Program-made: the position numbers and the translations under genes | Source of the DNA: Desulfopila aestuarii DSM 18488 | Lineage (GTDB): Bacteria > Desulfobacterota > Desulfobulbia > Desulfobulbales > Desulfocapsaceae | Direction of reading: 5' to 3' | Assembly: GCA_945863875.1 (NCBI GenBank) | Contig: CAMBBS010000017.1 | Span: forward strand, 1 to 64,000 | DNA: 64,000 nt | The notes under the pieces: model-generated | The model's input: the letters and a program-made list of their open reading frames with translations, nothing else | Databases searched by the model: none | Told to the model about the DNA's origin: nothing | Shown here: in pieces, positions 1 through 64,000 of the stretch | How positions within the stretch are numbered: the first letter of the stretch is position 1 | Layout: each line of letters starts with the position of its first letter

Positions 1-267
1 CAAAAGGCCCATAATGGAATCGGTATCGAAGAACAAACATTGATTGGCCGGCATGAATCACTCGATCGCTATGCCGCTGAACTCAAAAGGCAGGCTCGCG
101 GGCGGGGAATAGTCAAACTGCGCCGCCTGCTTGATCTTAAAAGGACATATCCTCCGGCTCCGTTCCAAAAAGCAGTTGAGGAAGCATTGCGTTACGGGCT
201 TTACGATCTGGCCAGACTGGAAAAAATGATCCTAAAAAACACGGGGGGCGAATTTTTCGAACTATAA
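1..267 (+). CDS. IS21-type transposase (IstA), C-terminal fragment
   Basis: The reading frame is open at the left edge of the window and ends at a TAA at 265-267, so only about 88 C-terminal residues are visible. The tail with a YPPAPF motif followed by EEALRYGLYDLARLE resembles the end of IS21-family IstA transposases, which carry out cut-and-paste or co-integrate transposition with the ATPase IstB. No istB-like frame follows, which is unusual for an intact IS21 element; the next 300 bases are non-coding. The element may be incomplete, or istB may be absent. The call rests on the tail only and the catalytic DDE domain lies outside the window. Confidence 0.6.
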   Translation, partial: QKAHNGIGIEEQTLIGRHESLDRYAAELKRQARGRGIVKLRRLLDLKRTYPPAPFQKAVEEALRYGLYDLARLEKMILKNTGGEFFEL

Positions 268-573
268 TGAGTGCAGACCTCGTAAATGCATCCTGAAAAT
301 AGGTAAAATTAATGGACACATTCAAGTTCTCCTTAAATCAAAATGTATTGTATCGCATTACTGCAAAAATGACGAAATTAACCTGTTTTCTTGACTCTGA
401 TTGTCCAGTCATCATGTCATATGTTGCATAATCAACTAGTTGCGATCATTCAGATGTTCGGTTGTAACGAGGTCTGCTTTTCCGTATTTCTTACGATCTT
501 ATTCAATTTTTCGGCACCACTTCTTTGTGGCACCGGGATTCCCCCGGTGCCACAAAGAAGGCATATACCAAGG
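268..573. other. Non-coding interval between transposase tail and peroxidase gene
   Basis: No convincing gene is seen. A short plus-strand frame at 391-636 has no ribosome binding site and runs into the peroxidase gene on the other strand. The only clear structure is the perfect hairpin at 520-560. Confidence 0.5.
520..560. repeat. Perfect 18-bp inverted repeat (hairpin)
   Basis: Positions 520-537 and 543-560 are exact reverse complements separated by five bases. It lies 13 bases beyond the stop codon of the cytochrome peroxidase gene on the minus strand, where a transcription terminator would sit, but neither side has a run of T. It could be an imperfect terminator, an mRNA-stabilising hairpin or a small REP-like repeat. 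Confidence 0.6.
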
Positions 574-1845
574 TTAATCCGTAAGAGTCTCCAGGAAAGT
601 GACTATCAACTGTTCTTGGCTGTCGTTGAGGCCTAAGTTTCCGATGTCCTGATCGTTAACGTTATGAGTAACCTCGGGAGGTGCCCAGTCAGAAACTTCT
701 CGCGTATTGTAGAAATGGACAATATCAAAAAGAGTCAAGAAGTAGCCATTATGACCATAAGGAGCAGTTTTTGCGATATTCCTTAGTGACGGCACCTTAA
801 ATTTACCTGCTTCGGAAGCAACTACGGTCTGGTCATTATCTGCATCTTCCAATTTTGGTAACTCCGTGTCTGCAACAGTTTGCAAAATTGTCACCTGTGT
901 TCCTAACCCGTAATCCGTATCATCAGAACCATTCAGGTCTTTTGCTAACTGGTTAACTGGAATTCCCATGTTTTCATAAGAAAAATCAGTAAATACTGAT
1001 TCTGCCTGGGTGGCACCAGTGGATGGAACAGGGTGACATTGAGAGCATCCACCACCACCCGAATCCCTGGGGGTATTAAACAAAGCTAACCCATCAATTT
1101 CATTGACGGAATATACAGCTGAGGTGATACCTGTCGAGTTTGCTGTGGTAATAGTGCTGACATCAACCGACTCAAGAGCTTGCTCAGCACGAAAGGCATC
1201 AAATTTTGACTTGAATTTGTTGACGGTAGTGGAACTTTCGAAAGCGGCGATTGCTCTGGCGATGTTATTATAGGCGTCATTGTCAGAAGCTGTAGAAATA
1301 GAAGGGTAAATCTGATTATAAAATTTCACATATTTCTGATTTGCCTTGAAAATGGTTAAAAAAGCTGCTTTGTCCACTAGCGCCATTTCGACCGGATTGA
1401 GAAACGGTCCCTTGGCCTGATCGGCAAGGGGGTCCCCGGTTGGCGTATCGCCAGGGCCTGCTGTACCTGAAATGTCCATACGCCCCGTTGCACGACCATC
1501 CCAAAACAACCCACCGGAAAAGAAACAATCTGCGCCAGTCGCATTACAGTTCCTGTCAAATATTGGGCTAAAGGCGGCATAGGCAGCGGGCGGGGCATTT
1601 CTACCACCAAATAATCCCGGGATGGACCCCTCAGATACCGGGACAAGATTTCTCCGGTTAACCGGATCTGCGAATCCTGCACTGGGGTGGTGGCAGGTTT
1701 GACATGATTGATTGCCCCTAAGTGAGAATGCTGTATCCTGATAGACAGATTGTCCCAAATTTTCTTCAGGGGTTAAAGCCGAAGCCACGCCTGTAAACGA
1801 CAGAAAAACAATAAAAATAACCAGTCCATACAGTCCTTTATTCAT
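574..1845 (-). CDS. Di-heme cytochrome c peroxidase (CcpA/MauG family)
   Basis: A periplasmic enzyme of the bacterial di-heme peroxidase family, which reduces hydrogen peroxide with electrons from small cytochromes; MauG-type members instead oxidise protein substrates. The 423-residue protein has a signal peptide (cleavage near residue 23, after ASA) and two CXXCH heme sites: CQTCH at 48-52 and CSQCH at 267-271. A PSLRNIAKTAPYGHNG block near residue 355 is typical of the family. The start has a strong ribosome site (AGGAGG, then six bases to ATG). The gene stands alone, transcribed like the two-component pair upstream of it, which may or may not regulate it. CcpA and MauG cannot be separated from the sequence by eye. 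Confidence 0.88.
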   Translation of the reverse strand: MNKGLYGLVIFIVFLSFTGVASALTPEENLGQSVYQDTAFSLRGNQSCQTCHHPSAGFADPVNRRNLVPVSEGSIPGLFGGRNAPPAAYAAFSPIFDRNCNATGADCFFSGGLFWDGRATGRMDISGTAGPGDTPTGDPLADQAKGPFLNPVEMALVDKAAFLTIFKANQKYVKFYNQIYPSISTASDNDAYNNIARAIAAFESSTTVNKFKSKFDAFRAEQALESVDVSTITTANSTGITSAVYSVNEIDGLALFNTPRDSGGGGCSQCHPVPSTGATQAESVFTDFSYENMGIPVNQLAKDLNGSDDTDYGLGTQVTILQTVADTELPKLEDADNDQTVVASEAGKFKVPSLRNIAKTAPYGHNGYFLTLFDIVHFYNTREVSDWAPPEVTHNVNDQDIGNLGLNDSQEQLIVTFLETLTD

Positions 1846-2093
1846 TTGTTTCCTCCTGTTGATTTATTTTTTCCGTTTGCAGGTACGCAGGAAGGGCTCC
1901 TTCCGGCATAAACTCTGCTTTTCGTCAGGCGTAAAGCACACGTTTCTTTTTAGAGATAACCTTGCAGACATGGTAGAAACATATAGTGCGGTTAGTCACG
2001 GGAGGGAATTCACCTGAGGCGGAATTTGCTGGTACGAAATCCTGCATTGCATATAAGCCAAATCCTGAATGACATTTCGTAAGCAAACGATGT

Positions 2094-2747
2094 TTAATCA
2101 TCCACGCTGGTGAGACCTTGGCGGATAGCAAATTTGGTGAGTGCTGCAACGGAGTGGATCTCCAACTTTTCCATAATTCTTCTTTTATGGGATTCCACTG
2201 TTTTGGGACTGATATGAAGGCATTCAGCGATCTGTCGAGAATCTTTTCCTTCTGCAACAAGCTGAACGATTTCTCGTTCGCGACAGGAAAGCGGCGAGTC
2301 CGATTCAGCCATGTTCGCTTGGAGATGTCCCAGATATCCCTCGACAACCTCGCCGAGAATTTGCGGACTTAGATATTTCTGCCCTTTCATCACGCGTCGG
2401 ATAGCCGAGATCAGTTCCGCCGCGACACAGTTTTTCAGCAGGTAACCGGAAACTCCGGCGGCAAGCATGCCCTTGATGAACCGTTTATCCGAGTACATAG
2501 ACAGAGCTATCACCTTTACCTTGCTGATATCTCGAAGGATCTGCCGAGTGGCATCAATACCATTGAGCTCCGGCATGGATACATCCATAATGATAACATC
2601 AGGGCTATGCTGTCGGGCCAGTTTCACCGCAGTCCGACCGTCATCCGCTTCGGCAACAATTTCGAAATCTGTCTGGGCCTCAAGCAAAGCCCGAATCCCT
2701 TCACGGATGATGTGGTGGTCCTCGGCAAGTAAAATTTTTATTGACAT
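2094..2747 (-). CDS. NarL/FixJ-type response regulator
   Basis: A 217-residue two-domain regulator. The receiver domain has the acidic residue D10, phospho-acceptor D55 in IIMDVSMPE and the conserved K105. The C-terminal part is a LuxR-type helix-turn-helix (LSCREREIVQLVAEG, then the KTVESHKRRIMEKL recognition region at about 150-205). It overlaps the 3' end of the kinase gene by 10 bases, so the two are translationally coupled and form a cognate pair. It should act as a DNA-binding activator or repressor when phosphorylated. Its target is not visible; the downstream peroxidase gene is the nearest candidate. Confidence 0.92.
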   Translation of the reverse strand: MSIKILLAEDHHIIREGIRALLEAQTDFEIVAEADDGRTAVKLARQHSPDVIIMDVSMPELNGIDATRQILRDISKVKVIALSMYSDKRFIKGMLAAGVSGYLLKNCVAAELISAIRRVMKGQKYLSPQILGEVVEGYLGHLQANMAESDSPLSCREREIVQLVAEGKDSRQIAECLHISPKTVESHKRRIMEKLEIHSVAALTKFAIRQGLTSVDD

Positions 2748-4552
2748 TTTCCCTCTATTTTTGTGGGCAGAATCAGTTCAGCATGTGTGCCTGTGCCGGG
2801 AGTTGATTGGATAGAAAAATGACCGCCCAGGGATTCCGCCCTCTCTTGAATACTGAAGAGCCCAAATCCGCAATCAGTCGACCCATGGGGCCATAACGCG
2901 GCGGTATCGAAACCCACTCCGTCATCGATAACCTGCAAATGTAATCGATCGGCAAAATGTCGGATGTGAATCTCGATATTCTGTGCATTGGCATGTTTGA
3001 CAACATTCAGGGTCAATTCCCGAAGTGCCCTGAAGGCGAATACGTTTAATGTCTCGATATTGAGAGGATCAGAAATATCACTTGTTATGTGCACTTTAAT
3101 GTGATGCTGTTTTTCGGTTTCCTCGGCAAACCACTCAATGGCGGCTTCAAGGCCGAGTTCATAAAGAACCGGCGGGCTAACTTCGAATGTTAGGGTGCGG
3201 GTTTCCTGAATGATCTGTTCAATGCCGTCGTGCACTTCCTTGATTTTGTCGTCTAAATACCTGTTTTGATTTATTTGCGTAAGCAGACCAAGTTTTATCT
3301 GACAAAAGGCCAATGCCTGGCCTATCCGGTCATGCAGATCGCCTGCGAGGCGGCGACGTTCGCGTTCTTCGGTAAAGAGTAATTGAGCAGCCAGTTCTCG
3401 CAGCTTGTTTTCATGGGAGATCCGTAGACTCTCGGATTGTTGACTTTTTTCAATCTCGAGACTCAACCGGAGGTTGGCTTCAAGAAGGCCTGCATGATAA
3501 CAGTTCTGATCCCTCAACATGTGCTCGAATTCACGGTAGAGATCCTCGATTTCGTCGGATCTGCGGCTAAAGGATCTCCGGAGGAGTCGGTTATCCGAGC
3601 CTCGTATCTTAATGACCTGGCGAGTCAGATCGACAATCGGACTGAGTATGTTAGAGTTCATGAGGAGCCATAAGCAAATCAAGATCAAAATCCCCGCGAT
3701 GCAAATCAAAACCATTGCAAACCGGATGGTTACGACTCCTTTGGCGTACACTTCCCTTGGGATGGAAGCCTGGATCATCAATGCGGGATTGCCATATATG
3801 TCCGAAAATGTATTTTTAACCCGTAGAATTCGCTGATCAGTGTCATCGAAATGGCTGCAGTTTTTATAGCAAAGGGAGGTCTGATGCGCACACCCTGCAA
3901 TCCATTCAGAATCGTCTTGGGATGCGATAGGCAGATATGTATGTTGAACGTTGATTTGCTCTGCAAGGGTCTTGACATAAGCTTCATTTAAAAACCGACC
4001 CATCACCAAATAGCCACGTATCGGCCCCGTGTGGTTGCTGGTAATGACGGGCCGCGATGAAATAAGCATAGGTCCTTTACTGGTAATGATAATACCAGAT
4101 ATCGCGAGTTCAACATCGTGGTTTGATAAAAGAATATGTCCTTTTTCCAGACCATCCGATGGAAATTCCGGAAGGGACATTCTCTGCGCAGCATTCAAAT
4201 CCCATGCTTCCCCCCACACTTTTTTCCCGTCAGATGTACAGATGTAAATCAGATTAAACTGGTTATCAAAGAAAGTCTTGGCGCCCAAGTTGGATGTGAG
4301 AAATTCGGAATCGCGCTCTTCAATAAAGCGATACGTGTCGTCCCATGCGGCCCAATCGTGGGCCACAATATCCAGATGATGTGCCTCCCTGCGAAGTGCT
4401 GCAATACATCGATTGAGATCCCGCTCTGCGAGCGCCTGCTCAAGAGCAAGAAAATTAGGAAAAACAGCTAACCATTGGATGCCAAAACTCAATCCAGCAT
4501 AAAGGAATAGAACAATGAGTAGAATTCCGATTATTTTGGTTTTCAGTCTCAA
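2738..4552 (-). CDS. Membrane histidine kinase with CHASE4 sensor domain (NarX/DegS-type core)
   Basis: A 604-residue sensor kinase. Membrane segments at about 8-30 and 278-299 enclose a periplasmic domain; its DWAAWDDTYRF motif at 66-76 marks a CHASE4 ligand-sensing domain. A HAMP-like linker (about 300-350) and a coiled coil lead to a HisKA_3 dimerisation domain with the motif ERERRRLAGDLHDRIGQ, phospho-accepting H407, and a HATPase domain with DDGVGFD. This kinase class pairs with LuxR-type regulators, matching the overlapping downstream gene. The ligand is unknown. The gene starts at an ATG about 10 bases after a weak purine stretch. Confidence 0.9.
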   Translation of the reverse strand: MRLKTKIIGILLIVLFLYAGLSFGIQWLAVFPNFLALEQALAERDLNRCIAALRREAHHLDIVAHDWAAWDDTYRFIEERDSEFLTSNLGAKTFFDNQFNLIYICTSDGKKVWGEAWDLNAAQRMSLPEFPSDGLEKGHILLSNHDVELAISGIIITSKGPMLISSRPVITSNHTGPIRGYLVMGRFLNEAYVKTLAEQINVQHTYLPIASQDDSEWIAGCAHQTSLCYKNCSHFDDTDQRILRVKNTFSDIYGNPALMIQASIPREVYAKGVVTIRFAMVLICIAGILILICLWLLMNSNILSPIVDLTRQVIKIRGSDNRLLRRSFSRRSDEIEDLYREFEHMLRDQNCYHAGLLEANLRLSLEIEKSQQSESLRISHENKLRELAAQLLFTEERERRRLAGDLHDRIGQALAFCQIKLGLLTQINQNRYLDDKIKEVHDGIEQIIQETRTLTFEVSPPVLYELGLEAAIEWFAEETEKQHHIKVHITSDISDPLNIETLNVFAFRALRELTLNVVKHANAQNIEIHIRHFADRLHLQVIDDGVGFDTAALWPHGSTDCGFGLFSIQERAESLGGHFSIQSTPGTGTHAELILPTKIEGKCQ

Positions 4553-4719
4553 TTTTGTGTCACCTCTTCAGAGACACTAGCTTTCCGCAATAGACTGTGT
4601 GCGTATTAACTCTTCTGCTATTGGTGAAATCGACTGCAGAAGAGGGGAATGTTGATTGGAACAATACTGCAGTTTTTGGTTCAACAGGAACATTTTTTGA
4701 TGTTTTGGCAACGAATATC

Positions 4720-4945
4720 ATGACACTCTCTTATAGCCTCTGCCCGGAAGCGGCCAGAATTTGCGGTATATGCAGCTCTTGCAAGGCACCAAGGCCGACA
4801 TGTTCAACACCAATTGGCCGAGGCCGAACCAACTCCAGGGAATTGACAGCCACTTCCTGATAGGCAAAACTGCTCCCATTTTCGTGTTCCGGCAACAGGC
4901 CGGGTGTTGCCGGTTCGTCTGGAACAAAGCCCTCGCTTTACAGAA
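4720..4945 (-). pseudogene. Remnant of an IS1634-like transposase
   Basis: On the minus strand one frame from about 4860 to 4740 reads SLELVRPRPIGVEHVGLGAL followed by QELHIPQIL. This closely resembles the N-terminal region of IS1634-type transposases, where the pattern SxxLxRPRxIGxEHVxLxAL is conserved. The frame then hits a stop after about 45 residues and there is no catalytic DDE domain nearby. This is a decayed fragment, not a working gene. Confidence 0.55.
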
Positions 4946-4970
4946 GGACCGCCAACCGACACCTGCCTGA
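4884..4970 (+). pseudogene. Remnant of TnpB (IS200/IS605 accessory nuclease)
   Basis: On the plus strand the frame at 4888-4968 contains AGCCRFVWNKALALQKDR, which matches the N-terminal signature of TnpB proteins (GCxRFVWNxALxL). It ends at a stop a few residues later, with no RuvC or zinc-finger part downstream. It lies antisense to the upstream edge of the IS1634-like remnant, so two elements seem to have collided and decayed here. Confidence 0.5.
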
Positions 4971-5311
4971 ACTGTTGACCAGCGGCCAGGCAGGAATGGG
5001 GTCACGCCGGTGATGCGTTTTGCCCGCAGAGCGATTGCCTGAGCCGCTCACTAAGAAAGACGATTGATTCGATATCGAGGTGCTCGACCACCGTTTCATC
5101 AAACATCAGCGGAACCTTCGTTGGCAGACATGGGTAGAGCACCAGGGGCCAGAGCTCGCTCACGGAGTTCTTCCTTTCTGCCGGAAAAACTTTCAATCAG
5201 CGGATCTTCCACCGCCTTCCGCATAGCGACCGCCTTGGAGACGGTGTTTGGCAGCTCAACAAAGCCCTTCCATTTACTGAAGGTAACCGAAATCAGGCAG
5301 AAAGCAGGACT
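4971..5311. other. Non-coding, decayed interval beside transposase remnants
   Basis: No intact gene is seen. On the minus strand there are two broken frames in series: about 5300-5112, which reads through KWKGFVELPNTVSKAVAMR, and 5109-5002, which begins MFDETVVEHLDIESIVFLS. They look like one protein split by a frameshift, but I do not recognise it. Together with the neighbouring fragments this suggests a former insertion hotspot. Confidence 0.35.
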
Positions 5312-5932
5312 CTATTTTGCCTCGCCGCCGTGAGGCTTGTAGAAGATATGCTCGCCGACCTCGACCGTCTTGCTGAATTCCGTGGACCAACTGGGGGTTA
5401 CTTTTCGCTGGTGGAAATACAATGCGCCTCCGGTTCGGTCCGGTAGTTGCCGGTTGAGAGCCTTTCGCGCTATTTCCTTGGCAATCGCGTAAGATTCCTC
5501 CTCTTCTGCGTCATCCGAACGGCCATCGCACCACCACGAAAACTGGCAGGCACCCTGCTCGCGGCCTTGCCTGACAACTTCACAGATCGTATTTGGAAAG
5601 CCCTCATGGCCTAGACGGTTCATGACAACATTGGCTATTGCTTCCATACCGCTCGCCCCCTCGCCCCTGGTTTCCCAGTAGATGGTGCGTGAAAGACAGG
5701 TGATCGCATCGTCCAAGAGTTCTTCGCCGACCGGATCGACCGCCTGCGCTTCCGGCTTGGTGATGATTTCGGATCGAGAAGGCAGCGACTTTCCGCCATC
5801 GGCGGCTGCATCCTGCTCCAGTACCTCCGCCTTGCTCTCAGCAGTTTCCGCAATCCGTGCCTGGTCAGCGGCGATCGTTTGGCTCACGGAAATCATTACC
5901 GCAAGGCACGTCAAAATCCATATCTGGCGCAT
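5312..5932 (-). CDS. SleB/CwlJ-like cell wall hydrolase
   Basis: A 206-residue exported protein with a Hydrolase_2 (SleB/CwlJ) domain, a family that cleaves peptidoglycan as lytic transglycosylase or amidase. The start at 5932 is chosen because it has a strong AGGAGG site eight bases upstream and begins a clear signal peptide (MRQIWILTCLAVMISVS... cleaved near AA-D); a longer frame from 5974 lacks these. After a low-complexity linker the domain begins at about residue 80 with LSRTIYWETRGE, whose glutamate is typical of the catalytic site, followed by ANVVMNRLGHEGFPNTICEV and CQFSWWCDGR. In Gram-negative bacteria such proteins remodel the wall; spore germination is not implied. Confidence 0.85.
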   Translation of the reverse strand: MRQIWILTCLAVMISVSQTIAADQARIAETAESKAEVLEQDAAADGGKSLPSRSEIITKPEAQAVDPVGEELLDDAITCLSRTIYWETRGEGASGMEAIANVVMNRLGHEGFPNTICEVVRQGREQGACQFSWWCDGRSDDAEEEESYAIAKEIARKALNRQLPDRTGGALYFHQRKVTPSWSTEFSKTVEVGEHIFYKPHGGEAK

Positions 5933-6256
5933 GGTCAACCCTCCTTGATGAATCAAATAAACATGGCCCGGCACCCGAGCTTATCCGTCAGACGGTCTTC
6001 GTGCAGAACGTGGAGCGGGATGTCTAATAACACGCTCCTCTGGCCTCTGCTGTTATCTGAGGCGCATGTCGCCATTTTCCATGAAGAGTTGCTGCATGAA
6101 AAACGCCTTTGGGAGGATATGCGGTTCGTGACCGCAACCGCTACGTCACACCGGCCCCATTCTTTGGCCCGCACATTGGTCGACAATTCTGATGCCTGCC
6201 ATGACACCGGTGATAAAGGAAGCCCCCGGTCTTTATCACCGGGGACTCATCAGAAG
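5933..6256. other. Interval between citrate synthase and wall hydrolase genes
   Basis: No gene is seen. The citrate synthase terminator hairpin (6207-6242) occupies the right side. The ribosome binding site of the wall hydrolase lies at the left edge, and its promoter probably lies between them. Confidence 0.5.
6207..6242 (-). terminator. Hairpin after citrate synthase gene
   Basis: Twelve-base stem, 6207-6218 pairing exactly with 6231-6242, with a 12-base loop. It lies 15 bases past the gltA stop. No T run follows, so it may be a weak intrinsic terminator or an mRNA-protecting hairpin. Confidence 0.5.
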
Positions 6257-7537
6257 CTAACGCGCGTGTATCGGAATATAATCATAACACAGGTTACCCG
6301 TATAGATTTGGCGTGGCCGAGCGATTTTCCAATGGGGGTCATCGATGCTTTCCTTCCACTGGGCGATCCATCCAGGGAGTCGGCCGAGGGCGAACATCAC
6401 CGTGAACATATTCGTGGGGATGCCAATGGCTCGGAGAACAATTCCACTGTAAAAGTCTACATTGGGATAGAGATTGTGATCGATAAAATACTGGTCTCTC
6501 AAGGCAATTTCCTCAAGCTCCCTGGCGATATTCAGGAGAGGATCATCGATTTGCATTGATTCCAGCAGATTGTCACACATCTTTTTCATAATCTTGGCCC
6601 GTGGGTCATAGGTTTTATACACCCTGTGGCCGAATCCCATGAGCCGGAAGGGATCATTTCTGTCTTTGGCACGCTGGACGGTTTTTTGGCAATTCCCGCC
6701 GTCCTTTTGGATAGCCGTGAGCATTTCAATGACCGCCTGGTTGGCTCCTCCGTGCAACGGCCCCCAAAGTGCAGCAATGCCCGAAGAGATAGCGGCATAA
6801 AGGTTGACCCGGGCACTACCGACCATGCGGACGGCGGAGGTCGAACAGTTCTGCTCGTGGTCGGCATGGAGGATCCAGAACCCACGCAGGGCATTGACTG
6901 TTTCCCGTTTGATCTCGTAGGGTTTCACCGGGGAGTCGAACATCATGTTCAGAAAATTCTCACAATAGGTCAGATCCGGGCGTGGAAAAACAATTTCATG
7001 ACCCCTGGAAATTTTATAAGACATGGCCGCCATGGTCCGCACTTTGGAGAGGAGCCTGGTCATGGTGATGTTGATCTCTTCTTCATGGCTATCAAGTGCT
7101 GGATAAAAGCTTCTCAGGGCATTGACCATGGACGACAGGATGCCCATGGGATGGGCTCCCCTGGGATAATTCTGAAAAAAGGTTTTTAAATCGGTGTGGA
7201 CCAGGCTGTTGTCATTGAGCATCACCGAAAATCGGGTCAGCTCATTCCTGTTGGGTAGCCTGCCGTTGATGAGCAGGTAGACGGTCTCCTTGAAGGAAGA
7301 GTGTTCGGCCAGCTGTTCCACGGGGATGCCCCGGTAACGAAGGATGCCTTTTTCTCCATCCATGAAGGTGATGGCGCTCAGGCAACTGCCGGTGTTGGCA
7401 TAACCGGGGTCGAGGGTGATAAATCCGGTCTCGGCCCTCAGGCTGGAAATATCTATGGCTTTTTCCCCTTCGCTCCCGGTAATCACGGGGAGCAGTATTT
7501 CTTTTCCGTTATAAGTGAGAGTTGCGTATTCGTCCAA
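6257..7537 (-). CDS. gltA: Citrate synthase (type II, Si-type)
   Basis: Condenses acetyl-CoA with oxaloacetate to form citrate, the entry to the citric acid cycle. The 426-residue length is that of the hexameric type II enzyme. The catalytic residues are present: H262 in GPLHGGANQAV, H304 in MGFGHRVYK and D361 in PNVDFYSG. An N-terminal beta-sheet domain (1-60) typical of NADH-regulated enzymes is also present. The start is a TTG, selected because AAAGGAG lies seven bases upstream and the sequence begins DEYATLTYNGKEI as in the family. Many sulfate reducers use a different Re-citrate synthase, so this gene suggests a conventional pathway or biosynthetic use. It is monocistronic. Confidence 0.95.
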   Translation of the reverse strand: MDEYATLTYNGKEILLPVITGSEGEKAIDISSLRAETGFITLDPGYANTGSCLSAITFMDGEKGILRYRGIPVEQLAEHSSFKETVYLLINGRLPNRNELTRFSVMLNDNSLVHTDLKTFFQNYPRGAHPMGILSSMVNALRSFYPALDSHEEEINITMTRLLSKVRTMAAMSYKISRGHEIVFPRPDLTYCENFLNMMFDSPVKPYEIKRETVNALRGFWILHADHEQNCSTSAVRMVGSARVNLYAAISSGIAALWGPLHGGANQAVIEMLTAIQKDGGNCQKTVQRAKDRNDPFRLMGFGHRVYKTYDPRAKIMKKMCDNLLESMQIDDPLLNIARELEEIALRDQYFIDHNLYPNVDFYSGIVLRAIGIPTNMFTVMFALGRLPGWIAQWKESIDDPHWKIARPRQIYTGNLCYDYIPIHAR

Positions 7538-7773
7538 AATATCTCCTTTCTACTCTAATGCTCTGATGACGCCTTAACCAGAGTCGTTGTATCTGAATTT
7601 GAATGTCCTGCCGGAAAAAAGGCAACACTGTATTTTGTAACCTACCAAAACCTCTTTGTAAACCTGGCAATTGTATCAAACAGATAAAAAGGTCAGTATA
7701 TTTCGGTTGGATGTTTCCAGGTCGATTTTGCAAGGACCGTTTGGACGTGAAAAATGTTTTGTCGGGCTATCTC

Positions 7774-9903
7774 TCACCGCGGACCAGTATCCACCCCGGC
7801 TTCCTCAAACGAGGCCATTTCTCGCATCATGCGGCAGGAGAGGTCGACGAGATTCATGGTTATCGCGGCCCCGGTTCCTTCGCCAAGCCGCATGTCCAGG
7901 TCGATAACCGGTTTAAGGCCCATGATGGACAGGGCGGTCTGCTGTCCTGTTTCCACTGACCTGTGCCCCGCGACAAGATACCCCTTGATTTCCGGACAGA
8001 GCAGATAGGCCAGGAGGCCGGCGGCGGTGGAAATAATGCCGTCCAGGACCACGCAGCAGCCTGTCGAGGCGGCGGCCAGGACAGCGCCGCAAATGCCGCC
8101 GAGTTCGTAGCCGCCGACCATGGACAGGAGTTCCAGGGCATCGGTTCTGCTCGGCTGGTGCAGCGTGAGGGCCTTTTCGAGTACTTCCCGCTTGCGCTCA
8201 AGGCCTCGATCGTCGACACCGGTGCCGCGGCCGGCGATTTTTGCCGCAGGCAGCCCGGAAGCACCGCAGATGATCGCCGTGGCACTGCTGCTGTTGCCGA
8301 TGCCCATTTCACCCATGCCGACGAGATCGCAGGGCTGCCGGGCATGTTTTTCGAGAAATATCTCTGCCCCGGTTTCGACGGCTTTAAGTGCATCAGCCGG
8401 GCTCATTGCTCTTTGCACGGCAAAATTCCGGGTTCCTCGGGCCATTTTGCGCTTTATCAGCAGCGGGTGATCGCTGAAGTCGCCACCCACACCCATATCG
8501 ACGACAGTCAGATCGATGTCGTAATGGCGGCAAAATGCGTTGATCGCCGCGCCGCCATCAAGAAAATTCTCCACCATCTGCACGGTCACCTTGGCCGGAA
8601 AAGCCGAAACCCCTTCCTCGACCACGCCGTGGTCACCGGCAAAGACAAACAGCCGTTTGCAGGAAATTGCCGGATTGAGGTTTTTCTGGATGGCACTTAT
8701 CTGCACGGCGAGTTTTTCTATGCTTCCCAGGGCGCCGAGAGGCTTGGTCTTCAGGTCGACTTTTTTCTGGGCCTGACCTGTGAAATTCTCGGAAATCGGT
8801 TTGATCCCGGCGATGAGTGCGGAGATGTATGGCGACAGGCGGCTCTGGCTTTTGCCGTTGTTGTTGCCCTGGTTGTTTCGCTTTGCCCCTCCATGCATGT
8901 CCGGTGCGGGAGAGGCCACCGGCAGCTTTGCCGCTGTGCCGAAATCGACAATATATTTCAGAGCATTTCCGGCGAGGATATGCGGCAGCACGGCCTCGAC
9001 CTCGCTGGGCCCGATGATTTTTTCAACGAGCAGCGCCAGATTTTCCTGCTGCCGTGCACAAAAGGGGACGGCCTGGACCATATGTTCTCTTCTCGGGCCG
9101 TAGGCCCCGCGGATCTCCAGTTCCTTGTAATGAATCAGGTTGAGCAGATTGGTGTCTATCTCCTGGTTTTTTTTCAGGCCGCTGAAAAAAACCAGCTGCC
9201 CGCCCTTGCGAAGTTTGGTGAGACAGAGACTGAAGGCGATATGGCTGTCACAACAGTTTATGGCCATATCAAAATCAGCGGCGACGGTATCCTTGCACAG
9301 GGTAATATTGTTTTTTGCGCAAAAGGGGCGCAGGCGGGCTATCTTCTCCTCACTCCGTTCAATAACCGTGACGGGGCAGTTGCGCTCCCGGAAAACGAGG
9401 GCGGCGATCATGCCGATGACCCCGCCGCCGTAGAGAATGACCCGTCGGCTGGCAGCGATATTGAGGTGCGAAAGACCATTGAGCACACAGGCCACCGGTT
9501 CGGCAAAGGTCAGCAGGGGCGACTCCAGGTCCTCGTTTACGGCAACCAGACTGTCTTTCGGGACGACTACCGTGTGCGCAAAGCCGCCATCCGCATGAAA
9601 GCCGATAATGCGCATCTCTTCACAGAGGTTTTCCCTACCGCCAAGACAATAGCGGCACAGGCCGCAGGTCTGCCCCGGCCAGACGGTATAGAGCTGGCCG
9701 TTTTCCTGGTCATAACCGGCGATTTCATGGCCGAGGACCCTCGGCAGAGCAAGGTCGCGATGGCCTCCGCGCCACATCTTGGCATCGGTGCGGCAGACCG
9801 CGCAGTAGCTGACCACCAGGGTGAGGTAGCCATCTGGCAGCGGGGTTGGGCTGTCTTGTTCACTGTATTTCAGTACTTCACACTGGGTCATGGCTAATTT
9901 CAT
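7774..9903 (-). CDS. Fusion of zinc alcohol dehydrogenase (MDR) and CobT phosphoribosyltransferase
   Basis: One unbroken 709-residue frame with two full-length enzymes. Residues 1-325 are a medium-chain dehydrogenase: catalytic zinc ligands C37 and GHE at 58-60, structural zinc cysteines C80, C83, C86 and C94, and a nucleotide-binding GGGVIG at 159-164. After a polar linker rich in N, G and K (about 330-355) residues 356-709 are CobT, which transfers phosphoribose from nicotinate mononucleotide to a base to make the alpha-ribotide of the cobamide lower ligand; FAGDHGVVEEGVSAFP (421-436), GIGNSSSAT and the catalytic E674 in RLGEGTGA are present. The start overlaps the upstream 75-residue gene by 4 bases. 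The dehydrogenase substrate is unknown; the fusion implies it acts on the CobT base or product. A separate CobT start at internal M336 is possible but no stop separates the parts. Confidence 0.88.
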   Translation of the reverse strand: MKLAMTQCEVLKYSEQDSPTPLPDGYLTLVVSYCAVCRTDAKMWRGGHRDLALPRVLGHEIAGYDQENGQLYTVWPGQTCGLCRYCLGGRENLCEEMRIIGFHADGGFAHTVVVPKDSLVAVNEDLESPLLTFAEPVACVLNGLSHLNIAASRRVILYGGGVIGMIAALVFRERNCPVTVIERSEEKIARLRPFCAKNNITLCKDTVAADFDMAINCCDSHIAFSLCLTKLRKGGQLVFFSGLKKNQEIDTNLLNLIHYKELEIRGAYGPRREHMVQAVPFCARQQENLALLVEKIIGPSEVEAVLPHILAGNALKYIVDFGTAAKLPVASPAPDMHGGAKRNNQGNNNGKSQSRLSPYISALIAGIKPISENFTGQAQKKVDLKTKPLGALGSIEKLAVQISAIQKNLNPAISCKRLFVFAGDHGVVEEGVSAFPAKVTVQMVENFLDGGAAINAFCRHYDIDLTVVDMGVGGDFSDHPLLIKRKMARGTRNFAVQRAMSPADALKAVETGAEIFLEKHARQPCDLVGMGEMGIGNSSSATAIICGASGLPAAKIAGRGTGVDDRGLERKREVLEKALTLHQPSRTDALELLSMVGGYELGGICGAVLAAASTGCCVVLDGIISTAAGLLAYLLCPEIKGYLVAGHRSVETGQQTALSIMGLKPVIDLDMRLGEGTGAAITMNLVDLSCRMMREMASFEEAGVDTGPR

Positions 9904-10127
9904 ATCGCTTTATTCCGCAGAGGCTCGTAGGATTCTTCAATGATGGTGAGTTTTCTTAGTTCCGCGCCGACCACACCGGTTTCCTGCAGTTTTTTGCACA
10001 GTTGTCCCGCCTTGCCGGCCTGGTCCAGCGGAAAGACGCTGGCCTTGCTCAGTTCGCAGGGTTCAAAATTGTCTTCCCGGCAGCGGAAATAATTCTTTCC
10101 GGCCTTGATGATGAGGAGCTCGGTCAT
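9900..10127 (-). CDS. Small conserved-looking protein of the cobalamin-riboswitch operon
   Basis: A 75-residue soluble protein that I do not recognise. It begins MTELLIIKAGKNYFRCREDNF, is mixed alpha/beta in character, has two cysteines (C16 and C24) plus a third at about 44, and ends with a basic PLRNKAI tail. Its ATG overlaps the TrpD-like stop by 4 bases and its stop overlaps the dehydrogenase-CobT start by 4 bases, so all three are translationally coupled. That arrangement argues it is real and works with its neighbours, perhaps as a subunit or chaperone of one of the transferases; this is inference only. Confidence 0.75.
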   Translation of the reverse strand: MTELLIIKAGKNYFRCREDNFEPCELSKASVFPLDQAGKAGQLCKKLQETGVVGAELRKLTIIEESYEPLRNKAI

Positions 10128-11236
10128 AGCAGCGCTCCGGCTTTGTGCAGTTCAGCCAGTCTGGCCAGGCCGCCGGTGGGATCGCTGTTCTGGACTTCAA
10201 CCCAGCGCTTCAACGTGGCCAGAGCCTGTCCGGACCGGAGGATGTCCCTGGCCTTGTCGACCCCTTCGGCGATTGTCGCAACCGCATTCTGCACATAAAA
10301 GATCAGGCCGCTGTTTAAAATAACCGCATCCAGCCGTGCCGCATCGCCCGTGCCGCTCAGCAGCCGGTGCATTTTAACGGCGGCGGTGTTTTTACTCTGA
10401 TCTGCGGCCAGCAGTTGCGGCGGATGGGTTTTTAGGCCGCAGTCCTCGGGGTGGAAGGCGAGGTCGGTGAGTATGCCGTTGTGCAGGTGGACACCGGTCG
10501 TCATGCCGCAGACGGAGCCCTCGTCCATGCCCCGCTCGCTGCCGGAGATACCCCCGTAGACGACGAGGGCATCGGTATAGCCGATTTCCTGCATGACTTC
10601 AGCCACCGGACGAAGCAGAGACGGCGAATAGACACCCCGCAGGGCAACCTTCGGCATGGCGGGATGGGCGAGGGAGGCGGCAATATTCAGCGGGGAGCCA
10701 AAGCAGATCTGCGACAGAATACGCCCCAGCGCCATCGGGTGGACTTCCGAACTCATACCGTTGAACAAGCCGATGCCCGCCTGTCTGATACTTTTTTCAA
10801 CCGTTTCGACGCGGCATTCTACATCAACCCCGAGACATTCAACCATATCGACCGTGCCGCAGCTTGAGCTGATGGCCCGGGCGCCATGGCGGGCAATGGT
10901 CACCCCTCCGGCCGCTGCGACCAGCGAAGCTGCGGTGCTGATATTAAAGGTCTTGAAGCTATCCATGCCGGTGCCGCAGTTGTCGACGATGGTCAGGTCG
11001 GTCAGGTCAACTTTTCGGGTGTCGAGCTCGTACACCGCCCGCCAGCCGCCGGCGACTTCGGCCGCGGTTTCGCCTTTGGTGGTAAGGGCGGCGAGAAAGG
11101 CCCCCTGCTGCATGTCGGAAACCTCGTTGCCGAGCACCAGGCAGAAGGCCTCATGGGATTCTTCCTGGGAGAGATTTTCTTTGCCGATAAGCCGGGTAAT
11201 TATTTGTCCAAGTTTTTTGTTCTTTTCCTGATCCAT
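10124..11236 (-). CDS. TrpD-like phosphoribosyltransferase (anthranilate PRTase family)
   Basis: A glycosyltransferase family 3 protein related to TrpD, which transfers phosphoribose from PRPP to anthranilate. The PRPP-binding loop reads GTGMDSFKTFNIST where TrpD has GTGGDxxxTFNIST, and the second motif ARHGARAISSSCGTVDMVE replaces the usual KHGNRSxSSxxGSADxLE. These changes and the lack of any trp gene nearby suggest a different acceptor. The start at 11236 is chosen for GGAG seven bases upstream; a frame five codons longer begins with TTG and has no such site. It is first in a three-gene operon with CobT and lies behind a cobalamin riboswitch, so a role in supplying or modifying a cobamide lower ligand is inferred. 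Confidence 0.82.
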   Translation of the reverse strand: MDQEKNKKLGQIITRLIGKENLSQEESHEAFCLVLGNEVSDMQQGAFLAALTTKGETAAEVAGGWRAVYELDTRKVDLTDLTIVDNCGTGMDSFKTFNISTAASLVAAAGGVTIARHGARAISSSCGTVDMVECLGVDVECRVETVEKSIRQAGIGLFNGMSSEVHPMALGRILSQICFGSPLNIAASLAHPAMPKVALRGVYSPSLLRPVAEVMQEIGYTDALVVYGGISGSERGMDEGSVCGMTTGVHLHNGILTDLAFHPEDCGLKTHPPQLLAADQSKNTAAVKMHRLLSGTGDAARLDAVILNSGLIFYVQNAVATIAEGVDKARDILRSGQALATLKRWVEVQNSDPTGGLARLAELHKAGALL

Positions 11237-11424
11237 TTTAATACTCCGCAATATTTCCGGTGAACGGTTACGATTATTTTGTTGTTCTGCCGGTCAAGCG
11301 ATATGTAAGGATACGGAAAAGAACGTTACAACGGGGGAATCGTCTCCGTATCCGCAATAATGCACGGTCTGCAGCAACCAGACAATACAATTCCAGATAC
11401 AGAGAACTCCAGTGGTTAGCTCTG
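11237..11424 (-). promoter_or_regulatory. Leader between cobalamin riboswitch and first gene
   Basis: About 190 bases of untranslated leader. An exact nine-base inverted repeat, 11309-11317 with 11345-11353, could form a hairpin with a 27-base loop. No T run follows, so it does not look like a standard attenuator. The GGAG ribosome site is at the very end, so control may act on translation as well as transcription. Confidence 0.4.
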
Positions 11425-11655
11425 GGAGTGGACCGACAAGAAGGTCCACCGGGTGCAGGCAGGCTTTCTGACTCACGAATTATCCTGCCGAACAGCCGCC
11501 TTCCCGGTATGACCCAGTGACGAATCTTTAAGAAACAAGATTTGGGGCACGGATATTTGGTGTGCCCAGCTGCAGCAGCCTTCGTATACAGCAAGGACTG
11601 GCTTGTGACGGACTCGCACCGTCTTTCCTTTTATCAACATCGAGGTGCACCTGCA
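11425..11655 (-). promoter_or_regulatory. Cobalamin (adenosylcobalamin) riboswitch
   Basis: The minus strand shows the hallmarks of the B12 riboswitch in order: AAAAGGAAAGACGGTGCGAG (about 11629-11610) then TCCGTC; a TTGCTGTATACGAAGGC stretch; CACTGGGTC followed by ACCGGGAAGGCGGC (about 11520-11492); and GTGAGTCAGAAAGCCTGCCT near 11475-11458. The GGTGCGAGTCC and GAGTCAGAA(A)NCCTGCC parts match the conserved core. A following hairpin (11428-11434 with 11443-11449) may be the expression platform. It lies just after a good promoter and upstream of the TrpD-like operon, so high cobamide should repress that operon. Boundaries are approximate. Confidence 0.82.
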
Positions 11656-11662
11656 CATGAGC

Positions 11663-11691
11663 TTTATACCTTGCTCGATTAAAGAAAGCAA
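11663..11691 (-). promoter_or_regulatory. Sigma70-type promoter of the cobalamin-riboswitch operon
   Basis: Minus strand TTGCTT (11691-11686), 17 bases, TATAAA (11668-11663). Transcription would start about 7-8 bases on, immediately before the riboswitch core, which supports both assignments. Confidence 0.6.
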
Positions 11692-11981
11692 TATATCCGA
11701 CAGACTCCTTGGCGAAGATGGCGGGGGCAGTTCTGTGCACCTCCGCCCATGTTCATGGTAAAAGGGTTAAAAAACGGCTGGATTGATTTTTGTGCACATT
11801 GACAATTTCCTGTACTGTTGAACTTTATAATTGACGACAAATAGCGTATAGTGCAATCCCTTTTGCACGCGGTGCGAGAATGGACCGGTCGTCCTGGGCG
11901 AAGTGTTCGAAATGACAGGCAGAGTGCAGCTTTACTGTCGTGCAGGCATGTTTAAGCAGCTTCATGAATAAAGGAAAAAAT

Positions 11982-13289
11982 ATGTTGATTTCACCGGTTG
12001 CCATGGCCAGTCCGGAAGGCGAAAATATTCTCAATGGTCTGCTTGACCGTTTCCAGGCGGCCGACAGTTCCTGTCAGCAGTCGGTGACAGATATAATCGA
12101 GGCGGTCAAAAACAATAAAGATGCGGCGGTGATCGGCTATAGCCGGCAATTTGACGCGCCGAATCTCACCGTCGCGCAGTTGCAGGTAAGCGGCAGCGAA
12201 CTGCAGCAGGCCTATGAACTGGTCGACGACGATTTTCTTGACACCCTTGGCCGGGCCATCGCGCGCATCCAGGGCTTTCACGAACGGGAAATGGAAGATT
12301 CCTGGCTGCAGACCAGAGAAGACGGAACGATTGTCGGCCGACTGGTTCGTCCCATCGACTCGGCCGGACTGTATGTGCCGGGAGGCAGGGGCGGGAGCAC
12401 GCCGCTGGTCTCCTCGGTGCTGATGAACGGCATTCCGGCCGGGATCGCCGGTGTTCACCGGCGGGTCATGGTCACGCCCCCCGGCGAGGATGGCTCCGTC
12501 AGCCCGCATCTGCTTGTCGCCGCGCAGGAAATAGGCATTACTGAGATTTACAAGGCGGGTTCTGCCTGGGCGATTGCCGCCCTGGCCTACGGCACCGAGA
12601 CTATCCCCAGGGTAGACGTCATTGTCGGACCTGGAAATCAGTATGTTACCGAGGCCAAAAGACAAGTCTCCGGCATGGTGCGCATTGATATGATTGCCGG
12701 CCCATCGGAGGTGTTGATTGTTGCCGACAAGACCGCGCGCGCGGCCAGTGTCGCCGCGGATATGCTCGCCCAGGCGGAGCATGATCCCCTTGCCCTGGCC
12801 ATTCTTGTCACCACCCATGAACCTCTCGCCGCCGAAGTACTGGCTGAGCTTGAACGACAATTGCCGCTTCTTGCCCGGCAGGAGATTGCTCGAACCGCCC
12901 TGAGCGACCGGGGCGTGATTCTTGTCGCCACCGATATCGAGGCGGCCATCGAGGTGGCCAACGGCGTCGCCATCGAACATCTTGAGTTGATGATTGCAGA
13001 CCCCTGGGCGCAAATCCCCCATATCCGTCATGCCGGGGCCATTTTTCTCGGCAACAATACCCCGGAGGCGGCGGGGGACTATTTTGCCGGGCCAAATCAT
13101 GTCCTGCCGACCATGGGTACGGCGCGATTTGCCTCGGCGCTGGGGGTGGAGACTTTTCTGAAAAAGAGCTCGATCATCAGTTATTCGGCGGGTGCACTGG
13201 CCGTGGACGGGGAGCATATCATGCGCCTGGCCAGGCTTGAAGGCTTGACCGCCCATGCCGCTTCCGTTGCCGTTCGGCTTGGTAAGTAA
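11982..13289 (+). CDS. hisD: Histidinol dehydrogenase
   Basis: Catalyses the last two steps of histidine synthesis, oxidising L-histidinol to L-histidine with NAD and a zinc ion. The 435-residue protein matches the family length. Motifs include RPIDSAGLYVPGG near 117-129, GPGNQYVTEAKR, the IDMIAGPSEVLIVAD block, the QAEHDP zinc/catalytic region and GPNHVLPTMGTARF near the end. The start at 11982 follows AAAGGA at eight bases; longer in-frame starts at 11940 and 11964 lack a ribosome site. It overlaps rsmG by one base and heads a run of four plus-strand genes. The other his genes are not in the window. Confidence 0.95.
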   Translation: MLISPVAMASPEGENILNGLLDRFQAADSSCQQSVTDIIEAVKNNKDAAVIGYSRQFDAPNLTVAQLQVSGSELQQAYELVDDDFLDTLGRAIARIQGFHEREMEDSWLQTREDGTIVGRLVRPIDSAGLYVPGGRGGSTPLVSSVLMNGIPAGIAGVHRRVMVTPPGEDGSVSPHLLVAAQEIGITEIYKAGSAWAIAALAYGTETIPRVDVIVGPGNQYVTEAKRQVSGMVRIDMIAGPSEVLIVADKTARAASVAADMLAQAEHDPLALAILVTTHEPLAAEVLAELERQLPLLARQEIARTALSDRGVILVATDIEAAIEVANGVAIEHLELMIADPWAQIPHIRHAGAIFLGNNTPEAAGDYFAGPNHVLPTMGTARFASALGVETFLKKSSIISYSAGALAVDGEHIMRLARLEGLTAHAASVAVRLGK

Positions 13290-13984
13290 TGTTTGATTTC
13301 AGGCAGCGGCTGGAGACGGGACTGCACCTGCTGGGGACGGAAATTTCTCCGGCGAGCGTCGACCACCTGGCCATATATTTTGCCGAGCTGAAAAAATGGA
13401 GCAGGAATATCAACCTGATCGCCAAATCGGCCGGGGATGAACAGATCGTCGAAAAGCATTTTCTCGATTCCCTGACGCTGCTGCCGCTTCTTGGTGGTGC
13501 CGGGAGCCATCTCCTCGACATCGGCACCGGGGCAGGTTTCCCGGCCCTGGTCTGTAAGGCGGCCTGTCCGGAGCTGGCCGTGACTCTCGTTGAACCGCGC
13601 GAAAAAAGGGTAAGTTTCCTCGGTCATATGGTTAGAACGCTTGGCTTGAAGGAGGTGCAAATACTCTCCTGTCGGGTGGAAGATGAAACCCAGCTGCCGT
13701 CCACCGCGGTGTTTAGCCATATAACCGCCAGGGCGGTAACCGAGATCGGCCCTCTTCTGCAGATGGTCGAGCGATTTGCGCCATCGGGCCCGCAGCTTGT
13801 CTGTATGAAAGGACCGCGGTGGCGGGAGGAAATTAATGCGGCAGCGGAGATTCTTAATCGTTCTTCCTTTCGCCTGGACCGTGTAGTAGAGTGCGCACTG
13901 CCTTTTTCTGGGGCGGAACGTCGAATTGTCATTTTTGCAGCAAGGGAACAGCTCAAGCATAATGAACATAATGAAAAAATATAA
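13289..13984 (+). CDS. rsmG: 16S rRNA (guanine527-N7)-methyltransferase
   Basis: Methylates G527 of 16S rRNA using S-adenosylmethionine; loss gives low-level streptomycin resistance in known bacteria. The 231-residue protein has LLDIGTGAGFPAL (about 72-84), the SAM-binding motif I, and the following VEPREKRVSFL acidic loop. The FNLIAK-like segment near the N-terminus (RNINLIAKS) is the usual GidB signature. The start ATG shares one base with the hisD stop (TAATG). RsmG is commonly near the origin, but here it is between two amino-acid genes. Confidence 0.93.
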   Translation: MFDFRQRLETGLHLLGTEISPASVDHLAIYFAELKKWSRNINLIAKSAGDEQIVEKHFLDSLTLLPLLGGAGSHLLDIGTGAGFPALVCKAACPELAVTLVEPREKRVSFLGHMVRTLGLKEVQILSCRVEDETQLPSTAVFSHITARAVTEIGPLLQMVERFAPSGPQLVCMKGPRWREEINAAAEILNRSSFRLDRVVECALPFSGAERRIVIFAAREQLKHNEHNEKI

Positions 13985-15073
<1,089 letters not shown>

Positions 15074-15145
15074 CGCGCAACTGACAGTACCGGAATGGGA
15101 GCAGTTGCTTTGTGCTGCCGCCATTCCGGTGTTCGGGGAAGACAC

Positions 15146-16063
15146 ATGAGCAAAAAGGATAATGTTCTTCTGGTTGCCAACCATGCCTCCAGTGACTTGG
15201 GATATAAGCTGGCGGAACGTCTCTGGCTGCCGTTTACCGAAATGGAGCGGAAGTATTTTGCCGATGGGGAGAGCTACCATGCCTTTCCGAAATCCGTTGA
15301 CGGCAAAGATCTGGTCATTCTCGGCGTGACCCACGATGACAGCTCTCACCAGGAATTGATCGATCTGATTTCGGGCGGGAGGTACTGGAACGCCGCCTCG
15401 ATTAACGTTATTATACCCTTTCTCGGCTACTCGACCATGGAGAGAGCCAAGCACAATACCAACGAAATCCCCAAGGGCATCACCCGTACCAGGCAGATAT
15501 TTCGGGCACGGCCTAATTATGTCGCCTTTGTCGATCTCCATTCCGAAGCAGTGCTGCATGCACATGCCGGCGAGGTGAGGACAAAGCATATCTGGACGGA
15601 TGACCTGGTCGTCGATAAGATCAAAAAGAGCGGCCTGACGGATTATGTGCTGGTCTCCCCCGATTACGGTTTTTCCAAAAGAGTGGCCCGGTTGGCGAGT
15701 TTGTTAAATTGTCCGCATACCGCGGCGGACAAGGACCGCTACGATACCGACAAAACCATTGTCAGCCAGGTTTCCAGTGTGGTCAGGGGCAAGACGGCGA
15801 TTATCTGTGATGATATGATCCGTACCGGCGGCTCCATCCTGCAGACCGCCGCCAGATGCCTTGAGGCAGGAGCAAAAGATGTGGTGGCCCATGCAACACA
15901 TCTCGTCATGGCTGGGGATTCCATGGAAAAATTCCGCGGAGGGCTGATCTCCAGGGTCATCGGTTCGGATAGCTATCCGGGGCGAACCAGTGATGACCTG
16001 CTCGATGTCTATTCCGTGGCGCCGCTGTTGGCTGAAGTGATCGAACAACATTTGAAAATCTGA
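15146..16063 (+). CDS. Divergent ribose-phosphate pyrophosphokinase family protein
   Basis: Belongs to the PRPP synthetase family, which makes PRPP from ribose 5-phosphate and ATP. The 305-residue protein keeps the general order: PFLGYSTMERA where classical enzymes have PYxxYxRxDR, DLHSEAVL, a SPDYGFSKR segment and the PRPP loop CDDMIRTGGS. In classical enzymes the loop is DDMIDTGGT, so one acid is replaced by arginine, and the flexible ATP loop is different. It may be a specialised or weakly active synthetase. The start at 15146 follows GGGGAAG; a frame 17 codons longer lacks a site. It is 72 bases after leuB. PRPP is used by HisG and TrpD-like enzymes, a possible link to neighbouring genes. 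Confidence 0.75.
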   Translation: MSKKDNVLLVANHASSDLGYKLAERLWLPFTEMERKYFADGESYHAFPKSVDGKDLVILGVTHDDSSHQELIDLISGGRYWNAASINVIIPFLGYSTMERAKHNTNEIPKGITRTRQIFRARPNYVAFVDLHSEAVLHAHAGEVRTKHIWTDDLVVDKIKKSGLTDYVLVSPDYGFSKRVARLASLLNCPHTAADKDRYDTDKTIVSQVSSVVRGKTAIICDDMIRTGGSILQTAARCLEAGAKDVVAHATHLVMAGDSMEKFRGGLISRVIGSDSYPGRTSDDLLDVYSVAPLLAEVIEQHLKI

Positions 16064-16182
16064 CAGAGAAACAACAATACGGCTTTTTGCCTACCTCATG
16101 AAAAAAATGTCCAAGCATCACCCGGTATTTCCGCCAGACTGTTTATGTTTTTAAAGTACGATATTTCCCCTGCGACAGCCGC

Positions 16183-18819
16183 ATGAAAAGAGAAATAATA
16201 GCCCAGAATCTTCAGAAATCACTTCTCTTTAGTGACGCCATGCCGGCAGATATCGCGGCCTTTGCCGAAGTGGCCAGGGTACAGATTTTTGCCGAGGGCG
16301 AGTATGTCTACCGGCAGGGAGATGCCAGTGAGGTCTTTTTCGTTATCGCCAATGGCGAGGCGGAGCTGGTTCTTCAGCGCGATGAGCGGGTATCGCGCGT
16401 TGTCGGCAGGATAGGGGCCGGCGGCCATTTCGGCGAGACCGGCATTCTTACCGGTAAACCCCGTTCCCTCGGGGTGCGTGCCCTGTGCGACCTGGTGGTC
16501 ATCTGTTTCGATAAAAGATTTTTCAGGACCGCCATTCTTTCCAACGGTAGAATTCATCAGCAGCTCGATGCGGCCTTGGCCGAAAGGCTGCGGGTCGCCT
16601 TTGTCGATCAGATGGATAACAATGGTGATGACGGCCGACTTGAAGAAAAATCCGCCGCGGATGATGTGATTTTGTTCAAGGACAAATCCCTGTCGGCTAT
16701 TCAACTGCGGCGCTTGGCCAAACAGAAAAAGGATGACATCCGTGCATCAAAAACGACCCGACGGACCCAGGAGGTAATCGATCGGTTTGCCGGCAACAGC
16801 GCGCCTTTTATAATAACCGGGGAAGCCGGAACGGGAAAATCGATTATCGCCCGGCAGATACATCTGCAAAGCCACCGTGCCGGCGGCCAGTACCGGGAAA
16901 TTGATCTGCGTGAGTTCGAGCCGATACGGCTTCTGCGCAAGCTCTTTGGCACGGAACAGAGTGGTTTTCCCTTTGCCCAGGCCCGTCAGGCCGGTTTTTT
17001 TGAGCAGACCTCGGGGGGAACCGTCGTGTTCACCCATATCCACCTGATGCCGAAGGAGCTGCAGGAAAAACTCATAAAGGTCATTGAAAGCAGTACCTAT
17101 ACGCATATCGACAGTTCTCGACGACTGGCCATGCAGTCGAGAATCACCTTTATCAGCACTTTTTCTGTCGAACATCTGCAAAGCACCGGGAAAGTGCTGC
17201 CCGAACTGCTCACCTTGTTTACCGGGCAGCACTTCGACGTCCCGCCGCTGCGCAATCACAAGGATGATCTTCCCCGGCTCGTCTCGCACTATCTCGGGCG
17301 TCACAGCAAGGAATATGGCAAGAATATTCATAAGGTAAGTCCGGAAACCCTGGGGATATTGATGAACTATGATTGGCCGGGGAATCTGACCGAGCTGTCG
17401 AGTGTTATCCGCCGGGCGGTTATGCTGGCCAAGAAAGATGAGATTCTTCCTGAACAAATTCTGCTGGGTCTGCCGAAGACGGAGGGTAAGTGGGAGTATA
17501 ATATACTGCGGCTTGACTGGGTGCGGAGCTTTCTGACGAGTCGGATTTTTCCACGCGTGCCGCAGGTGATAATTGGTTGCGTGTTTCTGCTCACGGTTAT
17601 GTTTCTTTTTTTCGGACCTTCGAATCCGGAGTCGAACCTCGGTCTTACCCTGGGCTGGTATATCGGCTGGCCGCTGTTGTTTTTCTCGTTCTTTTTCCTG
17701 GCAAGAACGTGGTGCAGCGTCTGTTCGTTCGCCGTGCCGGGAACCTTATTGCAGAATATTATCAAACCGACCCGTAATACCCCGGCGTTCATCAAGAATT
17801 ATTCCGGCTGGATCATGGCCGTGCTGTGCATTCTCGTCTTCTGGCTTGAGATTGTCTGGGATGCTTACAATAATCCCTATCTGACCGGAGGCATTATTCT
17901 GATCATCACCTTCAGCTCGATCCTGTTCAGTGTTTTATTTTCCAGACGGAGCTGGTGCCGATATCTCTGTCCTCTCGGGGCGGTAAATGCGATTTTCGCC
18001 ATGCCGTCGGTGGTGGAGTTGCGATCGAACAGGCATGTCTGTCTGAACCGGTGTCAGACCCATGCCTGTTTTACCGGCGATGCGGATATTTCCGGATGCC
18101 CGATGTTCAGGCACCCGTACCTGGTTGATAACAACAGGGACTGCATCATGTGTGCGAAATGCATAAAAAATTGTGAAAACAGTTCGATCCAGTTGAATCT
18201 GCGCCTGGCGCCGCAGGAGTTGTGGGCCCTGGAGACCCCACGGCGGGCGGATAGCTTTCTGATCGTCTCCATGGGAGCAATCTTTTTTCCCTTTGTGCAG
18301 CAAAATGAATTTTTTCGATTGGTGGATGGGCTGACAGCCGCCCTGGCGAACGTCGGACTTCTTCTGCCGGACTCTATTGTCGCGAGCTTTCTCTTTTTTG
18401 TGTGGATTCTCGTCTTCCAGGTGGGCTACTATCTTATGGTTATTGTCCAGTCACTCTATGCAAAAATGGATAAAAATCTCCTCCTGCCGTTGTTCGGATA
18501 CGGCTGTATTCCCCTGATCCTTGGCGGCTTTATGGCCTTTCATCTTGATGCCTTTGTCAGGGGTGCGGGACGGATTGTGCCCAACCTGCAGGAGTTGTTC
18601 GGGTGGCAATACAGCTATGAAAACATTCGCCTGATCAGTTCCGATTCAACCTCTGTCCTGCAGATTATCACGGTGATCGGTGGTTTACTGGCTTCGCTGT
18701 ATGCAACCTACCGGGTGATTGACCGGGCAATGGCCGGAGATACGGTGACCTCAAGGTCTCTGGTTATTCCTTTTAGCTTTCTGATCATTTTGGCCGGTCT
18801 TTTTGTCGTCCTTGTCTGA
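16183..18819 (+). CDS. cNMP-binding / degenerate sigma54-type AAA+ / polyferredoxin membrane fusion protein
   Basis: An 878-residue multi-domain protein. Residues 10-135 are a cyclic-nucleotide-binding domain (GGHFGETGILTGKPRS at 80-95). Residues about 175-435 resemble a sigma54-activator AAA+ domain: Walker A GEAGTGKS (213-220) is intact, but the sigma54-contacting GAFTGA loop is replaced by QSGFPFAQ (259-266) and the Walker B GGTLFLDEI reads GGTVVFTHI (278-286), so both acidic residues are missing. There is no DNA-binding helix-turn-helix. Residues 455-610 hold several membrane segments with RTWCSVCSF (509-516) and RSWCRYLCPLGA (589-600), then a cluster of cysteines at 620, 624, 629, 639 and a CXXCXXCXXXC at 654-664, as in NapH, CcoG and NosR polyferredoxins. 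It may sense cyclic nucleotide and redox state at the membrane. Confidence 0.85.
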   Translation: MKREIIAQNLQKSLLFSDAMPADIAAFAEVARVQIFAEGEYVYRQGDASEVFFVIANGEAELVLQRDERVSRVVGRIGAGGHFGETGILTGKPRSLGVRALCDLVVICFDKRFFRTAILSNGRIHQQLDAALAERLRVAFVDQMDNNGDDGRLEEKSAADDVILFKDKSLSAIQLRRLAKQKKDDIRASKTTRRTQEVIDRFAGNSAPFIITGEAGTGKSIIARQIHLQSHRAGGQYREIDLREFEPIRLLRKLFGTEQSGFPFAQARQAGFFEQTSGGTVVFTHIHLMPKELQEKLIKVIESSTYTHIDSSRRLAMQSRITFISTFSVEHLQSTGKVLPELLTLFTGQHFDVPPLRNHKDDLPRLVSHYLGRHSKEYGKNIHKVSPETLGILMNYDWPGNLTELSSVIRRAVMLAKKDEILPEQILLGLPKTEGKWEYNILRLDWVRSFLTSRIFPRVPQVIIGCVFLLTVMFLFFGPSNPESNLGLTLGWYIGWPLLFFSFFFLARTWCSVCSFAVPGTLLQNIIKPTRNTPAFIKNYSGWIMAVLCILVFWLEIVWDAYNNPYLTGGIILIITFSSILFSVLFSRRSWCRYLCPLGAVNAIFAMPSVVELRSNRHVCLNRCQTHACFTGDADISGCPMFRHPYLVDNNRDCIMCAKCIKNCENSSIQLNLRLAPQELWALETPRRADSFLIVSMGAIFFPFVQQNEFFRLVDGLTAALANVGLLLPDSIVASFLFFVWILVFQVGYYLMVIVQSLYAKMDKNLLLPLFGYGCIPLILGGFMAFHLDAFVRGAGRIVPNLQELFGWQYSYENIRLISSDSTSVLQIITVIGGLLASLYATYRVIDRAMAGDTVTSRSLVIPFSFLIILAGLFVVLV

Positions 18820-18900
18820 CAATTTTGTTGGTACAGCACCGAAAGAAACGTTTGCGGCCTGGGTGTTGTCCGAAATATAAATGAGGGGAAAGGAAACAGG

Positions 18901-18929
18901 TTGACTAATTATAGTTAAATTGCGACAAT
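18901..18929 (+). promoter_or_regulatory. Possible promoter upstream of mlaA
   Basis: TTGACT (18901-18906), 17 bases, GACAAT (18924-18929). The -35 box is good and the -10 box is weak (four of six). It is placed well for the mlaA gene 120 bases downstream. Confidence 0.3.
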
Positions 18930-19051
18930 CTTGTTCATCGTTAGGGACAGCCCCCCAGGAGAAACATCGAATAGATAAAGCAGAAAAGATAGAAAAGTGT
19001 TTGAAGCGGATGATGTGTAGCCCCAAATTAATCTTAAATGAAATTGTTATT

Positions 19052-19834
19052 ATGATACTAAAAACCGGTCAACATGTGGTCTTTTTTGCAGTATTTGTTT
19101 TTTTGTCCTTTTTCGTAGGCAGCGGCGCGGGCGTCGCTCAGAATGCCTATCCTGATCTGCTCGACGAAGATGTGACGGAATTCGACTATCTGGATAAGGA
19201 TTATCTGAATGCGGAGGCCGATCTTGTCATCCGGGATCCTCTGGAGCCGATGAACCGGGTTTTTTTTGAATTTAACGATGTGTTGTACGTATGGGTTCTG
19301 AAGCCGGTAACAAACGTCTATATGTGGTTTCTGCCCCTTGAGTTGCGGCAGGCCTTTGGAAACTTTTTTTTAAATTTATCCATGCCGGTCAGGTTGCTTA
19401 ACTCTCTTCTGCAGGGAGATCTGGAGAAGTCGGGCATCGTTCTGGAACGTTTTCTTATTAACAGCACCCTCGGTGTCTACGGATTTGCCGATATAGCCGA
19501 TGTCGAATTTGGCATCAAACGGAAGCGTGCCGATTTCGGTCAGACCCTTGGCAAATGGGGTCTTGGTGAAGGGATTTATTTCTGTTGGCCGGTCTTCGGG
19601 CCTTCAAATGTTCGAGATACGGTTGGGCTGGTCGTTGATTCTTACTCTCATCCGGTACCGTATCTCCTTGATAATTCCACCATCAACACGACGTATTTCA
19701 CGACCAATCGGGTGAACAGTCTGTCGCTGAACCCGGATGCCTATGAAGATTTAAAACGGTATTCGGTAGATCCTTATGTTGCCTCCCGTCAGGCCTATTA
19801 TGAATATCGGCAGGCGATAGTCACCCACCATTAG
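19052..19834 (+). CDS. mlaA: MlaA/VacJ-like outer membrane lipid asymmetry protein
   Basis: MlaA removes phospholipids from the outer leaflet of the outer membrane and passes them to the Mla system. The family motifs are clear: IRDPLEPMNRVFFEFND, a helical NFFLNLSMPVRLLNSLLQGD, FLINSTLGVYGFADIA, and DFGQTLGKWGLGEGIYFCWPVFGPSNVRDTVG. The start is uncertain: the frame is open from 18920, but MILKTGQHVVFFAVFVFLSFF at 19052 begins a plausible signal peptide, and I use that. There is no lipobox cysteine after it, unlike E. coli MlaA, so it may be a plain periplasmic or outer membrane protein. The other mla genes are not in the window. About 260 residues, similar to the family. Confidence 0.88.
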   Translation: MILKTGQHVVFFAVFVFLSFFVGSGAGVAQNAYPDLLDEDVTEFDYLDKDYLNAEADLVIRDPLEPMNRVFFEFNDVLYVWVLKPVTNVYMWFLPLELRQAFGNFFLNLSMPVRLLNSLLQGDLEKSGIVLERFLINSTLGVYGFADIADVEFGIKRKRADFGQTLGKWGLGEGIYFCWPVFGPSNVRDTVGLVVDSYSHPVPYLLDNSTINTTYFTTNRVNSLSLNPDAYEDLKRYSVDPYVASRQAYYEYRQAIVTHH

Positions 19835-19973
19835 TGCCTTACTCCAGACCGCCTGTCATCAATATCAAGAAAGCTGGAGACGTATTTGAAATCAATACCT
19901 TAAAGTAACCAGCAAGGCATCTATCCCTGCTTATTCTCCGTTTACCGGGGGGAGTAGCGAAAAATGCAACGGG

Positions 19974-20020
19974 CAAAAAAAATCGGGCAGAAGATACAAA
20001 CTGCGTAACTTCTACCCGAT
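19974..20020 (-). terminator. Intrinsic terminator on the minus strand
   Basis: Stem 19982-19993 with 20009-20020; the single C-A mismatch on the plus strand becomes a G-U wobble in the minus-strand transcript. Seven T follow on the minus strand (A run at 19975-19981 in the given sequence), a classical rho-independent terminator. It lies 250 bases beyond the ADP-ribosylglycohydrolase stop. Confidence 0.75.
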
Positions 20021-20269
20021 TGGGGGGGCTTGTGTATGTCCCTTGGGGAACATGTAAACTTATGCATACACCATGCCGTTCATGCGGCCGAGTTGTTTTT
20101 TTATTTGCCTGTAGTTTCAATGGCTTATGTAAAGAAACGGACAGTCCGGCAGACTACCACCACCGCCAATTGCAGAAACATCTTTGGCGTTTCTCAAATG
20201 TAATTGGTGGTCGTTTTATGTAATTCATCTGTTCAAACGTCTTTTGTCCTCCTTCTGCGCCGGTTTATT
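20021..20269 (-). other. Long 3' untranslated region or possible small RNA
   Basis: A 249-base stretch between the ADP-ribosylglycohydrolase stop and its minus-strand terminator with no convincing coding frame. It contains no match I can recognise to tmRNA, SRP RNA, RNase P or 6S RNA. It could be a 3' UTR or a separate small RNA that uses the same terminator. Confidence 0.35.
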
Positions 20270-21178
20270 TTAGGGCAATTCGTCTAAGGATGTCTGTATC
20301 TCTTTGCAGCAGTTTAGTTTATTAACCCATCTTGAAGGAATTTTGTCCCTGCCATGGTAGGCGCCGAGAAGCATACCCACCACCATGCCACGCGCTGCCG
20401 AATCACCACCGGCCATCACCGTTTCAATGAGGGCCTCCTCAAGTGAATCTTCATTTTTAAGCACTGTGTAGACAGCTCCGGGAAGTGCGGCATTTATCGC
20501 GCACATCTGGCCGAATTCCTTTACCTGCCGGCGGGTGTCAAGGTTTGTGGCTTCGAGACATTTACGAAGACGAAGATCGAGATCGAGACTGGCCATGGTG
20601 TTGTCAAGTGCCTCCTCGAAGGCCTCTCGCGGGCGGGCGCCGTGGAGAATCGAGTAACAGCTCCTCGTCAGAAACAGGGCACCATCGACAACACCGGGGC
20701 CGGAATGGGTAAAAGTAGTCTGTGCTGTAACCGCGGCAAGCATTTCATTCAGATTGTCCCGGTAACAATAGATAAGCGGGGCGATTCTTGCCGGGCCACC
20801 GAGGTCGGTAGACTGTGAGCCGCATGTCTGCGGTCCTTTGCCGGCTGCCAGGTTTTTCAAGGTCTCTTTGGTCGCTTTGTCCTTATAACCTTGATATCCC
20901 ATCATGAAAGATTGCCAGTCCCGGCTGTACTCGTTGACATCGAAATGGCCGCCTTTCGCGGCAAGATGTTCGAGCAGATGAAAACACTGGTCACCGTAGT
21001 GGGTAAAATCGCCGAGGTTTTTTGCGGGGTGATAGGAACCTTCGACCGGGGCAAGCAGATCGGTTATCCTGCCGAACTGCTCGTCTATTTTTGCTGTGTC
21101 ATAAATCCAGTGTGCGCCCAGAGCGAGAGAATCCCCAGTAAGTGAAGCGAGCACCATGGCGCGAGCATGTTCCTGCAT
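20270..21178 (-). CDS. ADP-ribosylglycohydrolase family protein (DraG-like)
   Basis: Member of the family that removes ADP-ribose from proteins or small molecules with a binuclear metal centre. The 302-residue protein starts with MQEHARAMVLASLTGDSLALGAHWIYD, where TGDSLAxGAHW is the metal-binding first motif, and ends with GGDSAARGMVVGMLLGAYHG, the second metal-binding motif (GGDSxxxGxxxGxxxGA). The start at 21178 follows AGGAGGT, eight bases away; a longer frame from 21217 lacks this. No DraT-type transferase and no nitrogenase gene is nearby, so a role in nitrogenase control cannot be assumed. Substrate unknown. Confidence 0.87.
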   Translation of the reverse strand: MQEHARAMVLASLTGDSLALGAHWIYDTAKIDEQFGRITDLLAPVEGSYHPAKNLGDFTHYGDQCFHLLEHLAAKGGHFDVNEYSRDWQSFMMGYQGYKDKATKETLKNLAAGKGPQTCGSQSTDLGGPARIAPLIYCYRDNLNEMLAAVTAQTTFTHSGPGVVDGALFLTRSCYSILHGARPREAFEEALDNTMASLDLDLRLRKCLEATNLDTRRQVKEFGQMCAINAALPGAVYTVLKNEDSLEEALIETVMAGGDSAARGMVVGMLLGAYHGRDKIPSRWVNKLNCCKEIQTSLDELP

Positions 21179-21831
21179 GAGTAATACCTCCTGAAAGATA
21201 TAGGTTGCTTGATGCAATCAGTTGACTTTATATTATAGTAACAGCTTAGGGCTGATGTTGGGCCTGGAATGTGTCATCCGCTTGTTGCTGCACATTATTC
21301 CGAGAAGTTAAAACAACGCGGGGATAAGTCAAAAAATATCGGTCAGTACGTCGAATGTATTGAACAGTGCAGTATCCGCTTCGGTCATATCGAACGATAA
21401 TTGGTCGCTGGTGGTCTCGATCGGAACAGCGACTTGACTTTCTCTCCGGCCTGAAGGACCGAGGATTCCACCAGCACCTCCGCATGAGCATACGCTTCTG
21501 AGCAGTTGCCTTGGCACCTTCCTGCGGCGGTGCGCCGATCTCCATTATCCGGCACTCTGTCGAACAGCAACAGCAGCTTACGCCTTGTAGCCCCGGCCTG
21601 AAGGACCGGGCATTACGGCGCGTTTTTGGTAAACGATGATATGTTGGTATCTGGGGAATTCTGCTTTTATTCTGTAAGAGAGAATTTTGAGATGGAGGGA
21701 CTCTGGTCAAGAGGTACGGTGGCAAGACCCGTCAGCCCGGGGCAGATATTGCACCGCACGGAGAGAGAAAGGATCAAACAGGATTATTGTCATGCGAATG
21801 GTGCAATGCACCTGTTTTTTGGGGTTATTGG
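21179..21831. other. Interval without a gene, with IS605-like sequence traces
   Basis: Several overlapping open frames on both strands have no recognisable similarity and no ribosome sites. The direct repeat at 21446 and 21593 and the surrounding CCCCGGCCTGAAGGACCGGG sequence resemble the palindrome often found at the right end of IS200/IS605 elements. The upstream region of the AsmA gene lies at the right side. I see no transfer gene or RNA. Confidence 0.4.
21446..21608. repeat. 16-base direct repeat (possible IS605-type end remnants)
   Basis: CCGGCCTGAAGGACCG occurs at 21446-21461 and again at 21593-21608. Each copy can fold into a small hairpin. The second copy is preceded by CC and followed by GG, giving a longer stem, and GGCATTACGGCGCG follows, like the transposon end downstream of tnpB in IS605 elements. 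No tnpA or tnpB is seen between them. Confidence 0.45.
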
Positions 21832-22809
21832 ATGGGAAGATGGACAAAATATACCGGTATTGGCGGCGGATTTTTTTTGGTATTGATGATCGCCACTGTC
21901 ATAGTCCTGCCGCTCGTCACCAATGTGCAACGGTACATTCCTGAAATAGAGGGGAAAGTAAGCGCTGTTACCGGAAGGTCGGTTACCATCGGATCGCATC
22001 TGGCGATTTCTTTTTTCCCCTCCCCGGGCATATCTTTTTCAGATTTGCAGATAGGTAATCCCGAGGGGTATATCTCCGATGGCTTTTTAAGGATAGCGTC
22101 TTTTGAAGCGAGTTTTGCGCTGCTGCCTCTGTTAAAAAAGGAGGTGGCTATCAGCCGCTTCATTATCAGCGGCCTCGAAGTTAACCTGGAAAAAAGAGCT
22201 GACGGCAAGGTAAATTGGGATTTCTCCCAGGGGCAGCCTATCGAAGCCTCTACCGCAGAGCCGGTTGAAGCTGTCGCTGGATGGTCTCTGCCGCAGGGGT
22301 TGACCATTGGCCTTTTGGTCGTGACCGATGGCGTGGTGAATTGGCTGGACAGTGCCCGGCAAAGCCAGCACAGGTTTGCTGATCTGATGCTTATTGTCAA
22401 TGATTTCAACCTAGATGATCCCGTTGCTGTGGAGTTCAAGGCTTCCATTGCAGGAAACTCCCTGGCGGCAGAGGGAACGGCGGGACCCTTTGGCCACAGG
22501 CCCGGGCATGGGCCATTACCGGTGGAGCTGGCCGCTGGTTTCCTTGACACCTTTGCCGGGCAGATAACGGGCAAGCTGATTGAAGCGCAGAAAGATTCGG
22601 CCTCTGGTTTTGTGCTGCGGGTACCGCCTTTTGCACTAAGGAATCTTTTGCCGTTGCTTGCCGCCGGTATCCCTGCTTCTGCTGGCACCGGTGATCCGGC
22701 CAAAATCGAGTCGGTAGGAATTGACATGCATGGGACAGGAGAAAAAGAACAGGCGGGCGCCGGCAAGGTCCGGATTACCCCCTTACGGATCGAAGGGGAC
22801 AGGCACTGA
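21832..22809 (+). CDS. AsmA-family protein, short form
   Basis: An AsmA-like envelope protein related to TamB/YdbH, thought to help move lipids across the periplasm. It has one N-terminal membrane anchor (about residues 8-30: GGGFFLVLMIATVIVLPLV), then VTNVQRYIPEIEGKVSAVTGRSVTIGSHLAISFFPSPGI..., the characteristic AsmA N-terminal domain with FFPSPGISFSDLQIGNPEGY. The start at 21832 is chosen as the first residue giving a sensible anchor; a longer frame from 21787 has extra cysteines. At 325 residues it is much shorter than most AsmA proteins (600 or more) and ends abruptly, so it may have lost its C-terminal part. Confidence 0.75.
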   Translation: MGRWTKYTGIGGGFFLVLMIATVIVLPLVTNVQRYIPEIEGKVSAVTGRSVTIGSHLAISFFPSPGISFSDLQIGNPEGYISDGFLRIASFEASFALLPLLKKEVAISRFIISGLEVNLEKRADGKVNWDFSQGQPIEASTAEPVEAVAGWSLPQGLTIGLLVVTDGVVNWLDSARQSQHRFADLMLIVNDFNLDDPVAVEFKASIAGNSLAAEGTAGPFGHRPGHGPLPVELAAGFLDTFAGQITGKLIEAQKDSASGFVLRVPPFALRNLLPLLAAGIPASAGTGDPAKIESVGIDMHGTGEKEQAGAGKVRITPLRIEGDRH

Positions 22810-22870
22810 AAAGAGCACCCCCCAAGGGGGGGGCATTGACAAGAATCCCGGCTTGTTTCCTGTACCGGGG

Positions 22871-23554
22871 TTAGAAAGTATTCGTCCGGCTCAGGACGCC
22901 GTCCTGCAGGGTGAGGCAGTGATCCATCCGTTCGGCAAGCTTGATATTGTGGGTGACCATTATTGTCGACAGCTGGCGATCCCGACACAGATCATGCAAC
23001 AGTTCGAAAACGAGCTCTCCGGCCCTGGAGTCGAGATTGCCGGTCGGTTCATCGGCGAGCAGCAGTGCCGGGTTCATGATCAGGGCTCGGGCCAGAGCGG
23101 CTCTTTGCTGTTCGCCGCCGGATAATTGTCCGACCTTGTGGTGCAGGCGATGGCCAAGCTCGACCCGGTCAAGGAGAATTCTGGCCGGTTCCAGCACATC
23201 TTTTTTCTTTTGGCCGGCAATCAGTGCCGGCATCATGACGTTTTCCAGGGTGGTGAAGTCGGGCAGCAGATGATGGAACTGGAAAATGAAACCAACCGAG
23301 GCATTGCGAAATGCGGCCAACTCTCTGGCACTTCGTGTCAGCAACGGCCGGCCCTGATAAAAGAGTTCGCCGCCGGATGGCTGGTCGAGGGTGCCGAGAA
23401 TCTGCAAAAGGGTTGTCTTGCCGGATCCCGAGGCGCCGATGATGGCGGTCATCTCCCCCGGTTCGACCGAGAGACAGACATCCCTCAATACAGTCAAAGC
23501 GGTGGCGCCATCCCCGTAGCTCTTGCTGATATTTTTCGCACTGAACAGGGCCAT
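22871..23554 (-). CDS. lolD: Lipoprotein-releasing ABC transporter, ATP-binding protein
   Basis: Energises extraction of outer-membrane lipoproteins from the inner membrane by the LolCDE complex and transfer to LolA. The 227-residue protein has Walker A GASGSGKTT, the Q loop, the signature LSGGEQQRAALARAL and Walker B LLLADEPTGNLD with a D loop; the LolD motif HHLLPDFTTLENVMMPALI precedes the signature. It overlaps the permease gene by one base (TGATG), so both are co-translated. Only one permease gene is present. Confidence 0.93.
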   Translation of the reverse strand: MALFSAKNISKSYGDGATALTVLRDVCLSVEPGEMTAIIGASGSGKTTLLQILGTLDQPSGGELFYQGRPLLTRSARELAAFRNASVGFIFQFHHLLPDFTTLENVMMPALIAGQKKKDVLEPARILLDRVELGHRLHHKVGQLSGGEQQRAALARALIMNPALLLADEPTGNLDSRAGELVFELLHDLCRDRQLSTIMVTHNIKLAERMDHCLTLQDGVLSRTNTF

Positions 23555-24780
23555 CAGGAGAGCACCTCGGCCGGGTGGACAGTGGATGCCTTCCAGGAAG
23601 GATAAAGGGTTGCCAGCAGGGTTATGACCACCGAGCTGACGGCGATTATCGTCACGTCGAGCGGCAATACCTTAATGGGCAGGGTGGTCATCGGGTAGAC
23701 GTTGGACGGCAGCTCGATAAATTTATAGCGTGAGAGCAGCTCGCATAAACCCAGTCCGCCGAGAACGCCGATGGTCGTCCCGGCTATGGCGATGACCAGG
23801 CCCTGCAGGAAAAAAATCTTCATGATCGAACGGGAGGTGGCGCCCATTGACTTAAGAATGGCGATGTCCTTGCTCTTTTCCATGACCACCATGACCAGGG
23901 CACTGATGATATTGAGGGCTGCCACCAAAATGATCAGGGTCATGGCGATGAACATGCCTATCTTTTCCAGTTTGAAGGCGGCAAATAAATTGCTGTTCAT
24001 CGCCATCCAATCCTTGGCGATGAAACCCGGACCAAGCTTTTCAGTGATCTTTTTTGCAATCTGATCGGCTCTCCCCAATTCTTTTCTCACCACCGCCACC
24101 TCGATGCCGTGGGCGAGGTCGCCGATGCCGAGGAAATCCTGAACATTGCTCAGTGACATATAGGCCAGGGTCGAATCGTATTCAAACATGCCTGTTTCAA
24201 AAATACCCGAGACGAGACAGGTCTTCACCTTGGGGATGATGCCCATCGGGGTGAGCGGGCCGGAGGGTGAAATGAGCCGAACCCGGTCATCTACCCCCAC
24301 CCTGAGTTCTTTGGCAAGATGTTTGCCGAGGATGATTTTAGGTACCCGCACAGCCTGGTCCTGATTGAGTTCTTCGATTGATCCGGCAATCATCTGCTTT
24401 GACAGCCCGACGACGTTTTCGGCGGTGGCCGGATCCAGGCCGCGCAGGACAACACCACTGCCGCCGCCGGAGCCGCTCAACAGGGTCTGGGCATACAGGT
24501 AAGGGGTGGCGCCGGTGACATCTTTCACGGTGAGGATTTGCTCCCGTGCCAGTTGATGGCTGCTGATTGTGCCACTGAGCTGCTGCACAATGATGTGGGA
24601 ATTGACGCCGAGGATCTGATCGCGCAGCCCTTCAGTAAAGCCGGAGTAGACGGACAGCACGACAATGAGGGCTATGACACCGACGGTGATCCCTGCCACG
24701 GATATCAGGGAGATGAGCGAGATGAAGCCATGCTTATGTTTCGCCCTGAGGTATCTCAGGCCGATGAACCATTCAAACAT
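23554..24780 (-). CDS. lolC: Lipoprotein-releasing ABC transporter permease (LolC/LolE type)
   Basis: Membrane subunit of the Lol exporter. The 408-residue protein has the MacB/LolC plan: a first membrane helix at about 20-45 (FISLISLISVAGITVGVIALIVVLSVYSGF), a large periplasmic domain, then three helices in the C-terminal 150 residues. EWFIGLRYLRAKHKHGFISLIS at the start is characteristic of LolC/E. A single gene here probably forms a homodimer, as in lineages with only one such permease. It follows lysS by 27 bases and precedes lolD with a one-base overlap, so lysS-lolC-lolD form an operon. Confidence 0.92.
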   Translation of the reverse strand: MFEWFIGLRYLRAKHKHGFISLISLISVAGITVGVIALIVVLSVYSGFTEGLRDQILGVNSHIIVQQLSGTISSHQLAREQILTVKDVTGATPYLYAQTLLSGSGGGSGVVLRGLDPATAENVVGLSKQMIAGSIEELNQDQAVRVPKIILGKHLAKELRVGVDDRVRLISPSGPLTPMGIIPKVKTCLVSGIFETGMFEYDSTLAYMSLSNVQDFLGIGDLAHGIEVAVVRKELGRADQIAKKITEKLGPGFIAKDWMAMNSNLFAAFKLEKIGMFIAMTLIILVAALNIISALVMVVMEKSKDIAILKSMGATSRSIMKIFFLQGLVIAIAGTTIGVLGGLGLCELLSRYKFIELPSNVYPMTTLPIKVLPLDVTIIAVSSVVITLLATLYPSWKASTVHPAEVLS

Positions 24781-24807
24781 AGAGGTACCGGAGTTCTGCG
24801 TGATATA

Positions 24808-26313
24808 TTATTCTTCTCTTTCCTGCTGTAACTTGGCCTCGGGTTTGAGGTGGGGAAAGAGGATAACGTCGCGAATGGATGGTGCATCGGTGAGAAGCAT
24901 CACCAGTCGGTCAATGCCGATACCTTCTCCCGCGGCCGAGGGCATACCGTATTCCAGCGCGCGGATATAGTCGGCGTCGAGTTCGGGGTGGATTTCATCA
25001 TCCTCGCCACGTTCGGCGATCTGCTTTTCAAACCGGGCAAGCTGGTCGATCGGATCGTTTAATTCACTGAAACCGTTGGCCAGTTCCCGGCCGGTGATAA
25101 AGAGCTCGAAGCGATCGGTTACCGACGGATCCAGGTCATTTTTTCTGGCCAGCGGCGAAACCTCGGTCGGGTACGAGGTGATAAAGGTCGGATTGATGAG
25201 CTTGTCTTCAACCAGCAGCTCGAACAGTTCGGTTTTGGCCTTGCCGGGTCCCGCCTGTTCTTCGAGTTGGATCCCCTTTGCTTTGACCAGGGCCATGAGC
25301 TTCTCGTCGTCCACCAGGATCTCCCTGTCGATGCCGGCAATTTCGACCAACGCCTCGTCCATGGTCAGCGTTGTCCAGGGGGGCGTGAGATCAACCTCGG
25401 TTCCCTGGTAGGTGATTTTCATCGTACCGTTTACTGTGTGGCAGATAGACGAGATCATTTTCTCGGTAAGGGTTATCATGTCTTCGTAGGTGGCGTAGGC
25501 CTGGTAAAACTCGAGCATGGTGAATTCCGGATTATGGCGGGTGGAAAGCCCCTCGTTGCGAAAATTCCGGTTAATTTCAAAAACCCGCTCAAAGCCGCCG
25601 ACGAGCAGGCGTTTCAGATAGAGTTCCGGGGCTATACGCAGATAGAGTTCCATATCCAGGGCGTTATGGTAGGTTTTAAACGGCTTGGCGGTGGCCCCGC
25701 CCGGAATCGGCTGCATCATCGGCGTCTCGACTTCCATAAAGTCTTTGCCGATGAGGTATTCGCGGACCAGGCGGATGATGTCCACACGCTTCCTGAAGGT
25801 TTCACGGGTCTCCGGAGTAACGATAAGGTCGACATAGCGCTGACGGTAGCGGGTTTCGACGTCGGTCAGGCCGTGCCATTTGTCAGGAAGGGGCCGAAGG
25901 GATTTGGAGATCATGGTTATCCGATGGGCCTGAAGAGAAAGTTCCCCCACCTTGGTTTTAAACAGGGTGCCTTCGACGCCGACGATGTCACCGATATCCC
26001 ATTTTTTAAAGGTCTCAAAGACCTCATCGCCGAGAATATCTTTTTTTACATAGATCTGCAGCTGGCCGCCGGTATCCGCCAGAGTGCAGAAGGCGGCCTT
26101 GCCGAATTTACGCATGGCCATAATCCGCCCGGCGATCGAATAGCCGGCCCCGCCCGGTTCCGCCTCCTGAGGTGCAAGGCTGTCGCCTTTGGGCAGAAGT
26201 TCCCTGGTGGTGTTGGCGGGTTTGAAACCATTACTGTATAAGTTGACGCCAAGTTCGGCCAGAGATGCGGCTTTTTCCCTGCGCTGTGCCAGGGTTTGAT
26301 TTTCTTCGCTCAT
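24808..26313 (-). CDS. lysS: Lysyl-tRNA synthetase, class II
   Basis: Charges tRNA-Lys with lysine. The 501-residue protein has an N-terminal OB-fold anticodon-binding domain (about 55-160) and a class II catalytic domain with motif 1 (KDFMEVETPMMQPIPGGATA), motif 2 (FEINRNFRNEGLSTRHNPEFTMLE) and motif 3 near the C-terminus (GEGIGIDRLVMLLTDAPSIR). It is the first gene of lysS-lolC-lolD and starts at 26313, after only a weak ribosome site. A terminator at 26351-26378 isolates it from the NUDIX gene upstream. Confidence 0.96.
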   Translation of the reverse strand: MSEENQTLAQRREKAASLAELGVNLYSNGFKPANTTRELLPKGDSLAPQEAEPGGAGYSIAGRIMAMRKFGKAAFCTLADTGGQLQIYVKKDILGDEVFETFKKWDIGDIVGVEGTLFKTKVGELSLQAHRITMISKSLRPLPDKWHGLTDVETRYRQRYVDLIVTPETRETFRKRVDIIRLVREYLIGKDFMEVETPMMQPIPGGATAKPFKTYHNALDMELYLRIAPELYLKRLLVGGFERVFEINRNFRNEGLSTRHNPEFTMLEFYQAYATYEDMITLTEKMISSICHTVNGTMKITYQGTEVDLTPPWTTLTMDEALVEIAGIDREILVDDEKLMALVKAKGIQLEEQAGPGKAKTELFELLVEDKLINPTFITSYPTEVSPLARKNDLDPSVTDRFELFITGRELANGFSELNDPIDQLARFEKQIAERGEDDEIHPELDADYIRALEYGMPSAAGEGIGIDRLVMLLTDAPSIRDVILFPHLKPEAKLQQEREE

Positions 26314-26350
26314 AATAAACGCTCACAGTAGGAAATATGCAGGAGGCTAT

Positions 26351-26378
26351 AAAAAAAAGCGGCACTACTCTGCCGCTT
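26351..26378 (-). terminator. Intrinsic terminator after NUDIX gene
   Basis: Eight-base stem 26357-26364 with 26371-26378, six-base loop and a run of T on the minus strand (A at 26351-26358). It ends the NUDIX transcript before lysS. Confidence 0.8.
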
Positions 26379-26438
26379 ATTCGTCGTCTGTTTCAACTGC
26401 ACAGGCTTACCGGGAAATGGTCATTCTGTCAATTCTTT

Positions 26439-27068
26439 TCAGGAAAGAGTGCTCTCTGGGGCAGCACCTAGGACGTCGGCCGGCCCCCATTGCCAGGCGG
26501 TTTTTTTTCTGGTCAGGGCATAGAACATCAAGGCGTTCAACACCAGGCCATGGGCAATCGACCCATCTTCAATGCAGGCAAAGGCCTCGTCTTCCGGAAC
26601 GAGCAAGACGTCGATGTCTTCCATCTCGTCAAGCGCCGGCCGGCGCACTTTCTGCACATTTTCCACCAGCACCGTATAGCAGAAATTGTTCTGGATCGCC
26701 GGGTTTGGGCTGACCTTGCCGATGATTCTGGCATTTTCTCCGGCATAGCCTGTTTCTTCCAGCAGCTCACGCAGGCCGGCTGCAAGGGGAGGTTCAACAA
26801 CGTCGTTTACAGCTCCGCCGGGGATTTCCAGTTCGATGCGATCGGTGCCGTAGCGATACTGGCGGATAAGAACCAGCTCCTTTTTTTCCGTGCAGGCGAT
26901 GATGTTCACCCAGGGCGGGAATTCCAGCCTGAAAAAATCTTTTTCGATATCGGTTCGCCGGCAATAGACCCGGCCGGTGGTCAGCTTCATCACCGGCGTG
27001 GTAATGAGCGTCTGGGGGGCAGATGTTTCGTACTGGGGAGTATTGTTGCCGTTTTGGTTGTTTTTCAC
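26439..27068 (-). CDS. NUDIX hydrolase (ADP-ribose pyrophosphatase-like)
   Basis: Hydrolyses a nucleoside diphosphate linked to another group, most likely ADP-ribose. The Nudix box is GGAVNDVV-E-PPLAAGLRELLEETGY; it has one extra residue before the first glutamate of the consensus, but the REXXEE-XG core is intact. The IRQYRYG and IELEIPGGAV segments are typical of ADP-ribose pyrophosphatases. A GTG at 27068 with AGGAAGG nine bases upstream is the best start (209 residues); the frame is open to 27137 but has no ribosome site there. It is divergent from the HAD phosphatase gene. Confidence 0.85.
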   Translation of the reverse strand: MKNNQNGNNTPQYETSAPQTLITTPVMKLTTGRVYCRRTDIEKDFFRLEFPPWVNIIACTEKKELVLIRQYRYGTDRIELEIPGGAVNDVVEPPLAAGLRELLEETGYAGENARIIGKVSPNPAIQNNFCYTVLVENVQKVRRPALDEMEDIDVLLVPEDEAFACIEDGSIAHGLVLNALMFYALTRKKTAWQWGPADVLGAAPESTLS

Positions 27069-27194
27069 TATCGCCTTCCTGTTTGTTGCCGTATTGTAGA
27101 AATATGACGCATTGTCTGAGCATAGAGCACATGACATCGATCGCCAAGCATCTTTTGACTATTGAACGAAACAAATAAACAGGAAAACAGGACA

Positions 27195-27887
27195 ATGACC
27201 GGAAAATATCCACTCCAGGCCATATTTTTTGACTTTGACGGGGTAATCATTGCTTCGAATGCGGCTAAGTCTGAGGCCTTTCGCACCTTGTTTGCAGGCT
27301 ACCATGAAGAAATCATCGCCGAGGTGGTTGCCTATCATCAACAGCATGGTGGTATCAGCAGGGTGGAAAAAATCCTCCATGCCCACGAACATATCATCAA
27401 ACAGCCATTGACCGAGGAAGAACTGGCCGACTGGGCAGGTGAATATGCCAGACTCGTTGTCGACAAGGTCATTGCTGTCGACTGGATTGCCGGAGCAAAA
27501 GAGTTTCTTGACAGTGTTGCGGCGGTTTTGCCGGTTTTTGTCATCTCCGGCACCCCGGAAGATGAGTTGCGATATATAATCATCCAGCGGAAAATGTCCG
27601 GCCACTTCCAGGAAATCCTCGGTTCGCCGATAAGGAAACCAGAGCATATTCGAAAGCTTCTCACCCGCTACCAACTCGTCCCTGAACACTGCCTCTTTGT
27701 CGGCGATGCCCTGACCGATTTTCATGCGGCAAAAGAAACCGGCCTGCATTTTATCGGCATCCAGGGTGAAGCGGCTTTTCCGAAAGGGACAATTGTCCTG
27801 TCCGATTGTCGAGGGCTGCAAGACGTATTGGCGCAGCAGTTTGTCCGGCTGCCGGGCTCGCCTGAAAACAACGAGAGTCATGGCTGA
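27195..27887 (+). CDS. HAD-superfamily hydrolase (phosphoglycolate phosphatase/beta-phosphoglucomutase type)
   Basis: A 230-residue phosphatase of HAD subfamily IA. Motif I is FFDFDGVIIAS with the nucleophile D and acid D+2, motif II is VISGTPED, motif III lysine is in SPIRKPEHI and motif IV reads FVGDALTDFHAAKE. The helical cap lies between motifs I and II. The start at 27195 follows ACAGGA; an upstream ATG at 27162 is in a poorer context. The substrate cannot be read from the sequence. It is divergent from the NUDIX gene and 73 bases before the hybrid kinase gene. Confidence 0.85.
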   Translation: MTGKYPLQAIFFDFDGVIIASNAAKSEAFRTLFAGYHEEIIAEVVAYHQQHGGISRVEKILHAHEHIIKQPLTEEELADWAGEYARLVVDKVIAVDWIAGAKEFLDSVAAVLPVFVISGTPEDELRYIIIQRKMSGHFQEILGSPIRKPEHIRKLLTRYQLVPEHCLFVGDALTDFHAAKETGLHFIGIQGEAAFPKGTIVLSDCRGLQDVLAQQFVRLPGSPENNESHG

Positions 27888-27960
27888 TTTTCGTTCGTCG
27901 ATGAAGAGATACCTGGCAGTTTGCCGCTAATTTGGCTATCTTCTGCAAAATCAATTATAC

Positions 27961-30363
27961 ATGAAGGTGCAGAGAACAATGGATGAGCACATGCAAGCAA
28001 GCGACGAGGTCATCGCCTCTCCTGAGAAAAGACTGGCAGCACTCGAGGCAGAAATAACCCGTCTGGTGGTCGAAAACACCACGTGGCGCCAGCTCTACGA
28101 ACGGGCGCCGCTCAGCTACCAGTCTCTTGACGAAAAGGGCTGCTTTCTTTCCGTCAACAAGGCCTGGCTCGATGTTCTCGGCTATCGCCAGGAGGAGGTC
28201 ATTGGTCAAAATTTTGCTGATTTTCTGCACCCCGACTGGCAGGAGCATTTCAGGGAGAATTTCCCCCGTTTCAAGGCGGTGGGCGAGATTCTCGGCGTGG
28301 AATTCGAGATGCGTAAGAAGGACGGCAGTTTCTTCTTCGTGGCCTTCAACGGTAAAGTAGGCAAGGACTCCGAGGGCCGTTTTCAGCAGACCTATTGCAT
28401 GTTTCAAGATATTAGTCGGCAGAAAATAGCCGAAAAGGCATTGGCTCAGTCCGAGAGAAAATGGCGGAATATTATTGTCTCAACACCACAGATCGGCGTC
28501 AGTCTGGATCCCCAGGGGCGAATTATCTTTGCCAATGGTCATTTTCTGCAATTGGTCGGCTGGAAGGAAAAAGAAGTCCTCGGCCAGGACTGGTTTGACA
28601 TGTTTCTTCCCCGTCACATTCGAGAAGATATGCGAATGGTCTTTTCCTCCGTTATGAACAAGAGGGATACCTTAGCTTTTTCAAACCACGAAAATGAGAT
28701 CGTCACCAGGAAAGGGGAGCTGCGCAATGTCGCCTGGTCGAATGTCCTGAGCAAGGATGTCCACGGTAATATCCTCGATGTTACCTGTCTCGGTGTCGAT
28801 CTGACTGAGCGCAAACTGGCGATGACCGCGTTGCAGAAAAGTGAAGAACGGCATCGGATGATGCTCATGACCTCCATGGACGGATTTATGCTTGTCGACC
28901 GGCAGGGCTTTATTGGGGAAGTGAATGAGACCTACTGCCGCATGAGCGGGTACACGGAACAGGAACTCCTCTCTATGCATATTGCCGATCTGGAGGCAAA
29001 AGAAACAGTGGAGGAGGTTGCTGCCCATACAAAGATAATCGTGACCAGGGGCAAGGATCGTTTTGTCACGCAGCATCGCCGCAAGGATGGGACTTGTTTC
29101 GATGTTGAAATCAGGGTGCAGCATAGCCTGGCAATGGACGGATTTATCGTTGCCTTTCTCCGTGACATCACGGAATTAAAAAATGACGAGGCAGAACGGC
29201 AAAGACTGCAGGAACAACTGCTTCAGGCGCAAAAAATGGAATCGGTCGGCCGTCTTGCCGGCGGCGTGGCCCATGATTTTAATAATATGCTGGGCGTGAT
29301 TTTAGGACGCACCGAGATGGCCCAGGAATATTGCGATCCCTCCACGCCTATCTATGCCGATCTGCAGGAAATACGCAAGGCAGGGGAACGTTCGGTCAAT
29401 CTGACCAGGCAACTGCTGGCCTTTGCCCGCAAACAGACCATTGCCCCCAAGGTCCTCGATCTGAACGAGGCGGTCAAGAACATCCTGACGATGGTCCAGC
29501 GGCTTATCGGCGAGGATATCGACCTCGTCTGGCGGCCCGCTGCCGGGCTGTGGCCGGTGAAAATGGATCCTTCCCAGCTCGACCAGATACTTGCCAACCT
29601 CTGTATCAACGCCCGGGACGCGATCGCCGGTGTTGGTAAACTCACCATAGAAACGGAAAAAATTACCTTTGATGCAGCTTACTGCGCCACTCATCAAGAC
29701 TATATAGCCGGCGACTATGTGCTGCTGGCACTGAGTGACAACGGCTGCGGCATGGAGAGGCACACGCTGGCTCACATTTTCGAACCCTTTTTCACCACCA
29801 AGGAAATGGGCAAGGGGACCGGCCTCGGCCTGGCCACGGTCTATGGCATAGTCAAGCAGAACAACGGATTTATCAATGTCTACAGCGAACCCGGCCACGG
29901 TACAACCTTTAGGATTTACCTGTCGCGGCACCGAGCCGAGGTTGAAACTGTGGCGGAAAACGATGCGAGGTTGTCAAAAGAACGCGGTTCTGAAACCATC
30001 CTGCTGGTGGAAGACGAGGCGGCAATTCTCGCCATGACCACAGCTATGCTGGTAGGATTGGGCTACAACGTTCTGCCGGCAGAGAGTCCCAGCGGGGCCA
30101 TTCGCCTGGCTGAATCGTTCAACGGCAAAATCAGTCTGCTGTTGACCGATGTCGTTATGCCTGAGATGAACGGTCGCGATCTGGCCAGGCAGATGACAGC
30201 GCTCTATCCTGAGCTGAAAACACTGTTCATGTCCGGCTACACCGCCAATGTTATCGCCCACCATGGGGTGCTGGACGAGGGGGTAGAGTTTATCGAAAAA
30301 CCTTTCTCCAAGAACGATCTGGCCATTCGAATCAGAGCCTTGATGGAGCGGATTGTCCTGTAA
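27961..30363 (+). CDS. Hybrid sensor histidine kinase with three PAS domains and a receiver domain
   Basis: An 800-residue soluble kinase with no membrane segment. Three PAS domains (about 44-155, 165-285, 296-405), a HisKA domain with H438 in GRLAGGVAHDFNNML, HATPase motifs (N box near LANLCINARDA, G boxes SDNGCGM and GKGTGLGLATVYGI) and a C-terminal receiver with DE at 685-686 and phospho-acceptor D730 in LLLTDVVMPEMNG. The kinase-receiver order suggests a phosphorelay to an unknown output protein; no response regulator with an output domain adjoins it. The start could be at 27961 or at the ATG at 27979. Confidence 0.9.
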   Translation: MKVQRTMDEHMQASDEVIASPEKRLAALEAEITRLVVENTTWRQLYERAPLSYQSLDEKGCFLSVNKAWLDVLGYRQEEVIGQNFADFLHPDWQEHFRENFPRFKAVGEILGVEFEMRKKDGSFFFVAFNGKVGKDSEGRFQQTYCMFQDISRQKIAEKALAQSERKWRNIIVSTPQIGVSLDPQGRIIFANGHFLQLVGWKEKEVLGQDWFDMFLPRHIREDMRMVFSSVMNKRDTLAFSNHENEIVTRKGELRNVAWSNVLSKDVHGNILDVTCLGVDLTERKLAMTALQKSEERHRMMLMTSMDGFMLVDRQGFIGEVNETYCRMSGYTEQELLSMHIADLEAKETVEEVAAHTKIIVTRGKDRFVTQHRRKDGTCFDVEIRVQHSLAMDGFIVAFLRDITELKNDEAERQRLQEQLLQAQKMESVGRLAGGVAHDFNNMLGVILGRTEMAQEYCDPSTPIYADLQEIRKAGERSVNLTRQLLAFARKQTIAPKVLDLNEAVKNILTMVQRLIGEDIDLVWRPAAGLWPVKMDPSQLDQILANLCINARDAIAGVGKLTIETEKITFDAAYCATHQDYIAGDYVLLALSDNGCGMERHTLAHIFEPFFTTKEMGKGTGLGLATVYGIVKQNNGFINVYSEPGHGTTFRIYLSRHRAEVETVAENDARLSKERGSETILLVEDEAAILAMTTAMLVGLGYNVLPAESPSGAIRLAESFNGKISLLLTDVVMPEMNGRDLARQMTALYPELKTLFMSGYTANVIAHHGVLDEGVEFIEKPFSKNDLAIRIRALMERIVL

Positions 30364-30515
30364 TATAAAACGTAAAAATAGAGATGTGTGGTATTTTTAT
30401 TTTCCTTGAGTATGTTAGAGATATGTTATAAGAATGAGTCTATCCGATAAGAGCATACCTGCAGTGTTTTGCATTAATTGTATCTCATCACAAACATCCG
30501 GAGAAGGAGTATACG

Positions 30516-31514
30516 ATGAAAAAAAGTATTGTCAGGTTTTCTTTGTCTTTGCTTTGTCTATGCATGATGGCTGGTCTGTCATATGCAGAAAGCGATGGTC
30601 TTGTACAGATGGGGATGGTGACCGGCGGTGCAAAAGGAACCTATTACCAGTTTGGCTTGAATATGAAACAGTTGGTGGAAAAATATGGCATGAAGTTGGA
30701 TGTTGCCAACTCAAACGGCTCGGTAGAAAATATTTTCGCCGTCTATAAACGCCCGAAAACGCAGATGGGAATTGTGCAGTCGGATGTGTTGGCCTTTGTC
30801 GCGAAAGTGGAGACGGACCCGGTATTAAAGTTGATTGCCAAAAAAATCAAGATGGTTTTTCCGCTCTATAATGAAGAGGTTCATCTTTTAGGCCGCAGTG
30901 ATATCGCCGATTTTGATGGTCTTGAAGGAAAAAAGGTAGCCATCGGTCAAGAGGGCAGCGGAACCTATCTGACGGCGAAGCTTTTGTTTGAGGTCTCTGA
31001 TATTAAACCCTCGGAAATGATGACGATCGGCCCCGACGAAGCCCTTCCTCTGGTAAAAGCGGGTGAGATAGATGCCTTGTTTTATGTCGCCGGCTATCCG
31101 GTCAAACTGTTCAGCGATCAGGTGATAGAAACAGATGGTCTGGTCCTGATTCCGATCGTCAACAAAAGCATTGTCGAATTTTATCCGGAGACCGAAGTTC
31201 CTGCCAAGACGTATGTCTGGCAGACCGCGGCCGTTAAGACCGTTGCCGTAAAATCCGTCCTGGTGTCATATGATTTTAGAATGGCCAATTGTCAAAATGT
31301 CGGCAGATTTGCAGATATCCTCGAGAACAATATCGACTGGCTGCGGGAAAACGGCCATCCAAAGTGGAAGTCCGTTGATCTTGAATATCCCTTAAAAGGC
31401 TGGGAACAATATGATTGTGTCAGGAATTTTGCGGGAAAGTCGAAAAAACAAGTTAAACCGAAAGAGACCGGTGAGATCAATCCGATCCTCGAAGCGATCA
31501 AAGAAATATTGTAA
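30516..31514 (+). CDS. TAXI-family TRAP transporter solute-binding protein
   Basis: A periplasmic binding protein of the TAXI type, which in known systems delivers ligands such as glutamate to TRAP membrane subunits. It has a signal peptide (MKKSIVRFSLSLLCLCMMAGLSYAE, cleavage at SYA) and the family opening MVTGGAKGTYYQFGLNMKQLV, then ANSNGSVENI, GQEGSGTYLTAK and an AGEIDALFYVAGYPVK segment. GGAGAAGGAG lies seven bases before the ATG. No TRAP permease (DctQ or DctM) gene is next to it, so it is an orphan whose partner is elsewhere, or it serves as a sensor input, for example for the kinase gene just before it. Confidence 0.88.
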   Translation: MKKSIVRFSLSLLCLCMMAGLSYAESDGLVQMGMVTGGAKGTYYQFGLNMKQLVEKYGMKLDVANSNGSVENIFAVYKRPKTQMGIVQSDVLAFVAKVETDPVLKLIAKKIKMVFPLYNEEVHLLGRSDIADFDGLEGKKVAIGQEGSGTYLTAKLLFEVSDIKPSEMMTIGPDEALPLVKAGEIDALFYVAGYPVKLFSDQVIETDGLVLIPIVNKSIVEFYPETEVPAKTYVWQTAAVKTVAVKSVLVSYDFRMANCQNVGRFADILENNIDWLRENGHPKWKSVDLEYPLKGWEQYDCVRNFAGKSKKQVKPKETGEINPILEAIKEIL

Positions 31515-31668
31515 ATGTTCATCGGAAAACTGAGAAGGCTGCAGAGGTTGCGAGCTGGAAACATTTACGACATATTATTGGGAACAATGAAGGATCGTCG
31601 TTCTTTTTAATGGGTATCCCCGGCCGGCGTGTGATGAGAGTGATAAAATCTTAAAGGCTGGATGAAAA

Positions 31669-33351
31669 ATGTATCTTTCCTTTTATGGGCTAAAACAAAA
31701 GCCTTTTCCGGTCAGCACCAACCCGAGTTTTGTCTGGCTCGGGAAAATGCATAAAAAAGTGTTGGCCATCCTGCAGTACGGAATTCTGCAAGACCAGGGG
31801 TTTCTTGTTCTTACCGGTGATGTCGGTACCGGTAAAACGACCCTGGTGAATGCGTTGATAAACACCCTGGGGGACGACGTCGCCGTGGCCAAAGTTCCGG
31901 ATCCCGGCTTGGAACTGATCGACTTCCTGAACTATATCTCCCATGCTTTCGGCATGGACAAAAGGTTCGCCTGTAAAGAAGATTTCTTGATTCATTTCGA
32001 TCGTTTTCTGCAGGGCAGTGCTGCCGCCGGCAAAAAAGTTCTCCTGATAATTGATGAGGCGCAGCGCTTGAATTCCGCTCTGCTCGAAGAAATAAGGCAG
32101 CTGTCGAATATCGAAAAACATCAAACGAGGGTACTGAATATCTTGTTTGCTGGTCAGAACCTGTTTAACGATTTTTTGCAGGAGAGTGGAAACAGGGCCC
32201 TCTCGCAACGCATTGCCATCAATGCGGCTATCGGCCCCTTGAGCATTGATGACACAGCTGACTATATCCGGCAGAGTCTCAACATAGCCGGTGCCGAAAA
32301 AGATATTTTCAGTACCGATGCCCTCCGTAACGTTCACGAATTCTCCGGCGGATTCCTCCGCAGAATAAATATCATCTGCGATCACGCCATGTTCCTTGGC
32401 TACCTTCAGGGCAGGAAAACCGTTACTGTCGATATGGTCAGAGAGTGTGCGGAAGATCTTTGTCTTCCTGATGCAGAACATTTACAAGATATACCACAGG
32501 AATCTGTGGAGGTAATTGCTCCAATCCAGGCGTGGAAGATCATGGGTACGGTCATCCTCATTATCATTGGTGTGTTTTTTGCGACATATTATAACTATCC
32601 CCAGGAATACCGAACGTTCTTTTCGTGGATCCAGAAAACAGCCAGAAGAGACAATGTAGACGCCGCCGGAGAAGCCAAGGTTTCCGGAGCAGCTGCTATG
32701 AAAATGGTGACTGCGCAGAGCCAGGTGGTTGAAAAGATGGCGCCTGCCGAGATAGTTGTAGAAGAACAGAGCGCGGATGATCAACTGGTGGAACCACCTG
32801 CTGTAATTGATACCATCGACACTGTCAATCTTGACGCAATACAACCAATTGAAGAAAGCAATATTGACGAAGTGCACGCGCCGAGCGTACAGATAAATGA
32901 ACTCTCTTTTTCCGAGCAGCAAATGAGCAAAGAACAGGGGGGGGCGGTAAGTATTCCAGCGTTGACGGATGATATGCCGATGCCGTACACGAAAACCGAG
33001 CCAGGTGACGAAGGCAGTGACGTCTCTGAAGTGTCTGAAGCAGCAGAAACGCGAGAAGCCCCTGCTCCAGAGGAAATACCCGCACCGTCTGTTGATAGTT
33101 TTGTTGCTGAGGAAGAGACCACCGCTGCCGATCCTGCCGCTGCCGGTGCTTCTGGTGAAAGCGTTTCCACAGCCGATGCGGACCTTGTTGAATCCATGAT
33201 GGATAAGATGACCGGCGATATGCCCGGCGCAGCGGCAGAACCGGCTGAAGCGGAAGAGATCGAAGAATCTGTAGAAGCTGTCGAGGAAACCCCTGCAAGT
33301 GTCGATCCTGGTGCCGTGATAGACTGGGTAATCAAAAAACGTTCTGAATAG
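31669..33351 (+). CDS. ExeA/GspA-like AAA ATPase with membrane segment and acidic tail
   Basis: Residues 1-270 are an AAA ATPase of the ExeA/GspA type: YLSFYGLKQKPFPVSTNP at the N-terminus, Walker A LTGDVGTGKTTLV near 48-60, Walker B VLLIIDEAQRL near 126 and sensor-like SQRIAINAAIGPLS. A membrane segment follows at about 287-306 (IMGTVILIIIGVFFATYYNY). The remaining 250 residues are very rich in E, A and P, low complexity and likely disordered in the periplasm. In known systems such ATPases support assembly of type II secretion, pili or exosortase systems. None of these partners is in the window. A hairpin follows the stop. Confidence 0.82.
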   Translation: MYLSFYGLKQKPFPVSTNPSFVWLGKMHKKVLAILQYGILQDQGFLVLTGDVGTGKTTLVNALINTLGDDVAVAKVPDPGLELIDFLNYISHAFGMDKRFACKEDFLIHFDRFLQGSAAAGKKVLLIIDEAQRLNSALLEEIRQLSNIEKHQTRVLNILFAGQNLFNDFLQESGNRALSQRIAINAAIGPLSIDDTADYIRQSLNIAGAEKDIFSTDALRNVHEFSGGFLRRINIICDHAMFLGYLQGRKTVTVDMVRECAEDLCLPDAEHLQDIPQESVEVIAPIQAWKIMGTVILIIIGVFFATYYNYPQEYRTFFSWIQKTARRDNVDAAGEAKVSGAAAMKMVTAQSQVVEKMAPAEIVVEEQSADDQLVEPPAVIDTIDTVNLDAIQPIEESNIDEVHAPSVQINELSFSEQQMSKEQGGAVSIPALTDDMPMPYTKTEPGDEGSDVSEVSEAAETREAPAPEEIPAPSVDSFVAEEETTAADPAAAGASGESVSTADADLVESMMDKMTGDMPGAAAEPAEAEEIEESVEAVEETPASVDPGAVIDWVIKKRSE

Positions 33352-33361
33352 TTTGCCACAC

Positions 33362-33394
33362 AAGCGCCAGTCGGCTCCGGGCCGACAGGCGCTT
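33362..33394 (+). terminator. Hairpin between converging ATPase and FmdE genes
   Basis: Outer stem 33362-33368 with 33388-33394 and an inner GTCGG/CCGAC stem. A short CTTTCTT follows on the plus strand. It ends the ATPase transcript. Confidence 0.5.
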
Positions 33395-33419
33395 TCTTGC
33401 TCGGGCGGGAAGACTCTTC

Positions 33420-34031
33420 TTACATCTTCTGCTCGACCTTCTGGTAGCAGGGAATACACAGCGTCTTACCGGCAAAACGGCGGGTGCGCGACTCCATGGT
33501 CCGTTCTCCGCAGTCTGCGCACTCGAGGCTTTCCAATACCCGTGCCCCTCGCGGCGGCCGGTCGGTCAGGGGCTGGGTGGTAAATATTTCCTCCAGGGGC
33601 AGGGTCATAACACTCGTCAGCATCTCCTGGCGAAGCTGCGTGAGACGTTCCTGTTCCTCGGCGGCGAGAAGTCCTCGGTTGCCCCGATCCATGAGGCCGA
33701 TCAGTTCCTGATTGATTGCCCCTCTGGTCTGCTGATTGAACACCAGGCGGATTCCGGTGTTATTCTCGCGGTTGTAAAAGGAAAAGGCCATCTTGCCGTA
33801 ATCCCGCAGAATAAGGTTCCCCTTGCCGACGGTGCAGCCGGTGAGAAACTGGATGGCATCCACTCCGCACATGTCGGTCTCGGTAACGCACACCAGTGCA
33901 TTCTGGTTGATCTTACCCATTTTGGCCATGGCCATCTCCGCCGCGCGGATGCCTATGGCCAGTCCGGGACAACTGTGGCCGTGAAAAGCAATGGTCTGGT
34001 CGATGATACTCTGTTCAATGCAACAGCTCAT
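33420..34031 (-). CDS. FmdE-family protein with C-terminal zinc ribbon
   Basis: A 203-residue protein like subunit E of formylmethanofuran dehydrogenase operons. The N-terminal domain has IAFHGHSCPGLAIGIRAAE with H17 and C21, the likely metal/ligand site. The C-terminal CADC...CIPC (about 170-197) is a zinc ribbon as in DksA/TraR-like proteins. The start at 34031 follows AGAGGAAAC; the open frame extends 14 codons further without a site. It is 38 bases beyond the ATPase gene of a FecCD-type importer and in the same direction, so it belongs to that operon. FmdE proteins are often found with molybdate, tungstate or metal-chelate importers, which suggests cargo handling, but the exact activity is unknown. 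Confidence 0.83.
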   Translation of the reverse strand: MSCCIEQSIIDQTIAFHGHSCPGLAIGIRAAEMAMAKMGKINQNALVCVTETDMCGVDAIQFLTGCTVGKGNLILRDYGKMAFSFYNRENNTGIRLVFNQQTRGAINQELIGLMDRGNRGLLAAEEQERLTQLRQEMLTSVMTLPLEEIFTTQPLTDRPPRGARVLESLECADCGERTMESRTRRFAGKTLCIPCYQKVEQKM

Positions 34032-34069
34032 AGGATGTTTCCTCTTGTCGGTGGTTGAAAAATAAAAAG

Positions 34070-34846
34070 TCAATGACTCATTTCTGCTACCGATTCTATC
34101 GGCACGACGACAGGATAGCCATTGATGTGATGAATTTCCACGGCTAAGCCGTACACCGATTCAATCATCTCGGCGGTAACCTGCCCGGTTGGGCCGTAAC
34201 TGTGCATCCGGCCGTTTTTCAGCAGCAAAAGTGTGTCGGCGTAGCGCATGGCTTTGTTCAGATCATGCATGGTCATAACCGCACCGATAGCATGCTCATC
34301 GACAACCCGGCGCAGCAGGCCCATGATCTCCACTTGATTCTTCAGATCAAGGGCGCTGGTAGGTTCATCCAGCAGCATCAGGCGTGGTTCCTGTACCAGG
34401 GCGCGGGCAATGCAGACCTTCTGCAGTTCCCCGCCGGAAAGCTGGTCGATGCCACGCAGGGTCTTGTCGCCCAGATGCAGGTGGCGGATGGCCGAATCGA
34501 CAATCTCCAGGTCATGTCGGGATGGCCGCCAGCGAATATGCGGCTTGCGGCCCATGAGGATGGCGTCGAAGACCGTCAGTCGCGCCGTTTCATTCTGTTG
34601 CGCGACGTAGCCGATATGAAGGGCGATATCGGCGGGTGACATGTGTAGAACGCTGCGGTCTTCAACTAAAATTGTCCCACCCCTGGGCCGGTGGATGGTG
34701 TTGATGCATTTGAGCAGGGTGGTCTTGCCGACCCCATTCGGTCCGAGAATGGCCAGCAGCTCTCCCGGCTGCACCTGAAAATCGATGCCGTCAAGGATGG
34801 CCTGGCCGTTATAGGCAAAGTGGAGTTTCTGCACATCAAGGATCAT
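34070..34846 (-). CDS. ABC importer ATP-binding protein (FepC/BtuD type)
   Basis: Energises the metal-chelate importer encoded upstream. The 258-residue protein has Walker A LGPNGVGKTT, the signature QLSGGELQKVCIARALVQEPRL, Walker B LMLLDEPTSALD and an H-loop MTMHDLNKAMRY. AGGAGGAAAACG directly before the ATG at 34846 supports this start; the longer frame from 34873 does not have such a site. It overlaps the permease gene by four bases. The likely cargo is molybdate or tungstate, siderophore, or cobalamin; the FmdE neighbour favours the first but the sequence does not prove it. Confidence 0.9.
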   Translation of the reverse strand: MILDVQKLHFAYNGQAILDGIDFQVQPGELLAILGPNGVGKTTLLKCINTIHRPRGGTILVEDRSVLHMSPADIALHIGYVAQQNETARLTVFDAILMGRKPHIRWRPSRHDLEIVDSAIRHLHLGDKTLRGIDQLSGGELQKVCIARALVQEPRLMLLDEPTSALDLKNQVEIMGLLRRVVDEHAIGAVMTMHDLNKAMRYADTLLLLKNGRMHSYGPTGQVTAEMIESVYGLAVEIHHINGYPVVVPIESVAEMSH

Positions 34847-35913
34847 CGTTTTCCTCCTCTGATAATGAGCCAAAGAAATACCGGCGCCCCCATAAAGGCG
34901 GTCAGGACCGACACCGGCAGGACATGCGGCGCCAGTATCAGACGAGCGGCCGTATCGGATACAAGCAGTAACAGGGCGCCGCCAACGGCGGATGCGGGCA
35001 GGAGAAAGCGATGATCCGAACCGATAAGGCGGCGCACCATATGCGGCACCACCAGGCCGACAAAGCCGATGATACCGAGAAAAGAGATGATCACCGCGGT
35101 CAACAGCGACGCGAGCAGCATGCCGAGCATACGTACCCGATCAACCCTCACCCCCAGTCCCTTTGCCGTTTCATCGCCGGCATCGATGGCGTTATAGTTC
35201 CAGCTGTTGGCAAAAAAGAACAGCGAGACCAGCAGAGCAATAAGGGAGATAAAAGTCAGTTCACTCCAGGACGCCCGGGCCGTGTCGCCAAATGTCCAGA
35301 AAACCATGGCTGCCAGCTGCACATCATCGGCGAAAAACTGCAGAAACATCGTGCCGGCAGTGAAAAAGGCGCCCAGCGCCACGCCGGTAAGCACCATGAT
35401 CTCAGGCGTTGCACCGCGCAGGCGGGCAATGGCGATGATGACACAGGAGGTGAGAATGCTAAAGAGAAAAGCGGCGGCCGTGGTGAGATAGGGATTGGTG
35501 ATCTGCACCGCGCCGACACTGTTCGAAGTCATTATGCCTCCGCCGAGAACCATCACCGACAGAGCAGCGCCAAAGGCCGCCGCATGGGAGATACCGAGGG
35601 TAAAGGGCGAACCGAGGGGATTGCGGAGAATCGACTGCATTGTTGCCCCGGCCACGGCCAGCCCGGCACCGGCCACCATCGAGGTGAGCGCCTGGGGCAA
35701 ACGGATATTCCAGATAATGGCGGTTATCTGGTGCGTGGTCGCCTGGCCAAGCAGGCTGCGGACGACATCGGTCATGGAAATCTTGGCTGCCCCAAGAGAT
35801 ATGGCCAGGACCAGGGACAACAGCATAAGAAAGATCAGCAAAACGAGAAAACTGATCTTTCTGCTGATGTAGCGTGTATATTCAGCCGGTATCCGGCCGT
35901 CATGAAAATGCAT
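34843..35913 (-). CDS. ABC importer permease (FecCD/BtuC family)
   Basis: Membrane subunit of the same importer. The 356-residue protein has about nine or ten membrane helices and the family signatures AISLGAAKISMTDV, RLPQALTSMVAGAGLAVAGATMQSILRNPLGSPFTLGIS and FLGIIGFVGLVVPHMVRRLIGSDHRFLLPASAVGGALLLL near the cytoplasmic coupling region. It sits between the binding protein (one-base gap at 35914) and ATPase gene (4-base overlap). This type transports iron-siderophore, heme, cobalamin and, in some bacteria, molybdate. Confidence 0.92.
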   Translation of the reverse strand: MHFHDGRIPAEYTRYISRKISFLVLLIFLMLLSLVLAISLGAAKISMTDVVRSLLGQATTHQITAIIWNIRLPQALTSMVAGAGLAVAGATMQSILRNPLGSPFTLGISHAAAFGAALSVMVLGGGIMTSNSVGAVQITNPYLTTAAAFLFSILTSCVIIAIARLRGATPEIMVLTGVALGAFFTAGTMFLQFFADDVQLAAMVFWTFGDTARASWSELTFISLIALLVSLFFFANSWNYNAIDAGDETAKGLGVRVDRVRMLGMLLASLLTAVIISFLGIIGFVGLVVPHMVRRLIGSDHRFLLPASAVGGALLLLVSDTAARLILAPHVLPVSVLTAFMGAPVFLWLIIRGGKR

Positions 35914-35914
35914 G

Positions 35915-37024
35915 TTAATGTAAAGGGACTCTTGCGAAGGCCAGATCCTGGAATTGGCTGTTCATTTCGTGGAAAAGAGGCTTGCCGACCAGAAAAGTAT
36001 AAATTTCATCGGCCTTGGCCGGGGGATCGATATCGCTGAAACGGTCTGGGTAGAGCAGTTTGCCGATGAAATAGGCATTGGCCAGGATCGAATCAAAATT
36101 CTGATTGTACCAGTTATAGGGCAATACTCCGTAAATACTGCCGTTTTGCACGGAGGTCAGGGTCTGGTAGGCCGGATCTGTTTTCAGCTCGTGCAGTCCG
36201 CCGGCCTCGTCACCCAATTGTAAGGTGGCCAAATCGAGAAAAAGGATATCGGGATTCCAGGCGACGATTTTTTCTTTGGCGATATCGGTATTATTCAGAT
36301 CCTTCACCGCGGCATTGGCGCCATCGGCCAAATTGCGGGCATTGATGAAGCGAAAAGGCGGATAGGTCGGCTCAGTAGATTGAAAGCCATGCGGCCCGGC
36401 GTAGGCCACCCCGCCCAGATAGACGCTGGGTTTTTTCTCGTCCGGGATATCGGCGGTTCGGCTGTGCAGATCGTCAATGGCCTGCTGGAAATAGGCGATC
36501 AGCTCCTCCGCCCGCTGTCTTTTGCCGACGACGTCACCCATGATGCGCAGGGAGCTAAAGAGGTCATCGCGCTGATTGGCGAGATTACCGTAATATAGGA
36601 CAACCACGGGAATACCGGTCTTCTGCTGCAGTTTTTCCGGTTCAAGGCCAACCGCACCCTGGGTGGTGGTGACCACCTTGAGAATAACCTCGGGCTGCAC
36701 CTGCAGCGTCAAGATCAACTCCGGATTATCTTTGCCGCGAAATTCACCGAATATCGGTAATTCCTTGAAGCCGGGATTGGCCAGGGCATAAGGACGGGCA
36801 TCGAACTGCCTGCGCCGTCCCTCGATATCATCAACCGCCACGGCCATATTCTGCGCCTGCAGGTAGGTGAGCAGGCGCAGGCACCCGGAACCGGAACAGA
36901 TGACTTTTTTTACGGTCTCGGGGATGACGAGGTGTCTTCCCTGGGCGTCGCTGATCTCTCGGGCCAAAGCCGCGTGCGGCACAACAAACAGAATTGTAAA
37001 GAAGATGGAGAAAAAAAATCGCAT
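35915..37024 (-). CDS. Metal-chelate ABC importer binding protein (TroA/FepB-like)
   Basis: A 369-residue periplasmic binding protein with signal peptide (MRFFFSIFFTILFVVPHAALA, cleaved before RE). It has the two-lobe TroA/FepB fold: REISDAQGRHLVIPETVKKVICSG at the start, ILKVVTTTQGAVG, WNPDILFLDLATLQ and a C-terminal LPYNWYNQNFDSILANAYFIGKLLYP. The last segment is typical of anion-binding members in anaerobes rather than of cobalamin (BtuF) or ferric siderophore proteins. It is first in the operon and a good promoter lies 60 bases upstream. Confidence 0.85.
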   Translation of the reverse strand: MRFFFSIFFTILFVVPHAALAREISDAQGRHLVIPETVKKVICSGSGCLRLLTYLQAQNMAVAVDDIEGRRRQFDARPYALANPGFKELPIFGEFRGKDNPELILTLQVQPEVILKVVTTTQGAVGLEPEKLQQKTGIPVVVLYYGNLANQRDDLFSSLRIMGDVVGKRQRAEELIAYFQQAIDDLHSRTADIPDEKKPSVYLGGVAYAGPHGFQSTEPTYPPFRFINARNLADGANAAVKDLNNTDIAKEKIVAWNPDILFLDLATLQLGDEAGGLHELKTDPAYQTLTSVQNGSIYGVLPYNWYNQNFDSILANAYFIGKLLYPDRFSDIDPPAKADEIYTFLVGKPLFHEMNSQFQDLAFARVPLH

Positions 37025-37089
37025 AGTTGCGCCCCTGGGTGGGATGGGAAATGTTCACACGAAATAAATAATATGATGCACGAGTCTGT

Positions 37090-37118
37090 TCTTTACCGCG
37101 AACCCGGCACACTGTCAA
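37090..37118 (-). promoter_or_regulatory. Promoter for the FecCD-type importer operon
   Basis: Minus strand TTGACA (37118-37113), 17 bases, TAAAGA (37095-37090), a good sigma70 match, 66 bases before the first ATG. No recognisable repressor operator or riboswitch was found in the leader. Confidence 0.55.
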
Positions 37119-37254
37119 ACAAAAAGCACACAAAAAGTATGTTCGTAATACTTGAGAGGCGCACAAGCCGTTCGTGGCCGAGCCGAAACGCAATCCCGGT
37201 TCTTGTGCTGAGATGATTTTTGTCAGTGGGGCAGCAAACTGTCGGCTGGCTTAT

Positions 37255-37896
37255 TTATTCCGCAAACAGGATGCACAGTAAAATTCCAGCCGTATGGTGT
37301 ATCGTGGCATTATTTTCTCGCATGATATTACTTACGCCACGAGAGGAGCCGAAAGAGATGGTCTGCTCGGTGAGGGGATAGGTGAAGCCGCGTAATGTAA
37401 CGCCGCAGGCATCACCTTTGAGAGGCAGGACGGAGATTTTTTGTCCGGGGGCGCCGTTGATTGTATGCACTTTTCCTGGATGCAGGAGGTGCATGAAACA
37501 GTTGCCGGCCAGCAAAAAGATGTGCTGTTCTTGATACTTTTCGTTGGCAGCGAGCATGAGGTTGGCAAGGCTCATGTCCCATCTGCCGCCGAGGGCACCG
37601 GCCAGCCAGACGGTCCGCGCGCCTTTTTCCTTGGCCAGATCAAGGGCCAGTTCCAGATCGGTGGCATCCTTTTGTACTGGATAGCGATGGATGGTAATAC
37701 CGGCGTGTTCATAGGCGGCTAAGATGTGTGCATCGATTGAGTCAAGATCGCCGAGAAGAATATCGGGGGTGACGGCCAACCTGGTGCAATGGTTGGCGCC
37801 ACCGTCGGCGGCAATAATAAGATCCGCCTGTTTGAGCAGCGCAGCCAGTTCCGGCGAAGAGTCGAGAGTTCCGTTGGCAAAGATAAGCGTAAACAT
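37255..37896 (-). CDS. thiN: Thiamine pyrophosphokinase
   Basis: Transfers pyrophosphate from ATP to thiamine, giving thiamine pyrophosphate in one step. The 213-residue protein has the family motifs LIIAADGGANHC, PDILLGDLDSI (47-55), VQKDATDLELAL (74-85) and GALGGRWDMSLANL. The start at 37896 follows GAGGAGAG at seven bases and lies 16 bases after the stop of the 56-residue gene; a longer frame from 37935 overlaps that gene. It is last in the minus-strand group lysE-like, small ORF, thiN and lies downstream of a TPP-riboswitch thiBPQ operon, so it fits a thiamine salvage route. Confidence 0.87.
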   Translation of the reverse strand: MFTLIFANGTLDSSPELAALLKQADLIIAADGGANHCTRLAVTPDILLGDLDSIDAHILAAYEHAGITIHRYPVQKDATDLELALDLAKEKGARTVWLAGALGGRWDMSLANLMLAANEKYQEQHIFLLAGNCFMHLLHPGKVHTINGAPGQKISVLPLKGDACGVTLRGFTYPLTEQTISFGSSRGVSNIMRENNATIHHTAGILLCILFAE

Positions 37897-37912
37897 TTTT
37901 TCTCTCCTCGCT

Positions 37913-38083
37913 TTAGAAACCGATGGCCGTCTCAAGTCTGCTGATTTCTTCCCTCAGTTTGGCTTTTTCCGCATCGGTGAGGTCGGATCGTTGCAGCTTT
38001 TGCCGCAGGCCAAGCAGAATCATTTCTTGCCGATAGTCATTGCAGGTATATTGCCCGGGCGTCGCTTTGTCGCTGTCACTCAT
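37913..38083 (-). CDS. 56-residue conserved-looking small protein
   Basis: Not a member of a family I can name with certainty. The protein begins MSDSDKATPGQYTCNDYR, has EEMILLGL-like (QEMILLGLRQKL) and ends in an amphipathic helix (AEKAKLREEISRLETAIG). An AAAGG site lies eight bases before the ATG. It sits 18 bases after the LysE gene stop and 16 bases before the thiN start, with the thiN ribosome site just past its stop, so it is real by context. Predicted small cytosolic helical protein. Confidence 0.75.
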   Translation of the reverse strand: MSDSDKATPGQYTCNDYRQEMILLGLRQKLQRSDLTDAEKAKLREEISRLETAIGF

Positions 38084-38101
38084 GATGAAGGCCTTTGCCG
38101 C

Positions 38102-38749
38102 TCAGATGACGTCGAGGGTCTTCTGCACGCCGCTGAAGAAAAACCAGCAGGAAAAGAGGATGAGAAAGACCGCACAGCCGCCGATTAATTTCCGGTAAAA
38201 GTCGTTGCTGAAGAGATGTTGACCCTTGGTAATGCCGAAGGAGAGCAGGCCATACCAGGCCAGATCGGCCAGGATATGGCCAAGGAAGAAAGCCGTCACG
38301 CCGAGCATGCCGAACTTCAACGAATGCATGATATAACCGAGTCCGATTGACGCCCACCAGAGCAGCCAATAGGGGTTCACGGCGCTGAGAACAATGCCCA
38401 TGACGACAAGGTTGCGCGATTTTTTTTCACCCGCAGGCTGACAATCCAGGGAAAGTTGCGGAAGAGTGCGCAGCATGGAAATGCCCATCCAGAGAAGGAC
38501 CGCACCCCCGGTCAGGGAAATAAAGATAAAGACGTCATCTCGAACGAGAATCGGCGCCAGGCCGGAGACCAGGGCGATGACAAGGGCCAGCTCAAGAAGG
38601 CCATGGCCAAAAATCATCAGCGGCCCGGTGCTCGCTCCCCGCCTGGAACTCTCGCTGACGGTGACGGTCATCAGTGGTCCGGGCATCAGGGCGCCGGAAA
38701 GTGCCAGGACGAAGGAGGTGGAGAAAATAGTGATCAGCGCGATTTCCAT
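38102..38749 (-). CDS. LysE/RhtB-family exporter
   Basis: Inner-membrane exporter of small amino acids or similar metabolites. The 215-residue protein has six hydrophobic helices and the family opening FVLALSGALMPGPLMTVTVSESSRRGASTGPLMIFGHGLLE (the GxxxPGPL motif at about 20-26), and an NPYWLLWWASIG segment. Cargo unknown. It starts 165 bases after the ThiQ-like gene stop in the same direction and heads the lysE-small ORF-thiN group. Confidence 0.87.
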   Translation of the reverse strand: MEIALITIFSTSFVLALSGALMPGPLMTVTVSESSRRGASTGPLMIFGHGLLELALVIALVSGLAPILVRDDVFIFISLTGGAVLLWMGISMLRTLPQLSLDCQPAGEKKSRNLVVMGIVLSAVNPYWLLWWASIGLGYIMHSLKFGMLGVTAFFLGHILADLAWYGLLSFGITKGQHLFSNDFYRKLIGGCAVFLILFSCWFFFSGVQKTLDVI

Positions 38750-38914
38750 GGTCTATCCGTTGTTTGAAATTACCGATAAGGCTGAATATACCGGGCAACA
38801 GACGGATTCTCAACAACGGATTGCAAAAGGAGAGGAATCGTTGCGGGTATTTATGCCGTCGACCTTGACCGCCCCGGGCCGCCGAGGTACCGTAAAAAAA
38901 TTTCAGTGGAGGGC

Positions 38915-40006
38915 TTACTCGCTGAGAAGAACAAGAGCCGAAGGGTTCAAGATAAGCTCTATCGGCCGGCCGATTTCTGGCGGTGGCGGGTCGATCGGAA
39001 GATCGAAGGCCAGGGGAGTATCTCCAGACCGTAAGCCGATTCTGTAGCTGCTCCCCTGGAATTGCCGGCTGGTGATTGTGCCGGACAGGCGCAAGGCATC
39101 ATCTTTTGCTGTTGAAGAATGAGCGAGGGTGGCGCCTTCCGGGCGGATCAGCAGGATATTGGCGGTTTCTGGCACCATATTCTCTGCACGCACCGGCAGG
39201 TTGCCCAGGGAGGAACGGAAAATACCCTGACGCTCAACAGAACCTTTCAGCAGATTGCGAAACCCTAAAAATCCGGCAACGGTGCTGTTTACCGGCTTCC
39301 GGTAGAGATGCTCCGGGGTGTCGAATTGCTGCAGGGTGCCGTGGTAGAGGATAGCTACCTTATCGGCGATGCTGAATGCCTCGGCCTGGTCATGGGTGAC
39401 GAACACGGCGGTGACGCCGAGAGATTTAAGGATGGTCCGGATTTCGCCGGTCAGCCGGTCCCTGAGTGCCCGGTCAAGCGAGCCGAGGGGTTCGTCGAGG
39501 AGCAGCAACTGCGGTTCCGGCGCAAGGCTTCTGGCCAGTGCCACCCGCTGCCTCTCCCCCCCCGACAGCTCATCGATTTTGCGGTGCTCCAGGCCTAAAA
39601 GGCCAACCAATTCCAGTACCGTCCGCACCCGCCGGACCAGCTCGTCAGGTGGACAATGCTGCATCTCCAGGCCGAAGGCGACATTTTGCTGGACGGATTT
39701 ATGGGGAAAGAGAGCGTATTCCTGAAACATCATGCCGAAATTTCTCTTATGAGAAGGGACCGCCCGGATATCCCTGCCGCAAAAGAGGATCGAGCCGGCA
39801 TCCTCTTTTTCCAGTCCGGCCAGAAGACGGAGCAGGGTCGTCTTGCCCGAGCCGGAGGGGCCGAGGAGGCAGAGAATCTCCCCCTGTTTCAGTGCAAAGC
39901 TGATGTCCTGGAGGAGCGGTTGCCCTTCATAACGGTTTGACAGCCTGTCCACCTCGAGAATATTGCTCTTGTCCTGCATTCCTTGCACTTTTCGTCCTGT
40001 TTTCAT
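38915..40006 (-). CDS. thiQ: Thiamine ABC importer ATP-binding protein
   Basis: ATPase of the thiamine/TPP importer. The 363-residue protein has Walker A LLGPSGSGKTTLLRL, signature DELSGGERQRVALARSLAPEPQL, Walker B LLLLDEPLGSLD and an H-loop VFVTHDQAEA, then a C-terminal TOBE_2-type domain (about 250-355). It is longer than E. coli ThiQ because of this extension, so it resembles FbpC/PotA, but the operon and riboswitch make thiamine the probable cargo. Its ATG overlaps the thiP stop by four bases (ATGA). Confidence 0.82.
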   Translation of the reverse strand: MKTGRKVQGMQDKSNILEVDRLSNRYEGQPLLQDISFALKQGEILCLLGPSGSGKTTLLRLLAGLEKEDAGSILFCGRDIRAVPSHKRNFGMMFQEYALFPHKSVQQNVAFGLEMQHCPPDELVRRVRTVLELVGLLGLEHRKIDELSGGERQRVALARSLAPEPQLLLLDEPLGSLDRALRDRLTGEIRTILKSLGVTAVFVTHDQAEAFSIADKVAILYHGTLQQFDTPEHLYRKPVNSTVAGFLGFRNLLKGSVERQGIFRSSLGNLPVRAENMVPETANILLIRPEGATLAHSSTAKDDALRLSGTITSRQFQGSSYRIGLRSGDTPLAFDLPIDPPPPEIGRPIELILNPSALVLLSE

Positions 40007-41694
40007 AGAGATGCTTGGGGGGGTTTTTTCGAGGCGTCCAGTCTGCCGATGAGCCAGAAACCGGAACAGGTGACGAGCATGAGGATACTGCTCATGGCCA
40101 TGGCCTGCCCATAATTTATGTCGCCGGGTTGGCCGAGAAAACGAAAAATTGCCACCGGCATGGTCGGGGTATGGGGCCGGGTGACAAAGGCCGAGGCACC
40201 GAATTCACCCATGCTGATGGAAAAGGCGAAAACCGCGCCGACGAGAATTGCCCTGCCGATAATGGGAATATCCACCCGGCGCCATACCTGATAGGGCGAG
40301 GCGCCGAGCAGAGTCGCGGCTTCTCGCAGGGTCTGCGGGATCTGCTTAAGACTTGGCAGGATGCAGCGGACGACAAAGGGAAAGGCCACCAGGGCATGGG
40401 CGATGGGGACCAGGGCCAGAGAGTCGCGCAGGTTCAGAGGCGGTCGGTTCAGGGTAATGATATAGCCAAAGCCGAGGGTTACCGCCGAGGTGGCCAGGGG
40501 CAGCATGATAATCGCGTCCCAGAAAGAGGACACCGGGGCCCCTCGTTCCCGGGCCGAAGCAAGAAAAGTTGAGGCAAGCAGGCCGAGGATAACGGCGATG
40601 GTCATGGCCGCCAGGGCAAAACCGACACTGTTGGCCACCGCGGCAATGGGTTCGACGAAAAAGACCGACCTGGCCTGGGTGGTAAAAAGTGCCGAGTAAT
40701 AGGCAAGAGTCAGCCCGTCTTGCCCGGTAAACGAGCGGACGACCAGGGCGAGCAGCGGTGTGACCAGCAGGATAACCATGAACAGGAGGTTTACCCCGAT
40801 AAGAATCTTCTCCGCCGGACTCTCAACTTTTATTGCGGTGCCGCTTGCCGAGTCGGTATAGAAGGCGATGCGCGATCTTTTACCAAGGCGGGCATGCAGC
40901 CACATGAGCAGAAAATTTACGACGATCTGGATCAGGGACAGTGCGGCGGCCATGGGCAGATTAAAGAGTTGCACCGATTGGCGGTAAATTTCCACCTCGA
41001 GGGTTGCGTATCCCGGGCCGCCGAGGATGAGCACCACGCCGAAGCTGGTGAAGCAGAAGATAAAGACGAGCAGCGCCGCGGAGCCGATGGCTGGCATCAA
41101 CAGGGGCAGGGTGATCCGGCGAAAGGTCTGCCACGGCGAGGCGCCAAGCATCTTCGCTGCGGCGCGCAGATCGGGATCGAGTCCACCCCAGAATCCCCCG
41201 ACGATGCGCAGCACCAGGGTGTAATTGTAAAAAACATGGGCGAGGAGGAAGAAGGCCACCGTCTGATCAATGTTGATCGGAGGCTGGGACAGCCGCAGAC
41301 CATGCATCAGCCAGGTGTTGAGCAAACCGTTGGTCCCGAGCAAGGCCCGAAAGGCGGCCGCGGTGACGACGGTGGGCAGCACGAAGGGCACTGTCATCAA
41401 GGCCTGAAGCAGGTTTTTGCCAAAAAAACGATACCGGGCAAAAACATAGGCCCCGGGCAGGGCCAGCACCAGGGTGATGACAGTGGACAAGGCCGCCTGC
41501 CAGCAGGTAAACCAGAGAATGCGGCCGTAGACGGGCGAGTTGACCAGCTTGCCGAGTCTGGCCGGATCCCAGTTGCCGTCCGGCAGAAAGCTGAGCAGAA
41601 CTATTTTTCCCAGTGGGTAAAAATAGAAGAGGAGCAGGAACAGCAAGGGGAGGGAGAACACTGCCCAGCGGAACAGAGGTCGAGGCTGTTTCAC
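40003..41694 (-). CDS. thiP: Thiamine ABC importer permease
   Basis: A double permease of about 563 residues: two copies of the binding-protein-dependent transport domain, each with an EAA loop (for example EAATLLGASPYQVWRRVDIPII in the second half and RAAAKMLGASPWQTFRRITLPLL in the first), with about 12 helices in total. This size and layout match ThiP. I place the start at a GTG at 41694 because AAAGGGAG lies eight bases upstream; the frame is open to 41718 by a TTG without a site. It follows thiB by 44 bases and overlaps thiQ by four. Confidence 0.85.
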   Translation of the reverse strand: MKQPRPLFRWAVFSLPLLFLLLFYFYPLGKIVLLSFLPDGNWDPARLGKLVNSPVYGRILWFTCWQAALSTVITLVLALPGAYVFARYRFFGKNLLQALMTVPFVLPTVVTAAAFRALLGTNGLLNTWLMHGLRLSQPPINIDQTVAFFLLAHVFYNYTLVLRIVGGFWGGLDPDLRAAAKMLGASPWQTFRRITLPLLMPAIGSAALLVFIFCFTSFGVVLILGGPGYATLEVEIYRQSVQLFNLPMAAALSLIQIVVNFLLMWLHARLGKRSRIAFYTDSASGTAIKVESPAEKILIGVNLLFMVILLVTPLLALVVRSFTGQDGLTLAYYSALFTTQARSVFFVEPIAAVANSVGFALAAMTIAVILGLLASTFLASARERGAPVSSFWDAIIMLPLATSAVTLGFGYIITLNRPPLNLRDSLALVPIAHALVAFPFVVRCILPSLKQIPQTLREAATLLGASPYQVWRRVDIPIIGRAILVGAVFAFSISMGEFGASAFVTRPHTPTMPVAIFRFLGQPGDINYGQAMAMSSILMLVTCSGFWLIGRLDASKKPPQASL

Positions 41695-41738
41695 GTCATG
41701 TTCTCCCTTTTGTATCAAGCAATCTGTACGCTTGTCAA

Positions 41739-42782
41739 TCAGCGCAGGACGACATTCGTCCAGGCTTCGATCCAGCTGTCGCGGTTGGCTTCAATAGCCG
41801 AAGGGCTGAGCTCTACCGGTTTGTCGGCGACGACGGCGTGTTTGACAAAAACCTCCGGCAGTTGAGCGTTTTTGTTTGCCGGGAAGACAAACATCTGCAG
41901 CGGGACATCCTCCTGGAAACTTTTGCTCAACATGAAATCGACAAGTTTTTTGGCCAGCTCAAGCTCTTTGGTGCCCCTCAGGATGCCGACAAATTCGATC
42001 TGCCGAAAAGCGGTGTTGTCGGCAACCAGAGCGGCGGTGGGGGCTTCGGACAGCGGTTTTTCCGCATAATGGACGACGGCCGGCGGACTGGACGCATAGC
42101 TGACGACGATCGGCCGGTTGCCCTTGGAGGCAGCAGTGAAATGGCCATAATAGGCATCCTCCCAGCCATTGGCGACGACCACGTCGTTGTCGCGCATTTT
42201 TTTCCAGAAGTCGAGATAACCAGCCTCGCCGAATCGGCCGATGGTGGCAAGAAGAAAGGCCATGCCGGGGGAAGAGGTTGCCGGGTTTTCAACCACGGTC
42301 AAGCCCCGGTAGGCAGGTTTGATCAGATCGGCGAGATCGGCCGGGGGAGGCAGCTGGTGGGTTCTGAACCACTGCCTGTCGTAGTTGAGGCAGACATCGC
42401 CGTAATCGACCGGCAGCAGGCGGTTCTGCTGGTCGAGTTGCAGGGCGGCGGGGATCTCGGCGAGCAGCGGTGACGCATGGGGCAGGAAAATTTCCGCCTT
42501 GAGCGCCCGGGAAAAAAAGGTGTTGTCGACCCCGAAAAAGACATCGGCCAGAGGATTGTCTTTGGAGAGAATAGCCTGTATCAGGGCGGACCCGGCGTCG
42601 CCGGATTTTAAAAATCGGACTTTCACGCCGTTATCTTTTTCAAAACGGGCAATGACCTCCTTGCCGATGTTGAAACTGTCATGGGTCATGAGGGTAATGG
42701 TTTTTGCCGTCTCCGCCGCGCTGGTGAGAGCCGTCGCGAGTGATAAGATCAACATCGATGCACCGAGCAATATCTTGTTCAT
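41739..42782 (-). CDS. thiB: Thiamine ABC importer binding protein
   Basis: Periplasmic binding protein for thiamine and its phosphates. The 347-residue protein has a signal peptide (MNKILLGASMLILSLATALTSAAE) and the ThiB opening ITLMTHDSFNIGKEV, followed by FEKDNGVKVRFLKSGDAG, PLADVFFGVDNTF and LLPVDYGDVCLNYDRQWF. The start at 42782 follows GGAGGTACTG; a frame six codons longer has no site. The gene lies directly after a TPP riboswitch with its own terminator, and its order thiB-thiP-thiQ is that of known thiamine importers. Confidence 0.88.
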   Translation of the reverse strand: MNKILLGASMLILSLATALTSAAETAKTITLMTHDSFNIGKEVIARFEKDNGVKVRFLKSGDAGSALIQAILSKDNPLADVFFGVDNTFFSRALKAEIFLPHASPLLAEIPAALQLDQQNRLLPVDYGDVCLNYDRQWFRTHQLPPPADLADLIKPAYRGLTVVENPATSSPGMAFLLATIGRFGEAGYLDFWKKMRDNDVVVANGWEDAYYGHFTAASKGNRPIVVSYASSPPAVVHYAEKPLSEAPTAALVADNTAFRQIEFVGILRGTKELELAKKLVDFMLSKSFQEDVPLQMFVFPANKNAQLPEVFVKHAVVADKPVELSPSAIEANRDSWIEAWTNVVLR

Positions 42783-42810
42783 CAGTACCTCCAAAATCAT
42801 AAAAACTGCA

Positions 42811-42843
42811 AAAAAAAAGCCGCCTCCGGTCAGGAGACGGCTA
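42811..42843 (-). terminator. Attenuator terminator of the TPP riboswitch
   Basis: Stem 42819-42828 with 42834-42843 (one mispair) and a run of nine T on the minus strand (A at 42811-42819). It lies between the TPP aptamer and thiB, 28 bases before the thiB start, so it would stop transcription when TPP is bound. Confidence 0.85.
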
Positions 42844-42851
42844 GATATGTC

Positions 42852-42947
42852 GCACTGTTCCCTCCGCCGGCATTATCCGGATCAGGTCAAGCGGTCGAGT
42901 TATTGCTGAAAACCCCTCTCAGCCCGGTTGTACCGAGCTCCCGCGTC
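42852..42947 (-). promoter_or_regulatory. TPP riboswitch (THI element)
   Basis: On the minus strand: CCGGGCTGAGAGGGG, then GACCGCTTGACCTGATC with CGGATAATGCCGGCGGAGGGA, the conserved THI element. The first part is at 42926-42912 and the second at about 42897-42857. The terminator at 42811-42843 is the expression platform. It controls thiB-thiP-thiQ. Confidence 0.95.
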
Positions 42948-42956
42948 ACTATCCTT

Positions 42957-42985
42957 AAGATAGGCTATCTTGTAACGCTTTGCAA
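42957..42985 (-). promoter_or_regulatory. Promoter of the thiB operon
   Basis: Minus strand TTGCAA (42985-42980), 17 bases, TATCTT (42962-42957). The start would be just before the TPP aptamer. Confidence 0.45.
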
Positions 42986-43086
42986 CTACTCCCTCACAAT
43001 TGTTCGACTGATAACTGGTGATGCCACTCAGCCCCGAATCTCCCGGTGGACGGCTGATAAACGTTTTTACTGCACTGGCAAGCGGC

Positions 43087-43778
43087 TCAATGCCTTCTTT
43101 GATCTGCTCGTCGTTCGTTCAGGCATAGCTGATGTGAAAGCAGTGGACATAGCGATGGCAATATCGAACAAGGGCCCGGGGAAAAGGCCACGCCTTTTCC
43201 GATGGCGGCGAGAAACATCGCCACACTGGAATATCCCCGCGGCAGCTCACGCAAAAGAGAAAAGCCGCCATCCGGTTCGGTCCAGGTGATTTCCGGCGAC
43301 CACCGTCTGTTCCGCTCCGAGCTCCTGCATGAGACTTGGCTGGGTCCCTTCGTCGAAACAGAGGTCACTGCAGATTTCGTCGGCGACAGGGAGGCTGCCG
43401 GTTGTTTTTGCCCGGTCGACGAGCATGGTGTATCGCTCCTTGCCGAGACTGGTGCCCATTGGGTTATGTGCATAGGGGCAGAGGTAGAGCAGAAAAGGGT
43501 TTTGTCCTGAGGGCCGAGGCGGCAGGGAAGGCATCGGTAATCCCGCTGAAACAGGGAGTTGCGCGGATGACATTGTGTCGCCACTCCAGGTTGGCCTGGG
43601 CAAGCAGAGGGATTGCCTGCATGGAACCGTTGGTGATGAGCACCTGTTCCACGCCTACTGAATCTTTCGGCAATTTCCCGCCGAAGATCATATCTACCCT
43701 GTGGATCCGTTGACTCAAAACGTTCGGTGCCGCCTTTTTGCAGGGTTTTCTTGGTTGCTTCTTCGATTTTGTTGTCAA
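43087..43778 (-). pseudogene. Decayed PLP-dependent aminotransferase (2-aminoadipate/valine-pyruvate type)
   Basis: Three broken minus-strand frames in series make up one degraded aminotransferase. The first (about 43778-43560) holds EQVLITNGSMQAIPLLAQA, the conserved glycine-containing motif of MocR-type and LysN-like aminotransferases. The second (about 43510-43250) holds HNPMGTSLGKERY followed by VADEICSDLCFDE, the PHNPTG and DExY region. The third holds WTEPDGGFSLLRELPRG and GKGVAFSPGPCS, the C-terminal region. The span that should hold the catalytic lysine between them is missing. At least two frameshifts or deletions are needed to link the parts, so it is not functional. Confidence 0.75.
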
Positions 43779-43816
43779 GGGAAAACTGTTTGAAAAGGAA
43801 AAAACAGGGAGGCGGG

Positions 43817-45163
43817 TTATTTCTGCAAAAGAACCACGGTCTCGATATGGTGGGTCTGCGGGAACATGTCGACGGGCTGGACTTTGCTGATAGTAAAACC
43901 TTCGCTGGTCAGCTCGCCGAGGTCACGGCCAAGGGTGGACGGATCGCAAGAAATATAGACCAGGCGTTTGCCGGTAATTGCCGCCAGTTGACCGGCCAGG
44001 CCGGGTATGCCCTGCCGGGGGGGATCGATGACGACACAGTCGAACATCTGACCTTGTCCGGCAAGTGCCAGGCATGCACTGTTCATCGAACTCTTCAGAA
44101 AAAGGCAATTGGTCAGGCCGGCATGGGCCGCATTCTTTTCCGCGCTGCGGATGGCCGAACCCTGGCCTTCAATACCGAAAACTTCCTTTGCCGTCATAGC
44201 CAGGGGGATGGAAAAGTTGCCCATGCCGCAGTAGAGATCAAGCACCCTGTCGCCCTTTTCTGCCTGACAGAAAGCAACAACCGTATCGATGAGGTATCTG
44301 TTCTGTGCCAGATTGACTTGACAGAATCCGCCTGCTTCCCAGGAAAGGTCGACGGACGGGTTGGTTGCGGTGCCTGGCGGGTAGTGCACGGTGAAGGTGT
44401 TGTCCATGTGATCACGGCCCTTTTCTTGGTTCGTACAATAAGGACCGGTGATCGGGAAATCCGCGCCGATAAAAAAAACGCGCTCCACCTCGTCTGCAGC
44501 GGCGCAGAACCGTTTTGCCGATTGCACATCGGCGGGCCGAATTTTTCTTCTGAAATGGAAGATACACACAGTTTTGCCGGTCAGGGGGTTCTCCTGCAGT
44601 TCCACCTCCGTTGCCAGCTCGCAGAGCCGGCGCCCGTCATCATGCTCTTTCAGGGCGGTGATGGTGTTGTTAATGGATGCCCCGGCCAGCAGGCAGCGCT
44701 CTATGGGGATAATCTCATGCGAGCGAAAGCGGTGGAAACCGACCAGGCCGCGATCGCCTACCTGAAGGCGGATCCGTTGCCGATAGGCAAATGGAGCGGG
44801 GGACGGGAGGGGAGAGGCGAGGCGGGCAATCGCTGAACGGACCGCTTCCTCGCTTTGCCGGCGAAGAAGATCAACAACGATCTCCTTTTTTATAAGCAGC
44901 TGGGTCGCATAGTCACAATGCTGGAGGTTACATCCGCCGCACTGGCCGTAATATCGACAGGGGGGGAGAATTCTGGCTGGATGTTCTTGAAGGATTTGCT
45001 GTACTTTGCCAAAAAGATGGTTTTTTTTCGCCTCTTCTGTGGTTATTATGACTGTCTCATTTGGTAATACCTGCCGGACAAGGGCCACCTGTCCCGTGGA
45101 AAGGCGGGCGAAACCGTAACCTCCGTTGACTATCTTTTCTATGTGTATTGTTTTCAGTTCCAT
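43817..45163 (-). CDS. rlmD: 23S rRNA m5U methyltransferase (RlmD/RumA family)
   Basis: Methylates a uridine of 23S rRNA (or tRNA) using S-adenosylmethionine and carries an Fe-S cluster. The 448-residue protein has an N-terminal TRAM domain (about 1-55), the iron-sulfur cysteines C69, C75 and C78 in PPCRYYGQCGGCN, a SAM-binding domain with VLDLYCGMGNFSIPL and the catalytic pair VVIDPPRQG and ISCDPSTLGRDL with its nucleophile cysteine. The start at 45163 has an AGAAAG-like site; the frame is open 31 codons further but overlaps the divergent tamA start. RlmD and TrmA-like specificities cannot be told apart by eye. Confidence 0.88.
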   Translation of the reverse strand: MELKTIHIEKIVNGGYGFARLSTGQVALVRQVLPNETVIITTEEAKKNHLFGKVQQILQEHPARILPPCRYYGQCGGCNLQHCDYATQLLIKKEIVVDLLRRQSEEAVRSAIARLASPLPSPAPFAYRQRIRLQVGDRGLVGFHRFRSHEIIPIERCLLAGASINNTITALKEHDDGRRLCELATEVELQENPLTGKTVCIFHFRRKIRPADVQSAKRFCAAADEVERVFFIGADFPITGPYCTNQEKGRDHMDNTFTVHYPPGTATNPSVDLSWEAGGFCQVNLAQNRYLIDTVVAFCQAEKGDRVLDLYCGMGNFSIPLAMTAKEVFGIEGQGSAIRSAEKNAAHAGLTNCLFLKSSMNSACLALAGQGQMFDCVVIDPPRQGIPGLAGQLAAITGKRLVYISCDPSTLGRDLGELTSEGFTISKVQPVDMFPQTHHIETVVLLQK

Positions 45164-45196
45164 CTTTCTGTTGCCACCGGGCAAGGTTGAGCATTT

Positions 45197-47008
45197 ATGC
45201 GCTTGAAACGGACGCTGCAGATGCGACGATTCGATTCTGAATTGCTCCCTTTTCATAATCTACCATCCCTGTCTTGTCGAATACTATTCTTTCTTTGCGC
45301 CTTGCTGCTGTGTGGTGCAACGACGGTTTTGGCCGTGGTTGCCCTTGAGGTTACCGTAACCGGAGTGAGTGGGCCCCCCTATGAAAATGTCATGGCCCGC
45401 CTGGCCATCAACCTGCAGAAAGGCAGCGAACGATTAACGCCGATTGCTATCAGGCGACTGCATCGACAGGCGGAAAAGGATATCAGCGCCGCCCTGGCCC
45501 CGTTCGGCTATTATAATCCTATTATCCGCAGCAGCTTGGAAAAGGACGGCGACAGCTATCAGGCCGAGTACACAATTGACAAAGGGCCGCCGGTGATTGT
45601 CAGGGAGGTCATGCTGCAGGTGACGGGTCAAGGGGAAAATAATGAGCAGCTTTTGCGGGCCATTGCCAAGTTTCCGGTCAAGACCGGCGATATTCTTGAT
45701 CAGGAGTCCTATGAGCAGGGGAAGAAGAAACTGGTCTACCTTGCGCTCAGTGAGGGTTTCCTCGATGCGGCTTTTACCGAGCGGGCCCTGCGCATAAACC
45801 CAGAGACCAATACTGCCGCTGTCCAGCTGGTTCTGGACAGCGGCCGCCAATATCTTTTTGGTGCAACGACCGCCATTCAGCAGATCCTCGAGCAGGATCT
45901 GCTGACTCGATATCTGCCGTATGCCTCGGGCGATCCGTATAATCCGGCAAAACTTTTCGAGCTGCAGTCTATTCTCTACCGGACCGATTACTTCAGCCGG
46001 GTGGTGGTGCGGGGACAGACCGACCAGATCGTCGATTTCCATGTCCCGGTGGACATTGAACTGACTGCTCCGGAACATCTCAATAAATATACCCTGGGTC
46101 TAGGCTATGCCACCGATACCGGCATCAGGGGGAAGGCGGACTGGTCTGATCGGCTGTATAATTCCCGGGGGCATAAAGCCAGCGCCGGCTTGCAACTGTC
46201 CGAACTGGAAAATATTGTAACGCTGCGTTATGATATTCCGCAGGGCGATCCCCGCTATAACAAGCTGGTATATAGTCTCGGCTATCAGGATAAACAATGG
46301 GACGACACCGACACGCAACTCCTTACTGCGGCAGTGGCCCATGAATATTCCGGGCCGCGTTTTAATCTCAGTGGTGGTCTGGAGCTGCGCGATGAGGTGT
46401 ACGACGTGGGGAATACCAGCGGCGACTCGACACTGGCGGTTCCCTCGGCAAAAGCCGGCATGGTATGGGCTGACGATGTTCTGTATACCAAAAGAGGATT
46501 ACAGGCATCGGTGGGTTTTCTCGGTGGTGTGAAAGGGCTGGTCTCCGATGTCAATTTTCTTCAGGCGATGATCAACAGCAAGGCGATCATCTCACCGATT
46601 GAAGGCTGGCGGGTGATCGGCAGAGGGTCGCTTGGAGCGACCGCTGTTGATTCTATTGATTCCCTGCCGCCATCATTGCGTTTTTATACCGGCGGTGACA
46701 ACACCATCCGTGGCTACAGCTATAAATCCATAGGGACGAAGGATTCCTCCGGTGCAGTCATTGGCGGCAGGTATATGGTGGTCGGGAGTATGGAACTGGA
46801 GCGCGTTGTCACCGAAAACTGGAGCCTTGCTACTTTCTGGGACGCAGGAACTGCAACCGATGATCTGTCTCTTGATTTCAGCCAGGGAGTGGGGGCGGGA
46901 GTTCGCTTTCGTTTGCCTTTTGGGCAGATACGGCTGGATCTGGCCTCTGGCCTGTCTGAGGATGGCAGCCCTCTTCGCATACATCTAACCGTGGGAGGAG
47001 ATTTGTGA
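45197..47008 (+). CDS. tamA: Translocation and assembly module TamA (outer membrane)
   Basis: Omp85-family outer membrane protein that helps assemble beta-barrel proteins. The 603-residue protein has a signal peptide, POTRA repeats (about 45-290; SERLTPIAIRRLHRQAEKDISAALAPFGYYNP..., VREVMLQVTGQGENNE...) and a C-terminal 16-strand barrel (YTLGLGYATDTGIRGKADW..., GAGVRFRLPFGQIRLDLASGLSEDGSPLRIHLTVGGDL). RGYSYKSIG near 490 is the lid-lock region of this family. It precedes tamB with a GTGA overlap, the usual arrangement. Confidence 0.93.
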   Translation: MRLKRTLQMRRFDSELLPFHNLPSLSCRILFFLCALLLCGATTVLAVVALEVTVTGVSGPPYENVMARLAINLQKGSERLTPIAIRRLHRQAEKDISAALAPFGYYNPIIRSSLEKDGDSYQAEYTIDKGPPVIVREVMLQVTGQGENNEQLLRAIAKFPVKTGDILDQESYEQGKKKLVYLALSEGFLDAAFTERALRINPETNTAAVQLVLDSGRQYLFGATTAIQQILEQDLLTRYLPYASGDPYNPAKLFELQSILYRTDYFSRVVVRGQTDQIVDFHVPVDIELTAPEHLNKYTLGLGYATDTGIRGKADWSDRLYNSRGHKASAGLQLSELENIVTLRYDIPQGDPRYNKLVYSLGYQDKQWDDTDTQLLTAAVAHEYSGPRFNLSGGLELRDEVYDVGNTSGDSTLAVPSAKAGMVWADDVLYTKRGLQASVGFLGGVKGLVSDVNFLQAMINSKAIISPIEGWRVIGRGSLGATAVDSIDSLPPSLRFYTGGDNTIRGYSYKSIGTKDSSGAVIGGRYMVVGSMELERVVTENWSLATFWDAGTATDDLSLDFSQGVGAGVRFRLPFGQIRLDLASGLSEDGSPLRIHLTVGGDL

Positions 47009-50000
47009 AACGAATCGCATTCTTCTTCGTGTCCCTTCTTGTGCTTCTGGCGGGCTGTTTCGTTTTCATTTTCACGACGGAATCCGGCCTGCTACTCATG
47101 CAAAAAGGTATCAATCGCTGTGCTGGCAGCAAGGTTTTTATTGGACAGGCAGCGGGAAGATTGTCCGGCCGCTGGTCTTTGACCAACCTTCGATTAGTAA
47201 GCAACACTGCGGAGATCGGAGTGGATCGGTTGGAATACTCCTGGCGCCCGGGTCGCCTTCTCAAGGCCGAGCTTCATATTGCCAAGATCGTTCTGACCGG
47301 CGTGGATATCGTTTTACAAGATGACCCGGCAGACGAATCAGACAATGCTGTTGTCCAGCTGCCCCGGGCTTTGCTGCCTGTTACTGTTCTGGTAGACAGC
47401 CTTGTCGTGGACAAGCTGGCCATAAGAGACCGTGCCGGGGCAGAGCTGTTCAGCGTTGACAGGCTTCTGGCCGGCCTCGAGGGTGATGCGCATCGCTTAA
47501 CCGTCAGGGCATTTGAGTTGCAGGGTCCGGACATCGGCCTGGCACTGCACGGGAATATCCAGGTCGGGAACAACTGGTCCCTGGACCTGCTGGGTAAGTG
47601 GCGTCTGGCTGGTTTCGGGTTTCATCCAATGGTCGGCACATTTTCGGCAAACGGTCCGCTCAGTGACCCGCATCTTGAACTTGGCATACAAAGTCCCGGC
47701 GATATCCGCGTGAGGGCAGATCTGGTCAATCTTCTGCAACGGCCTCAGTGGACAGCGCAACTTGAGGCTAATACGGTCGATTTGTCGACTCTTATCGAAG
47801 ACTGCCCGAAGATCGAACTGGCCATGGTAAAAGCGGATTTTGTCGGCAATTTCGACAAATACCGGGGCCATGTGCAGGCCAAAGGAAGCTGGAACGCCTA
47901 TGAAGAAATGCATCTTGTCAGCAACCTTGCCGGCGACTTTCTCGGTATTGATTTCCAGTCACTGCACATTGATTCCACGGAGAGTTTGGCCGAGGTTGCC
48001 GGTGGGAAAATTTCCTGGGCGGATATTTTTTCCTGGGAAGGATCGTTTTTGTTCACAGGATTCGATCCTGCCGCTATCAGCGAGGAACTGCAGGGCCGAC
48101 TCAACGCAAAGCTGGTGAGTAAGGGAAATGTTACGGAAAATGGCGTTGTCGCCTCTTTTGGAATTGCTGAGCTTGATGGTGTTTTGCGAGGGCATCAGGT
48201 GGCGGCAAGCGGCAATGTCTTCCTCACGGAAACCGATGTGCATACCGACGGGCTGACTCTGCGAAGCGGTGAAGTCGCGGGCCTTGCTTCCATTGAAAAT
48301 GGGTTTTTTTCCTGGGCTGACGAACCGCACTGGTCGGCAGAAATACGTTTGGATCAATTTGACCCGTCCTGGCTGTATGAAGCATTCCCCGGAAGCGTCA
48401 ATGGGATAGTAAAAACCGAGGGAAAACTGGCAGATGACGGACTGGAGGCCTCGCTCAAGATAGACAAAATATCCGGTACGCTGCGCGGCAATGTAGTCGC
48501 GGGCGGCGGCGAGCTCACCCTCGCCGGCGATATCCTTCAGACAACCGGGCTGACTTTGCGGATCGGGACCTCGGAACTGGCGGTCAAAGGGCGGGCTGGA
48601 GAGAGGCTGGCCCTCGATTTTTTACTCTCTTCCAAGGATATCGGGACGATTCTGCCGGACAGTCAGGGCAGCCTGCTTCTTCGGGGCAGCCTGCAGGGCA
48701 GCCGCAATGGGCCGCAACTGGATGCGGAACTTCAGGGCACCGGGCTGCGTTACGGGGAAAACAGGCTTGGCCGGGTGCAGGGAGAGATGGAGGCCATGTT
48801 GACAGGCGATGGGCGGCTGACTGGTTCGCTTGTCGGCGAGGGCATGTCTCTGGACGGCTTCTTCATTGATAAAGGCCGCATTGAACTGGGCGGTACCTTG
48901 GCCAGGCATCAAATTGTCGTCGAAGGATCCGCGGCCATGGGGAGGTTGGCGTTCAGGGTCGGCGGGAGCTATCGACAGGCCTGGCAGGGGGAACTGTCGC
49001 ATTTTCAATGGACAGCCGGTGAGTACGGCGTCTGGCGCCAAGAGGAAAAAGCAGCGATGACGGTTGGCCAGGCTGGCGCTGTGCTCAAAAGATTCTGCCT
49101 GAAAGACGGAGAAAGCGAAGTTTGTCTCGATGGTGATGTCCGCCTGGGAAAAGATGTGGTATGGACAATGCACGGCAAGCTTTCCTCCGTACCGCTGAAT
49201 TGGCTCGAGCGGCTGGAACTGGCCCCTGTCCCGGTAAACGGAGTAATCCATGCGGATATTGCCGCCAAAGGCAACAGCCACCGCGTAATCTCCGCCAAGG
49301 CCGAGTTCAGCGTACCGGCCGCCGATGTATCGCTGGAGGTCGAGGAGAGCGAACCGGCCTCGTTTCATTTTGATGATTCCGTGCTGGCCCTGGCGTTGAC
49401 CGACGGCGTTTTGCAGGCAGATCTTAACATCCGCATGCGCCAAGGCAGCCAGCTCATCCTGGCCGCAGAGGTCGAAGGCGCCGGGGATTTTTCCGTGCCG
49501 CTACTCTCTCTGCCTCTGCGTGGCGATCTGGAGTTGAGAGACTTTGACCTCGACATGCTCAGTGTCTTTACCGGTTACGGTGTCGAACCGACAGGAAAGA
49601 TAAACAATGCCTTGACCCTGTCAGGAACGGTAGGGCAACCGAAAATCTACGGGGCAATAACGCTACGGGATGGAGGCATAAATCTGCCCTATCAGGGTAT
49701 AACCCTGGAAAACATTGTCCTGTCCGTTGCAGCCGGGGAAGATGCGGCACTGGTCACCGCCAGGGCAACGTCGGGCCCGGGACAGGTGACCACCGTCGGC
49801 ACACTGCTCTATGGGGATGAGGGGCTCGAAGGTGCATTGACCATCAAAGGCAGTAATTTTCTTTTGGTCAACCTTCCGGAGTATGCTTTTCGAGTCAATC
49901 CCGATGTGCTGTTGAATTTCAGTAACGATAAAGCCGAGATAAAAGGGACGGTCGACGTGCCTTATGGACTGATAGCGCCCCATGAAATGAGTGACTCGAT

Positions 50001-50790
50001 CAGTGCCTCCGAAGATGTCATTCTCGTCAGTGGCACCAGGGAAAAACGGCTGAATGGTTCACCCTTTACCCTGGATATCAATGTCCGACTGGGGGACGAC
50101 GTACGCATCGATGGCTATGGCTTGACCGGTCGACTGGACGGCGATCTGCGGGTCCAAACTACTCCGGACGATTCTCTAGCCGGGAGGGGGGACCTTGATC
50201 TTATCGAGGGAAACTTTGTTCTTTACGGTCGGACCCTGGAAATTATGCGGGGGCGGATGCTGTTCAGCGGTGGACCCATCGATAATCCAGGTGTTGATGT
50301 CAGAGCGCAGATGAAGGTCAGTGATGAGGAGGCACGGGGAAAAGGATATACTGTCGGGGTGGACATCAGCGGCCTGGCCCAGGACCTGCAGTACCATCTC
50401 TTTTCCGATCCGTTCATGGAGGACGCGGAGATTCTGTCGCTCATGATCGTTGGCCATTCCTTTGCCAGTTCCACCCCGACGGAAGGAAGTCTTCTCGAAG
50501 CGGCAGCAGTGACCCTGGGGGTGAAAGGGAGCCTGGACTTTGTGCAGGGGATCGGCAATCTCTTCATGCTTGATGATTTACATCTCGAGGGCAGCAGTTC
50601 AAAGGAAAACGTGTCTCTGGTCGTCGGCAAAAAGGTCACCAAGAATCTTTATATAGGCTATGATCTGAATGTGTTCAACCAGCTCGGTCAGTTTCGGGTG
50701 CGATATGATCTCACTCATGGATTCTCGGTGGAAACGAAAAGTTCTTCCGAGGCAACCGGCGCAGATCTGCTGTATACCTTTGAAAGGTAG
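47005..50790 (+). CDS. tamB: Translocation and assembly module TamB (DUF490)
   Basis: A 1,261-residue inner-membrane-anchored protein that spans the periplasm as a long hydrophobic beta-groove and moves phospholipids to the outer membrane or assists protein assembly. It has one anchor (KRIAFFFVSLLVLLAGCFVFIF at 2-23) and a large repetitive beta-rich body, and ends with a YTF-like motif (LLYTFER), as TamB proteins do. The C-terminal 360 residues (from about 900) hold the DUF490 domain: LTLSGTVGQPKIYGAITLRDGGINLPYQGI, GRGDLDLIEGNFVLYGRTLEI and EDAEILSLMIVGHSF. The start is a GTG overlapping the tamA stop. Confidence 0.93.
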   Translation: MKRIAFFFVSLLVLLAGCFVFIFTTESGLLLMQKGINRCAGSKVFIGQAAGRLSGRWSLTNLRLVSNTAEIGVDRLEYSWRPGRLLKAELHIAKIVLTGVDIVLQDDPADESDNAVVQLPRALLPVTVLVDSLVVDKLAIRDRAGAELFSVDRLLAGLEGDAHRLTVRAFELQGPDIGLALHGNIQVGNNWSLDLLGKWRLAGFGFHPMVGTFSANGPLSDPHLELGIQSPGDIRVRADLVNLLQRPQWTAQLEANTVDLSTLIEDCPKIELAMVKADFVGNFDKYRGHVQAKGSWNAYEEMHLVSNLAGDFLGIDFQSLHIDSTESLAEVAGGKISWADIFSWEGSFLFTGFDPAAISEELQGRLNAKLVSKGNVTENGVVASFGIAELDGVLRGHQVAASGNVFLTETDVHTDGLTLRSGEVAGLASIENGFFSWADEPHWSAEIRLDQFDPSWLYEAFPGSVNGIVKTEGKLADDGLEASLKIDKISGTLRGNVVAGGGELTLAGDILQTTGLTLRIGTSELAVKGRAGERLALDFLLSSKDIGTILPDSQGSLLLRGSLQGSRNGPQLDAELQGTGLRYGENRLGRVQGEMEAMLTGDGRLTGSLVGEGMSLDGFFIDKGRIELGGTLARHQIVVEGSAAMGRLAFRVGGSYRQAWQGELSHFQWTAGEYGVWRQEEKAAMTVGQAGAVLKRFCLKDGESEVCLDGDVRLGKDVVWTMHGKLSSVPLNWLERLELAPVPVNGVIHADIAAKGNSHRVISAKAEFSVPAADVSLEVEESEPASFHFDDSVLALALTDGVLQADLNIRMRQGSQLILAAEVEGAGDFSVPLLSLPLRGDLELRDFDLDMLSVFTGYGVEPTGKINNALTLSGTVGQPKIYGAITLRDGGINLPYQGITLENIVLSVAAGEDAALVTARATSGPGQVTTVGTLLYGDEGLEGALTIKGSNFLLVNLPEYAFRVNPDVLLNFSNDKAEIKGTVDVPYGLIAPHEMSDSISASEDVILVSGTREKRLNGSPFTLDINVRLGDDVRIDGYGLTGRLDGDLRVQTTPDDSLAGRGDLDLIEGNFVLYGRTLEIMRGRMLFSGGPIDNPGVDVRAQMKVSDEEARGKGYTVGVDISGLAQDLQYHLFSDPFMEDAEILSLMIVGHSFASSTPTEGSLLEAAAVTLGVKGSLDFVQGIGNLFMLDDLHLEGSSSKENVSLVVGKKVTKNLYIGYDLNVFNQLGQFRVRYDLTHGFSVETKSSSEATGADLLYTFER

Positions 50791-50852
50791 GCGGCAAATG
50801 GTCTCGATTCGAGTGCGTCGACAAAAGAGCTGTGATTGATGCGGTGGCTTTT

Positions 50853-51341
50853 CTAGCTGGTGGTTTCAAATCTGTTCTTTGCAAGGTTTTTCCATACCTT
50901 GTCGGCAGGAAAGAGCTTGCCGTTCATGGCAATATAGACTCCGGGAGGCAGCGATTGAACGGCACCGAGAGCGCAGCCTATATTAAATACCGCATCGCTG
51001 GTTTTAAAAAGAGCAGGTTCCAGGGCACCGGTGAGAACGATGGTTTTTTGGACGATGTTTGTCAGTTCCCTGGCGGTTTCCACCATGGTGTCCGTTCCAT
51101 GGGTAATGAGGATTCGGTCACAGGGGTCCTTGGCCACCGTTTCGGCAATCAGGGCCCGGTCCGCAGCGGTGAGGTCAAGGCTGTCCTTTCTCATCAGTGA
51201 ATTGACGCTGTAGCTGAGAGAAAGGTTGAGCTCCGACAACACTTTTTCGATGTTTGGCGGCCCGACCTCATACTCGCTTTTTGCATCGAAATACACCTTG
51301 TCGATGGTGCCGCCAACGGCGATTATTGAAATGTCAGCCAT
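50853..51341 (-). CDS. Short asparaginase-family protein (N-terminal domain only)
   Basis: A 162-residue protein with only the N-terminal domain of type I/II asparaginases. The start, MADISIIAVGGTIDKVYFD, carries the GGTI(D) active-site threonine region, and LITHGTDTMVETARELTN contains the second threonine motif (HGTDTM). The C-terminal domain that completes the active site by dimer contact is absent. Similar short asparaginase-like proteins exist, so it may be a natural form and not a truncation. The start at 51341 follows CTGGAGATG; a longer frame has no site. Confidence 0.82.
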   Translation of the reverse strand: MADISIIAVGGTIDKVYFDAKSEYEVGPPNIEKVLSELNLSLSYSVNSLMRKDSLDLTAADRALIAETVAKDPCDRILITHGTDTMVETARELTNIVQKTIVLTGALEPALFKTSDAVFNIGCALGAVQSLPPGVYIAMNGKLFPADKVWKNLAKNRFETTS

Positions 51342-51574
51342 ATGCATCTCCAGAAAAAAATGAACAAAGACAACTGCACGATAATGGGTCCGGTTTGCCG
51401 CGGAAAGAAAAAGCCTTCGTATCATTCATACACCCCGTGCGCTGAAAATCCAAGCTTTTTGCCTTGCGTTTCCATGTGGATTGGCACATATAGTGGCTTG
51501 TTAAACGAGTTGAAAGAGCAGTGTTTTTTTATCGAAGGGCAAGAAACAACTGTTTCCTGGAAAGGAGGAGCACG

Positions 51575-52933
51575 GTGGCGGCGAAAAAAGATCCGGTAAC
51601 GATTCTGGTGGTCGATGACGACCAGGTACATCGGTATATGCTCTGCTCTATGCTGCAGGAGTGGGGCTGGCGCTGTGTCGAGGCCGACGACGGCAGCACG
51701 GCGGTGGCTGCTGTCGAAAAACACCACTACGATGCGGTTTTGATGGATGTTCGAATGGCCAGGATGGATGGACGCGAGGCCTTTACCCGCATTCAGGCCC
51801 TGCAGCCCAGTCTGCCGGTGATCATCATGACCGCGTATTCTTCCGTTGATGATGCGGTTGAGGTTATCCAGCAGGGGGCGCATGATTATCTCACCAAGCC
51901 GCTTGATTTCGACCGCCTGCGTCTGGCCCTGTTGCGTGCCGTCGATCATCATCAGGTGAGCAGCAAGAAACAGCAGGCCGAAACCGGCAGTGCAAAGCTG
52001 GAGACGGCGATTATCGGCAGCTCACCGCCAATGCTCGAATTACTGGAGATGGTCAGTTATGTCGCGCCGACCGAGGCGACGGTGCTGATCTATGGCGAGT
52101 CCGGGACAGGCAAGGAACTTGTCGCCGAGGCACTGCATGGGAACAGCGAGCGAAGAAAAGAACCTTTTATCAAGGTAAACTGTGCGGCCCTTGTTGAAGG
52201 TCTTCTGGAGTCGGAGCTTTTCGGCCATGAAAAAGGCGCCTTTACCGGGGCGGAAAAAAAACGGGAAGGAAAGTTTGTCCAGGCCGACGGCGGGACGCTG
52301 TTTCTCGATGAGATCGGGGAGACTTCCCAGGCCATGCAGGTCAAACTGCTCCGGGTACTGCAGGAACAGGAGCTGCAACGTGTCGGCGGAGAAGAGACGG
52401 TCAAGGTGGACGTTCGCATCATCGCCGCGACCAACAGAAACCTCGAAGAAGAGGTGGTGGAAAATAGATTCCGTGAGGATCTGTATTATCGACTGAATGT
52501 GGTCATGCTGACCGTGCCGCCTCTTCGGGACCGGCGAGGGGATATTCCCCCGCTGGTGGAATATTTTGCCCGTAAATTCGCCGAGAAAAACCGCCGGGTT
52601 CTCGACGGGATCACCTCCGAATGTATGGAATTGCTTTCCAGGTACAGCTGGCCGGGTAATGTCAGAGAGCTGGAAAATGCCGTCGAAAGGGGCATCATTC
52701 TGATGCGTGGCACGGAACTGACGGAAAGGAGCCTGCCGCTCTCCATACAAAAAAAACTTCCCGGCCATGATGCGCTGGAGGCAACCGCGCCCGTCTCTCT
52801 TTTTGATGCCGAGAAACAGCTTATCCTCAAAACCCTCATCGACACCGCGGGTAACAAGAGTGAGGCCTCAAGGAGGCTGGGGATCACGCGGAAAACGCTG
52901 CAGAGCAAGTTGAACAGATACGAAGAATCTTAG
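51575..52933 (+). CDS. NtrC-family sigma54-dependent response regulator
   Basis: A 452-residue regulator. The receiver has DDD at 14-16 and phospho-acceptor D58 in VLMDVRMARMDG. The AAA+ domain has Walker A IYGESGTGKELVAEALH, a normal GAFTGA loop (EKGAFTGAEKKREGKF), Walker B GGTLFLDEIGE and the usual arginine finger region. The C-terminal helix-turn-helix is Fis-like (NKSEASRRLGITRKTLQSKLNRY). The start is a GTG at 51575 after AAAGGAGGAGCAC. It has no kinase gene next to it; the PAS kinase genes elsewhere in the window are candidates. Target promoters are unknown. Confidence 0.93.
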   Translation: MAAKKDPVTILVVDDDQVHRYMLCSMLQEWGWRCVEADDGSTAVAAVEKHHYDAVLMDVRMARMDGREAFTRIQALQPSLPVIIMTAYSSVDDAVEVIQQGAHDYLTKPLDFDRLRLALLRAVDHHQVSSKKQQAETGSAKLETAIIGSSPPMLELLEMVSYVAPTEATVLIYGESGTGKELVAEALHGNSERRKEPFIKVNCAALVEGLLESELFGHEKGAFTGAEKKREGKFVQADGGTLFLDEIGETSQAMQVKLLRVLQEQELQRVGGEETVKVDVRIIAATNRNLEEEVVENRFREDLYYRLNVVMLTVPPLRDRRGDIPPLVEYFARKFAEKNRRVLDGITSECMELLSRYSWPGNVRELENAVERGIILMRGTELTERSLPLSIQKKLPGHDALEATAPVSLFDAEKQLILKTLIDTAGNKSEASRRLGITRKTLQSKLNRYEES

Positions 52934-53273
52934 TCCACGTGTTGAGGGTCCCTTCGACCGGCGTGGCGCGGTTGCAGCGATTTTTTGTTTTCTCTGGTTT
53001 TGCTGCTTTTTACCGGTCTCTCTCTTGCCGCACACACCATTCGATTTCGTTTTCCAACCGCCTCTGTCATAGGGCCAACACGACCTGGTAACTCTGCGCC
53101 CTTTCTGACTTGATATGATAGCGGTTTATTAATGATTCAGCGTTACTTGACAAGGAAAAACCAGCTACTTATTGTTGGCACAAGTTTGAATATGGCGTGG
53201 TTGGCGTGTGCATCGTTGATGCCACAACGGCCCGGTACGGGAATTGAAATTTGCTGACAAAGGGAGGAAATGG
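52934..53273 (+). other. Upstream region of grpE
   Basis: No gene is seen in these 340 bases. It contains the promoter at 53147-53175. I looked for a CIRCE operator (TTAGCACTC-N9-GAGTGCTAA) and a sigma32-type promoter and found neither. Confidence 0.5.
53147..53175 (+). promoter_or_regulatory. Probable sigma70 promoter of grpE-dnaK
   Basis: TTGACA (53147-53152), 17 bases, TATTGT (53170-53175). This is about 99 bases before the grpE start. Confidence 0.5.
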
Positions 53274-53897
53274 GTGAGCGAAGAGAAACTAAACGAAGAG
53301 CTTCAAGAGGACACTGAAGTTGCTGTTGAGGTTGAAAGCGGTTCCAAAACCCCCGAGGAAACCATTGATAATGAAGAGCAGGGGGAAGAAGTGGAACGTG
53401 ACCTGGAAAAAGAACTCGCTGAGGCGCAGCAAGAAATAGCCGATCTTCGCGATAAAATGCTGCGTGCGGCTGCAGAAAATGAAAATTTCAAGAAGCGGGT
53501 GGAGCGTGAACGATTAGCGAGCCTTAAGTACGCCGGCGAGACCATCTTTAAAGAGATCCTGCCGGTAGTCGACAATCTCGAGCGTGCTCTCGGCCAGGGC
53601 GTAGTTGAAGGAGTACCTGCCGAGAAGAATCTGGCCGCCTTGCTTGAAGGTGTCCAGCTGACACTGAAGAGGCTCGTTGCAACGCTGGAAAAGTTTGACG
53701 TAAAGACGATAGAGAGTGTCGGCAAACCTTTTGATCCCAAGCATCAGGACGCAATGACGATGGCCGAAAGTGACAGCGTACCGGCCAATCATGTCCTCAC
53801 CGAATTTGAGAAGGGATATTCCTACAAAGACCGGTTGCTGCGACCCGCCAAGGTTGTCGTCTCTTCAGGGAAAAATGAGGAAAAGACGAAAGAATAA
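53274..53897 (+). CDS. grpE: Nucleotide exchange factor GrpE
   Basis: Releases ADP from DnaK so that it can take up new ATP. The 207-residue protein has an acidic N-terminus with a long coiled-coil helix (EVERDLEKELAEAQQEIADLRDKMLRAAAENENFKKRVERERLA) and the GrpE beta-domain, with the family motif FDPKHQDAMTMAESDSVPANHV and VVSSGKNEE at the end. The start is a GTG (53274) after GGGAGG; a frame ten codons longer starts with TTG and has no site. It lies 153 bases before dnaK in the same direction. No dnaJ or hrcA is present next to it. Confidence 0.93.
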   Translation: MSEEKLNEELQEDTEVAVEVESGSKTPEETIDNEEQGEEVERDLEKELAEAQQEIADLRDKMLRAAAENENFKKRVERERLASLKYAGETIFKEILPVVDNLERALGQGVVEGVPAEKNLAALLEGVQLTLKRLVATLEKFDVKTIESVGKPFDPKHQDAMTMAESDSVPANHVLTEFEKGYSYKDRLLRPAKVVVSSGKNEEKTKE

Positions 53898-54050
53898 GAA
53901 AAACGGAAACAGTCTCAATCTCTTGACAAATAAGGGAAGATGACAACTTTAGAAGAGGTTGCCACTACCATGGGTAGAGCAATTAACAGAACGTTTAAAG
54001 AATGCTGAACGGATAGATAATCCGCTGAGAATGTTATAAGGAGAGAGAAG

Positions 54051-55961
54051 ATGGGTAAGATTATTGGAATTGACCTGGGTACCACCAATTCATGTGTGGC
54101 AATTATGGAGGGGGGCGAACCAAAGGTAATTACCAACGTGGAAGGAAACAGAACAACTCCATCCGTTGTTGCCTTCACTGATAACAATGAGCGATTAGTC
54201 GGGCAGGTTGCCAAACGTCAGGCGGTAACGAATCCCACACGGACGCTGTATGCGATAAAACGTCTTATCGGACGAAAATTTTCTGACATTGAGGTGAAGC
54301 GTTCCATCGAAATCAGCCCGTTTAAGATTGTTGAAGGCAGTAACGGCAGCGTAGCCGTCAATGTTGATGGCACGGTGTATCGACCAGCGGAAATTTCGGC
54401 GATGATTCTTACCAAGATGAAGCAGACCGCGGAAGAGTACCTGGGAGAAGAAGTAACCGATGCGGTTGTTACCGTTCCTGCTTATTTCAACGATTCACAG
54501 CGTCAAGCGACCAAAGACGCGGGAAAGATCGCCGGGCTCAATGTTTTGCGCATCATCAACGAGCCGACGGCAGCCTCGCTTGCCTACGGTCTCGACAAGA
54601 AAGGTGAGGAAAAAATCGCCGTCTTTGACCTTGGTGGAGGTACCTTCGATATTTCCATCCTGGAGATCGGTGACGGTGTCTTTGAAGTAAAGTCGACCCA
54701 CGGCGACACCTTTCTCGGCGGCGAAGATTTTGACATGAGGATTGTCAACTGGCTGGCCGATGAGTTCAAGCGGCAGCAGGGCATTGACCTCAGATCTGAT
54801 AAAATGGCTCTGCAGCGTTTGAAAGAAGAGGCCGAGAAAGCAAAGATGGAGCTGTCCACCACCAAGGAGACCGATATTAATCTGCCGTTTATTACTGCCG
54901 ATGCATCCGGTCCCAAACACCTCAATTTAAAGCTGAGCCGCGCCAAACTTGAGAATCTGGTCGAGGATTTGATTGAGCGTGTCGTCGGCCCCTGCAAGAC
55001 CGCGCTGAAAGATGCGGGCCTTTCCGCATCCGATATCGATGAGGTCATTCTCGTTGGCGGTATGACCAGGATGCCGAAAGTACAGGAAAAAGTTAAGGAA
55101 ATATTTGGTAAAGAGCCCCACAAAGGTGTCAACCCCGATGAGGTCGTGGCTATTGGTGCGGCTATTCAGGGCGGTGTGCTTCGAGGTGATGTAAAAGATG
55201 TTCTGCTGCTGGATGTCACGCCGCTTTCCCTGGGTATCGAGACCCTTGGTGGCGTCACCACTAAATTGATCGAAAAGAATACCACGGTGCCGACCAAAAA
55301 GAGTCAGATTTTCTCGACGGCTGCCGATAATCAACCGGCGGTTTCCATTCACGTTCTCCAGGGCGAGCGGGAAATGGCCCAGGATAATAAGACCATCGGA
55401 CGTTTTGAACTGACTGATATTCCACCCGCCCCGCGTGGCGTACCACAAATTGAAGTTACCTTTGATCTTGACGCCAACGGAATTCTCAGCGTCGGGGCCA
55501 AGGATCTGGGAACCGGAAAACATCAGTCCATCAAAATCACCGCTTCTTCCGGTCTGACCAAGGAAGAGATCGAGAGAATGACCAAGGATGCGGAGCTCCA
55601 TGCCGACGAAGACAAGAAACGCAAAGAGCTCGTCGAGACGCGCAACTCCGCTGATGCCTTAGTGCACGCAAGCGAAAAAAGCCTGAAAGATCTCGCCGAC
55701 AAAGTTGACGATCAAACCAAGGCCAGTGTGCAAAAAGAGATAGATAATGTTAAAAAGGTAAAAGATGGTGATGACATAGATGCCATCAAGGCAGCGGTTG
55801 AGGCTTTGACCCAGGCCTCCCATAAACTGGCCGAATTGATGTATGCCCAGGCAGCGAAGGAGAATCCCGACGCAGCAGCCGGCGCCGATGGCGGTGCCGG
55901 TGGCAAGAAGAAGAAAGACGATGATGATGTCGTCGATGCCGACTTCGAAGAAGTGAAGTAA
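54051..55961 (+). CDS. dnaK: Chaperone DnaK (Hsp70)
   Basis: ATP-driven chaperone for folding and stress repair. The 636-residue protein starts [22 protein letters not shown], has the actin-like ATPase signatures ([22 protein letters not shown] and [17 protein letters not shown]), a substrate-binding domain with [15 protein letters not shown], and ends in a [13 protein letters not shown] tail like other bacterial DnaK proteins. AGGAGAG lies five bases before the ATG. A strong terminator follows the stop and separates dnaK from trpS. Stress regulation would come from the grpE promoter. Confidence 0.97.
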
Positions 55962-55973
55962 CTGGTAACACTT

Positions 55974-56018
55974 AAAAAAAAGGGAGGAGGGAAAATTTTT
56001 CCCTCCTCCCTTTTTTTT
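55974..56018. terminator. Bidirectional intrinsic terminator after dnaK
   Basis: The exact stem GGGAGGAGGGAAAA (55982-55995) with TTTTCCCTCCTCCC (55997-56010) has A runs on the left and eight T on the right, working in both directions. It ends the dnaK transcript. Confidence 0.93.
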
Positions 56019-56114
56019 GTGCTTTAAGGTATGATATCCACCGTGATTATTGGTAATAACGGGAAATAAGCCAAAATTTTTCTTATGCATTAAATCAACA
56101 GACAAAAGGCAGTT

Positions 56115-57080
56115 ATGAAAATATTATCAGGTATTCAACCCTCCGGTCAGCTGCATATCGGCAATTACTTTGGCATGATGCAAACCATGATTTCTCATAT
56201 GGAGAGCGATGAACTGTATGTGTTTATTGTCGATCTCCACGCTCTTACTTCCGTGCACGACAGTGCTAAACTTGCCACGGGGACCCTCGAAGCTGCCGCC
56301 GATTTTCTGGCTTTGGGGCTTGATCCTGATAAATGTATCTTTTGGGTGCAGTCCGATGTCCCGGAGGTGTGTGAGTTGACGTGGATCCTCTCGACTCTCG
56401 CCCCGATGGGACTCATCGAGCGTTGTCATTCTTACAAAGATAAGGTGGCCAAAGGCGTTACCGCCAGTCACGGCCTTTTTTCCTATCCAGTGCTGATGGC
56501 CGCCGACATTCTGCTCTATCAGGCGGAGCAGGTACCGGTCGGCAAAGATCAGAAACAGCATCTGGAAGTTGCCCGCGATCTGGCCATTAAATTCAACAAT
56601 CACTACGGCGAGACCTTTGTCGTACCCGAGCCGGCAATCAGTGAGACAATGGCGACGGTACCCGGCATAGATGGTCAGAAGATGTCCAAGTCCTATGGCA
56701 ATACCATCCCTATCTTTCTCGAGGGAAAACAGTTGAAAAAGCGGGTCATGGCCATCGAAACCGATGCCACACCGGTCGAAGAACCCAAAAATCCGGACAG
56801 CTGCAACCTGTATAAGATCATGCAACTGTTTGCCGCGCCTGCCCGGATGCAGGAAATTCATGATCTCTATGTCAACGGTGGCGCTGCCTATGGGTATCTG
56901 AAACTTGAACTGCTGGATTTGCTTAACGATAAATTTGGTGAGGCGAGAAAGAAGAAACAGCAATATCTGTGCGACCCGGCCATGTTGCGCGCTATCCTGG
57001 CAAAAGGCGCCGAAAAGGCCCGGGAGAAGGCGATTGTCACCCTTGATGTTGTCCGTGACCGCGTTGGTTTGAAATATTGA
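56115..57080 (+). CDS. trpS: Tryptophanyl-tRNA synthetase
   Basis: Charges tRNA-Trp. The 321-residue length and motifs are standard: SGIQPSGQLHIGNYFGM with the class I HIGN site, PVGKDQKQHLEVARD, and KMSKS at about 194-198 (DGQKMSKSYGNT). The gene is monocistronic or precedes the HD-domain gene by 46 bases. The ATG has AAAGGC nearby as a weak site. Confidence 0.96.
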   Translation: MKILSGIQPSGQLHIGNYFGMMQTMISHMESDELYVFIVDLHALTSVHDSAKLATGTLEAAADFLALGLDPDKCIFWVQSDVPEVCELTWILSTLAPMGLIERCHSYKDKVAKGVTASHGLFSYPVLMAADILLYQAEQVPVGKDQKQHLEVARDLAIKFNNHYGETFVVPEPAISETMATVPGIDGQKMSKSYGNTIPIFLEGKQLKKRVMAIETDATPVEEPKNPDSCNLYKIMQLFAAPARMQEIHDLYVNGGAAYGYLKLELLDLLNDKFGEARKKKQQYLCDPAMLRAILAKGAEKAREKAIVTLDVVRDRVGLKY

Positions 57081-57126
57081 TTTTCACATTGTCTTCTGTA
57101 TTGGAACTTTGATTGGGAGAAAGAGC

Positions 57127-57693
57127 ATGACCTATGGCCTGACCCGGGAAGAGGGACTGGAACTCGTCCGGAAGCATTTAAAAAATCAGAACCTTGTCAA
57201 CCATTCACTGGCCGCCGAGGCGGTGCTCCGGGCCATGGCCGAGAGGCTCGGGGAGGACCGGGACAAGTGGGGCCTTGCCGGCCTGCTGCACGATCTGGAT
57301 AGCGAAAGCCAACCCGATCTGGTCACCCATACCTCCGAGACGGTGGCCATCTTAAAGGAAAAGGGGCTTGATCCGGAGATTGTTGAGGCCATACGTCTAC
57401 ACAACCCCAGTGCCTGGCCCGGGGAGCAGCGCACCACCGTCTTTCATCATGCCCTTGCCGCCGGGGAGACCATTACCGGCTTGATCATTGCCGCCGCTTT
57501 CGTCAATCCGGCCAAAGAACTGGCTGCGGTAAAAGCCAAATCGGTAAAAAAACGCTATAAGGAAAAGGCCTTTGCCCGCGGGGCCGACCGTGAGGTCATC
57601 GCTGAGTGCGAAAAGGCCGGCATTCCGCTGGCCGAATTTTGCGAGTTAAGCCTTTGCGCCATGCAGGCGATCGCTGAAGAGATCGGGCTCTGA
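57127..57693 (+). CDS. HD-domain protein (predicted hydrolase)
   Basis: A 188-residue protein with an HD metal-dependent phosphohydrolase domain: NHSLAAEAVLRAMAERLGEDRDKWGLAGLLHDLDSES has the first histidine and the HD pair, and EAIRLHNPS and HHALAAGETITGLIIAA carry further metal residues. It is of the HDIG-type family often found next to tRNA ligases, of unknown substrate. The start at 57127 follows GGGAGAAAG; a longer frame begins with TTG. A bidirectional terminator lies beyond the stop. Confidence 0.82.
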   Translation: MTYGLTREEGLELVRKHLKNQNLVNHSLAAEAVLRAMAERLGEDRDKWGLAGLLHDLDSESQPDLVTHTSETVAILKEKGLDPEIVEAIRLHNPSAWPGEQRTTVFHHALAAGETITGLIIAAAFVNPAKELAAVKAKSVKKRYKEKAFARGADREVIAECEKAGIPLAEFCELSLCAMQAIAEEIGL

Positions 57694-57741
57694 GCTGAGA
57701 GTTGAGATGTGAACGAACTGGTTTAATGACCAAAGGGTAAT

Positions 57742-57787
57742 AAAGATCAAGGGTAACGGAAAAATATTGCCGTTACCCTTGATCTTT
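57742..57787. terminator. Bidirectional terminator between converging genes
   Basis: An exact stem of 18 bases (57742-57759 with 57770-57787) with a short AT-rich loop and A/T runs at the ends. It serves the HD gene (plus) and the prolyl isomerase gene (minus). Confidence 0.9.
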
Positions 57788-57807
57788 TACAACTGTATCC
57801 AGGTCAT

Positions 57808-58839
57808 TTACTGGAAATTCACCAGTTCAACATCGAAGACCATGATTGCATTGGGTGGAATCGGACCGCGCCCCGACGGACCATAGCCGAGACTGGGCGG
57901 AATGATCAGAACGCGCTTCTCACCCTTTTTCATGCCGAGCAGGGCTTCGTCCCAGCCTTTGATCACCTGGCCGGAGCCGACCGGGAAATCGATCGGCTGC
58001 TTACGATCATAGGAGCTGTCAAATTTTTTGCCGTTCAGCAGTTTGCCGGTATAATGCACAGTGACCATTGCACCCTTTGTCGGGCTATCGCCCTCGCCTT
58101 CTGCAACAACGACATATTTGAGTCCGGAGGGAGTAGTCACGGCTTTTGGCCATTGTTCGTCAATCAGGGCCTGTTCTGTCTCCAGTCCCGCGAGTTCTTT
58201 GTCCCGCTGGTTCTTTTCGAAGTTTGCCAGCAGGGCATCAAAGGCCTTCTGGTCGCTTTGAAAGGCTTCAGCGGCGGCACCGACGCGGATAATTTCAATG
58301 GAATTAAGGGCGTCGTCGCCGGCAATTTTATCGACTACATCCTGGCCTGAGACAACATGGCCAAAGACTGTGTGCTTGCCGTCCAGCCATGTAGTCGCCA
58401 CGTGGGTGATAAAAAACTGGCTGCCGTTTGTTCCAGGTCCGGCGTTGGCCATAGAGAGAATTCCGGGGCCGGAATGGGTCAGGCTCGGATCAATTTCGTC
58501 GGGGAAGGTATAGCCCGGTCCGCCGGTACCTGTGCCCAACGGACAGCCGCCCTGGATCATGAAGTTGGGGATGACACGATGGAATTTCATTCCATCGTAA
58601 AATTTATCACCTTTCGCCTTGGCGCCGCCGCCGAGATCTTTCGTCCCTTCAGCCAGACCGACAAAGTTGGTTACGGTAAGGGGTGTTTTTTCAAATTCAA
58701 GCTTGCAGAGTATTTCTCCCTTGGCGGTATCAAAATTTGCGTACAGGCCATCTTTTAGCTTTGTTGTTGCCATTCCTGATTCTCCAGATAAAAGTATAAA
58801 AGTAAAAATGAATACGAACAGGGTGCAGATTCTATACAT
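57808..58839 (-). CDS. Cyclophilin-FKBP dual peptidyl-prolyl isomerase
   Basis: An exported folding catalyst with two different prolyl isomerase domains. After a signal peptide ([21 protein letters not shown]) residues about 28-190 are a cyclophilin: [65 protein letters not shown]. After a helical linker, residues 240-343 are an [56 protein letters not shown]. Both catalytic cores look complete. The start at 58839 follows AAAGGAG; the open frame extends 32 codons further without a site. Dual-family isomerases are known from Treponema and Flavobacteria, but the fusion is uncommon. Confidence 0.9.
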
Positions 58840-59019
58840 AGATTCTCCTTTTGCAAAGGTTTTCAGGTAAAAAATATCAGTAATTCGGTTGTATTTCCGG
58901 CTCGGCACTCCGATAAGACGACAGAGCACCAGCATATTGCCGGTTGCTACTATAGCGGATGAGAGTCACGATGGACACTGATTCCTCGATGTTTGTTCCG
59001 CTTGCTCCGTGACTCTCCC

Positions 59020-62000
59020 TTACGGCTGCGGCATCGGGGGCGGGGGGATGGTCAGTTCGACTTTACACAGAAGTTCCAGGTCCTCACCCTCTTTTGTCCT
59101 GACGACCTTGATGTCAATGGTTGCACCCGCCTTGGCGTCAAGCATGGCGATGCGCAGGTCGGCCATGTCGAACACAGGATATCCATTGACCTGCTGCAGG
59201 ACGTCACCTGGCAGCAGTCCCGCGGCGGCCGCCTTGCCGTGGGGGCTGAGCCGGCTGATTTTCAAAAAGCTCCGGCCATCTCTTTGCTCCGTATCAAGGA
59301 CGATACCGATCTTTGGCGCCTCGGCAAGTTCTGCCGGAGCTGCGAGAAAATAATAATCGGCCACTTCCGCCAGCTTGGCGGGGGCACTGTCGCTGGAAAT
59401 ATTCAACACCGAGGCCTGCTCTACCGGCCGTCTCCGCTGTACTCGGGGCGGTATGCCCGAGTCCTTGCGGGTATGTTGCGAGCCTGCCAGGACCACCAGC
59501 TGATACTCCGGGTGGCTGGTGAGAAAGGCGGCGATATTTTCCGCCATGGTCTCGTCCCACAGTCCCTGGGCCTGAATAAAGCCGCTTACCGCACCACTGG
59601 CGTGACTGCCCTGCATATGCAGCGAATGCATCAAGGAGAGTCGTTCGCCGTAGCCGGGCATATCGAGATTTCGGTCTGCGGGCAGGATTTCCCGCACTTC
59701 TTTAGCCAAAGTGTCGGTGCCGCCTGTGCGAAAGACCTCGGAGGTAATCCGCCGGTCAAGATTGAGGCCGATGACCGGCAACCTGTTTTTCTTGGCAAAA
59801 TTGATTATGTCTCGGAAGTAACGGTAATCAAATCGCCAGACGTTATAATAATCGGATTCTTTCAAAAAGGTCTGTTCAGCAACCTCTTCGCCGCTTAAGG
59901 TATATCTGTCAAGTGCTGCCTGGGAGGAAGTGGGAAACATCTCCATGCCGATGGCAATCTTTGGATTATTTCTATGCAGGGCCTCGATAATTCGCAGCTG
60001 CAACAGATGGTCGGCAAGGGAGGTGTGGGTCTCACCGACATAGACCACCCGGGCCTCGGCAAGCTTTTCGACGATCTGTGCAAAAGGAGCAAGGGCGGAG
60101 GTTACGCCACCGGCAGGCAGTTCCTCCAGAACAACACGGAGACCGGAAGGCGTCGGCTCAATCCTTTTGGTCGTGTTGCGGCCGTCCTGGAAGGTCAGGC
60201 AGGAGTATTTGCCGTAATGACTGATGCGCCGGGCAACAGCGGCAGTTTGTTCCTCTGCGCTGCTGGAAACCAGCACGGCGACATGATTTGGGTTCAGGGG
60301 ATGCCGACGCACATCAAGGGTGAAGCCTTCTTTTACATGGTCCGGCAGGGCAAAGAGGGCTCTGCTCGGTGCCTGGTCAGGTCCGAGAAAGAGCAGGTCG
60401 TGTTCGCTCAGTTCCAGGTTGCTGACTTCTGCGGCGGTGGTAATGCGCAGCCCCTTTTTATCGAGCGTATCAAGAAATGGTTGATAAAGGTCCCGGTCGC
60501 TCTCCTTGCCAAGAATGACCAGCTTTTTTTCTGCGCCGATGAACCTCGACCAGACGGGGGGCAGCTCTTTTTCGGTCAGCTGCCTGAGAAAGGCATGGTC
60601 GGGATCAACTGTAAATGCCAGAGGCACCTGGTCAAGAGGAATGGATATGTGGTTTCTTTTCTCGGTAATCGCCGGGTATACCTCAATGGTCGATGACACG
60701 GTTTCAATCCGGATCGGCACGACCAGAGAAAAGGGTTCCGCCGATTGCTGGACCAGGGTGAAAGAGAGGAGGGGCGTATTCCGGGTGTAATCGATTTTGA
60801 TGTCTTCGACCCCCAGTTCGGCAATGTCGTTTCTCGTAAGCCTTTCGGTGAAAAATCTGTCCAGGTCACGTGCTGAAGCGGTGGTGAAACTCTTTTGCAG
60901 GTCACTCCAGCCGGCGTTTTTGCCGTTATAATCCGCATAAAAAAGGCGTATGCCGTCAGCGAAGGCCTTTTTGCCGATCCTCTCTCGTAATTCGTGAAAG
61001 AGCAATGCTCCCCGGTTATAGCCCACTGCTCGCCGTGCTTCAGCCATCGGCTGGTCATGGCTGGCAGAGGTGAAAGCGGCCAGGGGAATGGCGGATTCCT
61101 TGTGCACATAGCTGAGGTATCTGGTAATACTCTCCAGGCGATCGGCTCTCCCTTCGCCTTTTTCCTCGCGAAAGGCATGGTCGGTGAGAAAGGCGGTAAG
61201 GCCTTCACACCAGTTGCCCTCGGACGAGTCGACTGCCACACCATTACCGAACCAGGAATGGACAATTTCGTGGCCAAGGGAGGTTTCCTTGATGAAGGGG
61301 AGGCGCAGGACCATCTGGCCAAGAAGGGTAAAGGTCGGCATACCGTAGCCGGTGGGAAGCCGGTTGGCGGCGATGACATAGTGGTTATAGGGGTAGGGGC
61401 CGATCTCTTTTTCATAGCGCCTGAGAAAGTCTGCCGCCGTCTGCAGGTAATCGCCTGCGAGTCCGGCGTCTTCTTTGAAAAACATTGTATAGGCCGTCAG
61501 ACCTGCACGGACGCGTTGTTCTTTCATGGAGTATGGTCCGGCATTGAAGTGAATGCTGGTGACCGGTTTGGCAAAAGTTGCCGTGACTGTATTGCCCTGT
61601 TGTCGCAGTGGAAAGCTGTCGGCCTCCATGACCGCGGAAAAATGATCAGGCAGGATGGCGGTAACCTGGAATCGCATCGGTTGTTGCGGAAGGGGGTACC
61701 AGTTGCTCGACAGGGAAATCCCGGCGGGGCTGATCAGGTTGTCAAAATCTTTGCCGATCCTTCGGGTAAATGAAAGGTAGAGGGTGCGTCCCGTCTCTGC
61801 CGCGGGAAGAATGAGCACATCGCCTGGCGGCAGAAGTTCATGTTCCCCGCCGGTTTCATCCTGGAGCAGGGAGCCGGTTATCTCCAGTCCGTATAAAAAA
61901 AGGGTAAGTTTTTCACCTTTTTTAATGGTAATCTTGCTGGTGCCGATCAGCCGGCCCTCTTCAGGGACAAAGGCCAGAGACAGCTCGTAGTTGCTGGCTG

Positions 62001-62097
62001 GCGGTATTGCTGCCAGAGATGCCGAAGCAAAATAACCGCAGAAAACAACAACGAGGAACGTGATAGCGGTCGGAAGGTGATCAGAAATATATGCCAT
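59020..62097 (-). CDS. M1-type metallopeptidase with ChaN-like and PDZ domains
   Basis: A 1,025-residue exported protein with three parts. After an N-terminal signal/anchor (about 10-30), residues 35-500 are an M1 aminopeptidase-like domain with HEIVH at 276-280 and the second-shell E299 (GNWCEGLTAF), where many M1 enzymes have WLNEG; the GAMEN exopeptidase motif reads GYGMPTF. Residues about 680-930 form a ChaN-like heme-binding domain (VVYVGETHTSLADHLLQLRIIEALHR and IGMEMFPTSSQAALDRY). Residues about 945-1015 are a PDZ domain (GLLPGDVLQQVNGYPVFDMADLRIAM). It may process periplasmic proteins and bind heme. The start is only weakly supported. Confidence 0.86.
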   Translation of the reverse strand: MAYISDHLPTAITFLVVVFCGYFASASLAAIPPASNYELSLAFVPEEGRLIGTSKITIKKGEKLTLFLYGLEITGSLLQDETGGEHELLPPGDVLILPAAETGRTLYLSFTRRIGKDFDNLISPAGISLSSNWYPLPQQPMRFQVTAILPDHFSAVMEADSFPLRQQGNTVTATFAKPVTSIHFNAGPYSMKEQRVRAGLTAYTMFFKEDAGLAGDYLQTAADFLRRYEKEIGPYPYNHYVIAANRLPTGYGMPTFTLLGQMVLRLPFIKETSLGHEIVHSWFGNGVAVDSSEGNWCEGLTAFLTDHAFREEKGEGRADRLESITRYLSYVHKESAIPLAAFTSASHDQPMAEARRAVGYNRGALLFHELRERIGKKAFADGIRLFYADYNGKNAGWSDLQKSFTTASARDLDRFFTERLTRNDIAELGVEDIKIDYTRNTPLLSFTLVQQSAEPFSLVVPIRIETVSSTIEVYPAITEKRNHISIPLDQVPLAFTVDPDHAFLRQLTEKELPPVWSRFIGAEKKLVILGKESDRDLYQPFLDTLDKKGLRITTAAEVSNLELSEHDLLFLGPDQAPSRALFALPDHVKEGFTLDVRRHPLNPNHVAVLVSSSAEEQTAAVARRISHYGKYSCLTFQDGRNTTKRIEPTPSGLRVVLEELPAGGVTSALAPFAQIVEKLAEARVVYVGETHTSLADHLLQLRIIEALHRNNPKIAIGMEMFPTSSQAALDRYTLSGEEVAEQTFLKESDYYNVWRFDYRYFRDIINFAKKNRLPVIGLNLDRRITSEVFRTGGTDTLAKEVREILPADRNLDMPGYGERLSLMHSLHMQGSHASGAVSGFIQAQGLWDETMAENIAAFLTSHPEYQLVVLAGSQHTRKDSGIPPRVQRRRPVEQASVLNISSDSAPAKLAEVADYYFLAAPAELAEAPKIGIVLDTEQRDGRSFLKISRLSPHGKAAAAGLLPGDVLQQVNGYPVFDMADLRIAMLDAKAGATIDIKVVRTKEGEDLELLCKVELTIPPPPMPQP

Positions 62098-62239
62098 GTG
62101 ACGTATTCCGTGATAAATGAATATGCTTCCCTGCCGGTTTGCATGGCCCGCTGGGGGTTTTTTTCTTTTGGTCCGGTAAAGAGTAATGTCAAAAGTCCGA
62201 TCGTGCTAAAAATAATTCCACTTTTAAAGTGGCTGCAAG

Positions 62240-63964
62240 GTGTTACAGGTGAACAGCAACAAAAAAAAGGTCAAAATAGTCGGTCTCAACGCCAGGTTCA
62301 CCCATTCGTGTCTGGCGCTTTTTTATGTCCGCAATGAGCTCTTGAAAAATTGTCCTGATATCGACTTCGAATTGCTCCAGTTTACCATCAATGACAATTA
62401 CTACGAGATGCTGCTCCGTCTGAGCGAGGAGCGTCCACGCGCAATCTTTTTTTCAGCGGCCATCTGGAACAGCAGTATCATTGAGAAATTGACCCGTGAT
62501 CTGCTCCTCTGCCTTCCTGACTGCCGGGTGGTCATTGGCGGCCCGCAGGCCTCGGTGCTGGGGGATCGTCTTAATTGCGCGGCTAGCGCCGGCGAGGATA
62601 TCTGTACCGTGGTGCTGGGGGAGATTGAAGCAGTCGAGCCGGAATTCTATGACGACCTGTGGGCGGGGTGTCTGCGGTCCTGCTATCGCGGCTCATTTTT
62701 TGCGATGAAGAGCCGAAGTTTTGACTATCCCTATCGACCGGAGGATTTTTCCGGCCACCTGAACAACCGGCATATCTATTATGAAAGCAGCCGGGGCTGT
62801 CCGTTCGGCTGCACCTACTGTCTGTCGTCGGCGGAAAAAGGCCTGTATCATAAGGAGCTCGGCACGGTACAAAAGGAGCTGCGCGATATACTCAGCCACC
62901 GGCCCAAGGTGGTCCGCTTCATTGATAGGACCTTTAATGATATCCCTGACCGGGCCCTGGCCATATGGCAGTTTCTTGCGGCCGAGGGAGGGGAGACCCT
63001 CTTTCATTTCGAGATGGCCCCTGACCGGTTCACCGAGGAGATGTTTGATTTTCTTGCGACGCTGCAAGCCGGTCGTTTTCAGTTTGAACTTGGCATCCAG
63101 TCAACCAATGAGCAGACGCTGCTGGCGGTCAACAGGCGGGTGGATCCGGCCGCGGCGCACCGAAGCATTGCCCGGCTGGGCAGTCTCGACACCATTCATC
63201 TCCATGTCGATCTTATCCTCGGTCTGCCCCATGAAACAAGTGCCACCTTTGCCCAATCTTTTCGGGATGTTTTCGCAATGGGCGCCCACTATATTCAGAT
63301 GGGGCTGCTGAAAATCCTGCCGGATACGCCCATCTGTCAAGGAGCCGAGGAATACGGCTATGTGCACTGCAACGAGCCGCCCTATGCCATCCTGCAGACG
63401 AGATGGATGGATCATCCGACCCTCGGGGATTTATATTGGTTTTCCGAAGGGGTGGAAAAATTTCATAATAACCGCTACTTTGTTTCTCTTTGGCGATATT
63501 TGCGCGGGAGAGGGGAAGATATCTTTGCTTTTTTTCAGGAGTTGCTCTCGCGCTGCCGTGCTGACGGTTTTTTTCAGTTGGCGGCGACCCAGGAGCTGAT
63601 GTGCACAAAACTGGTTGAGCTCGCCTCGAGGCGAGAAGACCGGGATCTGATCGTCGAGCTTCTCCGCTACGACTGGCTTCGCTGTGGGTTCCGTTTTCTT
63701 CCCCCCTGTCTGCAGGTTGACAGCGAGAAAGAACAGCCGGAGGAGACAAGGTCCATCCTTTACCAGACCCTGCCGCCGGAAATGGCCGGTGTCTACCAAA
63801 AAAACACCCGCAACCATTTCTTCCGAAAGTCCTATTTTTTACGAATTTCGCAGGAAGCGCTCACGGAAATCGGGGTATCGACAAATTTTTCCCGGCCCTG
63901 TCTGTGTATTCTGCAGGAGCGTGGGGAATCCTTGCATTTGCTTCGCAATGTCATGATCTTATAA
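62240..63964 (+). CDS. B12-binding-domain radical SAM protein
   Basis: A 574-residue radical SAM enzyme. Residues about 8-135 are a cobalamin-binding-like Rossmann domain (VVIGGPQASVLGDRLN). The radical SAM core begins at about 185 with YESSRGCPFGCTYCLSSAEKGLY, containing the CXXXCXXC Fe-S motif, then GIQSTNEQTLLAVNRR and VDLILGLPHET, which bind S-adenosylmethionine. A long C-terminal part of about 200 residues is of DUF4080 type. Reaction unknown. The start may be the GTG at 62240 or the GTG at 62249, which has AAGG eight bases upstream. The window ends 36 bases beyond the stop. Confidence 0.87.
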   Translation: MLQVNSNKKKVKIVGLNARFTHSCLALFYVRNELLKNCPDIDFELLQFTINDNYYEMLLRLSEERPRAIFFSAAIWNSSIIEKLTRDLLLCLPDCRVVIGGPQASVLGDRLNCAASAGEDICTVVLGEIEAVEPEFYDDLWAGCLRSCYRGSFFAMKSRSFDYPYRPEDFSGHLNNRHIYYESSRGCPFGCTYCLSSAEKGLYHKELGTVQKELRDILSHRPKVVRFIDRTFNDIPDRALAIWQFLAAEGGETLFHFEMAPDRFTEEMFDFLATLQAGRFQFELGIQSTNEQTLLAVNRRVDPAAAHRSIARLGSLDTIHLHVDLILGLPHETSATFAQSFRDVFAMGAHYIQMGLLKILPDTPICQGAEEYGYVHCNEPPYAILQTRWMDHPTLGDLYWFSEGVEKFHNNRYFVSLWRYLRGRGEDIFAFFQELLSRCRADGFFQLAATQELMCTKLVELASRREDRDLIVELLRYDWLRCGFRFLPPCLQVDSEKEQPEETRSILYQTLPPEMAGVYQKNTRNHFFRKSYFLRISQEALTEIGVSTNFSRPCLCILQERGESLHLLRNVMIL

Positions 63965-64000
63965 GATAAATAAAGAAATATTGGAAAAAAGTTGACCTCT

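Follow-up and report, generated by a model that had tools for sequence, protein, structure and literature searches.

A cobalamin-riboswitch operon combining a TrpD-like phosphoribosyltransferase with a zinc dehydrogenase-CobT fusion as a candidate lower-ligand module

Introduction

What is the task of an operon in which a cobalamin riboswitch stands before a TrpD-like phosphoribosyltransferase, a small protein and a zinc dehydrogenase fused to CobT? The locus lies in a 64,000-nucleotide stretch of Desulfopila aestuarii DSM 18488 DNA (the window), and a first-pass annotation had proposed a role in building, selecting or activating a cobamide lower ligand. Whether a cobamide is usable by an organism is decided by the lower ligand. 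When 11,000 bacterial species were surveyed, the cobamide form could be predicted for just 58% of the producing species (PMC6461909).

No paper was recognised as describing this gene set in the portion of the open-licence literature that was searched. As far as their available portions go, PMC8620254 lists trpD and a dehydrogenase among the genes of cobalamin-gene-rich variable regions in a Chlorobium and draws no connection between them; PMC10553843 treats the cobalamin genes found in sulfate reducers and does not include the present gene set; the trpD entry of PMC12452182 concerns T-box trp operons; and PMC8123684 mentions neither trpD nor anthranilate.

Results

Architecture of the operon

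The operon is read from the minus strand. A cobalamin riboswitch aptamer (RF00174) was detected by cmscan in the leader, at 11441..11669, with a score of 52.3 bits (E 3.8e-10) against a gathering score of 31.5 bits. The remainder of the leader, from the aptamer to the start codon, occupies 11237..11440. In the predicted fold of 11480-11215 (z -3.7), leader bases are paired with the first codons of the TrpD-like gene, an arrangement through which translational control would be possible.

Three genes follow on the same strand: that for the TrpD-like phosphoribosyltransferase of 370 residues (10124..11236), that for a conserved protein of 75 residues (9900..10127), and that for a 709-residue fusion of a zinc-dependent medium-chain dehydrogenase (MDR) to CobT (7774..9903). 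The TrpD-like reading frame (10124-11251) offers an alternative TTG start at 11251, giving 375 residues; the ATG at 11236, with GGAG just ahead of it, is the better start. ATGA at both junctions produces 4-base overlaps between the TrpD-like and small-protein genes and between the small-protein and fusion genes. The riboswitch and the overlapping gene order thus stand as first described. A promoter had also been placed ahead of the riboswitch; a consensus scan, which is a weak test, found no sigma-70-like site on the minus strand upstream of the aptamer. Given the riboswitch, the module would be expected to be expressed only under cobamide scarcity.

The 75-residue protein is predicted to fold as beta-beta-beta-beta-alpha-beta (AlphaFold2, pLDDT 93.3), and a member of its family, for which there is no Pfam model, is present in 60 of 80 related loci. 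Searches with the window protein gave a best Pfam E value of only 0.17 and no NCBIfam match, and nothing in Pfam was better than E 0.026 for the 27 family members searched. At E <= 0.001 the model matched neither a PDB structure nor a viral model; the best VIA-align result was a phage neck protein (Z 4.9), and no PADLOC model matched. Our guess is that it may serve as an assembly or carrier partner.

The TrpD-like protein has an altered acceptor site

The TrpD-like protein scored 247.7 bits with TIGR01245 (cut-off 199.05). Its AlphaFold2 model (pLDDT 90.2) is closest in the PDB to 1vqu ("Anthranilate phosphoribosyltransferase 2", Nostoc; TM 0.78/0.88, Foldseek E 4.2e-25), and the PRPP/Mg motifs GTG.D, N.S and DE are conserved in the alignment. 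Residues N117 and R172 of canonical TrpD are replaced by Ala124 and Leu179, and a profile alignment pairs these positions identically. The Asn-to-Ala change has a frequency of 0.84 in loci of type A (38 rows) and 0.91 in those of type B, and the Arg-to-Leu change a frequency of 1.00 in both. Judged by the motif and by their spacing of 55 residues, the two positions correspond to N138 and R193 of Mtb TrpD, which we take to be acceptor-site residues; the Mtb variants N138A and R193L are named in PDB titles.

A second TrpD is encoded elsewhere in the host genome (C43:26670-27665, 388.7 bits), next to apparent trpC and trpF genes. The two proteins are 35% identical, and in a tree the TrpD-like rows group in a clade of their own, apart from trp-pathway TrpD. 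By these sequence comparisons, the gene in the operon is not the trp-pathway trpD of the host. Normal anthranilate activity is unlikely for its product, because the genome holds a separate TrpD and the acceptor-site residues have been lost.

A second CobT is fused to a zinc dehydrogenase

The fusion protein consists of an MDR (residues ~1-320), a linker and a second CobT (~361-709). Residues 26-283 comprise ADH_N and ADH_zinc_N (PF08240 and PF00107, both above cut-off), and no BluB domain was found in the fusion, whose N-terminal half is accounted for by these two domains. All three types (A, B and C) conserve C37, E60 and E135, C80, C83, C86 and C94, and G159/G161/G164, presumably the catalytic zinc ligands, four structural cysteines and the GxGxxG NAD motif, respectively. 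H59 is invariant in 15 type A rows and is Glu in some type B rows. The dehydrogenase resembles threonine dehydrogenase. We saw no need for a role in making the aminopropanol linker, since the host's ordinary cob operon already contains a CobD domain.

The CobT domain (367-704) scored 409.5 bits with PF02277 and 421.3 bits with TIGR03160 (cut-off 319.3). It has the LGEGTGA motif columns in common with the other CobTs compared, and the Glu of this motif is, we assume, catalytic. The host's ordinary CobT lies on another contig (C6, 435 bits), and the fused CobT2 forms a separate branch beside it (support 80). The C-terminal half of the fusion is thus a CobT by sequence, predicted to synthesise an alpha-ribotide from a base and nicotinate mononucleotide (NaMN).

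A CobT of this kind could belong to an ArsAB-like system for phenolyl-cobamides. The dehydrogenase would then produce or trim a phenolic base, and the fused CobT would activate it, possibly in concert with the host's other CobT. The best PDB score of the host's other CobT is with ArsA, and all 30 CobT2 rows carry Phe/Tyr-Met-Met (Tyr-Met-Met in ArsA) where wild-type S. enterica CobT has Ser-Gln-Leu. However, of 11 further CobTs compared, 7 likewise carry Phe/Tyr-Met-Met (the other 4 do not match the pattern), the window contains no tandem CobT pair, and a second full CobT directly follows the module at only one of the 80 loci (L141). We consider a phenolyl system very unlikely.

The gene set recurs together with cobamide genes

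The related loci come mainly from relatives of the sulfate reducers, and also from Spirochaetes, Bacteroidetes and Ca. Sabulitectum. In 74 of the 80 the MDR has a TrpD-like gene with it, and the MDR-CobT fusion was found in 59 and not found in 21. Rfam scans identified a cobalamin riboswitch upstream in most loci of type A (57 of 69) and type B (9 of 11); none was found in the other 12 type A loci or in 3 type C loci.

Several copies lie within cobamide operons. The order at the type B loci L176 and L182 is riboswitch-MDR-TrpD-like-CobT-CobS-CobD-CbiB; it is MDR-TrpD-like-CobT-CobS at L175 and MDR-TrpD-like-CobT at L172. At L176 CobT, CobS, CobD and CbiB are above their NCBIfam cut-offs, CobS of L175 falls at 109 against 110 bits, and the remaining genes were identified by similarity or reading. 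Among the 11 type B loci, CobT is the immediate neighbour of the MDR/TrpD-like pair in just 4. The type A copy at L141 is set inside a cbi/cob cluster, between cbiL-F-G-H-J-btuR and cobT-cobQ-cobD-cysG (btuR and cobD assigned below curated cut-offs), and at L156 a CbiA/CobQ-like gene and cobU precede a type C pair. Few other neighbours recur within 3.5 kb of the module. As this combination of genes is found again in distant genomes, the association goes beyond chance. The cobamide link first proposed is strongly backed by the riboswitches, the CobT fusion and the synteny with cobT/cobS/cobD/cbiB and cbi genes; a scattering of the genes without any such link, which would have spoken against it, did not occur in the related loci. 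On this genomic evidence we regard the link as strong.

Cobalamin riboswitches are also known on metE and nrd genes, and the operon might accordingly encode a set of isozymes of aromatic metabolism, repressed by cobalamin, that replaces a B12-dependent enzyme and has no part in cobamide synthesis. The available part of PMC8620254 names metE and nrdD as such cases, and the neighbourhood of the L175 pair includes a canonical trpD together with apparent trpB, trpF and trpC genes. The fused or adjacent CobT and the location within cobamide operons argue against an isozyme set, which we hold to be extremely improbable.

Relation to BluB and BzaF

The first-pass annotation had also stated that the operon fits none of the bza, bluB and ArsAB systems, and this held in the sequence tests run. 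BluB was not found above a cut-off of 150 bits in the host genome or in any of 59 module genomes searched, at least two of which are doubly counted (G142/G453 and G159/G467); BluB-like matches below the cut-off were seen in G462 (116 bits) and in G196, a type B genome (109 bits). None of the three module proteins matched a BzaA/B/F or BzaC/D/E family in Pfam or NCBIfam.

Outside the module, the host carries a ThiC-like gene with its own riboswitch (contig C52). We read it as BzaF because riboswitches lie upstream of such genes (a cobalamin riboswitch within 300 bases of at least 22 of 30 BzaF-range genes in 57 relatives) and it is the only ThiC-family gene found in the host genome. The ThiC family was divided by lines of our own (ThiC ~596-670 bits, BzaF 547-590 bits); in NCBIfam, the C52 gene has no BzaF match, passes the ThiC models and stays under the BzaB cut-off.

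A BzaF-like gene occurs alongside type A in the host, in 19 of 45 module genomes overall and in 10 of 11 module records that are not MAGs. Within the family, it was present in 13 of 16 module genomes vs. 9 of 20 without the module (matches >400 bits; p 0.041, kinship ignored), or in 15 of 16 vs. 9 of 20 if two short unassigned fragments are counted as BzaF-like (p 0.0035, kinship again ignored). Type A therefore does not simply replace BzaF. Nor does the module go with BzaF as a general rule, given the overall count and the type B genomes, 9 of 11 of which lack a BzaF-range gene and hold just a ThiC-range family member; Desulfogranum marinum (G447, type A) also lacks one. Type B genomes could rely on adenine or salvaged bases instead.

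The association of type A with BzaF, both in the family and in the non-MAG records, is what would be expected if the module altered an existing benzimidazole, such as the 5-hydroxybenzimidazole that BzaF makes, or the corresponding ribotide, and the altered base were attached by CobT2. Such remodelling is difficult to reconcile with the type B genomes and D. marinum, in which no BzaF-range gene was found, and we know of no benzimidazole reaction that suits a zinc MDR. We think it distinctly unlikely.

The substrate of CobT is a free base, so the need for a PRPP enzyme upstream is not obvious. One solution would be that the TrpD-like enzyme supplies the donor: it would use PRPP to form a beta-ribotide (for example NaMN, made from nicotinate released by CobT, or an analogue), and two inversions, from PRPP (alpha) to beta-ribotide to alpha-ribotide, would feed CobT with a base from BzaF, adenine or salvage. 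This accounts for a PRPP enzyme with an intact PRPP site beside CobT and fits the presence of a BzaF-like gene alongside type A, but it leaves no role for the dehydrogenase, the most constant partner. NaMN is, moreover, expected in every cell that makes NAD. Nicotinate phosphoribosyltransferase (NAPRTase) above 200 bits, a line of our own, was confined to 2 of the 57 related genomes, as if the TrpD-like protein had replaced it; weak matches of 24-45 bits, above the Pfam cut-off of 20.8, occur, however, in 17 more genomes, one of them that of the host (42 bits), and a match of any strength in 7 of 16 module genomes vs. 12 of 41 others. With strong matches rare in both groups and weak ones found with and without the module, replacement of NAPRTase was not discriminated, and the comparison does not favour donor supply, which we judge rather unlikely.

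Discussion

The operon is best read, from its gene content and context, as a module that is complete in itself and serves the base branch of nucleotide-loop assembly in cobamides. A role in building, selecting or activating a lower ligand, as first proposed, is retained as the best reading, with donor supply as its main rival. More specifically, the MDR and the TrpD-like protein may supply CobT with a lower ligand, in a layout like that of BluB/CobT2 built from unrelated enzymes; we put the chances of this at about even. The TrpD-like enzyme would act on an aromatic or heteroaromatic precursor other than anthranilate, either adding phosphoribose or removing it, the dehydrogenase would oxidise or reduce an alcohol or carbonyl of the precursor, and the product would be handed within the fusion to CobT, converted to the alpha-ribotide and then attached by CobS. 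The ligand so supplied and channelled would differ from the products of BluB or Bza. To our knowledge, neither TrpD-type enzymes nor zinc MDRs have been linked to any lower-ligand chemistry.

A bolder version, to which we give somewhat less than an even chance, is a third lower-ligand route, independent of BluB and the ThiC-like Bza enzymes. In it, a PRPP-using TrpD-like enzyme and a zinc dehydrogenase would make a base, possibly of a chemical class new to cobamides, for an adjacent or fused CobT; the route would be widespread in anaerobes related to sulfate reducers and would apparently have reached Spirochaetota, Bacteroidota and Fermentibacterota by transfer.

A riboswitch-marked, CobT-linked module of enzymes from outside the known lower-ligand pathways provides a concrete gene set with which to search for a new ligand or activation step, and Desulfospira joergensenii, Desulforhopalus singaporensis and Desulfogranum marinum are named strains for such a search. 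It also calls for caution, as TrpD and CobT annotations mask a second, different pair in module genomes.

Compared with known systems, the TrpD-like protein has the fold and PRPP/Mg motifs of anthranilate phosphoribosyltransferase, whereas the Asn and Arg of the acceptor site are replaced, two residues are inserted, and the gene lies under a cobalamin riboswitch, outside a trp operon. The C-terminal domain of the fusion is like NaMN:DMB phosphoribosyltransferase (CobT) in the sequence tests run, but belongs to a separate, fused branch present alongside the host's ordinary CobT. With the bza pathway (BzaA-F) the module shares anaerobic hosts, a cobalamin riboswitch and service to CobT, while having no ThiC-like or methyltransferase gene. 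ArsAB (Sporomusa/Veillonella, phenolic ligands) also involves CobT homologues and has base-site letters in common with CobT2, but consists of two such homologues in tandem, in contrast to a single CobT fused to an MDR. In the available part of PMC4657239, BluB/CobT2 of Propionibacterium freudenreichii is a single protein that makes and activates DMBI and does not react with adenine; it resembles the fusion in placing a second CobT behind a fused oxidoreductase with a spacer between the domains. BluB requires oxygen and acts on flavin, whereas the operon of the window joins CobT to a zinc MDR and a TrpD-like protein, in anaerobes.

Organization of the operon in the window

The module lies on the minus strand, where a cobalamin riboswitch (RF00174, 11669-11441; 52.3 bits, E 3.8e-10, Rfam) precedes three called ORFs encoding a TrpD-like protein (10124-11251), a 75-aa small protein (9900-10127) and a fusion of a zinc-dependent medium-chain dehydrogenase (MDR) to CobT (7774-9903). 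Both gene junctions are ATGA, a four-base overlap; the riboswitch and the overlaps described in the first-pass annotation are borne out. Because GGAG is found immediately 5′ of the ATG at 11236, the TrpD-like gene probably starts there and encodes 370 aa. A promoter had also been described as part of the unit, and this was not recovered: a consensus scan of 801 bases, a weak test, gave two promoter-like sites against 1.0 expected, and neither is a minus-strand site preceding the aptamer. The operon leader folds more stably than shuffled sequences (z -3.7), and since its last predicted helix spans the first codons, translational control is possible.

Cobalamin riboswitches are rare in the host, with five matches in the 4.7-Mb genome. 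One of them (contig C29:53733-53920, L073) is followed on the same strand by an ORF that reads as a Gfo/Idh-like oxidoreductase near the contig end. The host also carries a second TrpD (C43:26670-27665), which scores 388.7 bits vs. 247.8 for the window copy, and a second CobT (C6:49718-50725, 435 bits) whose neighbours include genes read as cbiB, cobS, cobU and cobC. Adjoining this CobT, in the ordinary cob operon, is an NCBIfam-confirmed 862-aa fusion protein that joins CobD (threonine-phosphate decarboxylase) to CobQ (cobyric acid synthase) (L070 4321-6909, contig C6).

Recurrence of the module with cobamide genes

Three arrangements were distinguished: type A (genes for the TrpD-like protein and the small protein, then an MDR or MDR-CobT gene), type B (MDR gene ahead of the TrpD-like gene) and type C (MDR with a different TrpD-like gene). 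The small protein was found in 16 of 57 related genomes, host counted, all in one family. In the 15 non-host neighbourhoods the type A gene order is identical, save for G020, in which the CobT part is absent, and G028, which has frameshifts. The broken frames of G028, a one-contig genome, affect the TrpD-like and MDR genes (L023 6804-10370) and represent either decay or sequencing error.

An MDR-alignment scan of 84,980 species genomes returned 177 relatives, and the best 80 were kept. Among these best 80 of 177, a whole or partial type A TrpD-like gene lies on the same strand as the MDR gene in 71, the small protein is present in 60 and a fused CobT in 59; with three type C loci (L155-L157), a TrpD-like partner of any type accompanies 74. 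Several missing partners are at contig ends, and at L082 other sequence separates the module genes. Record titles of the 80 loci name chiefly Desulfobulbaceae, Desulfocapsaceae and Desulfobacteraceae-type organisms, the outliers by title being Spirochaetes (L118, L140), Salinivirgaceae (L141), Bacteroidetes (L158) and Ca. Sabulitectum (L144, placed in Fermentibacterota). Some MAGs whose titles say no more than Deltaproteobacteria or Proteobacteria are assigned to Myxococcota or Pseudomonadota, and such labels were not relied on.

Divergent TrpD-like copies were detected by TrpD search in G040, G041 and G048, each adjoining an MDR 35% identical to that of the window. A combined type A and B profile had matches in 13 of the phylum's 395 genomes, representing 12 of 246 genera, and searches with it yielded eight more type B loci (L172-L178 and L182, with L178 cut by a contig end). 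CobT directly adjoins the MDR/TrpD-like pair in 4 of the 11 type B loci. The order is MDR, TrpD-like, CobT at L172, continuing with CobS at L175 and with CobS, CobD and CbiB at L176 and L182, while at L173 CbiE and CbiJ are upstream of the pair (NCBIfam). All four cobamide proteins of L176 exceed NCBIfam cut-offs and CobS of L175 misses its own by a single bit (109 against 110); the remaining identities at type B loci rest on similarity or reading. At L175 (G124, 3427-10697) a few genes separate the type B module from a canonical trpD and its companions, read as trpC, trpF and trpB, a neighbourhood that may hint at the source of the TrpD-like gene. In type C, the MDR is near that of type A (42-45% identity) and the TrpD-like protein is different (about 32%), possibly reflecting independent recruitment.

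At the Rfam gathering threshold, a cobalamin riboswitch was found upstream on the same strand in 57 of 69 type A loci scanned (by batch 3/5, 11/15, 11/12, 10/13, 11/12 and 11/12; eight of the 80 loci, with TrpD missing or cut, were left out), upstream in 9 of 11 type B loci and at none of the three type C loci (L155-L157). Two type A stretches stand outside this count, L179 with a riboswitch and L180 (same genome as L109) without. At L141, where no riboswitch was matched, the module sits inside the series cbiL-cbiF-cbiG-cbiH-cbiJ-btuR-[module]-cobT-cobQ-cobD-cysG, in which btuR and cobD are under curated cut-offs and the other cobamide genes are above one. At L156 a CbiA/CobQ-like gene and cobU precede the type C pair. 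Since riboswitches and cobamide genes accompany the module in this way, the link to cobamides read from the window recurs in other genomes. Scattered genes lacking such a link, which the first-pass annotation had named as a refutation, were not what was observed.

Non-core neighbours within 3.5 kb (ORFs of at least 100 aa) are seldom recurrent, the largest groups comprising 8 loci, mostly Desulfobacula-like. Near the module of Desulforhopalus singaporensis is the pyrrolysine insertion element of an mttB gene (L092 11207-11306); a gene beside it clusters with module-adjacent upstream genes in L148 and L149.

Altered positions in a predicted TrpD fold

The TrpD-like protein scores 247.7 bits on the TrpD model TIGR01245, for which the cut-off is 199.05, and passes both Pfam models for glycosyltransferase 3. 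Its predicted fold (pLDDT 90.2) is that of TrpD, the best structural match being 1vqu (E 4.2e-25, TM 0.78/0.88), an entry titled anthranilate phosphoribosyltransferase 2. Compared with canonical TrpD, the PRPP/Mg letters GTG.D, N.S and DE are kept. The Asn of KHGN is replaced by Ala in 0.84 of 38 type A rows, 0.91 of 11 type B rows and 3/3 of type C, and the canonically invariant Arg172 pairs with Leu in types A and B (1.00) and with Ile in type C; profile-profile alignment gave the identical Asn/Ala and Arg/Leu pairing. Judged by motif and spacing, these positions correspond to N138 and R193 of Mtb TrpD, residues that we take to hold anthranilate. Mtb variants N138A and R193L are present, by title, in the PDB.

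The fusion protein has ADH_N at residues 26-123 and ADH_zinc_N at 163-283, making up the zinc-binding MDR half, followed by CobT (PF02277 at 367-704; TIGR03160 421.3 bits, cut-off 319.3). MDR residues C37, E60 and E135, four structural cysteines, GxGxxG and the GHRDL stretch are kept in all three types, and the fused CobT has the conserved core, LGEGTGA included, shared with the other CobTs compared. The 75-aa protein had no match of note among Pfam, NCBIfam and PADLOC models, and across 27 members of its family the best Pfam E-value was 0.026. Its structure is predicted with confidence (pLDDT 93.3; strands 2-9, 12-16, 21-24 and 31-33, helix 34-49, strand 55-62), with no PDB or viral-model match at E ≤ 0.001 (best VIA-align Z 4.9).

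Descent of the module genes

A TrpD tree built from 58 chosen rows puts all 38 rows of type A on one side of a branch with SH-aLRT 99; types A and B group at 96, and the six canonical TrpDs are split off at 100. Type C is attached through a long branch, and its position may be wrong. In the CobT tree, the 30 fused CobTs are on one side of a weak branch (80), with the very long row L141_CobT1 among the others. On the MDR tree the fusion state must have changed more than once or twice, which makes it probable that certain module copies have lost CobT; frameshifts or contig ends may account for part of the apparent losses.

BluB, BzaF and thiamine genes

BluB was over the 150-bit cut-off in none of 59 module genomes searched, at least two of them counted twice; sub-cut-off matches were seen in G462 (116 bits) and G196 (109 bits). 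The host has no BluB at cut-off, and 1 of 57 related genomes (G024) reaches it. The single ThiC-family gene found in the host (C52:8501-9754, L074; 580.5 bits), with a cobalamin riboswitch at C52:9857-10056, passes NCBIfam ThiC models and is under the BzaB cut-off. Because at least 22 of the 30 lower-scoring family members (558-590 bits) in the 57 relatives are preceded by a cobalamin riboswitch no more than 300 bases away, the host gene is probably BzaF, and its automatic annotation may be wrong. In the window, a TPP riboswitch (42842-42954, minus strand, Rfam) is followed on that strand by genes read as the binding protein, permease and ATPase of a thiamine importer (41739-42800, 40003-41718 and 38915-40006). 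This agrees with the finding of no canonical ThiC in the host.

BzaF-range genes are present in 19 of 45 module genomes reached via loci. Of the 11 whose titles contain neither "MAG" nor "uncultured", all but Desulfogranum marinum have such a gene (10 of 11). For type B (11 genomes), a BzaF-range gene is present in G041 and a fragmented second ThiC-family gene in G040; the other nine have ThiC-range genes only (632-670 bits). In the host's family (36 genomes), BzaF-range genes over 400 bits occur in 13/16 genomes with the module (G028 in two pieces) vs. 9/20 without (p 0.041); counting two unassignable short fragments (G006, G013) gives 15/16 vs. 9/20 (p 0.0035), and adding a G021 fragment 15/16 vs. 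10/20 (p 0.009), all uncorrected for kinship. Given this mixed co-occurrence, the module is neither a plain BzaF substitute nor BzaF-dependent.

Proposed function and comparison with known systems

CobT requires a ribosyl donor as well as a base. Upstream of CobT the constant elements are an oxidoreductase and a PRPP-type transferase, the oxidoreductase being fused to CobT in most type A copies. By analogy with BluB/CobT2, we give roughly even chances that the module supplies CobT with a base, which the MDR and TrpD-like enzyme would hand to the adjacent or fused CobT. In the chief alternative, the ribosyl donor for CobT would be the product of the TrpD-like enzyme. NAPRTase exceeds 200 bits in two genomes out of 57, one bearing the module (G011) and one lacking it (G032), and weak matches (24-45 bits; Pfam cut-off 20.8) occur in 17 more, host included; since matches of any strength are found both with the module (7/16) and without it (12/41), donor supply stays in play alongside base supply.

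Full-text searches of open-licence papers returned no description of this gene set. BluB, Bza and ArsAB each fail defining tests on the module, which by these tests is outside the three known lower-ligand systems, as the first-pass annotation had proposed. BluB/CobT2 is a characterised oxidoreductase-CobT fusion in which the base is made and activated in one protein, and it is unreactive with adenine (PMC4657239). With those defining tests failed, the module resembles BluB/CobT2 in layout at most.
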